A stretch of 41,099 nt of DNA from an uncultured archaeon (GTDB lineage Archaea > Halobacteriota > Methanosarcinia > Methanosarcinales > Methanoperedenaceae): the NCBI GenBank assembly GCA_902384525.1, contig CABMCA010000043.1:1-41099 (forward strand), written 5' to 3'. The notes beneath the pieces were generated by a model that had not been told where the DNA came from, ran no database searches, and saw only the letters and a program-made list of their open reading frames with translations. Shown piece by piece: positions 1 through 41,099 of this stretch. Every line of letters starts with the position of its first letter. Position 1 is the stretch's first letter. Both the position numbers and the translations under genes were made by a program.

Positions 1-328
1 CAGCTGTATTGATAGATACTTTATCCGCCCCCGCCCGGAGTATATTGCGTATGGCGTCAGTGCTGTTTATGCCGCCGCCTACCGTAAGGGGGATAAAAAC
101 CTCATCTGCTGTTCTTTCGATCACATCGATCATTGTCCCCCGGCGCTCACAGGAAGCGGTTATGTCCAGAAAAACAAGCTCATCGGCTCCCTGTTCGTTA
201 TATCTTTTCGCCAGCTGCACAGGATCACCTGCTTCTTTCAAGTTAACAAATTCAATACCTTTTACAACGCAACCTCCTGTTTTATCAAGAGTCACATCAA
301 GGCACGGTATTATTCGTTTTGTGAGCAT
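1..328 (-). CDS. hisF: Imidazole glycerol phosphate synthase subunit HisF (N-terminal part, runs off the window)
   Basis: HisF is the cyclase half of the HisF/HisH complex of histidine synthesis; it uses ammonia from HisH to form IGP and AICAR. Translating the minus strand from the ATG at 328 gives [12 protein letters not shown], then [27 protein letters not shown] and PLTVGGGI, which is the family N-terminus almost residue for residue. Asp11, one catalytic acid, is present; the second, the Lys of the VVKG segment, follows after a four-residue insertion (LDKTGG) relative to common HisF. A second ATG at 334 is possible, but the AGGAA before it fits the 328 start better. About 110 of roughly 250-270 residues are visible and the frame is open to the window edge. 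Confidence 0.93.
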
Positions 329-442
329 TGGCATTTCCTAGTTGTTTAAGAATGAAATAGTTTTTTGTTTGTATATGATGATCAAAATTTCCCTCTTACT
401 TTATTATGGATAATGCAAATATAATTAAGCTGTGATTACGAA

Positions 443-940
443 ATGAATGCTAACCGGTTCAAGTTTACAATTGTCCTGGCAATAATTGTCGTGATGTCTG
501 GCGGATGCTTAGATACACCTGTAAAGGTCAAGGAAATCAATAATTCCGAGATATTTGCAGTAGAGGGTGGGGAAAATTTCAAGGAAGTAGTAAATAATGA
601 CTGGGAAATCCTGGTCGAAGAATTACCTCAAATTAATGGAATTGATTATTATAAAAATTCAGGATATGGGATAACTAAGGTTACTTTTGAATATTTACCC
701 ACATCAGGCTCAGGAACATTATTGCATAAAAAAACAGATAATGACTGGACAAATAAAAGCAGAGCCGACTATTACGTTAGTGGAATAAGACTACTCTTAA
801 AAAAGAACTCGGGTGATGTGTACGATACAGGAATGATACCCTTTAAAAAAGATGAGACATTGGTAAAGAGTATAACTGTACCTAAAGAGAAATTTGTAAG
901 CTTCAAAGTGGAAGAGGTAATAATTTCACCCGGGAACTAG
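443..940 (+). CDS. Hypothetical secreted lipoprotein
   Basis: The 165-residue product begins with a short basic segment, a hydrophobic stretch and a lipobox (MSGGC, Cys22), so it should be exported and lipid-anchored on the outer face of the membrane. The mature part is polar and lysine-rich with no motif I recognise. No good ribosome site precedes the ATG; an AT-rich TATA-like segment (AAATATAATT, near 416-425) lies about 20 nt upstream, so the mRNA may be nearly leaderless. A hairpin and T-tract close the gene. It stands alone between divergent hisF and the ferredoxin gene, so context gives no function. Confidence 0.7.
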   Translation: MNANRFKFTIVLAIIVVMSGGCLDTPVKVKEINNSEIFAVEGGENFKEVVNNDWEILVEELPQINGIDYYKNSGYGITKVTFEYLPTSGSGTLLHKKTDNDWTNKSRADYYVSGIRLLLKKNSGDVYDTGMIPFKKDETLVKSITVPKEKFVSFKVEEVIISPGN

Positions 941-941
941 C

Positions 942-988
942 GAAGTTTAAATTTACTTCATTTTTTAATTTTTTTTATATTTTTTATA
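942..988 (+). terminator. Hairpin plus T-tract after the lipoprotein gene
   Basis: GAAGT and ACTTC can pair around an 8-nt AT loop at 942-959, followed by long T runs to about 988. It starts two bases after the lipoprotein stop codon. The stem is short, so the T-tract itself (the archaeal termination signal) is the stronger part. Confidence 0.5.
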
Positions 989-1063
989 AAGAACTACTTT
1001 TTGTTTTTTGAACCAAAACCTTTAATCTTAAATAATAACACTAATCGAAATGGAGTAAAAATC

Positions 1064-1276
1064 ATGGTAGTTAAGAAATATAGCGAAGGCGCCATAACGA
1101 TTGAAATTGATGAAGAAAAGTGCAATGCTGATGGAGAATGTGTAAATGTCTGCCCCACCAATGTTTTTGAAATCGTGGATGGCAAATCAAAAGCCTTACG
1201 CATTGCTGACTGTATCGAATGCTGCGCATGCGTGGATGCATGTCCCACAAAGGCTATCAAACATCATTCCTGTTAA
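1064..1276 (+). CDS. Small dicluster ferredoxin, 7Fe type
   Basis: A 70-residue electron carrier. I chose the ATG at 1064 because GGAG at 1052-1055 is well spaced; an upstream in-frame start adds 21 unrelated residues. The second cluster motif is a full CxxCxxCxxxCP (CIECCACVDACP). The first is CNADGECVNVCP, where the usual second cysteine is an aspartate. In known ferredoxins this CxxD pattern gives a [3Fe-4S] or Asp-ligated [4Fe-4S] cluster, so the protein probably carries one such cluster and one [4Fe-4S]. Its stop codon overlaps that of the convergent phosphoesterase gene. The partner enzyme cannot be told from context. Confidence 0.88.
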   Translation: MVVKKYSEGAITIEIDEEKCNADGECVNVCPTNVFEIVDGKSKALRIADCIECCACVDACPTKAIKHHSC

Positions 1277-1950
1277 GTTCCATCTCGAAGCCTGAGCCTG
1301 AGTTTTTCGGGAAGATGTGCTTTTTGCATATCTTCTATCACTTTTTCAATATCATACTTTTTTCGTTTAAGTTGTATTTTCATTGTATCAGTGTCAAGAG
1401 TTGCGAAACCAGAATCCGGATTTAGATCTCTGGGCTGCCCGACTGAACCCGGATTTATTACTGTGCCTTCAGGTAATTCCTTCTTGAATTGTATATGTGT
1501 ATGACCAAGCACAAGTTTGTCAGAATCTGTCATAGTAAGAAATCCAGGTTCAACATTCTCAGGATATACATACGCGTCAAAATCTTTCGGGCTTCCATGA
1601 ACTATGACTATTTTTGTATCCTCTACCCTTATTGCTTCAATATCTTTAAGTTTTGAAATAAATCCAAGATTCTCACAAGTTATTACCTTTCCAGTCCATT
1701 CAAGGGCCGCTGCAGCATATGGATTAAATCCCGATTTATCTCCCGTGACCAGCGCCCTATCATGATTTCCCCGGATTGACATGATCTTTCTTTTTTTAAA
1801 TAATCCAATCGTCTCATTCGGGTAAGGATTATATCCAACTATGTCTCCTGCATGCAATATTTTTTCAACACCCAGTGCATCCATTTCAGAAAGTACGGCT
1901 TCAAGGGCAATGACATTTGAATGGACATCTGCGATCAACCCGATGAGCAT
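1273..1950 (-). CDS. Calcineurin-like metallophosphoesterase (YfcE/MJ0936 type)
   Basis: The product has the family motifs in order: ADVHSN (DxH) at the N-terminus, HAGDIVGYNPYP (GD), RGNHD, IVHGSP and LGHTH, which together bind two metal ions. The phosphodiesterase substrate is not known for these archaeal proteins. I place the start at the ATG at 1950 (MLIGLIADVHSN) because family members begin just before the first metal motif; the longer frame to 1977 adds nine residues of no family character. It is divergent from the radical SAM gene, whose start lies only 15 bp away, so the two share a compact promoter region. Confidence 0.85.
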   Translation of the reverse strand: MLIGLIADVHSNVIALEAVLSEMDALGVEKILHAGDIVGYNPYPNETIGLFKKRKIMSIRGNHDRALVTGDKSGFNPYAAAALEWTGKVITCENLGFISKLKDIEAIRVEDTKIVIVHGSPKDFDAYVYPENVEPGFLTMTDSDKLVLGHTHIQFKKELPEGTVINPGSVGQPRDLNPDSGFATLDTDTMKIQLKRKKYDIEKVIEDMQKAHLPEKLRLRLRDGT

Positions 1951-1965
1951 ATCAATAAATATACT

Positions 1966-2982
1966 ATGGTTTCCCAAATAGTTAACTGCATGAAAAAAGT
2001 CAGGGCTTCAATGGGAACACTTGGCGTACTTGGGCTTGAACTTGTACAGATGGATACGCCGCCTACTACTGCATATCTTCAGATATACACCGGAAAACGC
2101 TGCATGGCAAATTGCCAGTTCTGCGCCCAGGCATCCGGTTCATCCGCAGACATGACACATATTGCGCGCGGCATGTACATGCCTTTTGACCTTGAAGCAG
2201 TTGTCGGGCGGTTAAAAATTGCATATGAACGCGGGTACCTTGCACGCGCCTGTATACAGACGGCGCTCTATGATACATGGTGGGAGGACACGGTTTACCT
2301 TATCAAAAGGATCCGCGAAGAAGGCCAGATCCCTATTTCGCTGTCAGTTTTCCCCTTGAGTAAAATCAGGTATGAAGAATTGAAAAAACTTGGAGTCAAC
2401 GAACTTGTAATTCCCCTTGATGCCTGCACACCCGGATTATTCGATAAGATAAAAGGAAAAACAACCGGCGGACCCTACTTGTGGGAAAAACACATTGAAG
2501 GGATAAAAACTGCATCCCTTGTATTTGAAAAAGTCGGAACCCATTTAATAATAGGTTTCGGGGAAAGCGATGAAGATGCTATAGGGGTCATTTCTGATCT
2601 GTGGAATAATAACGTTAATACAGCGCTGTTTTCATATACCTATATACCCGGTACACAATCAAAACCATCTGATAAAACAGAAAGTGAAACTATAAAACAT
2701 TATCGAAAGGTGCAGCTGGCAAGGCATTTGATCATGGAAAAGCTTGCATTTTATTCTGATATGAGATTCAAAGACGGAGCGCTCATTGATTATGGAGTAC
2801 AGGAGAAAGTTATCCTTAACATCATTAAAAATGGAAAAGCTTTCCAGACTTCCGGATGTCCCGGATGTAATCGACCGATGGCGAATGAAACATTTTCAAA
2901 AATATTCAATTATCCAAAAAAACTTAGTGAGCTTGAAAAGGACATTATAAAAAATGACCTGGGATTACAGCCAAAAATATAA
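1966..2982 (+). CDS. Radical SAM protein, biotin/lipoyl synthase-like
   Basis: The product (338 aa from the ATG at 1966) has the radical SAM signature CMANCQFC (CX3CX2C) near residue 46-54, then a TIM-barrel type body. A second cysteine motif near the C-terminus, SGCPGCNRPMANE, probably helps bind an auxiliary cluster. This arrangement resembles BioB-like archaeal enzymes, including the LipS1/LipS2 lipoyl synthases; that assignment is from memory of family layout and is tentative. No second radical SAM gene is adjacent, which argues against a LipS1-LipS2 pair here. The gene is followed by an amino-acid dehydrogenase 57 bp downstream with its own strong ribosome site. Confidence 0.7.
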   Translation: MVSQIVNCMKKVRASMGTLGVLGLELVQMDTPPTTAYLQIYTGKRCMANCQFCAQASGSSADMTHIARGMYMPFDLEAVVGRLKIAYERGYLARACIQTALYDTWWEDTVYLIKRIREEGQIPISLSVFPLSKIRYEELKKLGVNELVIPLDACTPGLFDKIKGKTTGGPYLWEKHIEGIKTASLVFEKVGTHLIIGFGESDEDAIGVISDLWNNNVNTALFSYTYIPGTQSKPSDKTESETIKHYRKVQLARHLIMEKLAFYSDMRFKDGALIDYGVQEKVILNIIKNGKAFQTSGCPGCNRPMANETFSKIFNYPKKLSELEKDIIKNDLGLQPKI

Positions 2983-3039
2983 CCACAATCTTAATTTGTA
3001 CATCAGACAAGATTATATATTGACAGGGAGAGGAATATC

Positions 3040-4143
3040 ATGGAAATGCACGAACAAATATTCGAAATAACGGATGAAATAGGCCCTGAAAAGGTCATTC
3101 ATTTGTATGAACCGCGAACAAAAATGAAAGCCATCGTTGTTGTTGATAACGTGGCGGCAGGCCCTGCTATCGGTGGCGTGAGGATGGCCCCTGATGTAAC
3201 GCTGGACGAGGTCAGAAGGCTTGCGCGTGCTATGACCTATAAAAATGTCATGGCGGGTCTCCCCCACGGAGGCGGGAAATCCGGGATAATAGCTGATCCT
3301 AAAACCGTGAACAAGGAGCAGGTTATCAGGACCTTTGCCCGCTGTATAATAAATATCCTGGAATATATTCCGGGACCGGACATGGGTACTGATGAAGCAA
3401 GCATGGCTTATGTTTATGATGAAATTTCCCGCGCAGTGGGACTTCCAAGAGAACTTGGAGGTATTCCTCTTGATGAAATTGGCGCAACCGGCTATGGGGT
3501 AGCTGAATGCGTAGATGTGGCAAAAGATTATATCAATCTTGACCTGAACGGGGCACGCGTTACAATAGAAGGATTCGGGAACGTGGGAAAACCCGCGGCG
3601 CGTTTTCTTGCAGAAAAAGGTGCTGTACTTGTCGGTGCAAGTGACTCAAAAGGTACGATTTATAATTCAAAGGGATTGAATGTTGAGGAATTGATACGCA
3701 TTAAGGGATCCACTGGTTCTGTAATTAATTATAAAGACGGGGAGATTTTAAAAACGACAGATCTGTTGCTGATAAATACGGATATCCTTATTCCTGCAGC
3801 AAGACCTGACGTGATAAACGATGCAAACGCGGATGTCGTTGATGCAAAACTGATTATTGAGGGTGCAAATATTCCTATTACCGAAAGTGCAGAAAAATTA
3901 CTGCACGACAGGGGAATCCTGGTAGTTCCTGATTTTGTGGCAAATGCAGGCGGTGTAATAACCGCCTCAGTCGAATATCACGGGGGAACAGAATTGATCG
4001 CGCTTGACAGGACAAAAAGCATGGTCAGAAAGAACACAAAGGAACTCCTTGATAAAGTGTATAGCAATAAAACATATCCCCGTGAAACCGCTGTCGGGAT
4101 CGCAAAACAACGCGTCATGCGAGCTATGAAATACAGGAAATGA
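3040..4143 (+). CDS. Glu/Leu/Phe/Val dehydrogenase family, leucine-dehydrogenase-like
   Basis: This 367-residue enzyme should catalyse NAD(P)-linked oxidative deamination of an amino acid to its 2-oxo acid, or the reverse. The N-terminal domain carries GPAIGGVRM, the glycine-rich segment with the catalytic lysine (PHGGGKSG) and PDMGTDEASM; the C-terminal Rossmann domain has EGFGNVGKPAA. Length and the GPAIGG signature are closer to leucine dehydrogenase than to the ~415-residue glutamate dehydrogenases, but the substrate cannot be fixed by eye. GGGAGAGG lies just upstream of the ATG. Its stop overlaps the start of the acyl-CoA synthetase alpha gene (ATGA), implying translational coupling with a pathway that handles the acyl-CoA derived from the oxo acid. 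Confidence 0.85.
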   Translation: MEMHEQIFEITDEIGPEKVIHLYEPRTKMKAIVVVDNVAAGPAIGGVRMAPDVTLDEVRRLARAMTYKNVMAGLPHGGGKSGIIADPKTVNKEQVIRTFARCIINILEYIPGPDMGTDEASMAYVYDEISRAVGLPRELGGIPLDEIGATGYGVAECVDVAKDYINLDLNGARVTIEGFGNVGKPAARFLAEKGAVLVGASDSKGTIYNSKGLNVEELIRIKGSTGSVINYKDGEILKTTDLLLINTDILIPAARPDVINDANADVVDAKLIIEGANIPITESAEKLLHDRGILVVPDFVANAGGVITASVEYHGGTELIALDRTKSMVRKNTKELLDKVYSNKTYPRETAVGIAKQRVMRAMKYRK

Positions 4144-5543
4144 ATGTAATGCTATCTTCTATATTTGAACCTGAATCAGTGGCGGTAATAGGCGCATCAA
4201 ATAATGAGTCTAAATGGGGAGGACGGATACTCAAAAACCTGTTAAGCGGTTTCCAGGGAAAGATATATCCTGTCAATCCAAATGAAAATATTATCCAGGG
4301 CCTTGATTCCTATCCGTCGGTTCTTGATATTCCAGGAACAGTAGAGCTTGGGGTAATAATTGTGCCATATAAATATGTTATTTCAATTGCGGAAGAATGC
4401 GGAAAAAAAGGCGTTAAAGGGCTTGTTGTGGTAAGTGCAGGATTTAGCGAGTCTGGAAATGAAGGTGCTGAACTTGAACTGGTCTCAATCGCACGAAAAT
4501 ACGGCATGCGAATGATAGGGCCTAACACGCTTGGTATTGTCAATGAGCGCGCAAGGCTGAATGCAAGCATTATCGGAAGACTTCCGCACCCCGGATCGAT
4601 ATCTTTTATCACGCAGAGCGGCTCTCTTGGTCTTGCCCTTGCCGAATGGACGATCGCTACTGAACTTGGCCTCAGTAAAGTGATAAGCACGGGCAATAAA
4701 GCTGAGACGGATGACGTTGACCTTATCGAATACTTAAGCAGCGACCCTTCAACTGGCGTCGTAGCCATGTATATTGAAGGGATAAAACGCGGAAGAAAGT
4801 TCCTTGACGCTGCCCGAAACATCAAAAAACCGATAGTCGCTATCAAGACTGGACGGTCAAAGCGGGGGGCAAAAGCAGTTTTTTCACATACGGGCTCAAT
4901 TGCGGGTTCTGATGAGGTTTATTCTGCGGCTTTCAGGCAGGCAGGAATATTGCGTGTGGATACGATCGATGAACTTTTTGACGCTGCCCTGGCATTCTCA
5001 TGCCAGCCTCTTCCACCGGGAAATAATGTTGCCATTTTTTCAAATGGCGGCGGAGCATCAATAGTTGCAGCTGATGAATGTGAGAAACAGGGAATTAATA
5101 TCGCAGACCTGACAGAGGAAACGAAGGAAAAAATAAAAAAAGTAATCCCGGAATTTGCATCTGTTTCAAATCCCATAGATACGGCAGGAACTGTTTCATT
5201 TAAAATATATAATGATTCTATTAAAGCGCTTCACGATGATCCAAATGTGGATGCCATTATTGTTATCTATGTCCATACAATGATCTCAAACGCAATGCCT
5301 CCTGCTGAAGCAGTGGTTGAGATGAAACAAAAATGTGACAAGGAAACTGGAAAAAAACCCATAATCGCATGCTGGATGGGGGGTATGGGGACTGAGGAAG
5401 GGGTGGATCTTTTAAATAGCGGATGTATTCCGAATTATCCTGTCCCCGAGAGGGCAGTGAAGGCTCTTTCTGCTCTCATAAAGCACAGGGAATTCCTGGA
5501 AAAAGTAAAGACAGGTGATGCCAAGGCAGGGAAGTGCTTATGA
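4140..5543 (+). CDS. acdA: ADP-forming acyl-CoA synthetase (acetate-CoA ligase), alpha subunit
   Basis: The alpha subunit has the CoA-binding domain (VAVIGASNNESKWGG near the start) and two CoA-ligase domains. The phosphorylated histidine is His250 in FSHTGSIAGSD. With the ATP-grasp beta subunit it converts acyl-CoA + ADP + Pi to acid + CoA + ATP, or the reverse, in the cytoplasm. At 467 residues it matches separate alpha subunits rather than the ~700-residue fused form. It overlaps the upstream dehydrogenase (ATGA at 4140-4143) and the downstream beta gene (ATGA at 5540-5543), so the three are very likely one operon. An alternative ATG at 4149 would remove only three residues. Confidence 0.92.
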   Translation: MNVMLSSIFEPESVAVIGASNNESKWGGRILKNLLSGFQGKIYPVNPNENIIQGLDSYPSVLDIPGTVELGVIIVPYKYVISIAEECGKKGVKGLVVVSAGFSESGNEGAELELVSIARKYGMRMIGPNTLGIVNERARLNASIIGRLPHPGSISFITQSGSLGLALAEWTIATELGLSKVISTGNKAETDDVDLIEYLSSDPSTGVVAMYIEGIKRGRKFLDAARNIKKPIVAIKTGRSKRGAKAVFSHTGSIAGSDEVYSAAFRQAGILRVDTIDELFDAALAFSCQPLPPGNNVAIFSNGGGASIVAADECEKQGINIADLTEETKEKIKKVIPEFASVSNPIDTAGTVSFKIYNDSIKALHDDPNVDAIIVIYVHTMISNAMPPAEAVVEMKQKCDKETGKKPIIACWMGGMGTEEGVDLLNSGCIPNYPVPERAVKALSALIKHREFLEKVKTGDAKAGKCL

Positions 5544-6187
5544 GAATACTTACGGAACATGAAGCAAAAAAGCTCCTTTCAAAATACGGGATACCTGTTA
5601 CGAAAGAAAGTCTTGCAGAAAGCGCTACTGAAGCCCTTGCAATCGCTGTACAGATAGGAACTCCTGTTGCCATGAAAATTTCATCGCCTGATATTTCACA
5701 TAAGAGCGATGTGGGGGGCGTGGAATTAAATGTAGTTGTGGGAAATGTGAAGACGACCTATAACAAAATAATTTCGCGAATTAAAAAGGTGGCTCCTGAT
5801 GCAAGAATTGAAGGAATCCTTGTACAGCAGATGGCGCCGCCCGGTCATGAGTTAATTGTGGGCCTGAAAAAAGACGCACAGTTCGGTCATGCCCTGATGT
5901 TCGGTCTTGGCGGGATATTCGTTGAAGTTTATAAGGATGTTTCATTCAGGGTCGTTCCTATAGAAAAAAATGAAGCCCTGGATATGATCTCGGAAATAAA
6001 GGGATATCCCATATTAAAAGGCATCAGGGGAAGGAAACCTGCGGATATTGAGGCGATAGCTCGTGTTCTTGTTGCAGTTTCCGGGATGGCGCAAAAGGAG
6101 AACATTTTGGAGCTTGATATCAATCCATTGATTGTTGGTGAAACCGGGGCGATAGCAGTGGATGCAAGAGCGATGATAGATGCCTGA
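5540..6187 (+). CDS. acdB: ADP-forming acyl-CoA synthetase, beta subunit (ATP-grasp)
   Basis: The ~215-residue beta subunit is an ATP-grasp domain: MKISSPDISHKSDVGGV near residue 46 with the conserved histidine, then HELIVGLKKDAQFGHALMFG and a C-terminal ELDINPLIVG. It binds ADP/ATP and takes the phosphoryl group from His250 of the alpha subunit. I chose ATG 5540 over the in-frame GTG at 5534 because AGGGA at 5527-5531 is correctly spaced and the ATGA overlap mirrors the upstream junction. The gene ends three bases before the convergent acyl-CoA dehydrogenase remnant. Confidence 0.92.
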   Translation: MRILTEHEAKKLLSKYGIPVTKESLAESATEALAIAVQIGTPVAMKISSPDISHKSDVGGVELNVVVGNVKTTYNKIISRIKKVAPDARIEGILVQQMAPPGHELIVGLKKDAQFGHALMFGLGGIFVEVYKDVSFRVVPIEKNEALDMISEIKGYPILKGIRGRKPADIEAIARVLVAVSGMAQKENILELDINPLIVGETGAIAVDARAMIDA

Positions 6188-6190
6188 ATA

Positions 6191-7374
6191 TCAGGTAGAA
6201 TATTCTTTTCCCTGCATTTCCTTTGCAATTATTAATCTCATGATATTCTGGGCGCCTTCTGCCCCGACAATATAAGACATGACACCCCTTAAACCTCTCT
6301 CAAGTCCTGCTTCTTTAGTATATCCGTAAGCGCCATGCCACATCATCACTTCCCTGATAATATCAAAAGCCGCATTTGGGGCTGCAAGTTTGGCTGCTGC
6401 TGCTGTTTTATTTAATTCCTGGTGGCTAAACCTTTTCTGGTCAAGCATCCAGGCAGCCTTATGGACAAGAAGCCTTGCAGATTCAAGTTTTATGTAATTC
6501 TCAGCCAGCTGGAACTGGAGTCCTTCAAACTTAGCAAGAGGGGAGCCGAAAACAGTTCGTTCTTTCATATACCCAATGCCAGCCTCCAATGCCTTCTCGG
6601 CAGCGCCTATGCACGCGGCGGCAACAAGCGTCCTCGCACAGTTGAATCCTTCCATTGCATAATAGAAACCTTTGTTCCATTCACCGATCAGGTAATGTTC
6701 CGGTATTTGTGCATTGTTAATATTTATGATACCATTTGACATTCCTTCCCGTCCCATCTGTTTGAGGGTATTGACAGTAACTCCGGGTTGATCTTTAACC
6801 GGAAGATAACAAAAGGATAAACCTTTATGCCCAAGCTCCGGGTCTGTTTTCACGATAGTCACATAGCCTCCCCCATATTTTGCGGCTTCCCGTACCCGCT
6901 TATGTATGTCTTTGTTCCATTCAAAATAAGTTTTCCATTCTTTTTTTCCATCAAAGTGGAAGTGGAAGCAATATCCGAGCCCCCGGTAGCTTCTGTCGAA
7001 GCTATCCCCAGGAAAGTGTCTCCTTTTGTAACCCCTGGAAGTATCTCTCTTTTTGCATCTTCTGTACCATATTTTTCAAATAAATAACCCCAGCCAGCCT
7101 CTACAAGATAATACACAGCTGTAGCCATGCTTATATCAGCCCTGGCTATTTCCTCGGCAGCTATGGCAGCAGTTGTGATATCAGCTCCTGACCCCCCATA
7201 TTTCTCTGAGATCGTTATTCCAAGAAGACCAAATCCAGCCATGTCTTTAATGACACCTTGTGGTATCTCCCCATTCTCATCTATTCCAGCGGCATGTGGT
7301 GCAATTTTTTTTTCGCAGAATTCCCTGACAGATTTCCTGAAAAGCTCCTGTTCTTCTGTAAATGAAAAGTCCAT
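6191..7374 (-). pseudogene. Acyl-CoA dehydrogenase broken by a single-base frameshift
   Basis: The two parts are consecutive pieces of one acyl-CoA dehydrogenase (FAD enzyme making the trans-2 double bond and passing electrons to ETF). The N-terminal part (from ATG 7374, with AAGGGGAACT before it) holds GLLGITISEKYGGSG and ASTEATGGSD; it runs out of frame after TKTYISG. The other frame then continues REAAKYGGGYVTIVKT to the normal C-terminus, including MWHGAYGYTKEAGLERG. Adding one G to the minus-strand GGG at 6895-6897 restores ISGVREAAKYGG and one protein of 394 residues, the usual length. It may be a real mutation or a homopolymer error. The gene faces away from hbd/ech but belongs to the same pathway. 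Confidence 0.85.
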
Positions 7375-7615
7375 AGTTCCCCTTGCAATATCTGGATTTC
7401 AGAGTATAAAAATGCTTCCCTGTTCCGAGACGGTTCAAATCAGGGTGGTAGTTATAATAATTAGCACAAATTTATTGATGGAATATCAGCCTTGGAGGGA
7501 TTGAATAGAGTGAAAAGTCACACTCAGGATGGCTGGAATCCCTGGAAGCGGACTTTTCTTAGAAATTTGGATATATGGATTGCGTTCACGAAAAGATTGG
7601 GATACGAGGAATAAA

Positions 7616-7972
7616 ATGGTCAAACACAAGCACATTATTATATTAACTATACTCTTTATCCTGCTATCAGTGCGTTTCAAACAAAACAACTTATGCGGGA
7701 ACTTATTATAAAGACCAGTCTAATTATATTACCCGGATGGAACCTTCATAGTCAATCAAGATCCAATAGAAGGGGGAGGCTTCACCGGAACTTTTGAAGT
7801 CAACACCAATAAAACAGGAGTGATGACAGTATTTCTTAAGTTCGCAGATGGAGACTCAATGATGACGATCGTAAATAAAACCGTTCTGCAATCCAAAGCT
7901 AGAAATATCATCAATAACAATTACTTAAAAACAGTTAGTGTGTGCTATCCTGTTATTTTTAAAAAAGAATAA
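7616..7972 (+). pseudogene. Decayed small lipoprotein gene
   Basis: An ATG at 7616 after GAGGAAT starts a basic plus hydrophobic signal-like segment (MVKHKHIIILTILFILLS). One frame over, the sequence continues CVSNKTTYAGTYYKDQSNY, as expected for a lipobox cysteine and mature start. After another shift near 7728 it continues YPDGTFIVNQDPIEGGGFTG and then to a stop at 7970-7972. All three stretches read like protein and join in order, so I take this as one lipoprotein gene with two frameshifts. No family is recognised. It lies between the broken acyl-CoA dehydrogenase and the broken thiolase. Confidence 0.6.
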
Positions 7973-7994
7973 TCAGGTCTGGAGAGGTAATAAC

Positions 7995-8345
7995 ATGCCC
8001 GGGAACGTGGTTCTGGTAAGCGGGGTAAGAACGGCTTTCGGTAAATTTGGCCATGGATTTAAAGATGTCCCAGCACAGAATCCTGCCTCGCAGGCGGCGA
8101 TATATGCGGGAATTCCGAGACATTCTATTATTTTCTGGTATGTAAACCACAGAGAGCACAGAGTACACATAGAAAAATGGCCTCCCTCTGCGTTCTCTGT
8201 GTACTCTGTGGTTGATTGCAAATATTCCTTTTTCCAGGAGAAATTAAAAAATCTCTCAATTCCATATGATGTCGGTTCAATTGCGATAAACAGAGTCTGC
8301 GGCTCAGGACTAAAAGCTGTCATGCCTTCTGGTTTGAAATCCTAA
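7995..8345 (+). pseudogene. Thiolase (acetyl-CoA acetyltransferase) remnant with deletions and an insertion
   Basis: GGAGAGGT and an ATG at 7995 begin a clear thiolase start: VVLVSGVRTAFGKFGHGFKDVPA. At 8075/8076 it jumps to QNPASQAAIYAGIP, lacking about 35 residues normally found between. It is then interrupted by the element at 8117-8257 and resumes as [20 protein letters not shown] with the nucleophilic cysteine. A stop follows at once; about 300 C-terminal residues, including the CxG active-site region, are gone. The open frame through the insertion is accidental (147 bp added, a multiple of three). The product cannot be an active thiolase. hbd starts 9 bp downstream with good spacing, so the remnant keeps the operon leader. 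Confidence 0.85.
8117..8257. mobile_element. 141-bp MITE-like element inserted in the thiolase remnant
   Basis: The insert is flanked by AATTCC on both sides (8111-8116 and 8258-8263), a 6-bp target duplication; removing one copy and the insert restores AGIPYDVGS of thiolase exactly. Its ends are imperfect inverted repeats (GAGACATTCTATTATTTTCT left; GAGAGATTTTTTAATTTCTC as the complement of the right end). Inside lies a second inverted repeat, AACCACAGAGAGCACAGAG at 8145 and its complement ending CTCTGTGGTT at 8213, of the CAGAG-periodic type seen dispersed in many environmental genomes. No protein is encoded, so it must have been moved by a transposase in trans. Confidence 0.75.
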
Positions 8346-8353
8346 GGATAGTT

Positions 8354-9205
8354 ATGGTTATTCAAGAGATCGGGATAATTGGCTCAGGAACCATGGGAGG
8401 AGGAATAGCCCAGCTGGCGGCTCAGAATGGTTTTACTGTGGTTCTTGAAGATATCAATGAAGAGTATGTCACCGCTGGATTGAAGCAGATACAAGAAAGA
8501 CTTGAAAAACGTGTTATTGAAGGAAAGATCAGTAGCGTAGATAGGGAAAAAATTCTCTCAAGGATCAGGATAAGTACAAATTTGGAGGATTGTAAAGAAT
8601 CAGACCTGATAATCGAGGCAGTGACAGAGAATGATGAAATAAAAAAACATGTATTTAATAAATTAGATAAAATATGTCGTGAAGACGTTATTTTCACTTC
8701 CAATACATCTTCGATTTCAATAACACGGCTCGCCCAGGCAACTGGCAGGCAGGATCGCTTTGCAGGTATGCATTTCATGAATCCTGCATTTATTATGAAA
8801 TTGGTAGAGGTTGTGCGAGGCTTGCGAACTTCACAGGAGACTATTGATAAAATTTTATCCATTGCTGGAAAAATGGGTAAGGTACCTGTTATTGTCAATG
8901 ATTCTCCGGGTTTTATCTCAAACCGGTTGCTCATGCCAATGATAAATGAGGCGGTCTATTGTCTTTATGATGGTATTGCATCCATTGAAAGCATTGATAC
9001 GGTCATGAAGCTTGGAGCCAATCATCCAATGGGGCCGCTTGAACTTGCGGACCTTATCGGACTTGATGTATGCCTTGATGTACTTGAAATTCTTCATAAA
9101 GACCTGGGTGAGAAATACATGCCATGCCCATTATTGCGAAAAATGGTAGCTGGAGGAAAGCTGGGAAGAAAGAACGGGGAAGGATTTTATGATTACCGGA
9201 AATGA
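8354..9205 (+). CDS. hbd: 3-hydroxybutyryl-CoA (3-hydroxyacyl-CoA) dehydrogenase
   Basis: NAD-dependent oxidation of 3-hydroxyacyl-CoA to 3-oxoacyl-CoA. The Rossmann motif GSGTMGGG is at residues 10-17, the catalytic histidine is His140 (MHFMNPAF), Ser119 lies in SNTSSISI, and [19 protein letters not shown] marks the start of the C-terminal dimerisation domain. At 283 residues it is the monofunctional short form, not the fused multifunctional enzyme. It overlaps the enoyl-CoA hydratase gene by 17 bp, so the two are translated together. With thiolase and acyl-CoA dehydrogenase broken, its present role may be in another organismal pathway using the C4 intermediates. Confidence 0.94.
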
Positions 9206-9965
9206 AATCATAAAGATAGAGCAGGAAAAAGAAATCATAACGATCATATTGAACAGACCCGAAGTCAGGAACATTCTTGATTCAGAGATTCTAATTGAAC
9301 TGGGAAATCATCTTACTAAATTTGAAAATGATGACAAAACAAGAGTTATTATCATAACAGGAAAAGATAATTTCTGCGCCGGGGCAAATTTAAAGGAATT
9401 AATGAAAAAACATCCTGCGGAAGCTGAAACTTTTTCAAGGCTGGGTCATAAAGTTTATAACCATATCGAAAATATGGGAAAGCCAGTGATCGCTGCTGTT
9501 AACGGTTATGCCCTCGGTGGAGGATGCGAGCTTGCCATGGCCTGCGATATAAGGATCGCTTCCGAGAACGCAAAATTCGGCCAGCCTGAAATAAATCTTG
9601 GCCTGATCCCGGGTTTTGGAGGAACGCAAAGGCTTGCCAGGCTTATCGGGATAGGCAGGGCAAAGGAAATGATATTCACGGGCAGGATAATCGATGCTAA
9701 AGAGGCGGAAGCTATTGGATTGGTCAATAAAGTTGTAAAAGATGAGGAATTAATGGAAAAAGCAATGGAGATGGCGCATGTCCTGGCGCAAAAAAGCCCT
9801 TTGAATCTTAAGATCGTGAAGAATCTAATAAATAAAAATCATGATATCAAGAAAGCGATGGATATGGAGATCATGGATTTTTCAGAAATCTTTGCTTCTG
9901 AGGACCACCTGGAAGGGATAAAGGCATTTCTTGAAAAGAGAAAACCTATCTTCAAAGGCTATTGA
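9189..9965 (+). CDS. Enoyl-CoA hydratase (crotonase family)
   Basis: Hydrates trans-2-enoyl-CoA to 3-hydroxyacyl-CoA. The oxyanion-hole segments CAGANLKE and [11 protein letters not shown] are present and both catalytic glutamates are kept: Glu114 in [10 protein letters not shown] and Glu134 in [15 protein letters not shown]. Length (258 aa) is standard for a single-domain crotonase. The ATG lies inside the 3' end of hbd, 17 bp before its stop. A 15-bp gap separates it from fixC, suggesting one transcript from the thiolase remnant through fixX. Confidence 0.93.
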
Positions 9966-9980
9966 GGTTTATTGTTTAAA

Positions 9981-11246
9981 ATGTCCGAAAAATTTGATGT
10001 CATAATCGTGGGCGCAGGCCCTGCCGGTTCTGCAGCCGCATATTCCCTGGCAAAAATGGGATTTAACGTTTTAATGATCGAGCGGGGCAAATATCCTGGC
10101 GCCAAGAACGTGATGGGCGGCAGGATGTATGCATATGCTTTGAACAGGCTCATCCCGGAATTCTGGAAAGAAGCACCGATAGAAAGAAAAGTTACCCGTG
10201 AAAAACTGACCCTTCAGGGTGAAAAAGCATCTTTTACCCTGGATTTCATGGATGAAGAGCTTGGAGAGCCCCCGAATAGTTATACTATCCTTCGGGGAAA
10301 GTTTGACCAGTGGTTCGCTGGCAAGGCAGTTGAGGCAGGAGCAACATTAGTATCCAGTATCAGGGTTGATGACCTTATCTGGGAAAACAACAGGATCACT
10401 GGCATTGTTGCAGGAACGGATAGGATCCAGGCAAATGTGGTAATCGCCGCAGATGGCGCTGTTTCACTTTTATCGGAGAAGGCAGGGCTTAAGAAATTCG
10501 ATGTTTTACAATTCGCGCTTGGAATAAAAGAAATAATAGAATTACCGGAGAAAACGATCGAAGAAAGGTTCAACCTGGCAAGCGGGGAAGGGGCAGCACA
10601 GCTATTTGTGGGCCATTGCACAAAAGGGATCCCGGGAGGAGGGTTTATCTACACTAACAAAACAAGTCTCTCAGTGGGTATCGTTGTATACATCAACAGT
10701 CTTATTGAAAAGAAGATCGAATCACATGAGCTCATCCGGGAGTTCAACACAGATCCAGCGGTGGCAGCGCTGATAGAGGGCGGAAAAATCCTTGAATATT
10801 CAGCCCATGTAATACCTGAAACCTCAAGAAGCGAACTTTTCACCGATGGAATGCTCGTTGCAGGGGATGCAGGAGGATTAATAGTAAATAACGGCATTAC
10901 CCTTCGCGGGATTGATATGGCTATTGCTTCGGGTGTTGCGGCGGCAGAAGCTGTGAAAAAAGCCGCCCAGGAAAATGATTTTTCAAAGCAAAGCCTTTCT
11001 TATTATGAAGAACTGCTCAAAAGAGATTTTGTGCTTCAGGATAAAGAGACGTTTAAAAAAGCGCCGGAATTTTTGCAGAACGAAAGATTATACACGCTCT
11101 ATCCTGAATTTGTTTGCAGGCTTTTTCACAGGCTGGTTCTGGTGGACGGGCCAAAGAAAAGGGCATTTGACGAATTATTAGAAGAATCAAAGGGTAACAG
11201 AATTCAGATGTTCCTGGATATGGTAAGAGGTATGAGGTCACTATGA
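9981..11246 (+). CDS. fixC: FixC-like flavoprotein (ETF-quinone oxidoreductase family)
   Basis: The product (421 aa from ATG 9981) begins with the FAD motif DVIIVGAGPAGSAAAYSLAK and a second flavin segment IERGKYPGAKNVMGG; a GDAGG motif (LVAGDAGGLIV) lies in the C-terminal half. FixC with FixX passes electrons from the FixAB flavoprotein to quinone or a membrane carrier; in FixABCX complexes this can be coupled to ferredoxin reduction by electron bifurcation. The in-frame TTG at 9972 is only 3 nt from GAGGT, so ATG 9981 is the better start. Its stop overlaps fixX (ATGA). Confidence 0.92.
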   Translation: MSEKFDVIIVGAGPAGSAAAYSLAKMGFNVLMIERGKYPGAKNVMGGRMYAYALNRLIPEFWKEAPIERKVTREKLTLQGEKASFTLDFMDEELGEPPNSYTILRGKFDQWFAGKAVEAGATLVSSIRVDDLIWENNRITGIVAGTDRIQANVVIAADGAVSLLSEKAGLKKFDVLQFALGIKEIIELPEKTIEERFNLASGEGAAQLFVGHCTKGIPGGGFIYTNKTSLSVGIVVYINSLIEKKIESHELIREFNTDPAVAALIEGGKILEYSAHVIPETSRSELFTDGMLVAGDAGGLIVNNGITLRGIDMAIASGVAAAEAVKKAAQENDFSKQSLSYYEELLKRDFVLQDKETFKKAPEFLQNERLYTLYPEFVCRLFHRLVLVDGPKKRAFDELLEESKGNRIQMFLDMVRGMRSL

Positions 11247-11518
11247 ATATCAGTATCGAGGAGAGGCTTGGACTGGTAAGCTTTGAAGTTGATAAAGAGA
11301 GGCATATCAAAGTTGATACGAGCCTGTGCAGTGAATGCGATGAAAAAACATGTCTTTACTTCTGTCCTTCAAAGAGATTTGTTCTTGAGAACGGGAAGAT
11401 AAAGCATGATTCTGAAGGGTGTATCGAGTGTGGGACCTGCAAGTTTGCATGCCCGAAAGGTGTTGTGGATTTTAATTATCCCAGAGGGGGATACGGTGTG
11501 TATTATAAATATGGATAG
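11243..11518 (+). CDS. fixX: FixX ferredoxin-like protein
   Basis: A 91-residue iron-sulfur partner of FixC. It has C-SEC-DEKTCLYFCP in the first half, an irregular motif typical of FixX, and a regular CIECGTCKFACP in the second, ending with the conserved YPRGGYGVYYKYG tail that FixX proteins share. It starts within the fixC stop (ATGA), so the two are made together and probably form one complex. The fixAB genes lie immediately downstream but on the opposite strand. Confidence 0.92.
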   Translation: MNISIEERLGLVSFEVDKERHIKVDTSLCSECDEKTCLYFCPSKRFVLENGKIKHDSEGCIECGTCKFACPKGVVDFNYPRGGYGVYYKYG

Positions 11519-11588
11519 CAGGTTTTTTGTCATTTCTTCTTGATAAGGTCATTAAGCTTTGACGTCATCTCATCAACATGCTTCCAAT

Positions 11589-12524
11589 TTAAACCTGCTT
11601 CTTCAATCTCTCTGTTAATTTCGGAACGATCTCATAAAGATTCCCAACGATCCCATAATCACAGGCCTTAAATATTGGAGCATTCGGATCATTATTTATC
11701 GCTATGATCGTTTTAGCATCCCTCATGCCTGCAATATGCTGCACCTGGCCCGATATCCCAATGGCAACATAGAGTTTGGGTTTAACCTTATGACCTGACA
11801 ATCCCACCCAGTGTTCTTCCGGCAGCCATTTCAGATCAGCAGCAATAGACCTTGAGCAGCCCACTGCACCCCCAAGGGCATAAGCAAGGGATTCTATAAG
11901 TTTGATATCCTCTTTCTTCTTGAGGCCCCTCCCAACAGCTACGATGATATCCGCTTCTTCGATCTTGAGCTCTTGTGGTGCTTTTTTCTTGATTTCCAGA
12001 ATCCGGACTTTTGATTCGACTGGCTTAAATGGAATTTTTATTATTTCGCCTTTTCTGGTTTTATCCATCTTTTTTTCAAATCTTCCGGGAGGTATGGTAG
12101 CTATCTGTGGTTTTCTTAATAATCTCTGTGATGCCAAAAATCTCCCACCCAACACCAGGCGCTTAAGTACCAGGTGTCCCTCTTCCATAGAAAGATCAAT
12201 ATCAATACAATCAGTAACGCATCCAACCCCAAGTCTTTGAGCGATCCGTGGCGCAACTTCCTTTCCAAGTTTAGTTCCTCCAATCAAGATCATGTCCGGT
12301 TTATATTGTTCATTAAAATTAGAGATGACCTCAACAACATGGTCTGGGAATGGTGCAATATCAATGAAATAAATTTTGTCTGCTCCACATGTAAAAAATG
12401 TTTCTGAGCTATCGTTCCCAAAGGAAATTACGCCAAGTTCTGATTTCATTGAATCTGCGATCTCTCTTCCCTTTCCAAGTATCTCAAAAGCGTTTTCATC
12501 ATCCTCAGAAAAAACTAAAATCAT
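11589..12524 (-). CDS. fixB: Electron transfer flavoprotein alpha subunit (FixB/EtfA)
   Basis: The C-terminal FAD domain shows AVGRGLKKKEDIKL, YALGGAVGCSRSIA, AIGISGQVQHIAGM and AINNDPNAPIFKACDYGIVG, the EtfA signature. With FixA it takes electrons from acyl-CoA dehydrogenases or NADH and gives them to FixCX. It follows fixA by 12 bp with AGAGGTAAAG before its ATG. The frame ends EIVPKLTERLKKQV; the next frame continues with very protein-like sequence for about 25 codons (see findings), so the C-terminus could be altered by a frameshift. A length of 311 is acceptable for the family either way. Confidence 0.92.
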   Translation of the reverse strand: MILVFSEDDENAFEILGKGREIADSMKSELGVISFGNDSSETFFTCGADKIYFIDIAPFPDHVVEVISNFNEQYKPDMILIGGTKLGKEVAPRIAQRLGVGCVTDCIDIDLSMEEGHLVLKRLVLGGRFLASQRLLRKPQIATIPPGRFEKKMDKTRKGEIIKIPFKPVESKVRILEIKKKAPQELKIEEADIIVAVGRGLKKKEDIKLIESLAYALGGAVGCSRSIAADLKWLPEEHWVGLSGHKVKPKLYVAIGISGQVQHIAGMRDAKTIIAINNDPNAPIFKACDYGIVGNLYEIVPKLTERLKKQV

Positions 12525-12536
12525 TTCTTTACCTCT

Positions 12537-13250
12537 TTATTTTTCAGATAATATGGCCCTTGCCAGTTCTTCAATGTCTTTCACAATTACTTCTTTTCGT
12601 TTCATTTCGACAGCCAGAATTCTAAGTGTTTCAACTCCGACTTCTGGTTTCATCGGGCTCATTTCGATAATTTTTTTCTTTGAAGCACCAAGGATATGCA
12701 ATAATGTAGGGATCCTGGGTTGATTGATCTCTTTTGTAACAGTCACTAGGGCCGGAAGTTTAGCTTTCGATACTTCATACCTGTTTTCAAGTTCCCGCTC
12801 AACAATGATATCACCATCTTTTAACTCCATTTTTCTTGCATATGTCAGAACTGGAATTCCAAGAGCCTGCGCTAATCTCGGGCCTACCTGGAACAAATAC
12901 TCATCTATGGAAGCTTCCCCGCATACAATAAGATCGTATTTTATCGTTTGAATAAATGCCCCAAGTATAGATGCCGTTCCAAGAGGATCGATTCCTTCAG
13001 TATATTGATATATAAATGCTTCATCTGCACCCATAGCCAGGGCTTCCTTTGCAGCATCTTTCGTACCGCCGATCAAAGCAAGGACATTTCCGCCGTGTTT
13101 TTCCTTTATTCTCAATGCCTCTTCAAGCGCATTCTTATCAAAATCGCTGATTTTTCTGGCAGAACCTTCAGTAACGGGACGTTTGGATGTGTCTATTCTG
13201 ATCTGGCCAAGGTCGTATATCTGCTTTAAGCATACAATGATTTCAGGCAT
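12537..13250 (-). CDS. fixA: Electron transfer flavoprotein beta subunit (FixA/EtfB)
   Basis: A 237-residue EtfB/FixA: it begins EIIVCLKQIYDLGQIRID, has ISDFDKNALEEALRIKEKHGG (the nucleotide-binding side) and the conserved AKLPALVTVTKEINQPR. It carries the second nucleotide (AMP, or FAD in bifurcating ETFs) and docks on FixB. AAGAGGATCA precedes the ATG. First gene of a two-gene unit convergent with fixCX, which means the four partners of one complex are on two transcripts. Confidence 0.93.
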   Translation of the reverse strand: MPEIIVCLKQIYDLGQIRIDTSKRPVTEGSARKISDFDKNALEEALRIKEKHGGNVLALIGGTKDAAKEALAMGADEAFIYQYTEGIDPLGTASILGAFIQTIKYDLIVCGEASIDEYLFQVGPRLAQALGIPVLTYARKMELKDGDIIVERELENRYEVSKAKLPALVTVTKEINQPRIPTLLHILGASKKKIIEMSPMKPEVGVETLRILAVEMKRKEVIVKDIEELARAILSEK

Positions 13251-13422
13251 TGATCCTCTTGATGATGATTTTGGCTTCAGATTCTTGAAATAGATTAACC
13301 ATCAGATAATAATTGGAATGAACCTAATAAAAACCTTTGCGTTATTTTGATCGGCGAATCGTTTCAAAAAATCATTCAAAGGGTTGAAGTAATATCAGTA
13401 TAATTGGAAATTATATCTGAAA

Positions 13423-13887
13423 ATGCCAAATAACATAGATATTATTTACTCAAAAGTTCTTGATCGTTATATTGAGATAGAATATGGTGCAAAATTGCGT
13501 TCACTCAGGTTTGTCCGGCCCGGAAAACAGCGTATGGAAAAAAAGACACATGACGCTGCTTTTGAATTGGAACGCTATTTTGGGGGAGAAGCAATCGAAT
13601 TTTCATTGGACGTGGACATATCCTATCTATCCCCCTTTGAGCAAAAAGTGCTGACGGAAACCAGAAAGATCAAGTACGGAAAAACAATCACCTATTCTGA
13701 ACTGGCCGAAAAGATTGGCAGCAGGGCAGTACGAGCTGTTGGGAACGCACTTGGTAAAAATCCAATACCTATTGTTATTCCCTGCCACAGGGTAGTAGCA
13801 AAGAAGGGCATCGGTGGATACTCGGAAGGAATAGATATCAAAACCAGACTGCTGAAACTTGAACAAATAAATGCCAATAACCTTTAA
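13423..13887 (+). CDS. ogt: Methylated-DNA--protein-cysteine methyltransferase
   Basis: Suicide repair protein that removes alkyl groups from O6-alkylguanine. The acceptor is Cys121 in IPCHRVV; the helix-turn-helix with arginine finger (SRAVRAVGNALGKNP) precedes it and GGYSEG follows, all as in the Ogt/AGT family. Length (154 aa) is typical. The 3' end overlaps the likely TATA box of the downstream tRNA gene. Upstream is a shared intergenic region with divergent fixA; no clear ribosome site is visible. Confidence 0.93.
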   Translation: MPNNIDIIYSKVLDRYIEIEYGAKLRSLRFVRPGKQRMEKKTHDAAFELERYFGGEAIEFSLDVDISYLSPFEQKVLTETRKIKYGKTITYSELAEKIGSRAVRAVGNALGKNPIPIVIPCHRVVAKKGIGGYSEGIDIKTRLLKLEQINANNL

Positions 13888-13914
13888 TATGTCAAAAATG
13901 AATGTGGGGTCAGA

Positions 13915-13986
13915 GCCCCGATGGGGTAGCGGATATCCTTTGAGATTGCGGATCTTAAGACCTGGGTTCAATTCCCAGCCGGGGCG
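13915..13986 (+). tRNA. tRNA-Arg (anticodon GCG)
   Basis: Folding by eye gives acceptor GCCCCGA/CCGGGGC (one A-C mismatch at the base), D-arm with AGCGGATA loop, anticodon stem TGAGA/TCTTA, loop TTGCGGA (anticodon GCG, reads CGC/CGU), a 4-nt variable loop, T-arm CTGGG-TTCAATT-CCCAG and discriminator G73. CCA is not encoded. TTTAATATG at 13882-13890 is placed as a TATA box about 27 nt upstream and a T run follows at 13993. No intron. Confidence 0.88.
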
Positions 13987-14136
13987 CTCAAATTTTTGTT
14001 AGACGCCTGCTTTATGCTGACCGATACATAATGGTCAATTACATCACAAATAATTTTTGATGAAAAGGTTTTTAAGGGGAGAAAAGTATGAAGGAACACA
14101 ATATATTATTAGATTTCAATATGGGGATCGTTAGAA

Positions 14137-14250
14137 ATGCTCAATTTAAAATATTTTATTTCAACACTTAAACATCTCATCATGACTGATAAGGCTAAGA
14201 TTCTAATAGGTTTTTTATCCCTGATGCTTGGTTTTAATTTATCGGATTAG
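14137..14250 (+). CDS. Possible 37-aa small hydrophobic protein
   Basis: This is the only coding-like item in the ~320-bp gap between the tRNA and the Gate-domain gene. An ATG at 14137 lies 8 nt after GGGGAT and reads MLNLKYFISTLKHLIMTDKA, then a hydrophobic stretch KILIGFLSLMLGFNL and a stop. An overlapping 27-codon frame starts at 14088 after GGGGAG and looks less protein-like. No family is recognised and a chance ORF cannot be excluded. Confidence 0.35.
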   Translation: MLNLKYFISTLKHLIMTDKAKILIGFLSLMLGFNLSD

Positions 14251-14304
14251 TTGATCTTTCCTAATGATCATTATTTTTTTCTTCAATTATTAACTTCAAG
14301 TAGT

Positions 14305-15243
14305 TCACACCTGCCAGAAAATTGCAAGCATAATAGTAGCAATGATCAATATTCCCTCCCTGAGTAATGCTGAATAGATCATGATCTGTGTCCCAAGTTT
14401 TGAACCGAATATTCCCACATAATATGGGATCAGGATTCTTATACTCATAATGCTTGAAAGGATCTTTCCAACAAGTAATGACACTACTATTTCCTTCGTG
14501 TTGAGAATTCCTGCAGATAACAGGTTTCCGGCAATGGTATATGCTGCAATATTGGCTGTAAATTGTGCGGCTATTATCGGTAATGCTTCTCCTGGTACAG
14601 GTACAAAAACAGCATGTTCTTTTAAGAAAGCTGCCAGTACTTCGAAAAATCCTGCATCGATCATGACGAAAACAATTATTGTAACCGGAATGGTCATTGT
14701 AATAATCCGGTATATTGTTTTTTTAGATTTTTTGGCACTCATTTTTAAGGATTTTGAAAACGAATGCGGTTGATGGATTATATTATTTGGTACATACTTC
14801 TTTTCATTCAGCAAAAAACGCCCGATCAATAAAGTGACAAGTGTTCTTAGGAGCCCGACAGCAGTAAGTATTCCCAGATAGATCATGCCTGCCATTCCAA
14901 GAAGAGGAATAAAAACCGGTAACAGCGTTCTCCAGTGCATTATTATGGATGGGAACGAATTTATCAATGAAGCTACAATCAGCTCTTTTCTTTCGATAAG
15001 TCCATCATCATATAATTTTTTGAGCATCGAATTGGATGCTGCCGGAGAACCGAATGCGGTGATGAAACTTATGCTGCATTCTTCACGCAGATGTGCAAAT
15101 CTTGTCAATGGTGAAACTATAAAACCGATTTTGTGTATCCAGCCGATCTCTACCAGAAATTCCGCTGCTACAACTCCTATCACCATTACTGGAATTATAG
15201 TAAGAAGATAATCAACCGACAGGTAAAAAGCATCAATGAGCAT
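14305..15243 (-). CDS. Gate-domain (nucleoside recognition) membrane protein
   Basis: A 312-residue integral membrane protein with about eight hydrophobic segments in two halves. Each half carries a Gate-type motif: FITAFGSPAASNSMLKKL and AQFTANIAAYTIAGNLL. The family is related to concentrative nucleoside transporters and spore maturation proteins SpmA/B; its substrate in archaea is not known. It begins 7 bp after the stop of the ChrB-like gene and must be cotranscribed with it. Confidence 0.75.
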   Translation of the reverse strand: MLIDAFYLSVDYLLTIIPVMVIGVVAAEFLVEIGWIHKIGFIVSPLTRFAHLREECSISFITAFGSPAASNSMLKKLYDDGLIERKELIVASLINSFPSIIMHWRTLLPVFIPLLGMAGMIYLGILTAVGLLRTLVTLLIGRFLLNEKKYVPNNIIHQPHSFSKSLKMSAKKSKKTIYRIITMTIPVTIIVFVMIDAGFFEVLAAFLKEHAVFVPVPGEALPIIAAQFTANIAAYTIAGNLLSAGILNTKEIVVSLLVGKILSSIMSIRILIPYYVGIFGSKLGTQIMIYSALLREGILIIATIMLAIFWQV

Positions 15244-15250
15244 AAACTGT

Positions 15251-15787
15251 CTAATGACCTGCTGCTTTGCCTTTTTGAAGGACTTTCTCCTCGAACTCGT
15301 TTAATCGTTCTTTACATTTCCTGATTTCTTTATTCAAGATCCCTGTATTATTTGTGTCAAGACTATGTTTTTGTATCAGCTTTATTCTCCATCGATCAAG
15401 TTTATGAATATCGTCGCTCAATTCTTCCAGTTCAAAGACCTTGAATTTTTTATTCGAAATCCTTTTAGTTACATCAGAAATAAAATATTCACATTCATTA
15501 GAAAATTCCTTAATTTCTGCAGCAATTTCTTCGGCAATCAGTTTATTTAACTTCTGCTCCTTCTCTTCATTAAAAGTATCTGCAAAAAACTGTAAAACTT
15601 CACCATTTCTTTCATGTACTATTTCTTCAATATTTGAGGCTGTAACCCTGTTTTCCTCAGTGTCATGTAATAGATATACGGAATGAGATAACGAAACAGC
15701 GGCAGTGTTTTTTATATTTCGCCAGATAAACATCCGGTCTCTTGATGAAACATTTGTAGATTTAATTATCAGTAATATCCATTTCAT
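15251..15787 (-). CDS. ChrB N-terminal-domain-like protein
   Basis: The first ~110 residues follow the pattern of the chromate-resistance regulator ChrB N-terminal domain: KWILLIIKSTNVSSRDRMFIWRNIK, then AVSLSHSVYLLHDTEENR and a helical acidic segment ending ECEYFISD. The rest is charged and probably coiled coil. The usual ChrB C-terminal domain is missing, as in many archaeal relatives of unknown role. A TATA box 21-31 nt upstream puts transcription start at or next to the ATG, so the message is probably leaderless. It heads a two-gene unit with the Gate-domain membrane protein. Confidence 0.6.
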   Translation of the reverse strand: MKWILLIIKSTNVSSRDRMFIWRNIKNTAAVSLSHSVYLLHDTEENRVTASNIEEIVHERNGEVLQFFADTFNEEKEQKLNKLIAEEIAAEIKEFSNECEYFISDVTKRISNKKFKVFELEELSDDIHKLDRWRIKLIQKHSLDTNNTGILNKEIRKCKERLNEFEEKVLQKGKAAGH

Positions 15788-15818
15788 ATGTCAAATGACA
15801 AATACATGATATTTAAAT
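15788..15818 (-). promoter_or_regulatory. Promoter of the ChrB-like gene with an operator-like palindrome
   Basis: On the minus strand ATTTAAATATC (15808-15818) is a good TATA box. Between it and the ATG lies TGTCATTTGACA (complement of 15789-15800), a perfect dyad placed over the expected transcription start. A dyad at that spot is a typical place for an archaeal repressor; the regulator could be the ChrB-like protein itself. Inference only. Confidence 0.45.
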
Positions 15819-15895
15819 GTTATGTTTGTAACAATCTTAATTGTAAAATTTAAACTTCCACAAAAGTATAAATTTATCAAGCTAAATTATAAATG

Positions 15896-17089
15896 CTATT
15901 CAGTCTCCGGGAAAAGTGCTTTTTGAGTCTTCCTCACCGATTTCTCTTCAGTTTTCTTTTTTCTTTTCCGCGCTTTTGCCGGATTGAGCCGGGTTTTAGA
16001 TTCCTTGATTTCTTCTTGTTGGTTCAGATTTTCAGGGAATTCATTTTCTGGCTTTAACCCTTCTTCAGCGCTGGATACGGGTGATATAGTCACTGTTTTA
16101 TCTGTAGATTCTTCATTTTTGTCGTCTCTTATCAATAGAGCATCCGTAGAATTTGCAGATTCAAGTTCTGTATGTTTTTCTGAAGTAGATGGCGACAATG
16201 CGGCTAGCGGTTCTTCCTCACTTATAATCGGATGGAGGAATCCAACTGTGGGTTCATTGCACCTGCCTTCATTCATGAGCCTTTTAATGGCTTTAATAGC
16301 TGTTTCTTCTTTAATACCCAGGATTTCCCTTGCAGTTTCCACAAGTTCTATGTAGCTTACTACCTTTTGGGGCACTTTGTCACTTATTTCCATCATGAGG
16401 GACAATATTTTTTTCACTTCAGTATCGTCCGGTTGCTCATCCTTTATAATAGATTGTTCGATAATCGGGTTGGCAGGAATATTTTCTTCCTGATGGGGTT
16501 CTTTTGGAATCTCTGGTAGATATGTACTTATCTCCTGTGGCAAATCGATGAGTTTTGTTAAAGCGTTCCTGCAAATTTGCCTGTATTTTTCTTTTTCTGC
16601 CTCTGGTAGTTTGCTTCTTTCAACTCGTTCTATGGTCCTGGATACGGTTTCTTTGATCCAGTAATCTCGTGTTTTTGCATCGATTTCAACGATAGTTTCA
16701 GGTCTAATGGATACAATTGTTGTTTTTTCATCAGGTCTATATGCATTAGTTTTGCCAACTACTGCTACGAAGCAGGGTATAGTGAAACCGGATAGGGCTC
16801 GTAAAGCCTCTGGTTGGTACTGGCCTGCATACACTGTGAATGCTCCTGTTGGATCAATTATTCTTCCTCGCAGATAGTCTCCTGAAGATTCGACATTATC
16901 GACTTCTACAAGAACACCTATCATAAAGACTCTTTTTACTTTAACCCCGGATGGAGTTAGCTGGTAGTGGCTATCGTAATCTCTCCCTTCAACATGTTCT
17001 GTTATTGTCTGTTTGGATTCTGCCAGCTCAGCAGCAAAGAGCCTGAGAGCTGGTTGTCTTATGAATTTTTCGCTTTGTTTGATTGTCAT
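15896..17089 (-). CDS. RPA-associated OB-fold protein (COG3390 type)
   Basis: The N-terminal ~180 residues hold an OB-fold: RVFMIGVLVEVDNVESSGDYLRGRIIDPTGAF, VYAGQYQPEA and the IVSIRPETIVEID strand. This is the archaeal RPA-associated protein, which works with single-stranded-DNA-binding RPA in replication and repair. The middle part (~220-300) has a helical segment resembling a winged helix; the C-terminus is a low-complexity acidic then basic tail (KARKRKKKTEEK). I place the start at ATG 17089 (MTIKQSEKFIRQPALRLFAAEL); the longer frame to 17137 adds 16 atypical residues. Usually an RPA gene is adjacent; none is here. Confidence 0.8.
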   Translation of the reverse strand: MTIKQSEKFIRQPALRLFAAELAESKQTITEHVEGRDYDSHYQLTPSGVKVKRVFMIGVLVEVDNVESSGDYLRGRIIDPTGAFTVYAGQYQPEALRALSGFTIPCFVAVVGKTNAYRPDEKTTIVSIRPETIVEIDAKTRDYWIKETVSRTIERVERSKLPEAEKEKYRQICRNALTKLIDLPQEISTYLPEIPKEPHQEENIPANPIIEQSIIKDEQPDDTEVKKILSLMMEISDKVPQKVVSYIELVETAREILGIKEETAIKAIKRLMNEGRCNEPTVGFLHPIISEEEPLAALSPSTSEKHTELESANSTDALLIRDDKNEESTDKTVTISPVSSAEEGLKPENEFPENLNQQEEIKESKTRLNPAKARKRKKKTEEKSVRKTQKALFPETE

Positions 17090-17223
17090 AATATTTTTAT
17101 AGATATGAAAACACTTAGCATTACCTGTTGTGGGCATGAAGAAACTCTTTCAAATAAGAGAAATTTTTCGAAGAATTTATTTACAATAGCGTTATGTTCA
17201 AGTGAATATAAGGCGGTAAGTAT

Positions 17224-18117
17224 ATGAAAAATCTATTTACAAACATATTATTAGTATTGGTTTTAATGTCGCTATTTGCCGGATGTGTCCAGCAGGCACC
17301 GACCGGGAATACAACAGCTCCATCAACAACTTCAATATCTGTATCTGTCCCGCAGAAGCTGCGTCTGGCTACCACAACTTCAACCTGCGATACCGGATTG
17401 CTCGATGTATTTAACAAAAGGTTCGAGGAAGAAAATAACGTAGAAATGTCAACAATATGCGAGGGCACAGGGAAAGCAATAGCTACAGGCGAACTCGGAG
17501 CAGCAGACGTTCTGATGGTCCATGCAGTCCAGTCTGAATTAAAAGCTGTCGCCAACGGCAGTTTTATTAACCGCACTTATATGATGTACAATTATTTCGT
17601 GATAATCGGACCAGAGAACGACCCGGCCGGGATAAAAAATGCCAGCAATGCTACAGATGCCTTCCGCAAAATCGCATCAAAACAGGCTCCCTTCATTTCC
17701 CGTGGTGATGAGTCAGGCACTCACGTAATGGAAAAATCGATCTGGAAAGCCGCGAACATCACACCAGCGGGAACATGGTACCAATCAGTGGGCAAAGGCA
17801 TGGGAGATACGATCACAACCGCTGACATCAAGAATGGTTATACACTCTCTGACAGGGGAACATATCTTGCAATGAAAGATAAAATAAAACTGAATCTCCT
17901 TTTCGAGTCAGATCAGAAGTACCTTTTCAATCCATATCATGTCATGGCTGTGAACCCTGCCAAATTCCCGAATGTGAAATACGACCTTGCAATGAAATAT
18001 ATTAACTATGCGACATCTGCACAGGGACAGGACATCATAAGGAATTATGGCAAGGATAAATATGGAGAAGCGCTTTTCGTGCCTGAGGAAGACGCTGGCA
18101 ACGTAACCAGTCCCTGA
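17224..18117 (+). CDS. tupA: Tungstate ABC transporter substrate-binding lipoprotein TupA
   Basis: A 297-residue lipoprotein (lipobox LFAGC, Cys21) that captures tungstate outside the cell. TupA motifs are clear: LRLATTTSTCDTGLLDVF, the TST and downstream SRGDESGTH anion-binding segments, VLMVHAVQSE, MYNYFVIIGPENDPAGI and YTLSDRGTYLAM. GGCGGT lies 8 nt before the ATG, and CTCTT/AAGAG (17148-17163) forms an inverted repeat upstream. Its permease and ATPase (tupB, tupC) are 8.5 kb away, beyond the fwd operon, which starts only 25 bp after the tupA stop. The link suggests tungsten supply is tied to formylmethanofuran dehydrogenase. Confidence 0.92.
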   Translation: MKNLFTNILLVLVLMSLFAGCVQQAPTGNTTAPSTTSISVSVPQKLRLATTTSTCDTGLLDVFNKRFEEENNVEMSTICEGTGKAIATGELGAADVLMVHAVQSELKAVANGSFINRTYMMYNYFVIIGPENDPAGIKNASNATDAFRKIASKQAPFISRGDESGTHVMEKSIWKAANITPAGTWYQSVGKGMGDTITTADIKNGYTLSDRGTYLAMKDKIKLNLLFESDQKYLFNPYHVMAVNPAKFPNVKYDLAMKYINYATSAQGQDIIRNYGKDKYGEALFVPEEDAGNVTSP

Positions 18118-18142
18118 AAATATTTCAGGAGAGGTGACTGTT

Positions 18143-18814
18143 TTGAATCAAGCTGCTCCCCATGTCTGCATCCATTCAGATTACGGCAACCCTTTCAAAG
18201 TAAATTCAGGAAGGGAAACGCCGATGGATGAGGTCATAAAGAAAATTGCCGATCCCTATATTCTTTTTCAGATAGAGCGGGTGAGTTCCTTCCACGGATA
18301 CCTCAGCACCGGTGCCTTCATTGGCATCCAGATGCTGAACATTGCAAAAAGGTTGCTGGATGCTGATCCTGCTGAACAACTGTACGTCACCTGTGAAACG
18401 TACAGCTGCCTTCCGGACCCGTTCCAGATACTCGCCGGATGCACTATCGGGAACAAGAAACTAAAGATCAGGGACTTTGGCAAGATGGCAGTCGTTGTCA
18501 ACAAGAAGGGAAAAGAGGATCAGATTCTGGTTAGAAGCGTCAGGATAGTGCTTGATCCTGCAAAAACCGCAAAATATCCTAGATTACATGAGTGGTACAT
18601 GAATACAGGAAAAGTCCCTCACGAAGAGGCCATCACAATCCTGATAGATGCCGGGGAAAGCGTGTACACATATAAATTTATAGATATTGAATTATCGAAA
18701 AAACCAGAAAAACGCATAGCTCTGTGCGTTAATTGTGGTGAGAGTTTCATTTCGAAAAACGGTGGGGCACTGTGCCTGGAATGTATGGAAAAAATCGAAG
18801 TATTAAAGGAGTAA
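18143..18814 (+). CDS. fwdE: Formylmethanofuran dehydrogenase subunit E (FwdE/FmdE)
   Basis: FmdE-family protein of about 223 residues. Family segments are IERVSSFHGYLSTGAFIG near the start and CLPDPFQILAGCTIGNKKLKI, GKMAVVV in the middle; a C-terminal zinc ribbon CVNCGESF...GALCLECM follows. The cysteine common in the first motif (FHGHLCPG) is Ser-Thr here. The start is uncertain: TTG 18143 is well spaced from AGGAGAGGT, while ATG 18224 (MDEVIKKIADPY), after AAGGGAA, would give the more usual family N-terminus; GTG 18134 sits on the ribosome site itself. First gene of the fwdEFACDB operon. Confidence 0.85.
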   Translation: MNQAAPHVCIHSDYGNPFKVNSGRETPMDEVIKKIADPYILFQIERVSSFHGYLSTGAFIGIQMLNIAKRLLDADPAEQLYVTCETYSCLPDPFQILAGCTIGNKKLKIRDFGKMAVVVNKKGKEDQILVRSVRIVLDPAKTAKYPRLHEWYMNTGKVPHEEAITILIDAGESVYTYKFIDIELSKKPEKRIALCVNCGESFISKNGGALCLECMEKIEVLKE

Positions 18815-18817
18815 CAT

Positions 18818-19846
18818 ATGAAAGAGGTAATATTTCAGACGAAAGAAGATAAGACACTTGTGTATCTTCCGGAAAAATGTATAGGATGTTCAACATGTAC
18901 CATGATCTGCCCTAAAGACGACCTGGTAATAGGTTCAGTGGGAGCCGTAGCCCGTGGGCTCGTCAACAAGGACTTCCTCCAGAAAGGAGTAGGGGGATGT
19001 ACATTATGCAGCATGTGCGCAAAGGTTTGCCCGACAGGGGCTCTTGAAGTAAGAAAAGCGGGGAAGTCGGAGATAGATGACTCCTATTTATATGGCTCAT
19101 TGAAGCTCACCGTGGTCAAAGAAAATTGCATACACTGCGGAATGTGCAAAGAGGTGTGTCCGCAGGATTGTATAAAAGTACAGAAGCGCCAGCTTGCTCA
19201 GGATGGAAGCCTGGGCATGGACGGAAAAACAATCATCGACCAAAAATGTTGCGTGCACTGCGGTTGGTGCGCCTCCATATGCCCTGTAGAAGCAATAACA
19301 ATGGAAAAACCATATTCAGGAGAATTTTCACGAGATGAAAATGTGTGTCAGGCATGCCACACGTGCGTTGATACATGTCCATGCAATGCTCTTTTTAACA
19401 GGGAGTGGAAAGCCGGGGAAAGAGTTGAGAAAGTGACGCACAGGAAGGATGCCTGCATATACTGCGGCGCCTGTTCTGCCGCCTGTCCTGTCGGGGCAAT
19501 AACAGTAAAAAAGACAGCAATACTTCCTGATATGAAGAAAAAACAGATATTTGAGAAAAAGCTCACCGCAGAGGCGACCCCAAGACCTGTGCTGACTTCA
19601 AGGCTTATCACCGATGAAGAGGCGTGCCTTGGTTGCGGCAACTGCGTTATCGCCTGCCCTGTTAACGCTTTTTCAGATCCATATCTTGCAGCAGGACATC
19701 TCAATGAACTTGATGGGAAACCCCTGCTTGAGGTTGAAAATGGAAAAGTTAAGGTGGTAAACCAGGAAGTATGCGGTTCGTGTGCCACATGCAGCCTGAT
19801 ATGTCCCACGACTGCGATAAGACTTGAGAAAAGGGAGGTTGCATAA
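18818..19846 (+). CDS. fwdF: Polyferredoxin subunit FwdF/FmdF, eight [4Fe-4S] motifs
   Basis: The 342-residue protein contains eight CxxCxxCxxxCP motifs in series: CIGCSTCTMICP, CTLCSMCAKVCP, CIHCGMCKEVCP, CVHCGWCASICP, CQACHTCVDTCP, CIYCGACSAACP, CLGCGNCVIACP and CGSCATCSLICP. It wires electrons between the W/Mo site of FwdB and outside carriers, such as heterodisulfide reductase or ferredoxin. Eight clusters match the known FwdF subunit. It is 3 bp after fwdE and its stop overlaps fwdA (TAATG). Confidence 0.95.
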   Translation: MKEVIFQTKEDKTLVYLPEKCIGCSTCTMICPKDDLVIGSVGAVARGLVNKDFLQKGVGGCTLCSMCAKVCPTGALEVRKAGKSEIDDSYLYGSLKLTVVKENCIHCGMCKEVCPQDCIKVQKRQLAQDGSLGMDGKTIIDQKCCVHCGWCASICPVEAITMEKPYSGEFSRDENVCQACHTCVDTCPCNALFNREWKAGERVEKVTHRKDACIYCGACSAACPVGAITVKKTAILPDMKKKQIFEKKLTAEATPRPVLTSRLITDEEACLGCGNCVIACPVNAFSDPYLAAGHLNELDGKPLLEVENGKVKVVNQEVCGSCATCSLICPTTAIRLEKREVA

Positions 19847-21618
19847 TGCCTGGTACAATGGTTATAAGAAATGGATTTGTCTTTGATCCGTTGAATGAAA
19901 TTGACGGAGAAATAAAGGACATATTTATCAAAGATGGTAAGATAGTGGAAGACCTCAAAGGCGGAGATCTTCGGGATGCAAAAGTGATCGATGCAAAGGG
20001 CAGGACTGTAATGCCAGGGGGTGTTGACTCGCATTCCCATGTTGCCGGCGCAAAGGTAAATGGGGGAAGGATGATGTGTCCTGAGGATCGCTATAAATGG
20101 GTGACAAAGAAAACAGATCTTACACACAGCGGTAGCGGGAATACCGTGCCCTCGGTGTACATCCAGGGTTATGATTATGCAAAGATGGGGTACACCACGG
20201 TCTTTGAGGCAGCCATGCCTCCTATGGAAGCACGGCACACCCATGAAGAGATGCGTAACACTCCCATATTGGATATGGGCGGTTATCTTGTTCTCGGAAA
20301 TAACTGGTTCATAATGCGCTATCTCAAGGAAGGGAATATCGAGAAGGCTGCGGCTTACACTGCATGGATGATGAGAACTCATAAAGCATATGGCATAAAG
20401 TGCGTCAATCCGGCCGGTGTCGAGAACTGGGGCTGGGGAAAGAACGTGAGTTCGCTGGATGAACCCAACATCCATTTTGGCATCACTCCAAGAGAAGTAA
20501 TCCATGGACTTGCAGAAATAAACGAAATGCTGGGAATGCCCATGTCACTGCATCTTCATGCCAATAATCTGGGGCATCCGGGATGCTGGGAAACTACACA
20601 GGATTCTCTTGAGGTGACGCACGGTGTGAAGGTCAAATGTAATATGGATGTAGAATGGCAAAAGACAAAGATCGATCCCCAGAGAAACCAGAGTGTATAT
20701 CTGGCGCATGCCCAGTTCAACTCGTTCGGTGGTACCTCATGGGGGGATTTTGAGTCCGGGGCAAAAGGTATTGTAGATTATGTAAACAATACTGATCATG
20801 TTGTGATTGATAACGGCGCTGTTCCGTTTGGGCCGGCAACAGTAATGACCGGAGACGGACCTGCGATTCATCATCTTTATAAGCTAACCGGCAACAAGTG
20901 GTCTAATAAGGATATTGAGCTTGAGTGCGGTTCCGGCATACTATCATTCAATTACCTGAAGGCAAATCCGGTACACAGCGTTGAATGGGCTATCGGGCTT
21001 GAGCTTTTGCTTCTCGTCAATGATCCCTGGAAGACCATCCTGACCACAGACCATCCTAACGGCGGTCCATTTACCAAATACCCACAGTTGATCACATGGA
21101 TAATGTCAAAGAAGGCAAGAGATGCTACTTTTGCCGAATGCCACAAGTGGGCGCAGGACAGAAGCAGCCTTGGAGGATGTGACCGCGAGATGACACTCTA
21201 CGATATAGCGATCCTCACAAGGGCAAACCCTGCAAGAACCGTTGGCATAGCACACAGGAAAGGACATCTTGGAGCAGGAGCTGATGGGGATGTCACCATA
21301 TACGACTTTGATCCCACGAAATTAGAAGTAAATGACTATACAAAGATCATACGAGGATTCCAGAATGCCGCTTACACCATAAAGGACGGTGAAGTTGTGG
21401 CACAGGATGGACAGGTAAAGTCAGTCCCACATGGAAGGACGTTCTTCAGTGAAGCGCATATGGACGAAGGGATTGAGAAAGAAATGTTAAAAGACGTTAA
21501 AGAGTGGTTCAAGTACTACACCCTGGGCTTTGCGAATTACCCGGTACCTGATAAGTATATTCGCAATCCTTCGCCCGTGCAGGTAAACAAACCCATTGAA
21601 GCGATCGTGGGGAGGTGA
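19846..21618 (+). CDS. fwdA: Formylmethanofuran dehydrogenase subunit A (amidohydrolase)
   Basis: FwdA hydrolyses formylmethanofuran (or forms it) at a dinuclear zinc site and exchanges formate with FwdB through an internal tunnel. Metal-ligand motifs of the amidohydrolase fold are present: His63 and His65 (DSHSHVAG), the lysine to be carboxylated, Lys185 (GIKCVNPAG), His236/His238 (LHLHANN), a histidine in LAHAQFNSFGG and Asp402 (TTDHPNGG). At 590 residues it is close to the usual ~570. The ATG overlaps the fwdF stop; an in-frame ATG at 19858 is a weaker option. Confidence 0.96.
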   Translation: MPGTMVIRNGFVFDPLNEIDGEIKDIFIKDGKIVEDLKGGDLRDAKVIDAKGRTVMPGGVDSHSHVAGAKVNGGRMMCPEDRYKWVTKKTDLTHSGSGNTVPSVYIQGYDYAKMGYTTVFEAAMPPMEARHTHEEMRNTPILDMGGYLVLGNNWFIMRYLKEGNIEKAAAYTAWMMRTHKAYGIKCVNPAGVENWGWGKNVSSLDEPNIHFGITPREVIHGLAEINEMLGMPMSLHLHANNLGHPGCWETTQDSLEVTHGVKVKCNMDVEWQKTKIDPQRNQSVYLAHAQFNSFGGTSWGDFESGAKGIVDYVNNTDHVVIDNGAVPFGPATVMTGDGPAIHHLYKLTGNKWSNKDIELECGSGILSFNYLKANPVHSVEWAIGLELLLLVNDPWKTILTTDHPNGGPFTKYPQLITWIMSKKARDATFAECHKWAQDRSSLGGCDREMTLYDIAILTRANPARTVGIAHRKGHLGAGADGDVTIYDFDPTKLEVNDYTKIIRGFQNAAYTIKDGEVVAQDGQVKSVPHGRTFFSEAHMDEGIEKEMLKDVKEWFKYYTLGFANYPVPDKYIRNPSPVQVNKPIEAIVGR

Positions 21619-21622
21619 ATCG

Positions 21623-22420
21623 ATGAACGAAGTAATACTGAGGCCAAAAGGCAGCATCGATATAATGGTTGAGGCAGAGGTCATTAATCCGGATATCTTT
21701 GCGGGAAAGACAAACGGTGAAATTGAACAGTTGATAGTCTGGCAGGGATCAAAACAGCTTCCTCTTTCCGAATTCTTTGATGTTGATGGAAGCGCGGGAG
21801 CTGCCGCAGATACGAAGATCATTATCGAAGGCGATGTACCCAGGGTGAAGCATATCGGGCATGGTATGAAAGCGGGCGAGATAGTGGTAGACGGTTCGGC
21901 AGGCATGCATGTGGGTTCAGAGATGATCGGAGGAAACATTCTTGTGAAAGGGAATGCAGGCTCATGGGCCGGTATGGAGATGAAAGGCGGGACCCTGCAC
22001 ATAACCGGAAATACAGGCGACCATGTAGGATGCGCCTACAGGGGAAGCTGGAGAGGGATGAACGGAGGTAAAATCATCATAGACGGAAGCGCAAAGAGCC
22101 AGCTCGGAGGCGGAATGAGCGGAGGGGAGATTCATGTTGGGGGAAATGTTGAGAACTTTGCGGGAATACGAATGAATAGCGGCCTAATTGTGGTAAAAGG
22201 TGATGCAATCCGCGGCGTGGGTGCCCAGATGGGAGGAGGCACATTTGTAGTATACGGAAAGCTCAAACAGTTCTCACCAGGCTTTGAGTATGCAGGAACA
22301 GAGAAAAATCCAAAAGTCGGTGAAACGGTGCTGACAGGTGAGTTTTCGAAGTTCACAGGCGATTTTGCGATAAGCAAGAACCCGAAGGGAATTCTGTTTG
22401 CATCAAAAGAGGAGGTGTGA
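21623..22420 (+). CDS. fwdC: Formylmethanofuran dehydrogenase subunit C
   Basis: 265 residues from the ATG at 21623, which follows a perfect GGAGGTGA; the longer frame to 21596 overlaps fwdA without reason. The sequence is a right-handed beta-helix built of GxxGxxMxGG repeats (for example GMHVGSEMIGGNILVKGNAG), the same fold as the C-terminal domain of glutamate synthase. FwdC is the structural subunit that pairs with FwdA, FwdB and FwdD. Confidence 0.95.
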   Translation: MNEVILRPKGSIDIMVEAEVINPDIFAGKTNGEIEQLIVWQGSKQLPLSEFFDVDGSAGAAADTKIIIEGDVPRVKHIGHGMKAGEIVVDGSAGMHVGSEMIGGNILVKGNAGSWAGMEMKGGTLHITGNTGDHVGCAYRGSWRGMNGGKIIIDGSAKSQLGGGMSGGEIHVGGNVENFAGIRMNSGLIVVKGDAIRGVGAQMGGGTFVVYGKLKQFSPGFEYAGTEKNPKVGETVLTGEFSKFTGDFAISKNPKGILFASKEEV

Positions 22421-22422
22421 AA

Positions 22423-22818
22423 ATGAGAATCCGGGTATTATTGAATTCAGGAAGCACAATAAATGAAGGAAGGCTTGCCAAAGGAGGAGACAAACTTTCA
22501 CCCGAATACCAGAAGGAGTGTGCTGTGGCAGTGATCCATCCCAGGATATTCAAGGAACTGGGCTGTCCTGAGAGGATAAAAGTGATTTCAAATGACGAAA
22601 CCCGTGAAGTCGTTGTCACTGCAAAATGCGAAGATTCTGTAACAGAAGAGATGATATTCATGCCAAGATCGATATGGCCAAACGTAGTTGTGGAACCTGA
22701 GACTTTCTCGACAGGGTCGCCTCTTTACAAAGGAAGTCCGGTGTTCATAGAAGCCACGGAGGAAGAAGTGAGAAGTGCAGAAGACATTGTATTAAAAGTC
22801 TATGCAGGAAGGAGATAA
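22423..22818 (+). CDS. fwdD: Formylmethanofuran dehydrogenase subunit D
   Basis: A 131-residue molybdopterin-dinucleotide-binding domain, the part that is fused to the catalytic subunit in formate dehydrogenases but separate in Fwd. Typical segments are LNSGSTINEGRLAKGGDKLS, CAVAVIHPRIFKELG, and FMPRSIWPNVVV near the cofactor. ATG 22423 is preferred over GTG 22417 because GGAGGTG at 22411-22417 is correctly spaced for it. It sits between fwdC and fwdB with almost no gaps. Confidence 0.94.
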   Translation: MRIRVLLNSGSTINEGRLAKGGDKLSPEYQKECAVAVIHPRIFKELGCPERIKVISNDETREVVVTAKCEDSVTEEMIFMPRSIWPNVVVEPETFSTGSPLYKGSPVFIEATEEEVRSAEDIVLKVYAGRR

Positions 22819-22819
22819 C

Positions 22820-24121
22820 ATGGTCAGCAAGAATATAATCTGCCCTGTGTGCGGGGCATCGTGCGATGATATCCAGGTGGATTACGAAGGTGATACCATC
22901 AATGTAAAGAACGCATGCAAGATGGGGAATGCCAAGTTCCATGAGCTTGTGAGCCACCACAGGATCAAAGAGCCTCAGATTAAAGAGAATGGAACATTCA
23001 GGAAAGCGCAATGGAATGAGGCGCTTGACAGGGCTGCCGAAATACTGGTGAATGCAAAGCGTCCCCTGCTCTTTATGGGCAGTGAGACCTCATGCGAAGC
23101 TATGGAAGTGGGTCTGCATATTGCCGAGTACCTTGGTGCAGTCGTTGATTCCAATGCCACCGAATGCCATGGACCGACTGCGATGGGCATACAGGAAGCA
23201 GGAAGAGTAGGTTCCACCGCAGGGCAGCCAAAGCAGAGGGGCAGCCTTGCGATTTACTGGGGGACAAACCCGCTTGAATCCATGCCAAGGCACATGTCGC
23301 GGTACAGCGTCTTCCCGCGGGGATACTGGACAAAGCGCGGGAGGTTTGACAGGAAAATAATTACCGTGGATCCAAGAAGATCGATCACAGCAGACGCCTC
23401 AGACCTGCATGTGCAGCTTAAACCCAACACGGATTATGAACTGCTGTCAGCCCTCCTGACACTTCTGCACGGTAAGTCGCCTCATCCTTCGGTGGAAGAG
23501 ATAACCGGAGTTCCAATTTCTACTATGGAAGAGATGCTGGAGATTATGAAAAGCACCAGCTTTGGCGCGATATACGTTGGCCTGGGCCTGGCATCGTCAT
23601 ACGGCAAGCACAGGAATACCGAGCTTGCATTAAACCTTGTAAAAGAACTCAACAACCACACCAAGTTCGTAATAGGGGCTCTTCGAGGCCATTGCAATGT
23701 GGCGGGATTTAACCAGATAGCATCTTACCTTTATGGCTATCCTTTCGGGCTTGACTTTGCCCGGGGATTCCCGCGATATAACCCAGGTGAGTACACGGCT
23801 GTTGATTTGCTGAGGGAACATGATGTGGATGCTGCGTTCGTGATGTCGGCTGACCTCGTTTCTCATTTTCCTGCAACTTGTGCTGAATACCTGAAGGAGA
23901 TACCCATGGCATGCCTTGATATTGCGCCATGCCCGACCACGCTGGCTTCTGATGTTGTATTACCCGGGGTGATCGATGCCATGGAATGCGATGGTACGTT
24001 CTACAGGCTTGATGATGTGCCTGTTTATTTCCAGCCTTTTACGAAGTCGCCATTCGGGTTTACGCAGAGCAATGAAGATACGATGAAGCAGTTGTTTGAG
24101 AGGATAAAGCGGCTGGGATAA
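22820..24121 (+). CDS. fwdB: Formylmethanofuran dehydrogenase subunit B (W/Mo catalytic subunit)
   Basis: The 433-residue subunit reduces CO2 to formate, or oxidises formate, at a W/Mo-bis-pyranopterin site. The N-terminus has the [4Fe-4S] cysteines Cys8, Cys11, Cys15 and Cys33 (CPVCGASC...NACKMG). The metal ligand is Cys116 in NATECHGPTAMG, so this is a cysteine, not selenocysteine, form. Cofactor-binding segments include YWGTNPLESMPRH and IITVDPRRS. AGGAGATAAC precedes ATG 22820. It ends the operon; a hairpin with T-tract follows 14 bp later. The neighbouring tup genes suggest tungsten. Confidence 0.96.
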   Translation: MVSKNIICPVCGASCDDIQVDYEGDTINVKNACKMGNAKFHELVSHHRIKEPQIKENGTFRKAQWNEALDRAAEILVNAKRPLLFMGSETSCEAMEVGLHIAEYLGAVVDSNATECHGPTAMGIQEAGRVGSTAGQPKQRGSLAIYWGTNPLESMPRHMSRYSVFPRGYWTKRGRFDRKIITVDPRRSITADASDLHVQLKPNTDYELLSALLTLLHGKSPHPSVEEITGVPISTMEEMLEIMKSTSFGAIYVGLGLASSYGKHRNTELALNLVKELNNHTKFVIGALRGHCNVAGFNQIASYLYGYPFGLDFARGFPRYNPGEYTAVDLLREHDVDAAFVMSADLVSHFPATCAEYLKEIPMACLDIAPCPTTLASDVVLPGVIDAMECDGTFYRLDDVPVYFQPFTKSPFGFTQSNEDTMKQLFERIKRLG

Positions 24122-24134
24122 ACGGTGAAATAAT

Positions 24135-24166
24135 GAAAATTAGTTAAAATTTTCTCTCATTTTTTG
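24135..24166 (+). terminator. Terminator after the fwd operon
   Basis: GAAAATT and AATTTTC pair perfectly (7 bp, 6-nt loop) at 24135-24154, followed by a run of six T at 24160-24165. Rest of the ~265-bp gap is AT-rich and holds only TATA-like sequence (CCTATAAATATATTTG near 24281) for the next gene. Confidence 0.6.
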
Positions 24167-24389
24167 ATTTAAAGCTTTATAAATCCTTATTTTTTCCAGA
24201 TTTAGAAATACAGAACAACCTCCAAGGCATCATTGTAGGCGCATAGGTATTTAGATAAATTATAACTGTTATTGTATGAAACCTATAAATATATTTGATA
24301 ACATTATAAATGGGTTATGTATCACAAGAATAGAATATGAATAAACTAAATATTTTTCTTCCAACCAGCTCAAACAAATAAACTACTTG

Positions 24390-24878
24390 ATGAAATGTGC
24401 AACACAGACATGTAGAAACTGTGGAGTCGAAAAGAGACTTACTGATTTTAAAAAAGACATGAGAGGTAAATTAGGCAGGCGTAGAGTTTGTAAAAAATGT
24501 TTAGAGAAGTCAACAGATATAGATGAACAAACAAGAATATATGTCCTAAATCTTGGAGAAATGTTTTATAGAGAATATCTAGAGATAATCAAAGAAAGAG
24601 TTAGAGAAAGAAGTAAAAGAACGAAGGAAAGGCGTAAGAATTATAAATGGAAGTGTCTCAACAAACCATTTGCTGGCTCTGAGGCTCATCATATTAGCAA
24701 AGACTATGTAATCCATCTACCAAAAGCATTACATAATTATTGTGGACATAGTTTAGATGAGGGAAGAGAAATGGTTGAAGCCAATACGTTAGCATTTGAA
24801 TATTTATTTTCAAATCCAGAACAGATATCTATCTCAATTGAATTTGCAAAAAAATTAAAGGAGACACTCTTGCCTTAG
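24390..24878 (+). CDS. Zinc-finger/HNH-type endonuclease-like protein
   Basis: The 162-residue product starts with a four-cysteine finger, CRNCGVEKRLTDF...VCKKC, of the kind that precedes HNH domains in phage and mobile proteins. A basic helical linker follows (RERSKRTKERRKNYKWK), then GSEAHHISKDYVIHLPKALHN, which resembles the His-His core of an HNH nuclease. The start is ATG 24390. The gene is AT-richer than its neighbours and separates the fwd operon from fdhD/tupBC together with hicBA, so it probably came in by transfer. Activity is not shown. Confidence 0.6.
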   Translation: MKCATQTCRNCGVEKRLTDFKKDMRGKLGRRRVCKKCLEKSTDIDEQTRIYVLNLGEMFYREYLEIIKERVRERSKRTKERRKNYKWKCLNKPFAGSEAHHISKDYVIHLPKALHNYCGHSLDEGREMVEANTLAFEYLFSNPEQISISIEFAKKLKETLLP

Positions 24879-25051
24879 TTATTCAAATGTTTGCGCGGAA
24901 CAGGAGCACGTTCAGTCACTGGCATACCCACACAAAAATATCTGCCAGATTTGCCCACATTAGCGCGTTCCACGGTATCAACGGCGCTCATCACAAAATC
25001 ATTGTATCAACAAACTAAATATTTATGTAATGGAAAAACCACAATATAATT

Positions 25052-25273
25052 ATGGCAAAAGCAAAAATACTGACAGCGGTAATACATAAAGAAGAAGATA
25101 TGTATGTAGCTGAGTGCCCCGAAGTGGGAACGTTCAGTCAGGGCAAGACTATAGAAGAGGCTGTAAATAACCTCAAAGAAGCAACTGAGCTATACTTGGA
25201 GGAGTTTCCGCTGGAGACTGATATAAAATCCATAATAACCACTTTTGAGGTGGCTCCAGTTGCCGAAACTTAG
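25052..25273 (+). CDS. hicB: HicB-like antitoxin (short form)
   Basis: A 73-residue protein of the HicB/UPF0150 type: ILTAVIHKEEDMYVAECPEVG, then SQGKTIEEAVNNLKEATELYLEE. This is the partial RNase H fold that binds HicA; the usual C-terminal DNA-binding domain is missing. AAATATTTATG about 30 nt upstream is a candidate TATA box. The stop lies 14 bp inside hicA. Upstream 24879-25051 shows nothing I recognise. Confidence 0.82.
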   Translation: MAKAKILTAVIHKEEDMYVAECPEVGTFSQGKTIEEAVNNLKEATELYLEEFPLETDIKSIITTFEVAPVAET

Positions 25274-25490
25274 AAAAGTATCTGGGAAAACTGCCATCAA
25301 AATTCTCTGTAATGAGTTTGGATTCAAAATAAGTGGTCGTTCTGGAAGCCATGTAAGACTTTCAAAAATAACTTCTGAAGGAAAAGTTGGTACTGTTGTG
25401 CCGCTGCATTATGAAATAAAAATAGGCACACTGAGAGGCATTCTCAAGCTGGCAAAGATCGATCCTGATGAGTTCGGCAGATATGTTTAA
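25260..25490 (+). CDS. hicA: HicA-like mRNA interferase toxin
   Basis: A 76-residue dsRBD-fold toxin. The family core is present: KVSGKTAIKILCNEFGF, then GRSGSHVRLSK with the catalytic histidine, and IKIGTLRGILKLAKIDPDEF. The start is most likely TTG 25260, 7 nt after GAGGTGG, giving MPKLRKVSGK as in the family; the longer frame from 25245 adds five residues. It overlaps hicB. HicA cleaves mRNA when HicB is lost. Antitoxin-first order is the reverse of the commonest hicAB order. Confidence 0.82.
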   Translation: MPKLRKVSGKTAIKILCNEFGFKISGRSGSHVRLSKITSEGKVGTVVPLHYEIKIGTLRGILKLAKIDPDEFGRYV

Positions 25491-25552
25491 AACCGCCAAC
25501 AATTCAAATATAAGGAAATTCGTATATACCTTACCGTCCTTAAAACGCGCCA

Positions 25553-26380
25553 ATGATACAAGATTGGCACGTGGAAAAAGCAGGTAAATGGGAAAGCTTC
25601 TGGAAGGATGAGGCGCATGACCCCTCTGCTCCGTATCTACTGACGAAATGCATAGAAATCTCAGGGCAGAAACGAAGCGAGCTTGAATTGGATATCGTTA
25701 CAGAAGAGAGCATAAAGATCATGCTTGACGGGCGGCACATTGTCACTCTTCTTGCTCTTCCAAGAGAACTTCGCGAACTTGCTGTGGGATTTCTTGTATG
25801 CGAGGGCGTCCTTAAGGGAATCGAAGACATTCATTCGATATCTGTGCAGGAAGATACCGTTTATTGCGAAAGCACACTCGATAACAGTGAACTTGAACTG
25901 TGGACTGAGGTCAGGAGTTCAGGATGCATTGGCATAAAATCTTCATGGGAAGGAATCGAACCTGTCACCTCAGGCGTTCGGATGGAAAAAGAAGTACTGC
26001 TGAATGCTATCGAACAAATAAAAGAGAAGGGGAAGATATGGAGAAGAACCGGAGGCACTCACTCCTCGCTTATTTGCACCAGAGAAGGCGACATTGTCTC
26101 TTTTTGCGAGGATGTCAGCAGGGCTTGTTCTGTGGACAAGGCTGCCGGATCGGCGCTGCTTTCGGGAAAAAATCTTTCATACTGCGCCCTGGTCACAACA
26201 GGAAGGCTTTCAGGCGGGATGGTGGCAAAAGCGGCACGGGCAGGGATTCCCATAGTGGTGAGCAAGGCTGCACCATTAAGCAGCGGGGTTGCGCTTTCAA
26301 AAATGGTAGGAATGACGCTTGTGGCGTTTGTGAGAAACCCGAATCTGTATGTATATTCTGGGCAAGGGAGGATAATATAA
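25553..26380 (+). CDS. fdhD: FdhD-like sulfurtransferase for Mo/W-cofactor enzymes
   Basis: FdhD moves sulfur from IscS-type desulfurase to the bis-pyranopterin cofactor before insertion. The 275-residue protein has LTVEE-like EESIKIMLDGRH, ALPRELRELAVGFLVCEG, RTGGTHSS, EDVSRACSVDKAAGSALL and GRLSGGMVAKAARAGIPIVVSKAAPLSSGV. The CxxC of E. coli FdhD is reduced to one cysteine (SSGCIGI). No formate dehydrogenase is in the window; the neighbours are tungstate uptake and fwd genes, so the likely client is FwdB. No clear ribosome site precedes the ATG. Confidence 0.88.
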   Translation: MIQDWHVEKAGKWESFWKDEAHDPSAPYLLTKCIEISGQKRSELELDIVTEESIKIMLDGRHIVTLLALPRELRELAVGFLVCEGVLKGIEDIHSISVQEDTVYCESTLDNSELELWTEVRSSGCIGIKSSWEGIEPVTSGVRMEKEVLLNAIEQIKEKGKIWRRTGGTHSSLICTREGDIVSFCEDVSRACSVDKAAGSALLSGKNLSYCALVTTGRLSGGMVAKAARAGIPIVVSKAAPLSSGVALSKMVGMTLVAFVRNPNLYVYSGQGRII

Positions 26381-26416
26381 ACAATTTTAAATTCTATTAC
26401 ATATGAGGTAAGAGCC

Positions 26417-26578
26417 GTGCTTGATGGAAAACTATTGATCGGAGGAAAATGGAAAAACGGTGATAGGACATTCGAATCAGAACGGGCAAAAATTTTTACC
26501 ATGATCGGGGATGAGCTTTTAAAAAGATCACATGAGATAAGCAAACTCATAACATTGGATATTAAACAGGGATATTGA
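26417..26578 (+). pseudogene. Aldehyde dehydrogenase N-terminal scrap
   Basis: A GTG-started frame of 53 codons reads MLDGKLLIGGKWKNGDRTFE and then jumps to SERAKIFTMIGDELLKRS and ISKLITLDIKQGY before a stop. The first part is the start of an NAD-dependent aldehyde dehydrogenase; the second corresponds to the later helix (RAKIL..IADLLE.....ITLETGK), with about 50 residues missing between and the catalytic domain gone. It sits in the gap between fdhD and tupB. Confidence 0.6.
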
Positions 26579-26647
26579 AAAAGGTGAACTGGTGAATGTA
26601 TATATTTTCAATTGATAGAAATATGAATGAAAAAGAAGAGGCTGGGC

Positions 26648-27382
26648 ATGAGCACCGCTGACTTTCTGGTTCAGGGTATCATAAAAGCATTCGAACTAAT
26701 ATTCAGTCTGAATCCTTATATTATGAGTATAACAGGGGTATCCATACAGGTTTCTGGCATGGCGACTGCCCTTGCGACTCTGACGGCAATTCCCCTTGCG
26801 TTCGTAATATCCTTTATGAAGTTTTGGGGTAAACAGGCGCTCATAACGCTTATTAATACAGGGTTGGGGCTGCCTCCGGTTTTTGTAGGTCTTTTTGTTT
26901 TTTTAATGATCGTGCCTGTCGGGCCTTTAGGATTCCTGAATATAGTTTATACAAAAGAAGCAATGATACTTGCCCAGTATATTCTTATCACCCCGATAAT
27001 TACTGGCATTTCTCTTGCAGCAATAAAAGCGGTCCCTAAATTAATAATAGAGACTGTATATACTCTCGGTGGCACTGAGAAAGATGCAGCTGTTGCGACA
27101 TTAAAAGAAGCAAGATTCGGCATAATCACAGCAGTACTTGCAGGACTTGGAAGGGCGCTTGCGGAAGTGGGAGCAATTCTCATTGTAGGCGGCAACATTG
27201 CCCGTACAGGAAGCGTGGGTAGAATAGGCGAAGGGCTTTCCGAGACCCGCACACTCACGACAGCGATCACATCGGAAACGAGTAAAGGTGATATCTCAAC
27301 GTCGATCGCTCTTGGGATTATCCTGATCTGCCTTGTTCTCTCTGTGAATGTCCTGGCTAACTATTTCCAGAGGAGGGATTGA
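26648..27382 (+). CDS. tupB: Tungstate ABC transporter permease TupB
   Basis: Membrane permease with five or six hydrophobic segments. The loop that contacts the ATPase is YTLGGTEKDAAVATLKEARFG, then GLGRALAEVGAILIVGGNI, as in TupB/WtpB permeases. I chose ATG 26648 because AAGAAGAGG ends 6 nt before; ATG 26627 (seven more residues, basic) lacks a ribosome site but is possible. It is followed directly by tupC, whose TTG start is one base past the tupB stop. Confidence 0.9.
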   Translation: MSTADFLVQGIIKAFELIFSLNPYIMSITGVSIQVSGMATALATLTAIPLAFVISFMKFWGKQALITLINTGLGLPPVFVGLFVFLMIVPVGPLGFLNIVYTKEAMILAQYILITPIITGISLAAIKAVPKLIIETVYTLGGTEKDAAVATLKEARFGIITAVLAGLGRALAEVGAILIVGGNIARTGSVGRIGEGLSETRTLTTAITSETSKGDISTSIALGIILICLVLSVNVLANYFQRRD

Positions 27383-27383
27383 A

Positions 27384-28112
27384 TTGGAGGAATTATACAG
27401 AATAGAAAACCTTGGCAAATCCTTTGGAAATAAAAAAGTATTACAAAATATCAACCTCAAGATTTTCAAAGGGGAGATATTTACTTTCATGGGACCGAGC
27501 GGAGTTGGGAAAACCACACTGCTGCGGCTATTGAATCTGTTGGAGATGCCCACTACCGGTACACTTATTTTTGACGGGAATGATAATGCAATATTGCAGA
27601 AAAATAACGTTATGCGAAGGATGTCAATGCTTTTTCAAAGACCTGCGATATTTAACACATCGGTCTTTAATAATGTAGCTTATGGACTGGAGATACGCAA
27701 AGTGGATAAGAAAACAATAGAAAAAAAAGTGATCGATGCCCTGGCTATTGTGGGACTTGCAGGTTGTGAGAAACAGAAGGCTCTTACCCTTTCAGGAGGT
27801 GAGGCCCAGCGTATGGCTTTTGCGAGGGCGATTGTCTTTAAACCTGATGTTCTTCTTCTTGATGAGCCGACAGCTAATCTTGATCCGGCTAATGTTGCCA
27901 AAATTGAAGATATCATAAGAAAGATCAGAAATGAGCTTGGCACTACGATCATCCTGGCGTCGCATAATATCCATCAGGTGCGGCGCCTTGCTGACAGGGT
28001 AGGCATCCTGTTGAACGGAGAATTGATCGAAGTTAACACGAAGGAGCAGATATTCACACACCCGTTTGACGCAAGGTCTTATGCATTTATAAATGGAGAG
28101 ATTATATATTGA
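27384..28112 (+). CDS. tupC: Tungstate ABC transporter ATP-binding protein TupC
   Basis: A 242-residue ABC ATPase: Walker A GPSGVGKTT, Q-loop LFQRPAIF, signature LSGGEAQRMAFARA, Walker B VLLLDEPTANLD and the switch histidine ASHNIHQ. The start is best at TTG 27384, 5-6 nt after GAGGAGGG; the longer frame from 27348 runs back into tupB. Together with TupA and TupB it imports tungstate. No regulatory C-terminal domain is attached; the Mop domain that could bind metal oxyanion is in the next gene. Confidence 0.92.
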   Translation: MEELYRIENLGKSFGNKKVLQNINLKIFKGEIFTFMGPSGVGKTTLLRLLNLLEMPTTGTLIFDGNDNAILQKNNVMRRMSMLFQRPAIFNTSVFNNVAYGLEIRKVDKKTIEKKVIDALAIVGLAGCEKQKALTLSGGEAQRMAFARAIVFKPDVLLLDEPTANLDPANVAKIEDIIRKIRNELGTTIILASHNIHQVRRLADRVGILLNGELIEVNTKEQIFTHPFDARSYAFINGEIIY

Positions 28113-28139
28113 TGAAACTTACTTAAAATCAAGGTCGCA

Positions 28140-28685
28140 ATGGAAAGAACACAGGTTAAAACCAAATTATGGCTTGTAAATGACAAAGATGAGCCCATAA
28201 TGGGTGGAGGAAAGGTATCTTTACTTGAAGCTATTAAAGAGGAGGGTTCACTTAACAAAGCATGCAAAAAAGTCGATATATCCTATAAGCATGCATGGCT
28301 CCTTCTGAGAGAAATTGAAGAAAGCGTGGGAGAACCTGTAATAATAAAAAGACGGGGTGGAAAAGACCAGGGTACATTTTTGACAGAAAAGGCAATAAAC
28401 TTAATAGATGAATATGTTACATATCAAAATATCCTTGCTCAAACAATCTATGATAAAACGTTCTGGGAGGTGATCGGATTGAAAATATCCGCAAGAAACC
28501 AGATGAAAGGAAAAGTACTGGAAATCGAAAAGGGGGACCTTGTGACAAAGGTAAAGATCCAGATAGAACCTGCAACGATAACTGCAGTTATAACAACTGA
28601 AGCTGTCGAAGCCCTCGATATCAAAAAAAATGATAAAGTAATGGCTATAGTAAAAGCGACAGAAGTTATGATCGGAAAGGAATGA
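28140..28685 (+). CDS. modE: ModE-type regulator with a Mop (oxyanion-binding) domain
   Basis: The N-terminal ~80 residues form the ModE winged helix (GGGKVSLLEAIKEEGSLNKA, ISYKHAWLLLREIEE, RRGGKDQGTFLTEKA). Residues 117-181 are one Mop/TOBE unit (SARNQMKGKVLEIEKGDLVT ... ITTEAVEALDIKKNDKV) that binds molybdate or tungstate in a dimer. E. coli ModE has two such units. Being last in the fdhD-tupB-tupC run, it is likely a metal-responsive regulator of these genes and perhaps of tupA-fwd. Convergent with phoU. Confidence 0.88.
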   Translation: MERTQVKTKLWLVNDKDEPIMGGGKVSLLEAIKEEGSLNKACKKVDISYKHAWLLLREIEESVGEPVIIKRRGGKDQGTFLTEKAINLIDEYVTYQNILAQTIYDKTFWEVIGLKISARNQMKGKVLEIEKGDLVTKVKIQIEPATITAVITTEAVEALDIKKNDKVMAIVKATEVMIGKE

Positions 28686-28725
28686 TTTTTTTCATTGGTT
28701 GCCATAAAAAGAGAGGATCATTGGT

Positions 28726-29379
28726 CTAATTCAACTCCGTCCTTTCCCCTGTTACCATAAAAACAACGCTTTCACACAGATTCGTTATGTGATCCCCTAT
28801 CCTCTCAAGATACCTTGCAACAAAAGTCAGGTGCTGTGCGCCAGTTATCTTTTTGGGTTCCTCGATCATAATTGTAATAAGTTCCCTTCTTATCTGGTCA
28901 AAGAGTGCATCTATCTCATCATCTCTTTTGGCGGTCTGTTTTGCAAGCTCTACATCCTTATTTTCAAATGCTTTCATGCAATCCCTGATCATTTCCTGGC
29001 AGATATCTGACATTCTTGGTATATCGACGAGAGGCTTCACGAAAGGCACATCGGCAGTCATTTTTGTGATAACCGCTATCTCTAAAGCAAGATCCCCCAT
29101 CCTTTCAAGATCAATGGACATTTTTAAAACTGAGATTATGAGCCGCAAATCCCGCGCCATAGGCTGCTGGAGAGCAAGAAGACGCATACAGTTCTCCTCA
29201 ATTTCGTGATCCAGAGCATCTATCTCGGTATCCATGTCAATGACCTTCTGAGCCATCTCCACATCACGATTTTTAAGGGAAAGTACTGCATCCCTTATTA
29301 TACTTCCAACAATGTTTCCCATGTTAACTATATCTTCCCTCAACCTGTGAAGGTCTTTGTGATACACTTCCCGGACCAT
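28726..29379 (-). CDS. phoU: Phosphate transport regulator PhoU
   Basis: A 217-residue all-helical protein with two PhoU repeats; the metal-binding E/DxxxD pattern is visible as VIDMDTEIDALDHEIE and AKRDDEIDALFDQIR. PhoU restrains phosphate import through Pst. The best start is ATG 29379, one base after the pstB stop, with GGGAGG upstream; a TTG at 29388 would overlap pstB. Last gene of pstSCAB-phoU. No sensor kinase or PhoB-type regulator is present in the window. Confidence 0.94.
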   Translation of the reverse strand: MVREVYHKDLHRLREDIVNMGNIVGSIIRDAVLSLKNRDVEMAQKVIDMDTEIDALDHEIEENCMRLLALQQPMARDLRLIISVLKMSIDLERMGDLALEIAVITKMTADVPFVKPLVDIPRMSDICQEMIRDCMKAFENKDVELAKQTAKRDDEIDALFDQIRRELITIMIEEPKKITGAQHLTFVARYLERIGDHITNLCESVVFMVTGERTELN

Positions 29380-29380
29380 A

Positions 29381-30139
29381 TTAACCAAACCTCCCGATTA
29401 TGTAATCTTCAGTGCTCTTCTCCTTTGGCTTCTTAAATATCTGATTTGTTTCTCCAAACTCTACTAGCTTTCCATATAGAAAGAAAGCTGTATAATCGCT
29501 AACTCTTGCTGCCTGCTGCATATTATGTGTTACTATGACAAGCGTATATTTCTCCTTAAGTTCCATCATCAGGTCTTCTATCTTGCTTGTAGATATAGGG
29601 TCAAGTGCTGAGCAGGGTTCATCAAAAAGGATAACATCAGGCTCAACAGCTAATGCCCTTGCTATGCACAGGCGCTGCTGCTGGCCGCCAGATAAACTTG
29701 CACCGGATTTGTTAAGGTCATTCTTAACCTCATCCCACAGAGCGGCCTTTTTTAAGCTCTCCTCAGCTATATGATCGAGCTTCTTTTTGTCCTTTACTCC
29801 ACTCAGTTTCAATCCAGCCACAACATTATCATGTATGGACATCGTCGGAAACGGATTAGGCTTCTGGAATACCATACCGATGCGCCTTCTAATGTCCACA
29901 GGGTCGATATCGCTATCGTAGATATCCGTGCCGTCAACCATCACTTTTCCTGATGCTTTTGCTTTAGGCACAACTTCATGCATTCTATTGATGCATCGGA
30001 TGAATGTGGATTTCCCGCATCCTGACGGACCGATGATAGCTGTTATCCCATTTTTCTGAATACCAATATCGATATTATGAAGTACATGTTTGGCTCCAAA
30101 CCATGCATTGAGATTTTCTACTGTGATTTTATTTTGCAC
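29381..30139 (-). CDS. pstB: Phosphate ABC transporter ATP-binding protein PstB
   Basis: A 252-residue ABC ATPase with Walker [18 protein letters not shown], signature [14 protein letters not shown], Walker [14 protein letters not shown] and [16 protein letters not shown], the PstB pattern. The start is a GTG at 30139, after AAGGAG. It powers the PstA/PstC channel. 14 bp downstream of pstA and touching phoU. Confidence 0.95.
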
Positions 30140-30153
30140 GTTTAAACTCCTTT

Positions 30154-30990
30154 TTACATTCCATATTTTTTCCTGGTAACAAACCTCACTCCAATGTTTA
30201 AAATAAGAATCAGGATAATCAGAATAAGGGCGCCTCCCCAGGCTTTAGCATGCCATTCAGGAAAAGGTGTTATTGCATATGTATATATTTGTACTGGCAT
30301 TGTAGATATTGGTTTATCTAATCCGTTAGCCCAGAACATGTTGCCAAAAGAAGTAAATAAAAGTGGTGCGGTCTCACCTGATATTCTTGCAATAGAAAGT
30401 AAAACGCCTGTGATTATGCCGCTTCTTGCAGTGTTTATAACGATGTACAATGTTGTTTTCCACTTTGGTATTCCTAATGCCAGGGAAGCTTCTTTGATCG
30501 ATCCGGGCACGAGCCTGAGTGATTCCTCAGTAGTTCTTGTAACAATCGGTATCATCAGAACCGACAGCGCTACCCCGCCTGCAATAGCTGAAAAGCTTCC
30601 AAAATAAAGGACAATGAAAGTATAACCGAACATTCCTGCCACTATCGAGGGTGTGCCAGTGAGCACATCAGCAACAAAACTTACTATACGGCCAAACCTG
30701 TTCTCACCATATTCAGAAAGATATACACCAGCGAGGATGCCCACAGGAAGACCGATCAAGCATGCAATCCCCACGACTATGAATGTCCCCTCGATAGCGT
30801 TACCAAGTCCGCCTCCTGGTTCACCAACGGGTTTGGGGATCTGTGTAAGAAAATCCAGGTTTATAGCTGATATCCCGTTGATGGTTACCGTGTAAAGGAT
30901 GCTCAGCAATGGGATTATGGCAATTGCCACGCAGGAAGCTGTAAGGACTGACATAACCCTGTCTATTATTTTTCTTTTATTCCATTTCAT
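30154..30990 (-). CDS. pstA: Phosphate ABC transporter permease PstA
   Basis: A 278-residue permease with six hydrophobic segments; [39 protein letters not shown] and [21 protein letters not shown] (the ATPase-contact loop) identify PstA. It overlaps pstC by 4 bp (ATGA). Confidence 0.95.
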
Positions 30991-31946
30991 GTCGCTCCAC
31001 CACCCTCAACTTTAAGCAGCTTCCACACCAGAATCCTGGCTGCAATATTGATTATGAAAGATATGACCAGGAGCAAAAACCCGATCTCAATAAGAGATGA
31101 TATGTAGATCTTTGAGGTGGCCTCCACAAACTCATTTGCAATGACCGAAGCCATAGTGTACGATGGTGAGAAAAACGACTCTGATATTCTGGGACTGTTC
31201 CCGATGACCATGGTCACTGCCATTGTTTCACCTATCGCCCTGCCAAACCCGAGGATTACAGCCCCGAATATCCCTGATCTGGCATAAGGAAGAACCGCAA
31301 TTCGTGTGGTCTCCCAGCCAGTAGCGCCCAGAGCCAGGGCTGCTTCCCGCTGGTGTGTGGGCACTGTCATAATGACTTCCCTGGATACCGATGATGTTAT
31401 GGGAATAATCATGATTGCAAGTATCACTCCGCCGGTGAGCATGGATAATCCGTACATCGGTCCCTGGAAGAGCGGAAGAAAACCAAGGTATGTTGAAAGA
31501 GGCGGTGCAAGATAGTCGCGGATAAAAGGGGCGAGAATGAATATCCCCCAGAGGCCAATAATGACGCTTGGAATAGCAGCCAGCAATTCTATTATGAAAG
31601 ATAAGGGTGTTCTCAGCTTTTCCGGGGCGAGTTCTGAAAGAAATATTGCTATTCCAAGACTAAAAGGAACGGCTATGATCAGGGCAAGAAATGATGATAC
31701 AAGAGTCCCAAAGATAAAAGGCAGGGCTCCAAATACCTCAGCGACAGGATCCCATGTGGAACTTGTCAGAAAACCCACGCCAAAAATGTCTCTTGATAGT
31801 GCTGACCCGATAAAAAGCTCTCTAAACAATAAAAATGCTAAAATTATTATGCCTAGAGCAAAGAAGCCAATAACAGCTTCAAAAATAAAATCGCCGGAGA
31901 GTTTACTCCGGCTGATACGAAAAAAAGATAATTTTGCTCGATCCAT
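30987..31946 (-). CDS. pstC: Phosphate ABC transporter permease PstC
   Basis: A 319-residue permease with six hydrophobic segments plus an N-terminal basic cytoplasmic stretch. PstC marks are ELLAAIPSVIIGLWGIF, MTVPTHQREAALALGATGWE and GFGRAIGETMAVTMVIGN. The ATG is one base after the pstS stop, with no ribosome site of its own, so it relies on coupling. A stable hairpin with a T-rich tail lies in codons ~12-22 (separate entry). Confidence 0.95.
   Translation of the reverse strand: MDRAKLSFFRISRSKLSGDFIFEAVIGFFALGIIILAFLLFRELFIGSALSRDIFGVGFLTSSTWDPVAEVFGALPFIFGTLVSSFLALIIAVPFSLGIAIFLSELAPEKLRTPLSFIIELLAAIPSVIIGLWGIFILAPFIRDYLAPPLSTYLGFLPLFQGPMYGLSMLTGGVILAIMIIPITSSVSREVIMTVPTHQREAALALGATGWETTRIAVLPYARSGIFGAVILGFGRAIGETMAVTMVIGNSPRISESFFSPSYTMASVIANEFVEATSKIYISSLIEIGFLLLVISFIINIAARILVWKLLKVEGGGAT
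31881..31912 (-). promoter_or_regulatory. Hairpin with T-tract inside the start of pstC, possible attenuator
   Basis: GCCGGAG and CTCCGGC (31893-31899 and 31906-31912) form a perfect GC-rich 7-bp stem with a 6-nt loop. On the transcribed strand it is followed two bases later by TTTTATTTTT. It sits 35-65 nt into pstC. Partial termination or RNA protection here would give more PstS than permease, as is common for binding-protein operons; in this case the element is within coding sequence. Confidence 0.5.
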
Positions 31947-31947
31947 C

Positions 31948-33057
31948 TTAAATGAGTGGTTGTCCGTTGTAGTTCATAAGTTTTATGGTTTTTTCATTCA
32001 GGCTTATGACGTCGTTCGGCAGCGGTACATAGAGAAGGTCTGAGGAATATTTCTGACCATCGTGTACTGCCCACCAGAGGAATTCAGCCAATAATTTACC
32101 TTTTGTCTGATCTTTCTGGTCTTTATAGGCAAGGAAATAGGTAAAGCTGCCTATGGGGTATGAATTCTCTCCGGCAGCATCGACAATGCTCACAGATGAC
32201 CAGCTCGCATCGCCTGCGGGCAATGTCGGCACTGCGCCTGCTGCAGCGTTTGCAGTGGTTTCAAGAGTCGGTTCGATGAAATTTCCTGCTTTATTCCTTA
32301 TATAAGCATATGAGATATGCTGGAGTTTAGCATAAGCCAGCTCGATATAACCTATTGAATAAGGGTTCTGACTTAAGAGACCTGCAACGCCTTCATTTCC
32401 TTTTCCGCCAAGACCGACAGGCCAGTTAACCGATTTACCTTTTCCAACTTTTGATTTCCAGTCAGGACTGACTGCGTAAAGGTAATCTGTGAAGACAAAG
32501 GTCGTTCCGCTTCCATCGCTCCTGTGTGCAACAATAATGTCTTTGTCCGGTAGCTGGATACCTGAGTTAATCGAAACTATCCGTGGGTCGTTCCATTTTT
32601 TAATCTTCCCAAGGAATATATCAGCAACAACATCTCCACTCAGTTTAATTCCGGTCTGTATATCTGGCAGGTTATAAGCTACAACAACTGCACCGATAGA
32701 CTCAGGTATCTGGAGGATTCCGGAGATATTTGAAAATTCCTGCTCTGTTAGAGGCGCATCACTTGCACCGAAATCTACCGTTCTTTCTGTTATTTGCTTT
32801 ATACCTGCACCGCTTCCCACGCTCTGATAATTTATCTGGATATTTGGCTTTACTTTGTTATATTCCGAACTCCATTTGGATATCAGAGGATATGGAAATG
32901 TGGCACCTGCGCCGTTTAAGGTTACAGTCGCCGGAGCTTTTGCAGGCTGTACTGTTTGTGCGACTGTGGGCTGTACTTCGGCAGGCTGCTTGCTTACGCA
33001 TCCAGCTAACAGCACGCCTGCCAGGATCAGAATTAGTAATATCTTTAATCTATTCAT
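31948..33057 (-). CDS. pstS: Phosphate-binding lipoprotein PstS
   Basis: A 369-residue substrate-binding lipoprotein, lipobox LLAGC (Cys20), followed by a proline/threonine-rich linker. PstS motifs: LNGAGATFPYPLISKW, INYQSVGSGAGIKQI, DFGASDAPL and VAHRSDGSGTTFVFTDYL for phosphate coordination. First gene of pstSCAB-phoU. The promoter carries the shared element at 33088-33134. Confidence 0.96.
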   Translation of the reverse strand: MNRLKILLILILAGVLLAGCVSKQPAEVQPTVAQTVQPAKAPATVTLNGAGATFPYPLISKWSSEYNKVKPNIQINYQSVGSGAGIKQITERTVDFGASDAPLTEQEFSNISGILQIPESIGAVVVAYNLPDIQTGIKLSGDVVADIFLGKIKKWNDPRIVSINSGIQLPDKDIIVAHRSDGSGTTFVFTDYLYAVSPDWKSKVGKGKSVNWPVGLGGKGNEGVAGLLSQNPYSIGYIELAYAKLQHISYAYIRNKAGNFIEPTLETTANAAAGAVPTLPAGDASWSSVSIVDAAGENSYPIGSFTYFLAYKDQKDQTKGKLLAEFLWWAVHDGQKYSSDLLYVPLPNDVISLNEKTIKLMNYNGQPLI

Positions 33058-33087
33058 TTTTTATCACAACAAGAATTCTGAGTCAAA

Positions 33088-33134
33088 TAATATATAGCTT
33101 CTCCCAAGAATATATAGATACTATATAAAATCAG
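33088..33134 (-). promoter_or_regulatory. Candidate Pho box and TATA, pstS promoter (copy A)
   Basis: Minus strand reads CTGATTTTAT, ATAG, then TATATATTCTTGGGAG and the TATA box GCTATATATTA. It lines up without gaps through the first ~35 bases with the copy at 34075-34120. It is the most diverged of the full-length copies in the TATAGATTATT core. The TATA centre lies ~36 nt before the pstS ATG. Confidence 0.6.
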
Positions 33135-33176
33135 TAAATTATAGATGCTCAGAGAAGATGTGACATCTAAGCTTTA

Positions 33177-34052
33177 TTAAATGCATGCGATAGCAGATTC
33201 AATAGAATACAGGGGCGTTAAACTATACCTTAAATTGCAAAATTCCCTGATTTGTACAAGGTTTCCAAGTGTATTTTCTTTCGATGAATTTTTAAGTTCC
33301 AGGATCAAATTTCTTATATTTAATTTTAATATGTTTTTAAAAACTTCCCTGAAGTTGATTTTTCCAAACCCAAGGGGAAGGTGGCGGTCTCCAAACATTG
33401 CTTCTTCAGATTCCAGGATGCCAAAGTTATCATGAAGATGCATTTGATGTATGTAACCGCCTAGTTCAAAATAATCTTCCAGGGGAAATCCATAAGCATT
33501 GGAGGCAATAAACGCATGGCCAATATCCAGGTTTATCTTTAAATTCTCCGAACCCACCATTTCAATTATATGGAAAAGTTCCCTGGGAAACACACCAACT
33601 TTATCTCCACCTTTCCTATCAAACAGGTTCTCCAAAAGTAGAATGACGCCGTATTCTTCGGCCAGAGAACATATACGAATTAAATTAAGAATATTCAGGT
33701 TAACACATTTTCTTCCATTCAGACTGCCTGGATGAACAACTACATATCCTGCTCCTATTTCTGCAGCGATATTGATGACTTTTTCCATAACAGTGAAATT
33801 TTTTTCATTATTAGTTGAAAAATCTATCTTTATTCCCTCAATCCTGGAATCGATGTGCGGGGCATGGATAGTAAATTCAGTGCCAAAAGATGAGCCAAGA
33901 TTGTCAGTTTTTGACAATAGTTCTTTTTCCTTTTGTTTGTCTAAAAAATCCACCCTGTCAAGTCCAAGTTCAATGATTTCCACTTCACATGGATCTATGG
34001 TTCCTCCAAAATTTTTTATTTGGGGAGAATTTATGCCTATTTTTATATTCAC
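33177..34052 (-). CDS. TIM-barrel protein of the sugar-phosphate isomerase/AP endonuclease 2 family
   Basis: The 291-residue product has the metal-site motifs of the xylose-isomerase-like TIM barrel: FTIHAPHID, YVVVHPGSLNG, ILLLENLFDRKGG, INLDIGHAF, MHLHDNFG and DRHLPLGFGKINF, LILELK. Members are isomerases, epimerases, endonucleases or hydrolases, so the reaction is open. The start is GTG 34052 (no better ATG), about 29 nt after a TATA box and thus leaderless. The promoter has a full copy of the shared Pho-type element, so a role in phosphate or phosphoester recovery is inferred. Confidence 0.7.
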   Translation of the reverse strand: MNIKIGINSPQIKNFGGTIDPCEVEIIELGLDRVDFLDKQKEKELLSKTDNLGSSFGTEFTIHAPHIDSRIEGIKIDFSTNNEKNFTVMEKVINIAAEIGAGYVVVHPGSLNGRKCVNLNILNLIRICSLAEEYGVILLLENLFDRKGGDKVGVFPRELFHIIEMVGSENLKINLDIGHAFIASNAYGFPLEDYFELGGYIHQMHLHDNFGILESEEAMFGDRHLPLGFGKINFREVFKNILKLNIRNLILELKNSSKENTLGNLVQIREFCNLRYSLTPLYSIESAIACI

Positions 34053-34074
34053 ATATTATAGTTTCGCGCTATAT

Positions 34075-34120
34075 GTAATATATTTTATCTCAATAATCTA
34101 TATATTCTAAATAAAATCAG
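34075..34120 (-). promoter_or_regulatory. Candidate Pho box and TATA, TIM-barrel gene promoter (copy B)
   Basis: Minus strand: CTGATTTTAT, TTAGAATA, TATAGATTATTGAGA, then TATA box AAAATATATTAC. Compared with copy C (35151-35196) only a few bases differ over 46, and the preceding TATA (ACTG) is shared too. The TATA centre is ~29 nt before the GTG start. Confidence 0.65.
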
Positions 34121-34157
34121 TATACTTAGATTTCCCGTTAAAGAAATGCAATCAATC

Positions 34158-34565
34158 TCAAATCTTTTCTGGTGAGTAATTTACTGCAAGCACCCTTATC
34201 ACTCCAAGCACCAGTAACAGTGCCGAGAGAGCGAAAATAGTTTCATATCCAAATGATTTGGAGTAAAGCCCGACAGTGACCTCACGCATTGTTATTAAAA
34301 TCGTGACGTCGGTTATGTCGGTGAGTTTGATCCTTTCGAGTTTTGAGTAGTCCGCAAAGGTCTTGAAGAACTCAATCACAATAAAAAGCGTGAGAACATT
34401 AACAACTATTTTGCTAAAACCGCCATCAAGTGAGTCTATCGCAACAGTGCGAATATCAAGTAATATCCGCAGCGTTCCTGCAATGAGAGCCAACAGAAGT
34501 ACATACAGTACGATGGTAATAATGGAATCAGTGATTTTTTTGAAAATTTTTGGATGGTCTATCAT
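34158..34565 (-). CDS. psiE: PsiE-family phosphate-starvation-inducible membrane protein
   Basis: A 135-residue protein with four hydrophobic segments; the pattern IITIVLYVLLLALIAGTLRI, VLTLFIVIEFFKTFADY and the conserved TDVTILITMREVTVGLYSK with a final helix LLVLGVIRVLAV is that of PsiE. In E. coli psiE is induced by phosphate starvation but its function is unknown. The ATG overlaps the stop of a 24-aa membrane peptide gene (ATGA). It ends an operon that begins at the shared element at 35151-35196. Confidence 0.85.
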   Translation of the reverse strand: MIDHPKIFKKITDSIITIVLYVLLLALIAGTLRILLDIRTVAIDSLDGGFSKIVVNVLTLFIVIEFFKTFADYSKLERIKLTDITDVTILITMREVTVGLYSKSFGYETIFALSALLLVLGVIRVLAVNYSPEKI

Positions 34566-34636
34566 TTAAATACCATCATCAGGGCGAGTAAGAAAAGAAA
34601 GAGTACAAAAAACAGTTCAATTTTAGTCAGACTCAT
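34562..34636 (-). CDS. 24-aa single-pass membrane peptide coupled to psiE
   Basis: ATG 34636 reads MSLTKIELFFVLFLFLLALM and ends MVFK, a hydrophobic segment long enough to span the membrane with a short polar start. The stop overlaps psiE (ATGA at 34562-34565), so the pair is probably co-translated; the peptide could be a small partner of PsiE. No strong ribosome site. Confidence 0.5.
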   Translation of the reverse strand: MSLTKIELFFVLFLFLLALMMVFK

Positions 34637-34661
34637 GATATTCAAGCTTTTTTTCAATTCA

Positions 34662-34808
34662 CTATACCCAGTTCAATTTGAGATGAGGGGGTAGGGAGTT
34701 ATTTACCGCATAAAAATACGTAAAACAATACCCATAATCTTCTTCATAATTGTCAGCCCACAATTTTTCGAGTGATTCCCAGTCTATATTCAAATCTGAT
34801 TTCATCAT
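34662..34808 (-). CDS. 48-aa hypothetical protein in the psiE operon
   Basis: Reads MMKSDLNIDWESLEKLWADN, then an aromatic-rich stretch EEDYGYCFTYFYAVNNSLPP and HLKLNWV. Acidic and soluble. Its first ATG overlaps the stop of the upstream 52-aa ORF (ATGA at 34805-34808). Too short for family assignment; the tight overlap is the main support. Confidence 0.5.
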   Translation of the reverse strand: MMKSDLNIDWESLEKLWADNYEEDYGYCFTYFYAVNNSLPPHLKLNWV

Positions 34809-34963
34809 AGGTTAACCAGTTTAGTTATTGATGTGGAGCATATATGATATTCTTTAGCTATTGCATGCGTTGCTTTTGCTAATGCATCCTGCCCATTCAA
34901 TCCATTCAATACAAATTCCTCTCTTTTTTCGCAGATGTATATCAGAATGTCCAATGTATTCAT
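34805..34963 (-). CDS. 52-aa hypothetical protein in the psiE operon
   Basis: Reads MNTLDILIYICEKREEFVLN, GLNGQDALAKATHAIAKEYH, ICSTSITKLVNL. The second half has the spacing of a short helical or helix-turn-helix-like segment, but no family is recognised. It begins 14 bp after the 50-aa ORF and overlaps the next ORF by 4 bp. Confidence 0.5.
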   Translation of the reverse strand: MNTLDILIYICEKREEFVLNGLNGQDALAKATHAIAKEYHICSTSITKLVNL

Positions 34964-34977
34964 GATCTCAACACTTC

Positions 34978-35130
34978 CTATTTGGCAGCAAATCCGCCGC
35001 GCAGGAACAGGTAAATATCCTTATCTTCCGGATTCATTTCCATAAATCCCTCATGGGACAAATTATTCCATGTGTCGCAAGAGAGGGATTTTTTCGTAGT
35101 TTGTTTCTTTTCTTTCATTTTTATCATCAT
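34978..35130 (-). CDS. 50-aa hypothetical protein, first gene of the psiE operon
   Basis: Reads MMIKMKEKKQTTKKSLSCDT, WNNLSHEGFMEMNPEDKDIY, LFLRGGFAAK: a basic start and an acidic, then hydrophobic end. Candidate starts are 35130, 35127 and 35118. The TATA box of element C is ~25 nt before 35130, so the message is likely leaderless. No homolog recognised. Four short frames in a row with matching strand, ~14-bp or ATGA junctions and protein-like composition argue against chance. Confidence 0.5.
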   Translation of the reverse strand: MMIKMKEKKQTTKKSLSCDTWNNLSHEGFMEMNPEDKDIYLFLRGGFAAK

Positions 35131-35150
35131 ATCGATATTCTACTCATAGA

Positions 35151-35196
35151 GTTATATAATTTGTCTCAATAATCTATATATCATACATAAAATCAG
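35151..35196 (-). promoter_or_regulatory. Candidate Pho box and TATA, smORF-psiE operon (copy C)
   Basis: Minus strand: CTGATTTTAT, GTATGATA, TATAGATTATTGAGA, then TATA box AAATTATATAAC. Nearly identical to copy B across 46 bases, which is far beyond what background AT-richness gives. It overlaps nothing coding: the PHP gene ends at 35219. Confidence 0.68.
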
Positions 35197-35218
35197 TATA
35201 AATGCCCTCTTTTATATT

Positions 35219-36118
35219 CTATTGCCCTCTCGACATATTCCATTTTCTTTTGCCTTTGACATTCAGGATAATTTCCCCTGATATACCAAAAAAATACGAT
35301 AATGGCAACCCGATATACAGTCCAGCACCTATCAAGCCCAGGACTTTTGTCTTTTTTGTGGTCTTATCTATTGCCAGGTACAATATGTCCTGGTTTTTCT
35401 CTCCTTTCAGAGAATTATATATCATTCCAATGCTTTCCACTGCTATTTCCCTGCTCCATGACATGCATTCCGACAGGGGAGTTTTGCTTCCGCCGAAGGA
35501 AGTTTTTCTTTTTATGATGGATTTGCGAAGTTCCTCAGAAGTTCTCCCCTCAAAAATCGTGTATCCATTGCCGATCATATCTATTGAGTGGGCATCGCTG
35601 CTCCCCAGCCGTGCCAATTTTTCCGGAGTGAAAGTTTGCGCCATTAAATTGGAGTAGGCATCGCGATGGTATGCGTTGAATACTTCCACGCCATCCAGTT
35701 TTAAATGACATATCTTCTTTCCGAGGGCATGACATTGTGGGCTGAAAGGATGAGCTGCTACGGCAACACCTCCCTGGTCGTGTATAAGGTCTATAGTCAG
35801 AGGTGCGTCCAGCATGGGTTTGATTTTTTCCTGGATGAACAATGCAACGATTTCACCGTCTGCGCTTGATATTTCTTCACCGATTACAACATCGACACCC
35901 TCTGCGTGCTTTTTAGCGATCATAGCGCCCCGGATCGTATTATGATCTGTTATACACAGGACATCAAGTTTTTTCCTCAGGGCAGCCTCGACTGCTTTTA
36001 CGGGGTCGGTAACCGATTCTGGGAAATGTAAAAAGGAGTATTTTCCGAAGCCTGAAAACCTGGTATGAGTATGAATATCTGCTATACCCTGCTGGTTATC
36101 TCGATTTATTTCTTGCAT
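35219..36118 (-). CDS. PHP-domain phosphoesterase with a C-terminal membrane segment
   Basis: The PHP metal-site motifs appear in order: ADIHTHTRFSGFG, CITDHNTIRGA, IGEEISSADGEIVALF, VAVAAHPFSPQC and LGSSDAHSIDMIGNGYT. Related stand-alone PHP proteins hydrolyse phosphoesters such as 3',5'-nucleoside bisphosphates. Unusually, residues ~262-285 form a hydrophobic segment (VLGLIGAGLYIGLPLSYFF), so the protein may be anchored to the membrane. The promoter region has the core of the shared element at 36168-36179. Confidence 0.82.
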   Translation of the reverse strand: MQEINRDNQQGIADIHTHTRFSGFGKYSFLHFPESVTDPVKAVEAALRKKLDVLCITDHNTIRGAMIAKKHAEGVDVVIGEEISSADGEIVALFIQEKIKPMLDAPLTIDLIHDQGGVAVAAHPFSPQCHALGKKICHLKLDGVEVFNAYHRDAYSNLMAQTFTPEKLARLGSSDAHSIDMIGNGYTIFEGRTSEELRKSIIKRKTSFGGSKTPLSECMSWSREIAVESIGMIYNSLKGEKNQDILYLAIDKTTKKTKVLGLIGAGLYIGLPLSYFFGISGEIILNVKGKRKWNMSRGQ

Positions 36119-36149
36119 GCAGTATAATTATTGTGCTGGAAAAATAAAG

Positions 36150-36186
36150 ATAATCTTAATAAAATATATAATCTATATAGATTCTA
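36150..36186 (-). promoter_or_regulatory. Candidate Pho-box core, PHP gene promoter (copy D)
   Basis: Minus strand AGAATCTATATAGATTATAT keeps TATATAGATTAT exactly but has no CTGATTTT half upstream and a different TATA (TATATTTTATTAAG). ATCTATATAGAT is itself palindromic. Weakest copy; ~40 nt before the ATG. Confidence 0.4.
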
Positions 36187-36249
36187 GCCAAATATATTGT
36201 ACGAAGACGATACTATAACATAAAGTATAATAATAAAACCAAATCCGGA

Positions 36250-36741
36250 GCAGAAATAGCCAAAATTTATCGTCTCTGCAAGTTTTCAGTAATCCAAGCA
36301 GGACTTCTACTCCTAAAACAGCAGGAATACTTACAAGAAAGCTAACTCTTAGAGCCTGGCTGAATAACCCCTGAACATCAACGTCGAAACTGTTGTCCCT
36401 GACCTGCTCAAGCCTGGAATAGCCGTAAAACCCTGGGCAATATCAGGAAAAATGCTATTAATAACATTGCTGCATTCCCTACAAAATTAAATTTATCCAG
36501 GCCGAATAATAAAAGCGGAGTCCCGATAAGACCTGTCAGCAAGGTCGTAATAATGATGAAGCTTGTTAATGCCAGCAAAGTGCCGATATGCAGCCATAAT
36601 GCGAGCACAAGGGCTTCAGAAAGGGTTTTGTTGTAGAATTTTACCATAAAGGACTTCCACACCCTTGCTTGAAACAGGGAGCCATTCGAGTACGCCTTGC
36701 AGGACCCCGATTAAAATATAGCTTAGAACATCCATATTCAT
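36250..36741 (-). pseudogene. uppP: Decayed undecaprenyl-diphosphatase gene (UppP/BacA)
   Basis: From ATG 36741 one frame reads MDVLSYILIGVLQGVLEWLP then VSSKG, the first UppP motif. After a shift near 36665 it continues FYNKTLSEALVLALWLHIGT as membrane segments. After another shift near 36447 comes DIAQGFTAIPGLSRSGTTVS, the second UppP motif, and after a third near 36358 QALRVSFLVSIPAVLGVEVL. The order is right but about 80 central residues and several frames are lost, so no functional enzyme is made. UppP dephosphorylates a lipid carrier. 3' limit approximate. Confidence 0.75.
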
Positions 36742-36773
36742 CCGTCTCTTTCAGATCCTCGACTTCTTTTCAT

Positions 36774-36800
36774 AAAAAATTCCGCCGGGAGAACCGGCGG
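36774..36800 (-). terminator. Strong hairpin terminator of phoA
   Basis: CCGCCGG and CCGGCGG (36782-36788, 36794-36800) pair perfectly with a 5-nt loop; on the transcribed strand AATTTTTTATG follows. It lies 18 bp after the phoA stop. Confidence 0.8.
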
Positions 36801-36818
36801 TTCGTATTTCAACAGATA

Positions 36819-38030
36819 TTACTGTTTAATAGCTTTTGCCATTACTCCATAGAGGTCTGTGTTATCAACAGCCCTGCCTAAAGCAAAGCTTCCCGGCCCC
36901 TGGCTCCAGATAATAGTATCTACGCCAGTATGGTCCAGGCTTGTCCAGCCAGCGTCCACAAACTCACTGGCATTAAGAAGTTTATCAGGTCCGTTTATAG
37001 CAAAACCGCCTGTTTCGTGGTCAGGCACTACAATGAGAAGCGTATGCGCTTTTCTCTCCGGGTTTGCATTGATCCAGTCCAGAACAACTTTTACTGACTC
37101 ATCAAAAGCCATGGTTTCACCGATCTGGTACTTCAAATCATTGGCATGGTTGGCCCAGTCAACCTGGGAGCCTTCAATCATTATGAAGAAACCGTCCCTG
37201 CCTTTTTCCAGAATTTTCAGGGCGTCAGTTGTCATTTCTGGCAATCTCGGTTCCGTTGTTCCGGGTACGCGAATATATTCTGGGGTCATACCGCTGTCAT
37301 TAAAAAGTCCCAGCAGTTTCACCGTTCCGTTTGCTACAGCAGAGTCCATTCCTGCTCTGGTGTAGACTACTGGATAACCTTTTTGTTCAGCTTCAGATAT
37401 GAAGTTTCCAGAAGTACCACATTTATCAGGCTTTGTTGAATTGAATTTTGCAACACCGCTGCCCAGCATTACATCAACCCCTGTAATCTCAATATACTGC
37501 CTTGCTATTTCATTCTCACAGTTGCGATCCTTAACATGTGCCCCAAATACTGCTGGAGTGGCATGGGTAATTGTGGAAGTAGCCACAAGACCTGTGGCTT
37601 TACCTTCTGCTTTAGCCAGTTCCAGGATGCTGGGATTATAGGGGCGGCCATCGACGTGATAACAGATTTCGCCGTTGTTGAATTTCTCACCGCATGCCCA
37701 GGCTGAGCCGGCAGCAGCAGAATCGGTTATGATGCTGTTGGCCGAATAGGTTCTCTGGTATCCGATGTTCTCCAGCGTTTCAAAATATAAAGGTGCACCG
37801 CCAGGCCCGTTCTTATATATCCGGGCTGCTGTCACATCCGCCAGGCCCATACCATCAGGCACCATGAATATGATGTTTTTAATTTCTTGATGGTTCTCCT
37901 GGTAGTTTTCAGACTCTGATAACTCATTCTGATTTTTACTCGCATTTATGGGTGGCACAAATATAGCTGCCAGCACATTCGTTAATATCAGCAGTGTGCA
38001 AACTCCAATTAATTTAATATTTTTATTCAT
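36819..38030 (-). CDS. phoA: Secreted alkaline phosphatase
   Basis: A 403-residue phosphatase of the PhoA family. Signal peptide MNKNIKLIGVCTLLILTNVL; metal ligand Asp59 in FMVPDGMG; nucleophile Ser104 in IITDSAAAGSA; further metal-site segments THATPAVFGAHV, FIMIEGSQVDWANHAND and VVPDHETGG; the last histidine lies in TSLDHTGVDT. It frees phosphate outside the cell for the Pst importer. ATG 38030 is supported by AAGGAGGA; the frame extends to an ATG at 38087, which would bury the signal peptide. Confidence 0.93.
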   Translation of the reverse strand: MNKNIKLIGVCTLLILTNVLAAIFVPPINASKNQNELSESENYQENHQEIKNIIFMVPDGMGLADVTAARIYKNGPGGAPLYFETLENIGYQRTYSANSIITDSAAAGSAWACGEKFNNGEICYHVDGRPYNPSILELAKAEGKATGLVATSTITHATPAVFGAHVKDRNCENEIARQYIEITGVDVMLGSGVAKFNSTKPDKCGTSGNFISEAEQKGYPVVYTRAGMDSAVANGTVKLLGLFNDSGMTPEYIRVPGTTEPRLPEMTTDALKILEKGRDGFFIMIEGSQVDWANHANDLKYQIGETMAFDESVKVVLDWINANPERKAHTLLIVVPDHETGGFAINGPDKLLNASEFVDAGWTSLDHTGVDTIIWSQGPGSFALGRAVDNTDLYGVMAKAIKQ

Positions 38031-38053
38031 TATTCCTCCTTCCTTAAGTGATA

Positions 38054-38070
38054 CAAAATCAATGATTTTG
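38054..38070. promoter_or_regulatory. 17-bp perfect palindrome in the phoA leader
   Basis: CAAAATCAATGATTTTG is an 8-bp perfect dyad around one base, 24 nt before the phoA ATG and just upstream of its ribosome site. It contains TGATTTT, also the left half of the proposed Pho box. It could be an operator or an RNA hairpin affecting translation. Confidence 0.45.
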
Positions 38071-38095
38071 CTGTCGGAGATATTCATACTACGAA

Positions 38096-38151
38096 GTTTA
38101 TATAATTAATCAAAATAATCTATATAGTTCTCTATATATATGAAAAATCAG
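38096..38151 (-). promoter_or_regulatory. Candidate Pho box and TATA, phoA promoter (copy E)
   Basis: Minus strand has TATATAGATTATTTTGATTA then TATA box AATTATATAAAC, with the same core-to-TATA spacing as copies B and C. CTGATTTT is present but 9 bases further upstream than in B/C (about one helical turn), and it overlaps the arsC stop codon. Confidence 0.55.
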
Positions 38152-38552
38152 AACTCTTCCTGTATCTTTGACTTTATCTCTTCCCTGACCTTCCTGAATG
38201 CAGAAAGTATCTCTTCTTCGGACCCTCTTGCCTCTGCCGGGTCATCAAGGCTCCAGTGTAAATGACGGGCTTTACCGGGGAAAACAGGACAGGTCTCCCT
38301 GGCAGTATCGCATGTGGTTATAACGAAATCAAAACTCTTCCCCTGGAACTCCTGCACCGATTTTGACCTGTGCCCTGAAATATCAATCCCAATTTCTGCC
38401 ATGACCTTTATAGCAGTTGGATTTACAGCCGAGGGTCTTGTTCCTGCACTGGAAACCTCAAACTCATCGCCCATGAGATGCCGCAAAATCCCTTCTGCCA
38501 TCTGGGAACGGCAGGAATTTTCCGTGCAGAGGAATAACACTTTTTTTTTCAT
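38148..38552 (-). CDS. arsC: Arsenate reductase, thioredoxin-coupled LMW-phosphatase type
   Basis: A 134-residue protein with the P-loop CX5R (CTENSCRS, Cys9-Arg15), the redox pair Cys81 and Cys88 ([13 protein letters not shown]) and the Asp of SLDDPAE. These three cysteines define the thioredoxin-dependent ArsC that reduces arsenate to arsenite. Arsenate enters through phosphate transporters, which fits its place next to phosphate genes. The end of the gene forms part of the phoA promoter. No ars efflux gene is in the window. Confidence 0.9.
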
Positions 38553-38574
38553 GAGATGAGAACTATTCTTTGAA

Positions 38575-40974
38575 TTAATTTACTGACACAGTCACGTTTT
38601 CACTAGCAACTCCGTAGTAGTTATCACTTGAATTGAAGTACCACATGTAGGTTCCGGTATCGCTGAGATTTGTCTGCCAGGAATAATTTCCTGTTGTGGC
38701 ATTGATCGTGCCGTTCGTTGCATTCGTGCCGTAGGTGATCGTGTCATTATCCGCATCGGTTGCTGATACCGTGAACGTCAATAACCCGCCTGCTGTTATG
38801 TTTTTATTTCCGATCGGCGAGAGGACTGGAACATTGTTAGCAACCTGTGTGTTCTGAGAGGCCGGAGTGCTGTTCAGGGTCCTGGTGCCCGAGGAATTGT
38901 ATGAATAAACGCTGATGTTACTCCAACCATGAGGGCCGACTGTGCTGTTATTGTATGTACTGGTTGTGCCGTTTAGCCAGATGCCGTTCTGGCTTACATT
39001 ATAGCTGTCCGTGACATTGCCTGCTCCCGGTTCCCAGGTATAATTGATCCAGAAGTTACCCTGAGTACTTGAAAGGTTCACGGGAATCTGCGGGAGAGAG
39101 GTCGGGATTTGGGTTACGTTTATGGTGAAATTTGCAGATGAAACTGAACCATGCCAGTCTGTTACGTTTATCTGCAAGGAATGGATACCCGTATCACTGC
39201 TTGCTGTCGTCCAGACAAATGTACCGTTATTGGTATAGAATGTACCATTGGTGAAATTCCGATCAAAAGCCGGCGTGTCGAAATCTTGGTCACTTGATGT
39301 CGGATAGATAGAGATTATGCCACCAGCTGTAACAGTATAACTGGATGAGATATTTCCGATCGTTACTAGATTATTGGAAACCTGGGTGTTCCGGGTTAAA
39401 GCAGTAGTATTCAATGTACCTGTGCCTGAACTGTTGTATGAATAGACCGAAATGTTGCTCCAGCCATGCGGACCGATTGTGCTGTTATTATAATTGGCTG
39501 TCGTTCCATTTGTCCAGGTGCCATTAAAGCTTACGTTGTAGCTATCCGTGTCATCCCCGGCTCCGGCTTCCCATGTGTGATTTATCCAGAAGTTGCCCTG
39601 AGTGCTGGTGAGGTTGACAGGTGATGGCGGCGTGTAATTCACGGGTAACGCTGCGGTCACTGTGATGGTAATGTTTTCATTCGCAACTCCGCCGTAATTA
39701 TCGCTGCTATTGAAGTCCCAGGTATATGTTCCCACATTGCTGCTGTTTGTCTGCCAGGAATAGGTGCCGGTTGTGGCATTGATCGTGCCGTTCGTTGCAT
39801 TCGTTCCATAGGTGATCGTGTCATTATCCGCATCGGTTGCTGAAACCATGAAAGTTAACAATGAGCCTGCTGTTATCATCTTGTTCCCGATTGTGGCCTG
39901 ATCAGGCACGTTGTTTGAAACCTGTGTATTATTTGAGACAGGAGTGGTGTTCAGGATTCCCGTGCCTGAAGCATTGTATGAATAGACCGAAATGTTGCTC
40001 CAGCCATGTGGGCCGACTGTGCTGTTATTATAATTGGCTGTTGTTCCATTTGTCCAGTTGCCATTAATGTTTACATAGTAGCTGTCCGTGATATTGCCTG
40101 ATCCTTGTTCCCAGCTATGATTTATCCAGAAGTTACCCTGGGTGCTGGTGAGGTTGACAGGTGATGGTGGCGTGTAATTCACGGGTAATGTTGCTGTCAC
40201 TGTGATGGTAATGTTTTCATTTCCAACTCCGCCGTAGTTATCACTTGAATTGAAGTACCTGACGTATGTTCCGGTATCGCTGAGATTTGTCTGCCAGGAA
40301 TAGTTTCCTGTTGTGGCATTGAGGGTGCCGTTGGTGGCGTTTGTGCCGTAAGTGATCGTATCATTATCCGCATCGGTTGCTGATACCGTGAAAGTCAATA
40401 ATCCGCCTGCTGTTATGTTTTTATTTCCGATCGGCGAGAGGACTGGAACATTGTTAGCAACCTGGGTGTTCTGAGAGGCCGGAGTGCTGTTCAGGGTCCC
40501 GGTGCCCGATGAATTGTATGAATAAATGCTGATGTTACTCCAGCCATGAGGGCCGACTGTGCTGTTATTGTGTGTGCTGGTTGTGCCGTTTATCCAGCTG
40601 CCGTTCTGGCTTACGTTATAGCTGTCCGTGACATTACCTGATCCTGGCTTCCAGGTATAATTTATCCAGAAGTTGCCCTGGGTGCTGCTGAGGTTCACTG
40701 GATCTGGAACAGCATATGAACTGCCGCCACCTCCACCGCTTCCTCCTCCACCACCCCCACCTCCACCACCGCCTCCCCTGCCCCCGCCACCACTACCTCC
40801 ACTTCCGCCAATTAGGGTTCCATTATATTCCCAACTTGTATAACCCATCATCCCATTGCTATCCGTCACGTTAAGATCCACCCATAACTTCCCTGTAGTT
40901 GTCAGCAAATTCAACGTTGCTTTCTGTCCTCTTAAATCGCTCAGAATCGAAGTGTTAGTGCTGTTTGTGACCAT
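38575..40974 (-). CDS. Large repetitive surface protein (PKD/Ig-like and FN3-like repeats), 5' end doubtful
   Basis: The readable frame gives 799 residues. The start looks like a PKD-type domain end ([20 protein letters not shown]), then a ~32-residue Gly/Ser hinge (40728-40809), then four units of ~180 residues. Each unit has an FN3-like part ([15 protein letters not shown]...[14 protein letters not shown]) and a cadherin/Ig-like part ([20 protein letters not shown]); unit 3 has a different Ig-like part. N-x-S/T sequons are very dense, as in glycosylated archaeal S-layer or adhesion proteins. No signal peptide or membrane anchor is present, and the ATG at 40974 is internal to a domain, so the true gene began upstream (see next entry). 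Confidence 0.7.
38578..40701 (-). repeat. Four tandem ~540-bp coding repeats
   Basis: The same landmark (CCAT before the GGGCCGA/GGACCGA block) recurs at about 38927, 39464, 40004 and 40544, spacings 537, 540 and 540. The first and last copies are almost identical over long stretches, for example 38761-38960 and 40378-40577, while the middle two share more with each other. This suggests recent duplication or gene conversion. Confidence 0.85.
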
Positions 40975-41099
40975 CCACTGGTAGTCGATAATCGTACCTT
41001 CACGGTCAAAGGAGTCTCAACCATCAAGGTTGAGTACATCATAGAACTTATTACGATTTTGTCAGATTTAACATTACGCTTTAATAAAGGCAAAGGCGG
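40975..41099 (-). other. Likely lost 5' part of the surface-protein gene
   Basis: In the same frame, codons before the ATG read DSFDREGTIIDYQW, preceded by TGA at 41017-41019 and then KFYDVLNLDG. A PKD domain would read NLDGSDSFDREG, so TGA stands where TCA (Ser) is expected. Beyond 41060 this frame has further stops and another frame looks more coding. I take this as a degraded or shifted upstream portion; the rest is outside the window. Confidence 0.5.

Follow-up and report, generated by a model that had tools for sequence, protein, structure and literature searches.

A conserved promoter element as the putative Pho operator of Methanoperedenaceae, with an AbrB-PhoU protein as its candidate reader

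Phosphate sensing and response in archaea without PhoB is largely an open question. A pho-box found at haloarchaeal pst promoters, together with PhoU-family transcription factors (Furtwaengler et al. 2010, cited in PMC6560208), is described in the citing paper as essential for upregulation in H. salinarum. In Methanosarcina mazei, pstSCAB-phoU and phoA are induced on phosphate starvation (PMC6864096), while the Thermococcus SpoVT/AbrB-PhoU protein TK2245 is listed as chromosome-associated (PMC7325993). The open literature yielded no description of a target site or regulon for the SpoVT/AbrB-PhoU family, nor of a Pho box or AbrB-PhoU target site in Methanoperedens.

The window analysed here is the whole 41,099-nucleotide stretch of DNA from an uncultured member of the Methanoperedenaceae. 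A sequence-only reading had proposed that five of its minus-strand promoters share one element. To examine this, the five sites were aligned after reading the minus strand between 39500 and 32000. The proposal holds for three promoters (A, B and C), fails for site D and applies to site E for the right half only. The features concerned are the following.

33088..33136 (-): putative Pho element A, promoter of pstSCAB-phoU; TATA box 33091-33096, 39 nt 5' of the pstS ATG
34074..34122 (-): putative Pho element B, promoter of the TIM-barrel gene; TATA box 34077-34082, 30 nt 5' of the GTG start
35150..35198 (-): putative Pho element C, promoter of the smORF-psiE operon; TATA box 35153-35158, 28 nt 5' of the smORF ATG
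38098..38124 (-): site E before phoA, right half of the Pho element (core, BRE, TATA)
38142-38151 (-): left-half-like CTGATTTTTC near site E, displaced, overlapping the stop codon of an ArsC-like gene
36140..36183 (-): site D, a separate conserved palindromic promoter element of the PHP gene, found in 11 orthologues
31948..33057 (-): pstS (TIGR00975, E=2.4e-118; PF12849)
28726..31946 (-): pstC, pstA, pstB and phoU in line with pstS; pstB and phoU identified from Pfam matches, pstC and pstA from their place in the operon and their sequence
33177..34052 (-): xylose-isomerase-like TIM barrel (AP_endonuc_2, domain match)
34978..35130 (-): conserved small ORF of 50 residues, first gene after site C
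34158..34565 (-): psiE family gene (PF06146, E=3.5e-10)
36819..38087 (-): phoA alkaline phosphatase (PF00245, E=2.6e-77); judging from the sequence, translation probably begins at an ATG near 38030 that follows a GGAGG

Elements A, B and C are 49-mers with minus-strand starts at 33136, 34122 and 35198. The near-identity of B and C and the gapless alignment of A that had been noticed earlier are both confirmed, with the TATA box in a fixed column. All three have TACTGATTTTAT in common, every letter being equal, and their TATA box lies 20 bases downstream of the start of the TATAGATT core. To avoid circularity, a test matrix was built from 29 distinct pstS sites, all belonging to genomes other than the one under study. 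Scanning both strands of the window, it ranked A first (79.8), B second (48.7) and C third (41.2); the fourth place went to D at -15.9 and E scored -19.8, while the best score in 40 dinucleotide-resampled windows was -18.0. The three copies are thus far beyond chance expectation. Since B and C rank so high with a matrix built only from pstS sites, information held in pstS promoters predicts the promoters of other gene families. A sequence-only model, R1, was also derived from four copies, A, B, C and a further copy F elsewhere in the genome; it matches A, one of its own training copies, with E=1.3e-13.

Site D had been read as a copy of the element reduced to its core. All 11 PHP orthologues have instead a promoter of their own, AATCTATATAGATTATATATTTTATTAAGATTA, with a 14-base palindrome AATCTATATAGATT, without the TGATT half and without the GGGA/TATA spacing. 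D and the Pho element share just the core letters TATAGATTAT; D is no degenerate copy. Site E consists of TATAGATTATTTTGA, 5 bases and the TATA box, so that core and TATA spacing are kept as had been claimed, and R1 scores it at E=0.03. The further claim that its left half is shifted by one helical turn is doubtful because the left-half-like sequence overlaps a stop codon, because its distance differs from one phoA orthologue to another (29 bases here and at locus L112, 25 at L121, a displacement by 9 and 5), and because in genome G021 the orthologue shows the usual 20-base spacing. phoA is probably a member of the regulon whose box is weaker or altered.

The consensus of 110 distinct copies, mostly from relatives, is TACTGATTTTaTATAGtATATATAGATT(A/C)TTGGGAnAAAnTATATA and holds about 64 bits. 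Its 3' end is an ordinary archaeal BRE (nAAAn) followed by the TATA box, which places the element proper in the ~35 bases directly upstream of the BRE. The TATA box is at column 41 in every copy and no break separates the conserved block from the BRE. Self-comparison of the profile for 11-bp tandem repeats gave several AT-rich shifts (7, 9 and 11) and no clear repeat; it did not single out a 20-base direct repeat of GATT, which is not claimed.

In the genome that carries the window, the bipartite pattern has 8 matches, namely A, B, C, E, F (before the gene of a protein termed here AbrB-PhoU-1) and three unremarkable places, and its reversed control has none. At E<1e-4, R1 finds exactly pstS, the TIM gene, smORF-psiE, AbrB-PhoU-1 (contig C125, 37256) and a second regulator gene, AbrB-PhoU-2 (C125, 26930); phoA follows (0.03), and then noise. 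The only strong copies outside the window therefore precede the two AbrB-PhoU regulator genes. The pstS-trained matrix scores these elements, on another contig, at 59.3 (AbrB-PhoU-1) and 44.2 (AbrB-PhoU-2).

Strong copies are present in all 31 genomes of the Candidatus Methanoperedens genus and in both genomes of genus g2; other families of the order have weak copies at most. For a count of the regulon, loci were picked by motif score alone, giving 118 copies. A genome-wide scan had been suggested earlier as the check, with a similar rate before unrelated genes as the adverse outcome. The opposite is seen: matches concentrate at a fixed distance from TATA at phosphate and AbrB-PhoU genes, and 113 of the 118 copies adjoin phosphate, PHA-synthase or AbrB-PhoU genes. 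The downstream gene is pstS in 32 cases, smORF-psiE in 30, AbrB-PhoU in forward orientation in 15, the TIM gene in 14, DUF47 followed by a PiT-type transporter in 5, a PHA-synthase operon in 2 and phoA in 1 (the names PiT, phaC and phaB were assigned by reading the sequences). Another 14 copies are divergent and precede AbrB-PhoU only; the remaining 5 are found before an S-layer gene (1), a small uncharacterised protein (3) and an ArsR-like gene (1). Median distances from TATA to the start codon are 27-44 nt in the main classes.

In 394 genomes of the phylum, R1 gave strong matches within the Methanoperedens family only, and almost all matches of an exact-pattern scan of the genome collection are Methanoperedens records. 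Weak phylum matches in G215 and G231, and exact ones in NM3, a Gammaproteobacteria bin and Enterococcus, were taken as chance, as they stand before unrelated genes or before no called gene, or are without the left half. No element was detected in viral contigs. Variant boxes ending like GGGAnAAAnTATATA occur in family f3 (before pstS, once before a pst permease gene) and in genus g10 (before pstS); among 30 pstS promoter loci read in family f5, a box was seen in genus g10 only. In several genomes of families f2 and f4, AbrB-PhoU and pstS are divergent neighbours and the intergenic sequence is different.

These distributions bear on whether the element could be a general strong-promoter signature of an AT-rich genus, or chance. 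The core pattern with 2 mismatches is indeed not enriched over its reversed control, and the loose core alone (TATAGATTATT-9-TATA, 2 mismatches) was not used as evidence. In 33 genomes, however, the full element keeps to a single functional class, and its presence can be predicted from one gene family to others. The own-genome scans with the bipartite pattern and R1, the gene set of the 118 copies and the cross-gene matrix test refute such an origin, which is left with a negligible probability.

The lack of PhoB noted in the window extends to the whole genome: the PhoB DNA-binding domain Trans_reg_C (PF00486) was found in 0 of 36 genomes, the present one included, and in 10 of 14 control genomes. 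Each of the two AbrB-PhoU proteins combines a MazE/AbrB domain at its N-terminus with two PhoU repeats. AbrB-PhoU-2 is encoded outside the window:

G000, contig C125, 25929-26921: AbrB-PhoU-2 (PF04014, E=2.1e-7; PF01895, E=3.2e-21)

From what is generally known of these families, the AbrB domain would bind DNA and the PhoU domain would provide the link to Pst and phosphate. In the predicted structure of AbrB-PhoU-2 the N-terminus has the AbrB bb-a-bb topology, at low confidence there, the middle forms a b-a-b-a-b-b domain weakly resembling Alba, and the PhoU bundle is confident (TM 0.80 to 1t72).

AbrB-PhoU-2 is present in 32 of 34 genomes of the family. In 30 copies of its gene an inverted element lies 7-18 nt from the ATG, the left half of which provides a TATA-like sequence ~24 nt before the likely leaderless start. 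The element stays with AbrB-PhoU-2 even where the gene has left the Pho cluster, and in several genomes its forward side serves pstS or smORF-psiE; a regulator gene beside its target is a classical arrangement. The forward TATA is also conserved at AbrB-PhoU-2 loci without a forward Pho gene, which the model proposed below does not account for. The possibility of a small RNA on the downstream side of the AbrB-PhoU-2 element was set aside, as by eye no sequence is conserved there beyond near relatives. Outside the family, the full element is present in SZUA-236 alone, where its one strong copy lies exactly between AbrB-PhoU and pstS. The AbrB-PhoU of SZUA-236 shares 44-49% identity with AbrB-PhoU-2 and groups with the AbrB-PhoU-2 clade at a support of 100/100, to be taken with caution given its long branch; AbrB-PhoU proteins from genomes that do not have the element lie elsewhere in the tree. 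As almost all genomes of the order, those without the element included, encode AbrB-PhoU proteins, the pairing of element and reader rests on adjacency, on SZUA-236 and on the clade. Proteins sampled from family f3 and genus g10, which have the variant pstS boxes, fall outside the AbrB-PhoU-2 clade.

The gene set, the fixed TATA distance, the occurrence in 31/31 genus genomes and a plausible reader elsewhere in the genome all support the reading of a Pho regulon. From sequence, it is likely that the element is the Pho operator of Methanoperedenaceae, read most probably by AbrB-PhoU-2, which would also control itself. Two other readers are each improbable. One is AbrB-PhoU-1, or both paralogues acting as exchangeable or mixed dimers: the AbrB-PhoU-1 promoter carries a forward element, and the pst-linked AbrB-PhoU proteins of family f3, with a variant pstS box, group with AbrB-PhoU-1 (support 99/97), but this paralogue was found in only 13 genomes of the family, against 32/34 for AbrB-PhoU-2 and 31/31 genus genomes for the element. 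The other is an unrelated regulator such as a winged-helix protein, or else a specialised TFB reading an extended BRE, the AbrB-PhoU proteins being mere members of the regulon. The continuity of the conserved block with the BRE would suit it, whereas the element tracks AbrB-PhoU-2 outside the Pho cluster and into SZUA-236.

With AbrB-PhoU-2 as the preferred reader, the following mechanism can be proposed. AbrB-PhoU-2 would be a one-component regulator whose AbrB-type N-terminal domain binds the 35 bases immediately upstream of the BRE and whose PhoU domain reads phosphate status, by analogy with PhoU and the Pst transporter. It would control recruitment of TBP and TFB at pstSCAB-phoU, smORF-psiE, the TIM-barrel gene and AbrB-PhoU-1, and in some lineages also at the phoA, DUF47-pit and PHA-synthase operons. 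Since the inverted element covers the TATA box of AbrB-PhoU-2 itself, self-repression would be expected. The element, its TATA distance, the gene set, conservation, PhoB absence and the pairing with AbrB-PhoU-2 are read directly in the nucleotide sequences, and we infer that AbrB-PhoU-2 binds the element with phosphate as the signal. There is an even chance that one protein replaces PhoR-PhoB, AbrB-PhoU-2 with its AbrB, Alba-like middle and PhoU parts sensing phosphate, switching a regulon that reaches from Pst to PHA, and repressing itself.

The fixed distance to TATA had been taken as the sign of an activator site. The distance is indeed fixed, while activation is only slightly favoured over repression. 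A site abutting the BRE would govern TFB/TBP recruitment, and archaeal activator sites usually lie upstream of the BRE at a fixed distance. The upstream position and, by analogy, the haloarchaeal box reported as needed for upregulation (PMC6560208) tip the choice slightly towards activation of pst on starvation rather than derepression. With the same operator and reader, AbrB-PhoU may instead act as a repressor that blocks TFB/TBP beside the BRE at high phosphate and is released on starvation, a possibility given somewhat less than an even chance. Every copy has a BRE and a TATA box close to consensus, as is seen where a promoter is kept low by a repressor, the element extends over the TATA box of the AbrB-PhoU-2 gene, and bacterial PhoU is a negative regulator (PMC6267482). 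Such a repressor agrees less well with a conserved block placed entirely upstream of the BRE, at the fixed distance typical of archaeal activator sites, and with the requirement for the H. salinarum pho-box mentioned above.

For the methane-oxidising Methanoperedens the analysis provides a putative operator with an exact 46-bp sequence, maps its regulon and names a candidate for its regulator; in some members it also ties phosphate limitation to genes of PHA storage, and the element can serve as a search model for uncultivated relatives. Compared with the bacterial PhoB-PhoR regulon, the gene content (pstSCAB-phoU, phoA, psiE) and the fixed distance from box to core promoter are alike, whereas here there is no PhoB DNA-binding domain, the promoter is of the archaeal BRE/TATA type, the sequence is another one and the likely reader is a candidate one-component AbrB-PhoU protein. 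The latter shares the AbrB plus PhoU architecture of Thermococcus TK2245. M. mazei, with its induction of pst and phoA, belongs to the same order, but no regulator or box was defined for its phosphate stimulon (PMC6864096), and f5 pstS promoters outside genus g10 are without the Methanoperedens element. The haloarchaeal pho-box is likewise a conserved box upstream of BRE/TATA in archaeal pst promoters with a link to PhoU proteins; it belongs to another lineage, whereas the Methanoperedens regulon is mapped over many genes, regulator genes included. Boxes in pst promoters and PhoU proteins with DNA-binding domains are already published for haloarchaea, from which the principle is known; new are the Methanoperedens element, its regulon and its candidate reader.

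A phaE-phaC-phaB-like operon for PHA synthesis is preceded by the Pho element in two genomes (loci L107, G005:C106, and L119, G014:C170), which suggests that carbon storage is tied to phosphate limitation. Other genes that follow the element or lie close to AbrB-PhoU genes are:

window 34978-35130, small protein of 50 residues, encoded by the first gene after the Pho element in many genomes
L031:18733-19683 and L032:3005-4195, two PstS-like (PBP_like_2) proteins encoded near AbrB-PhoU genes

The 50-residue protein has no match in Pfam and is a candidate phosphate-starvation small protein. Both PstS-like proteins feature a pilin/archaellin-like amino terminus.

A palindromic element, AATCTATATAGATT, is highly conserved across the promoters of PHP-domain genes in the window (36140-36183) and in 10 relatives; it is distinct from the Pho element. 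Two further window genes are:

window 36408-36740, undecaprenyl-diphosphatase-like gene remnant that follows phoA
window 38575-40974, Asn/Thr-rich surface protein of 799 residues

The former is broken in the window and has a longer open stretch in locus L127. The surface protein combines repeated Ig-like (Big_9) units with a glycine-rich stretch.

At loci where AbrB-PhoU-2 is no longer part of the Pho cluster, its element still keeps a conserved forward BRE/TATA (L031:9933-9981 and sites in L102, L105, L122 and L126). No conserved gene lies downstream of these sites, and the conservation may reflect a need for binding or the presence of a short RNA. The gene in locus L031 is:

L031:8918-9919, AbrB-PhoU-2

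The predicted structure of its product has an additional b-a-b-a-b-b domain between AbrB and PhoU (residues about 54-130), a segment to which Pfam assigns no name and whose structure model weakly matches the Alba proteins 1udv and 8xap.
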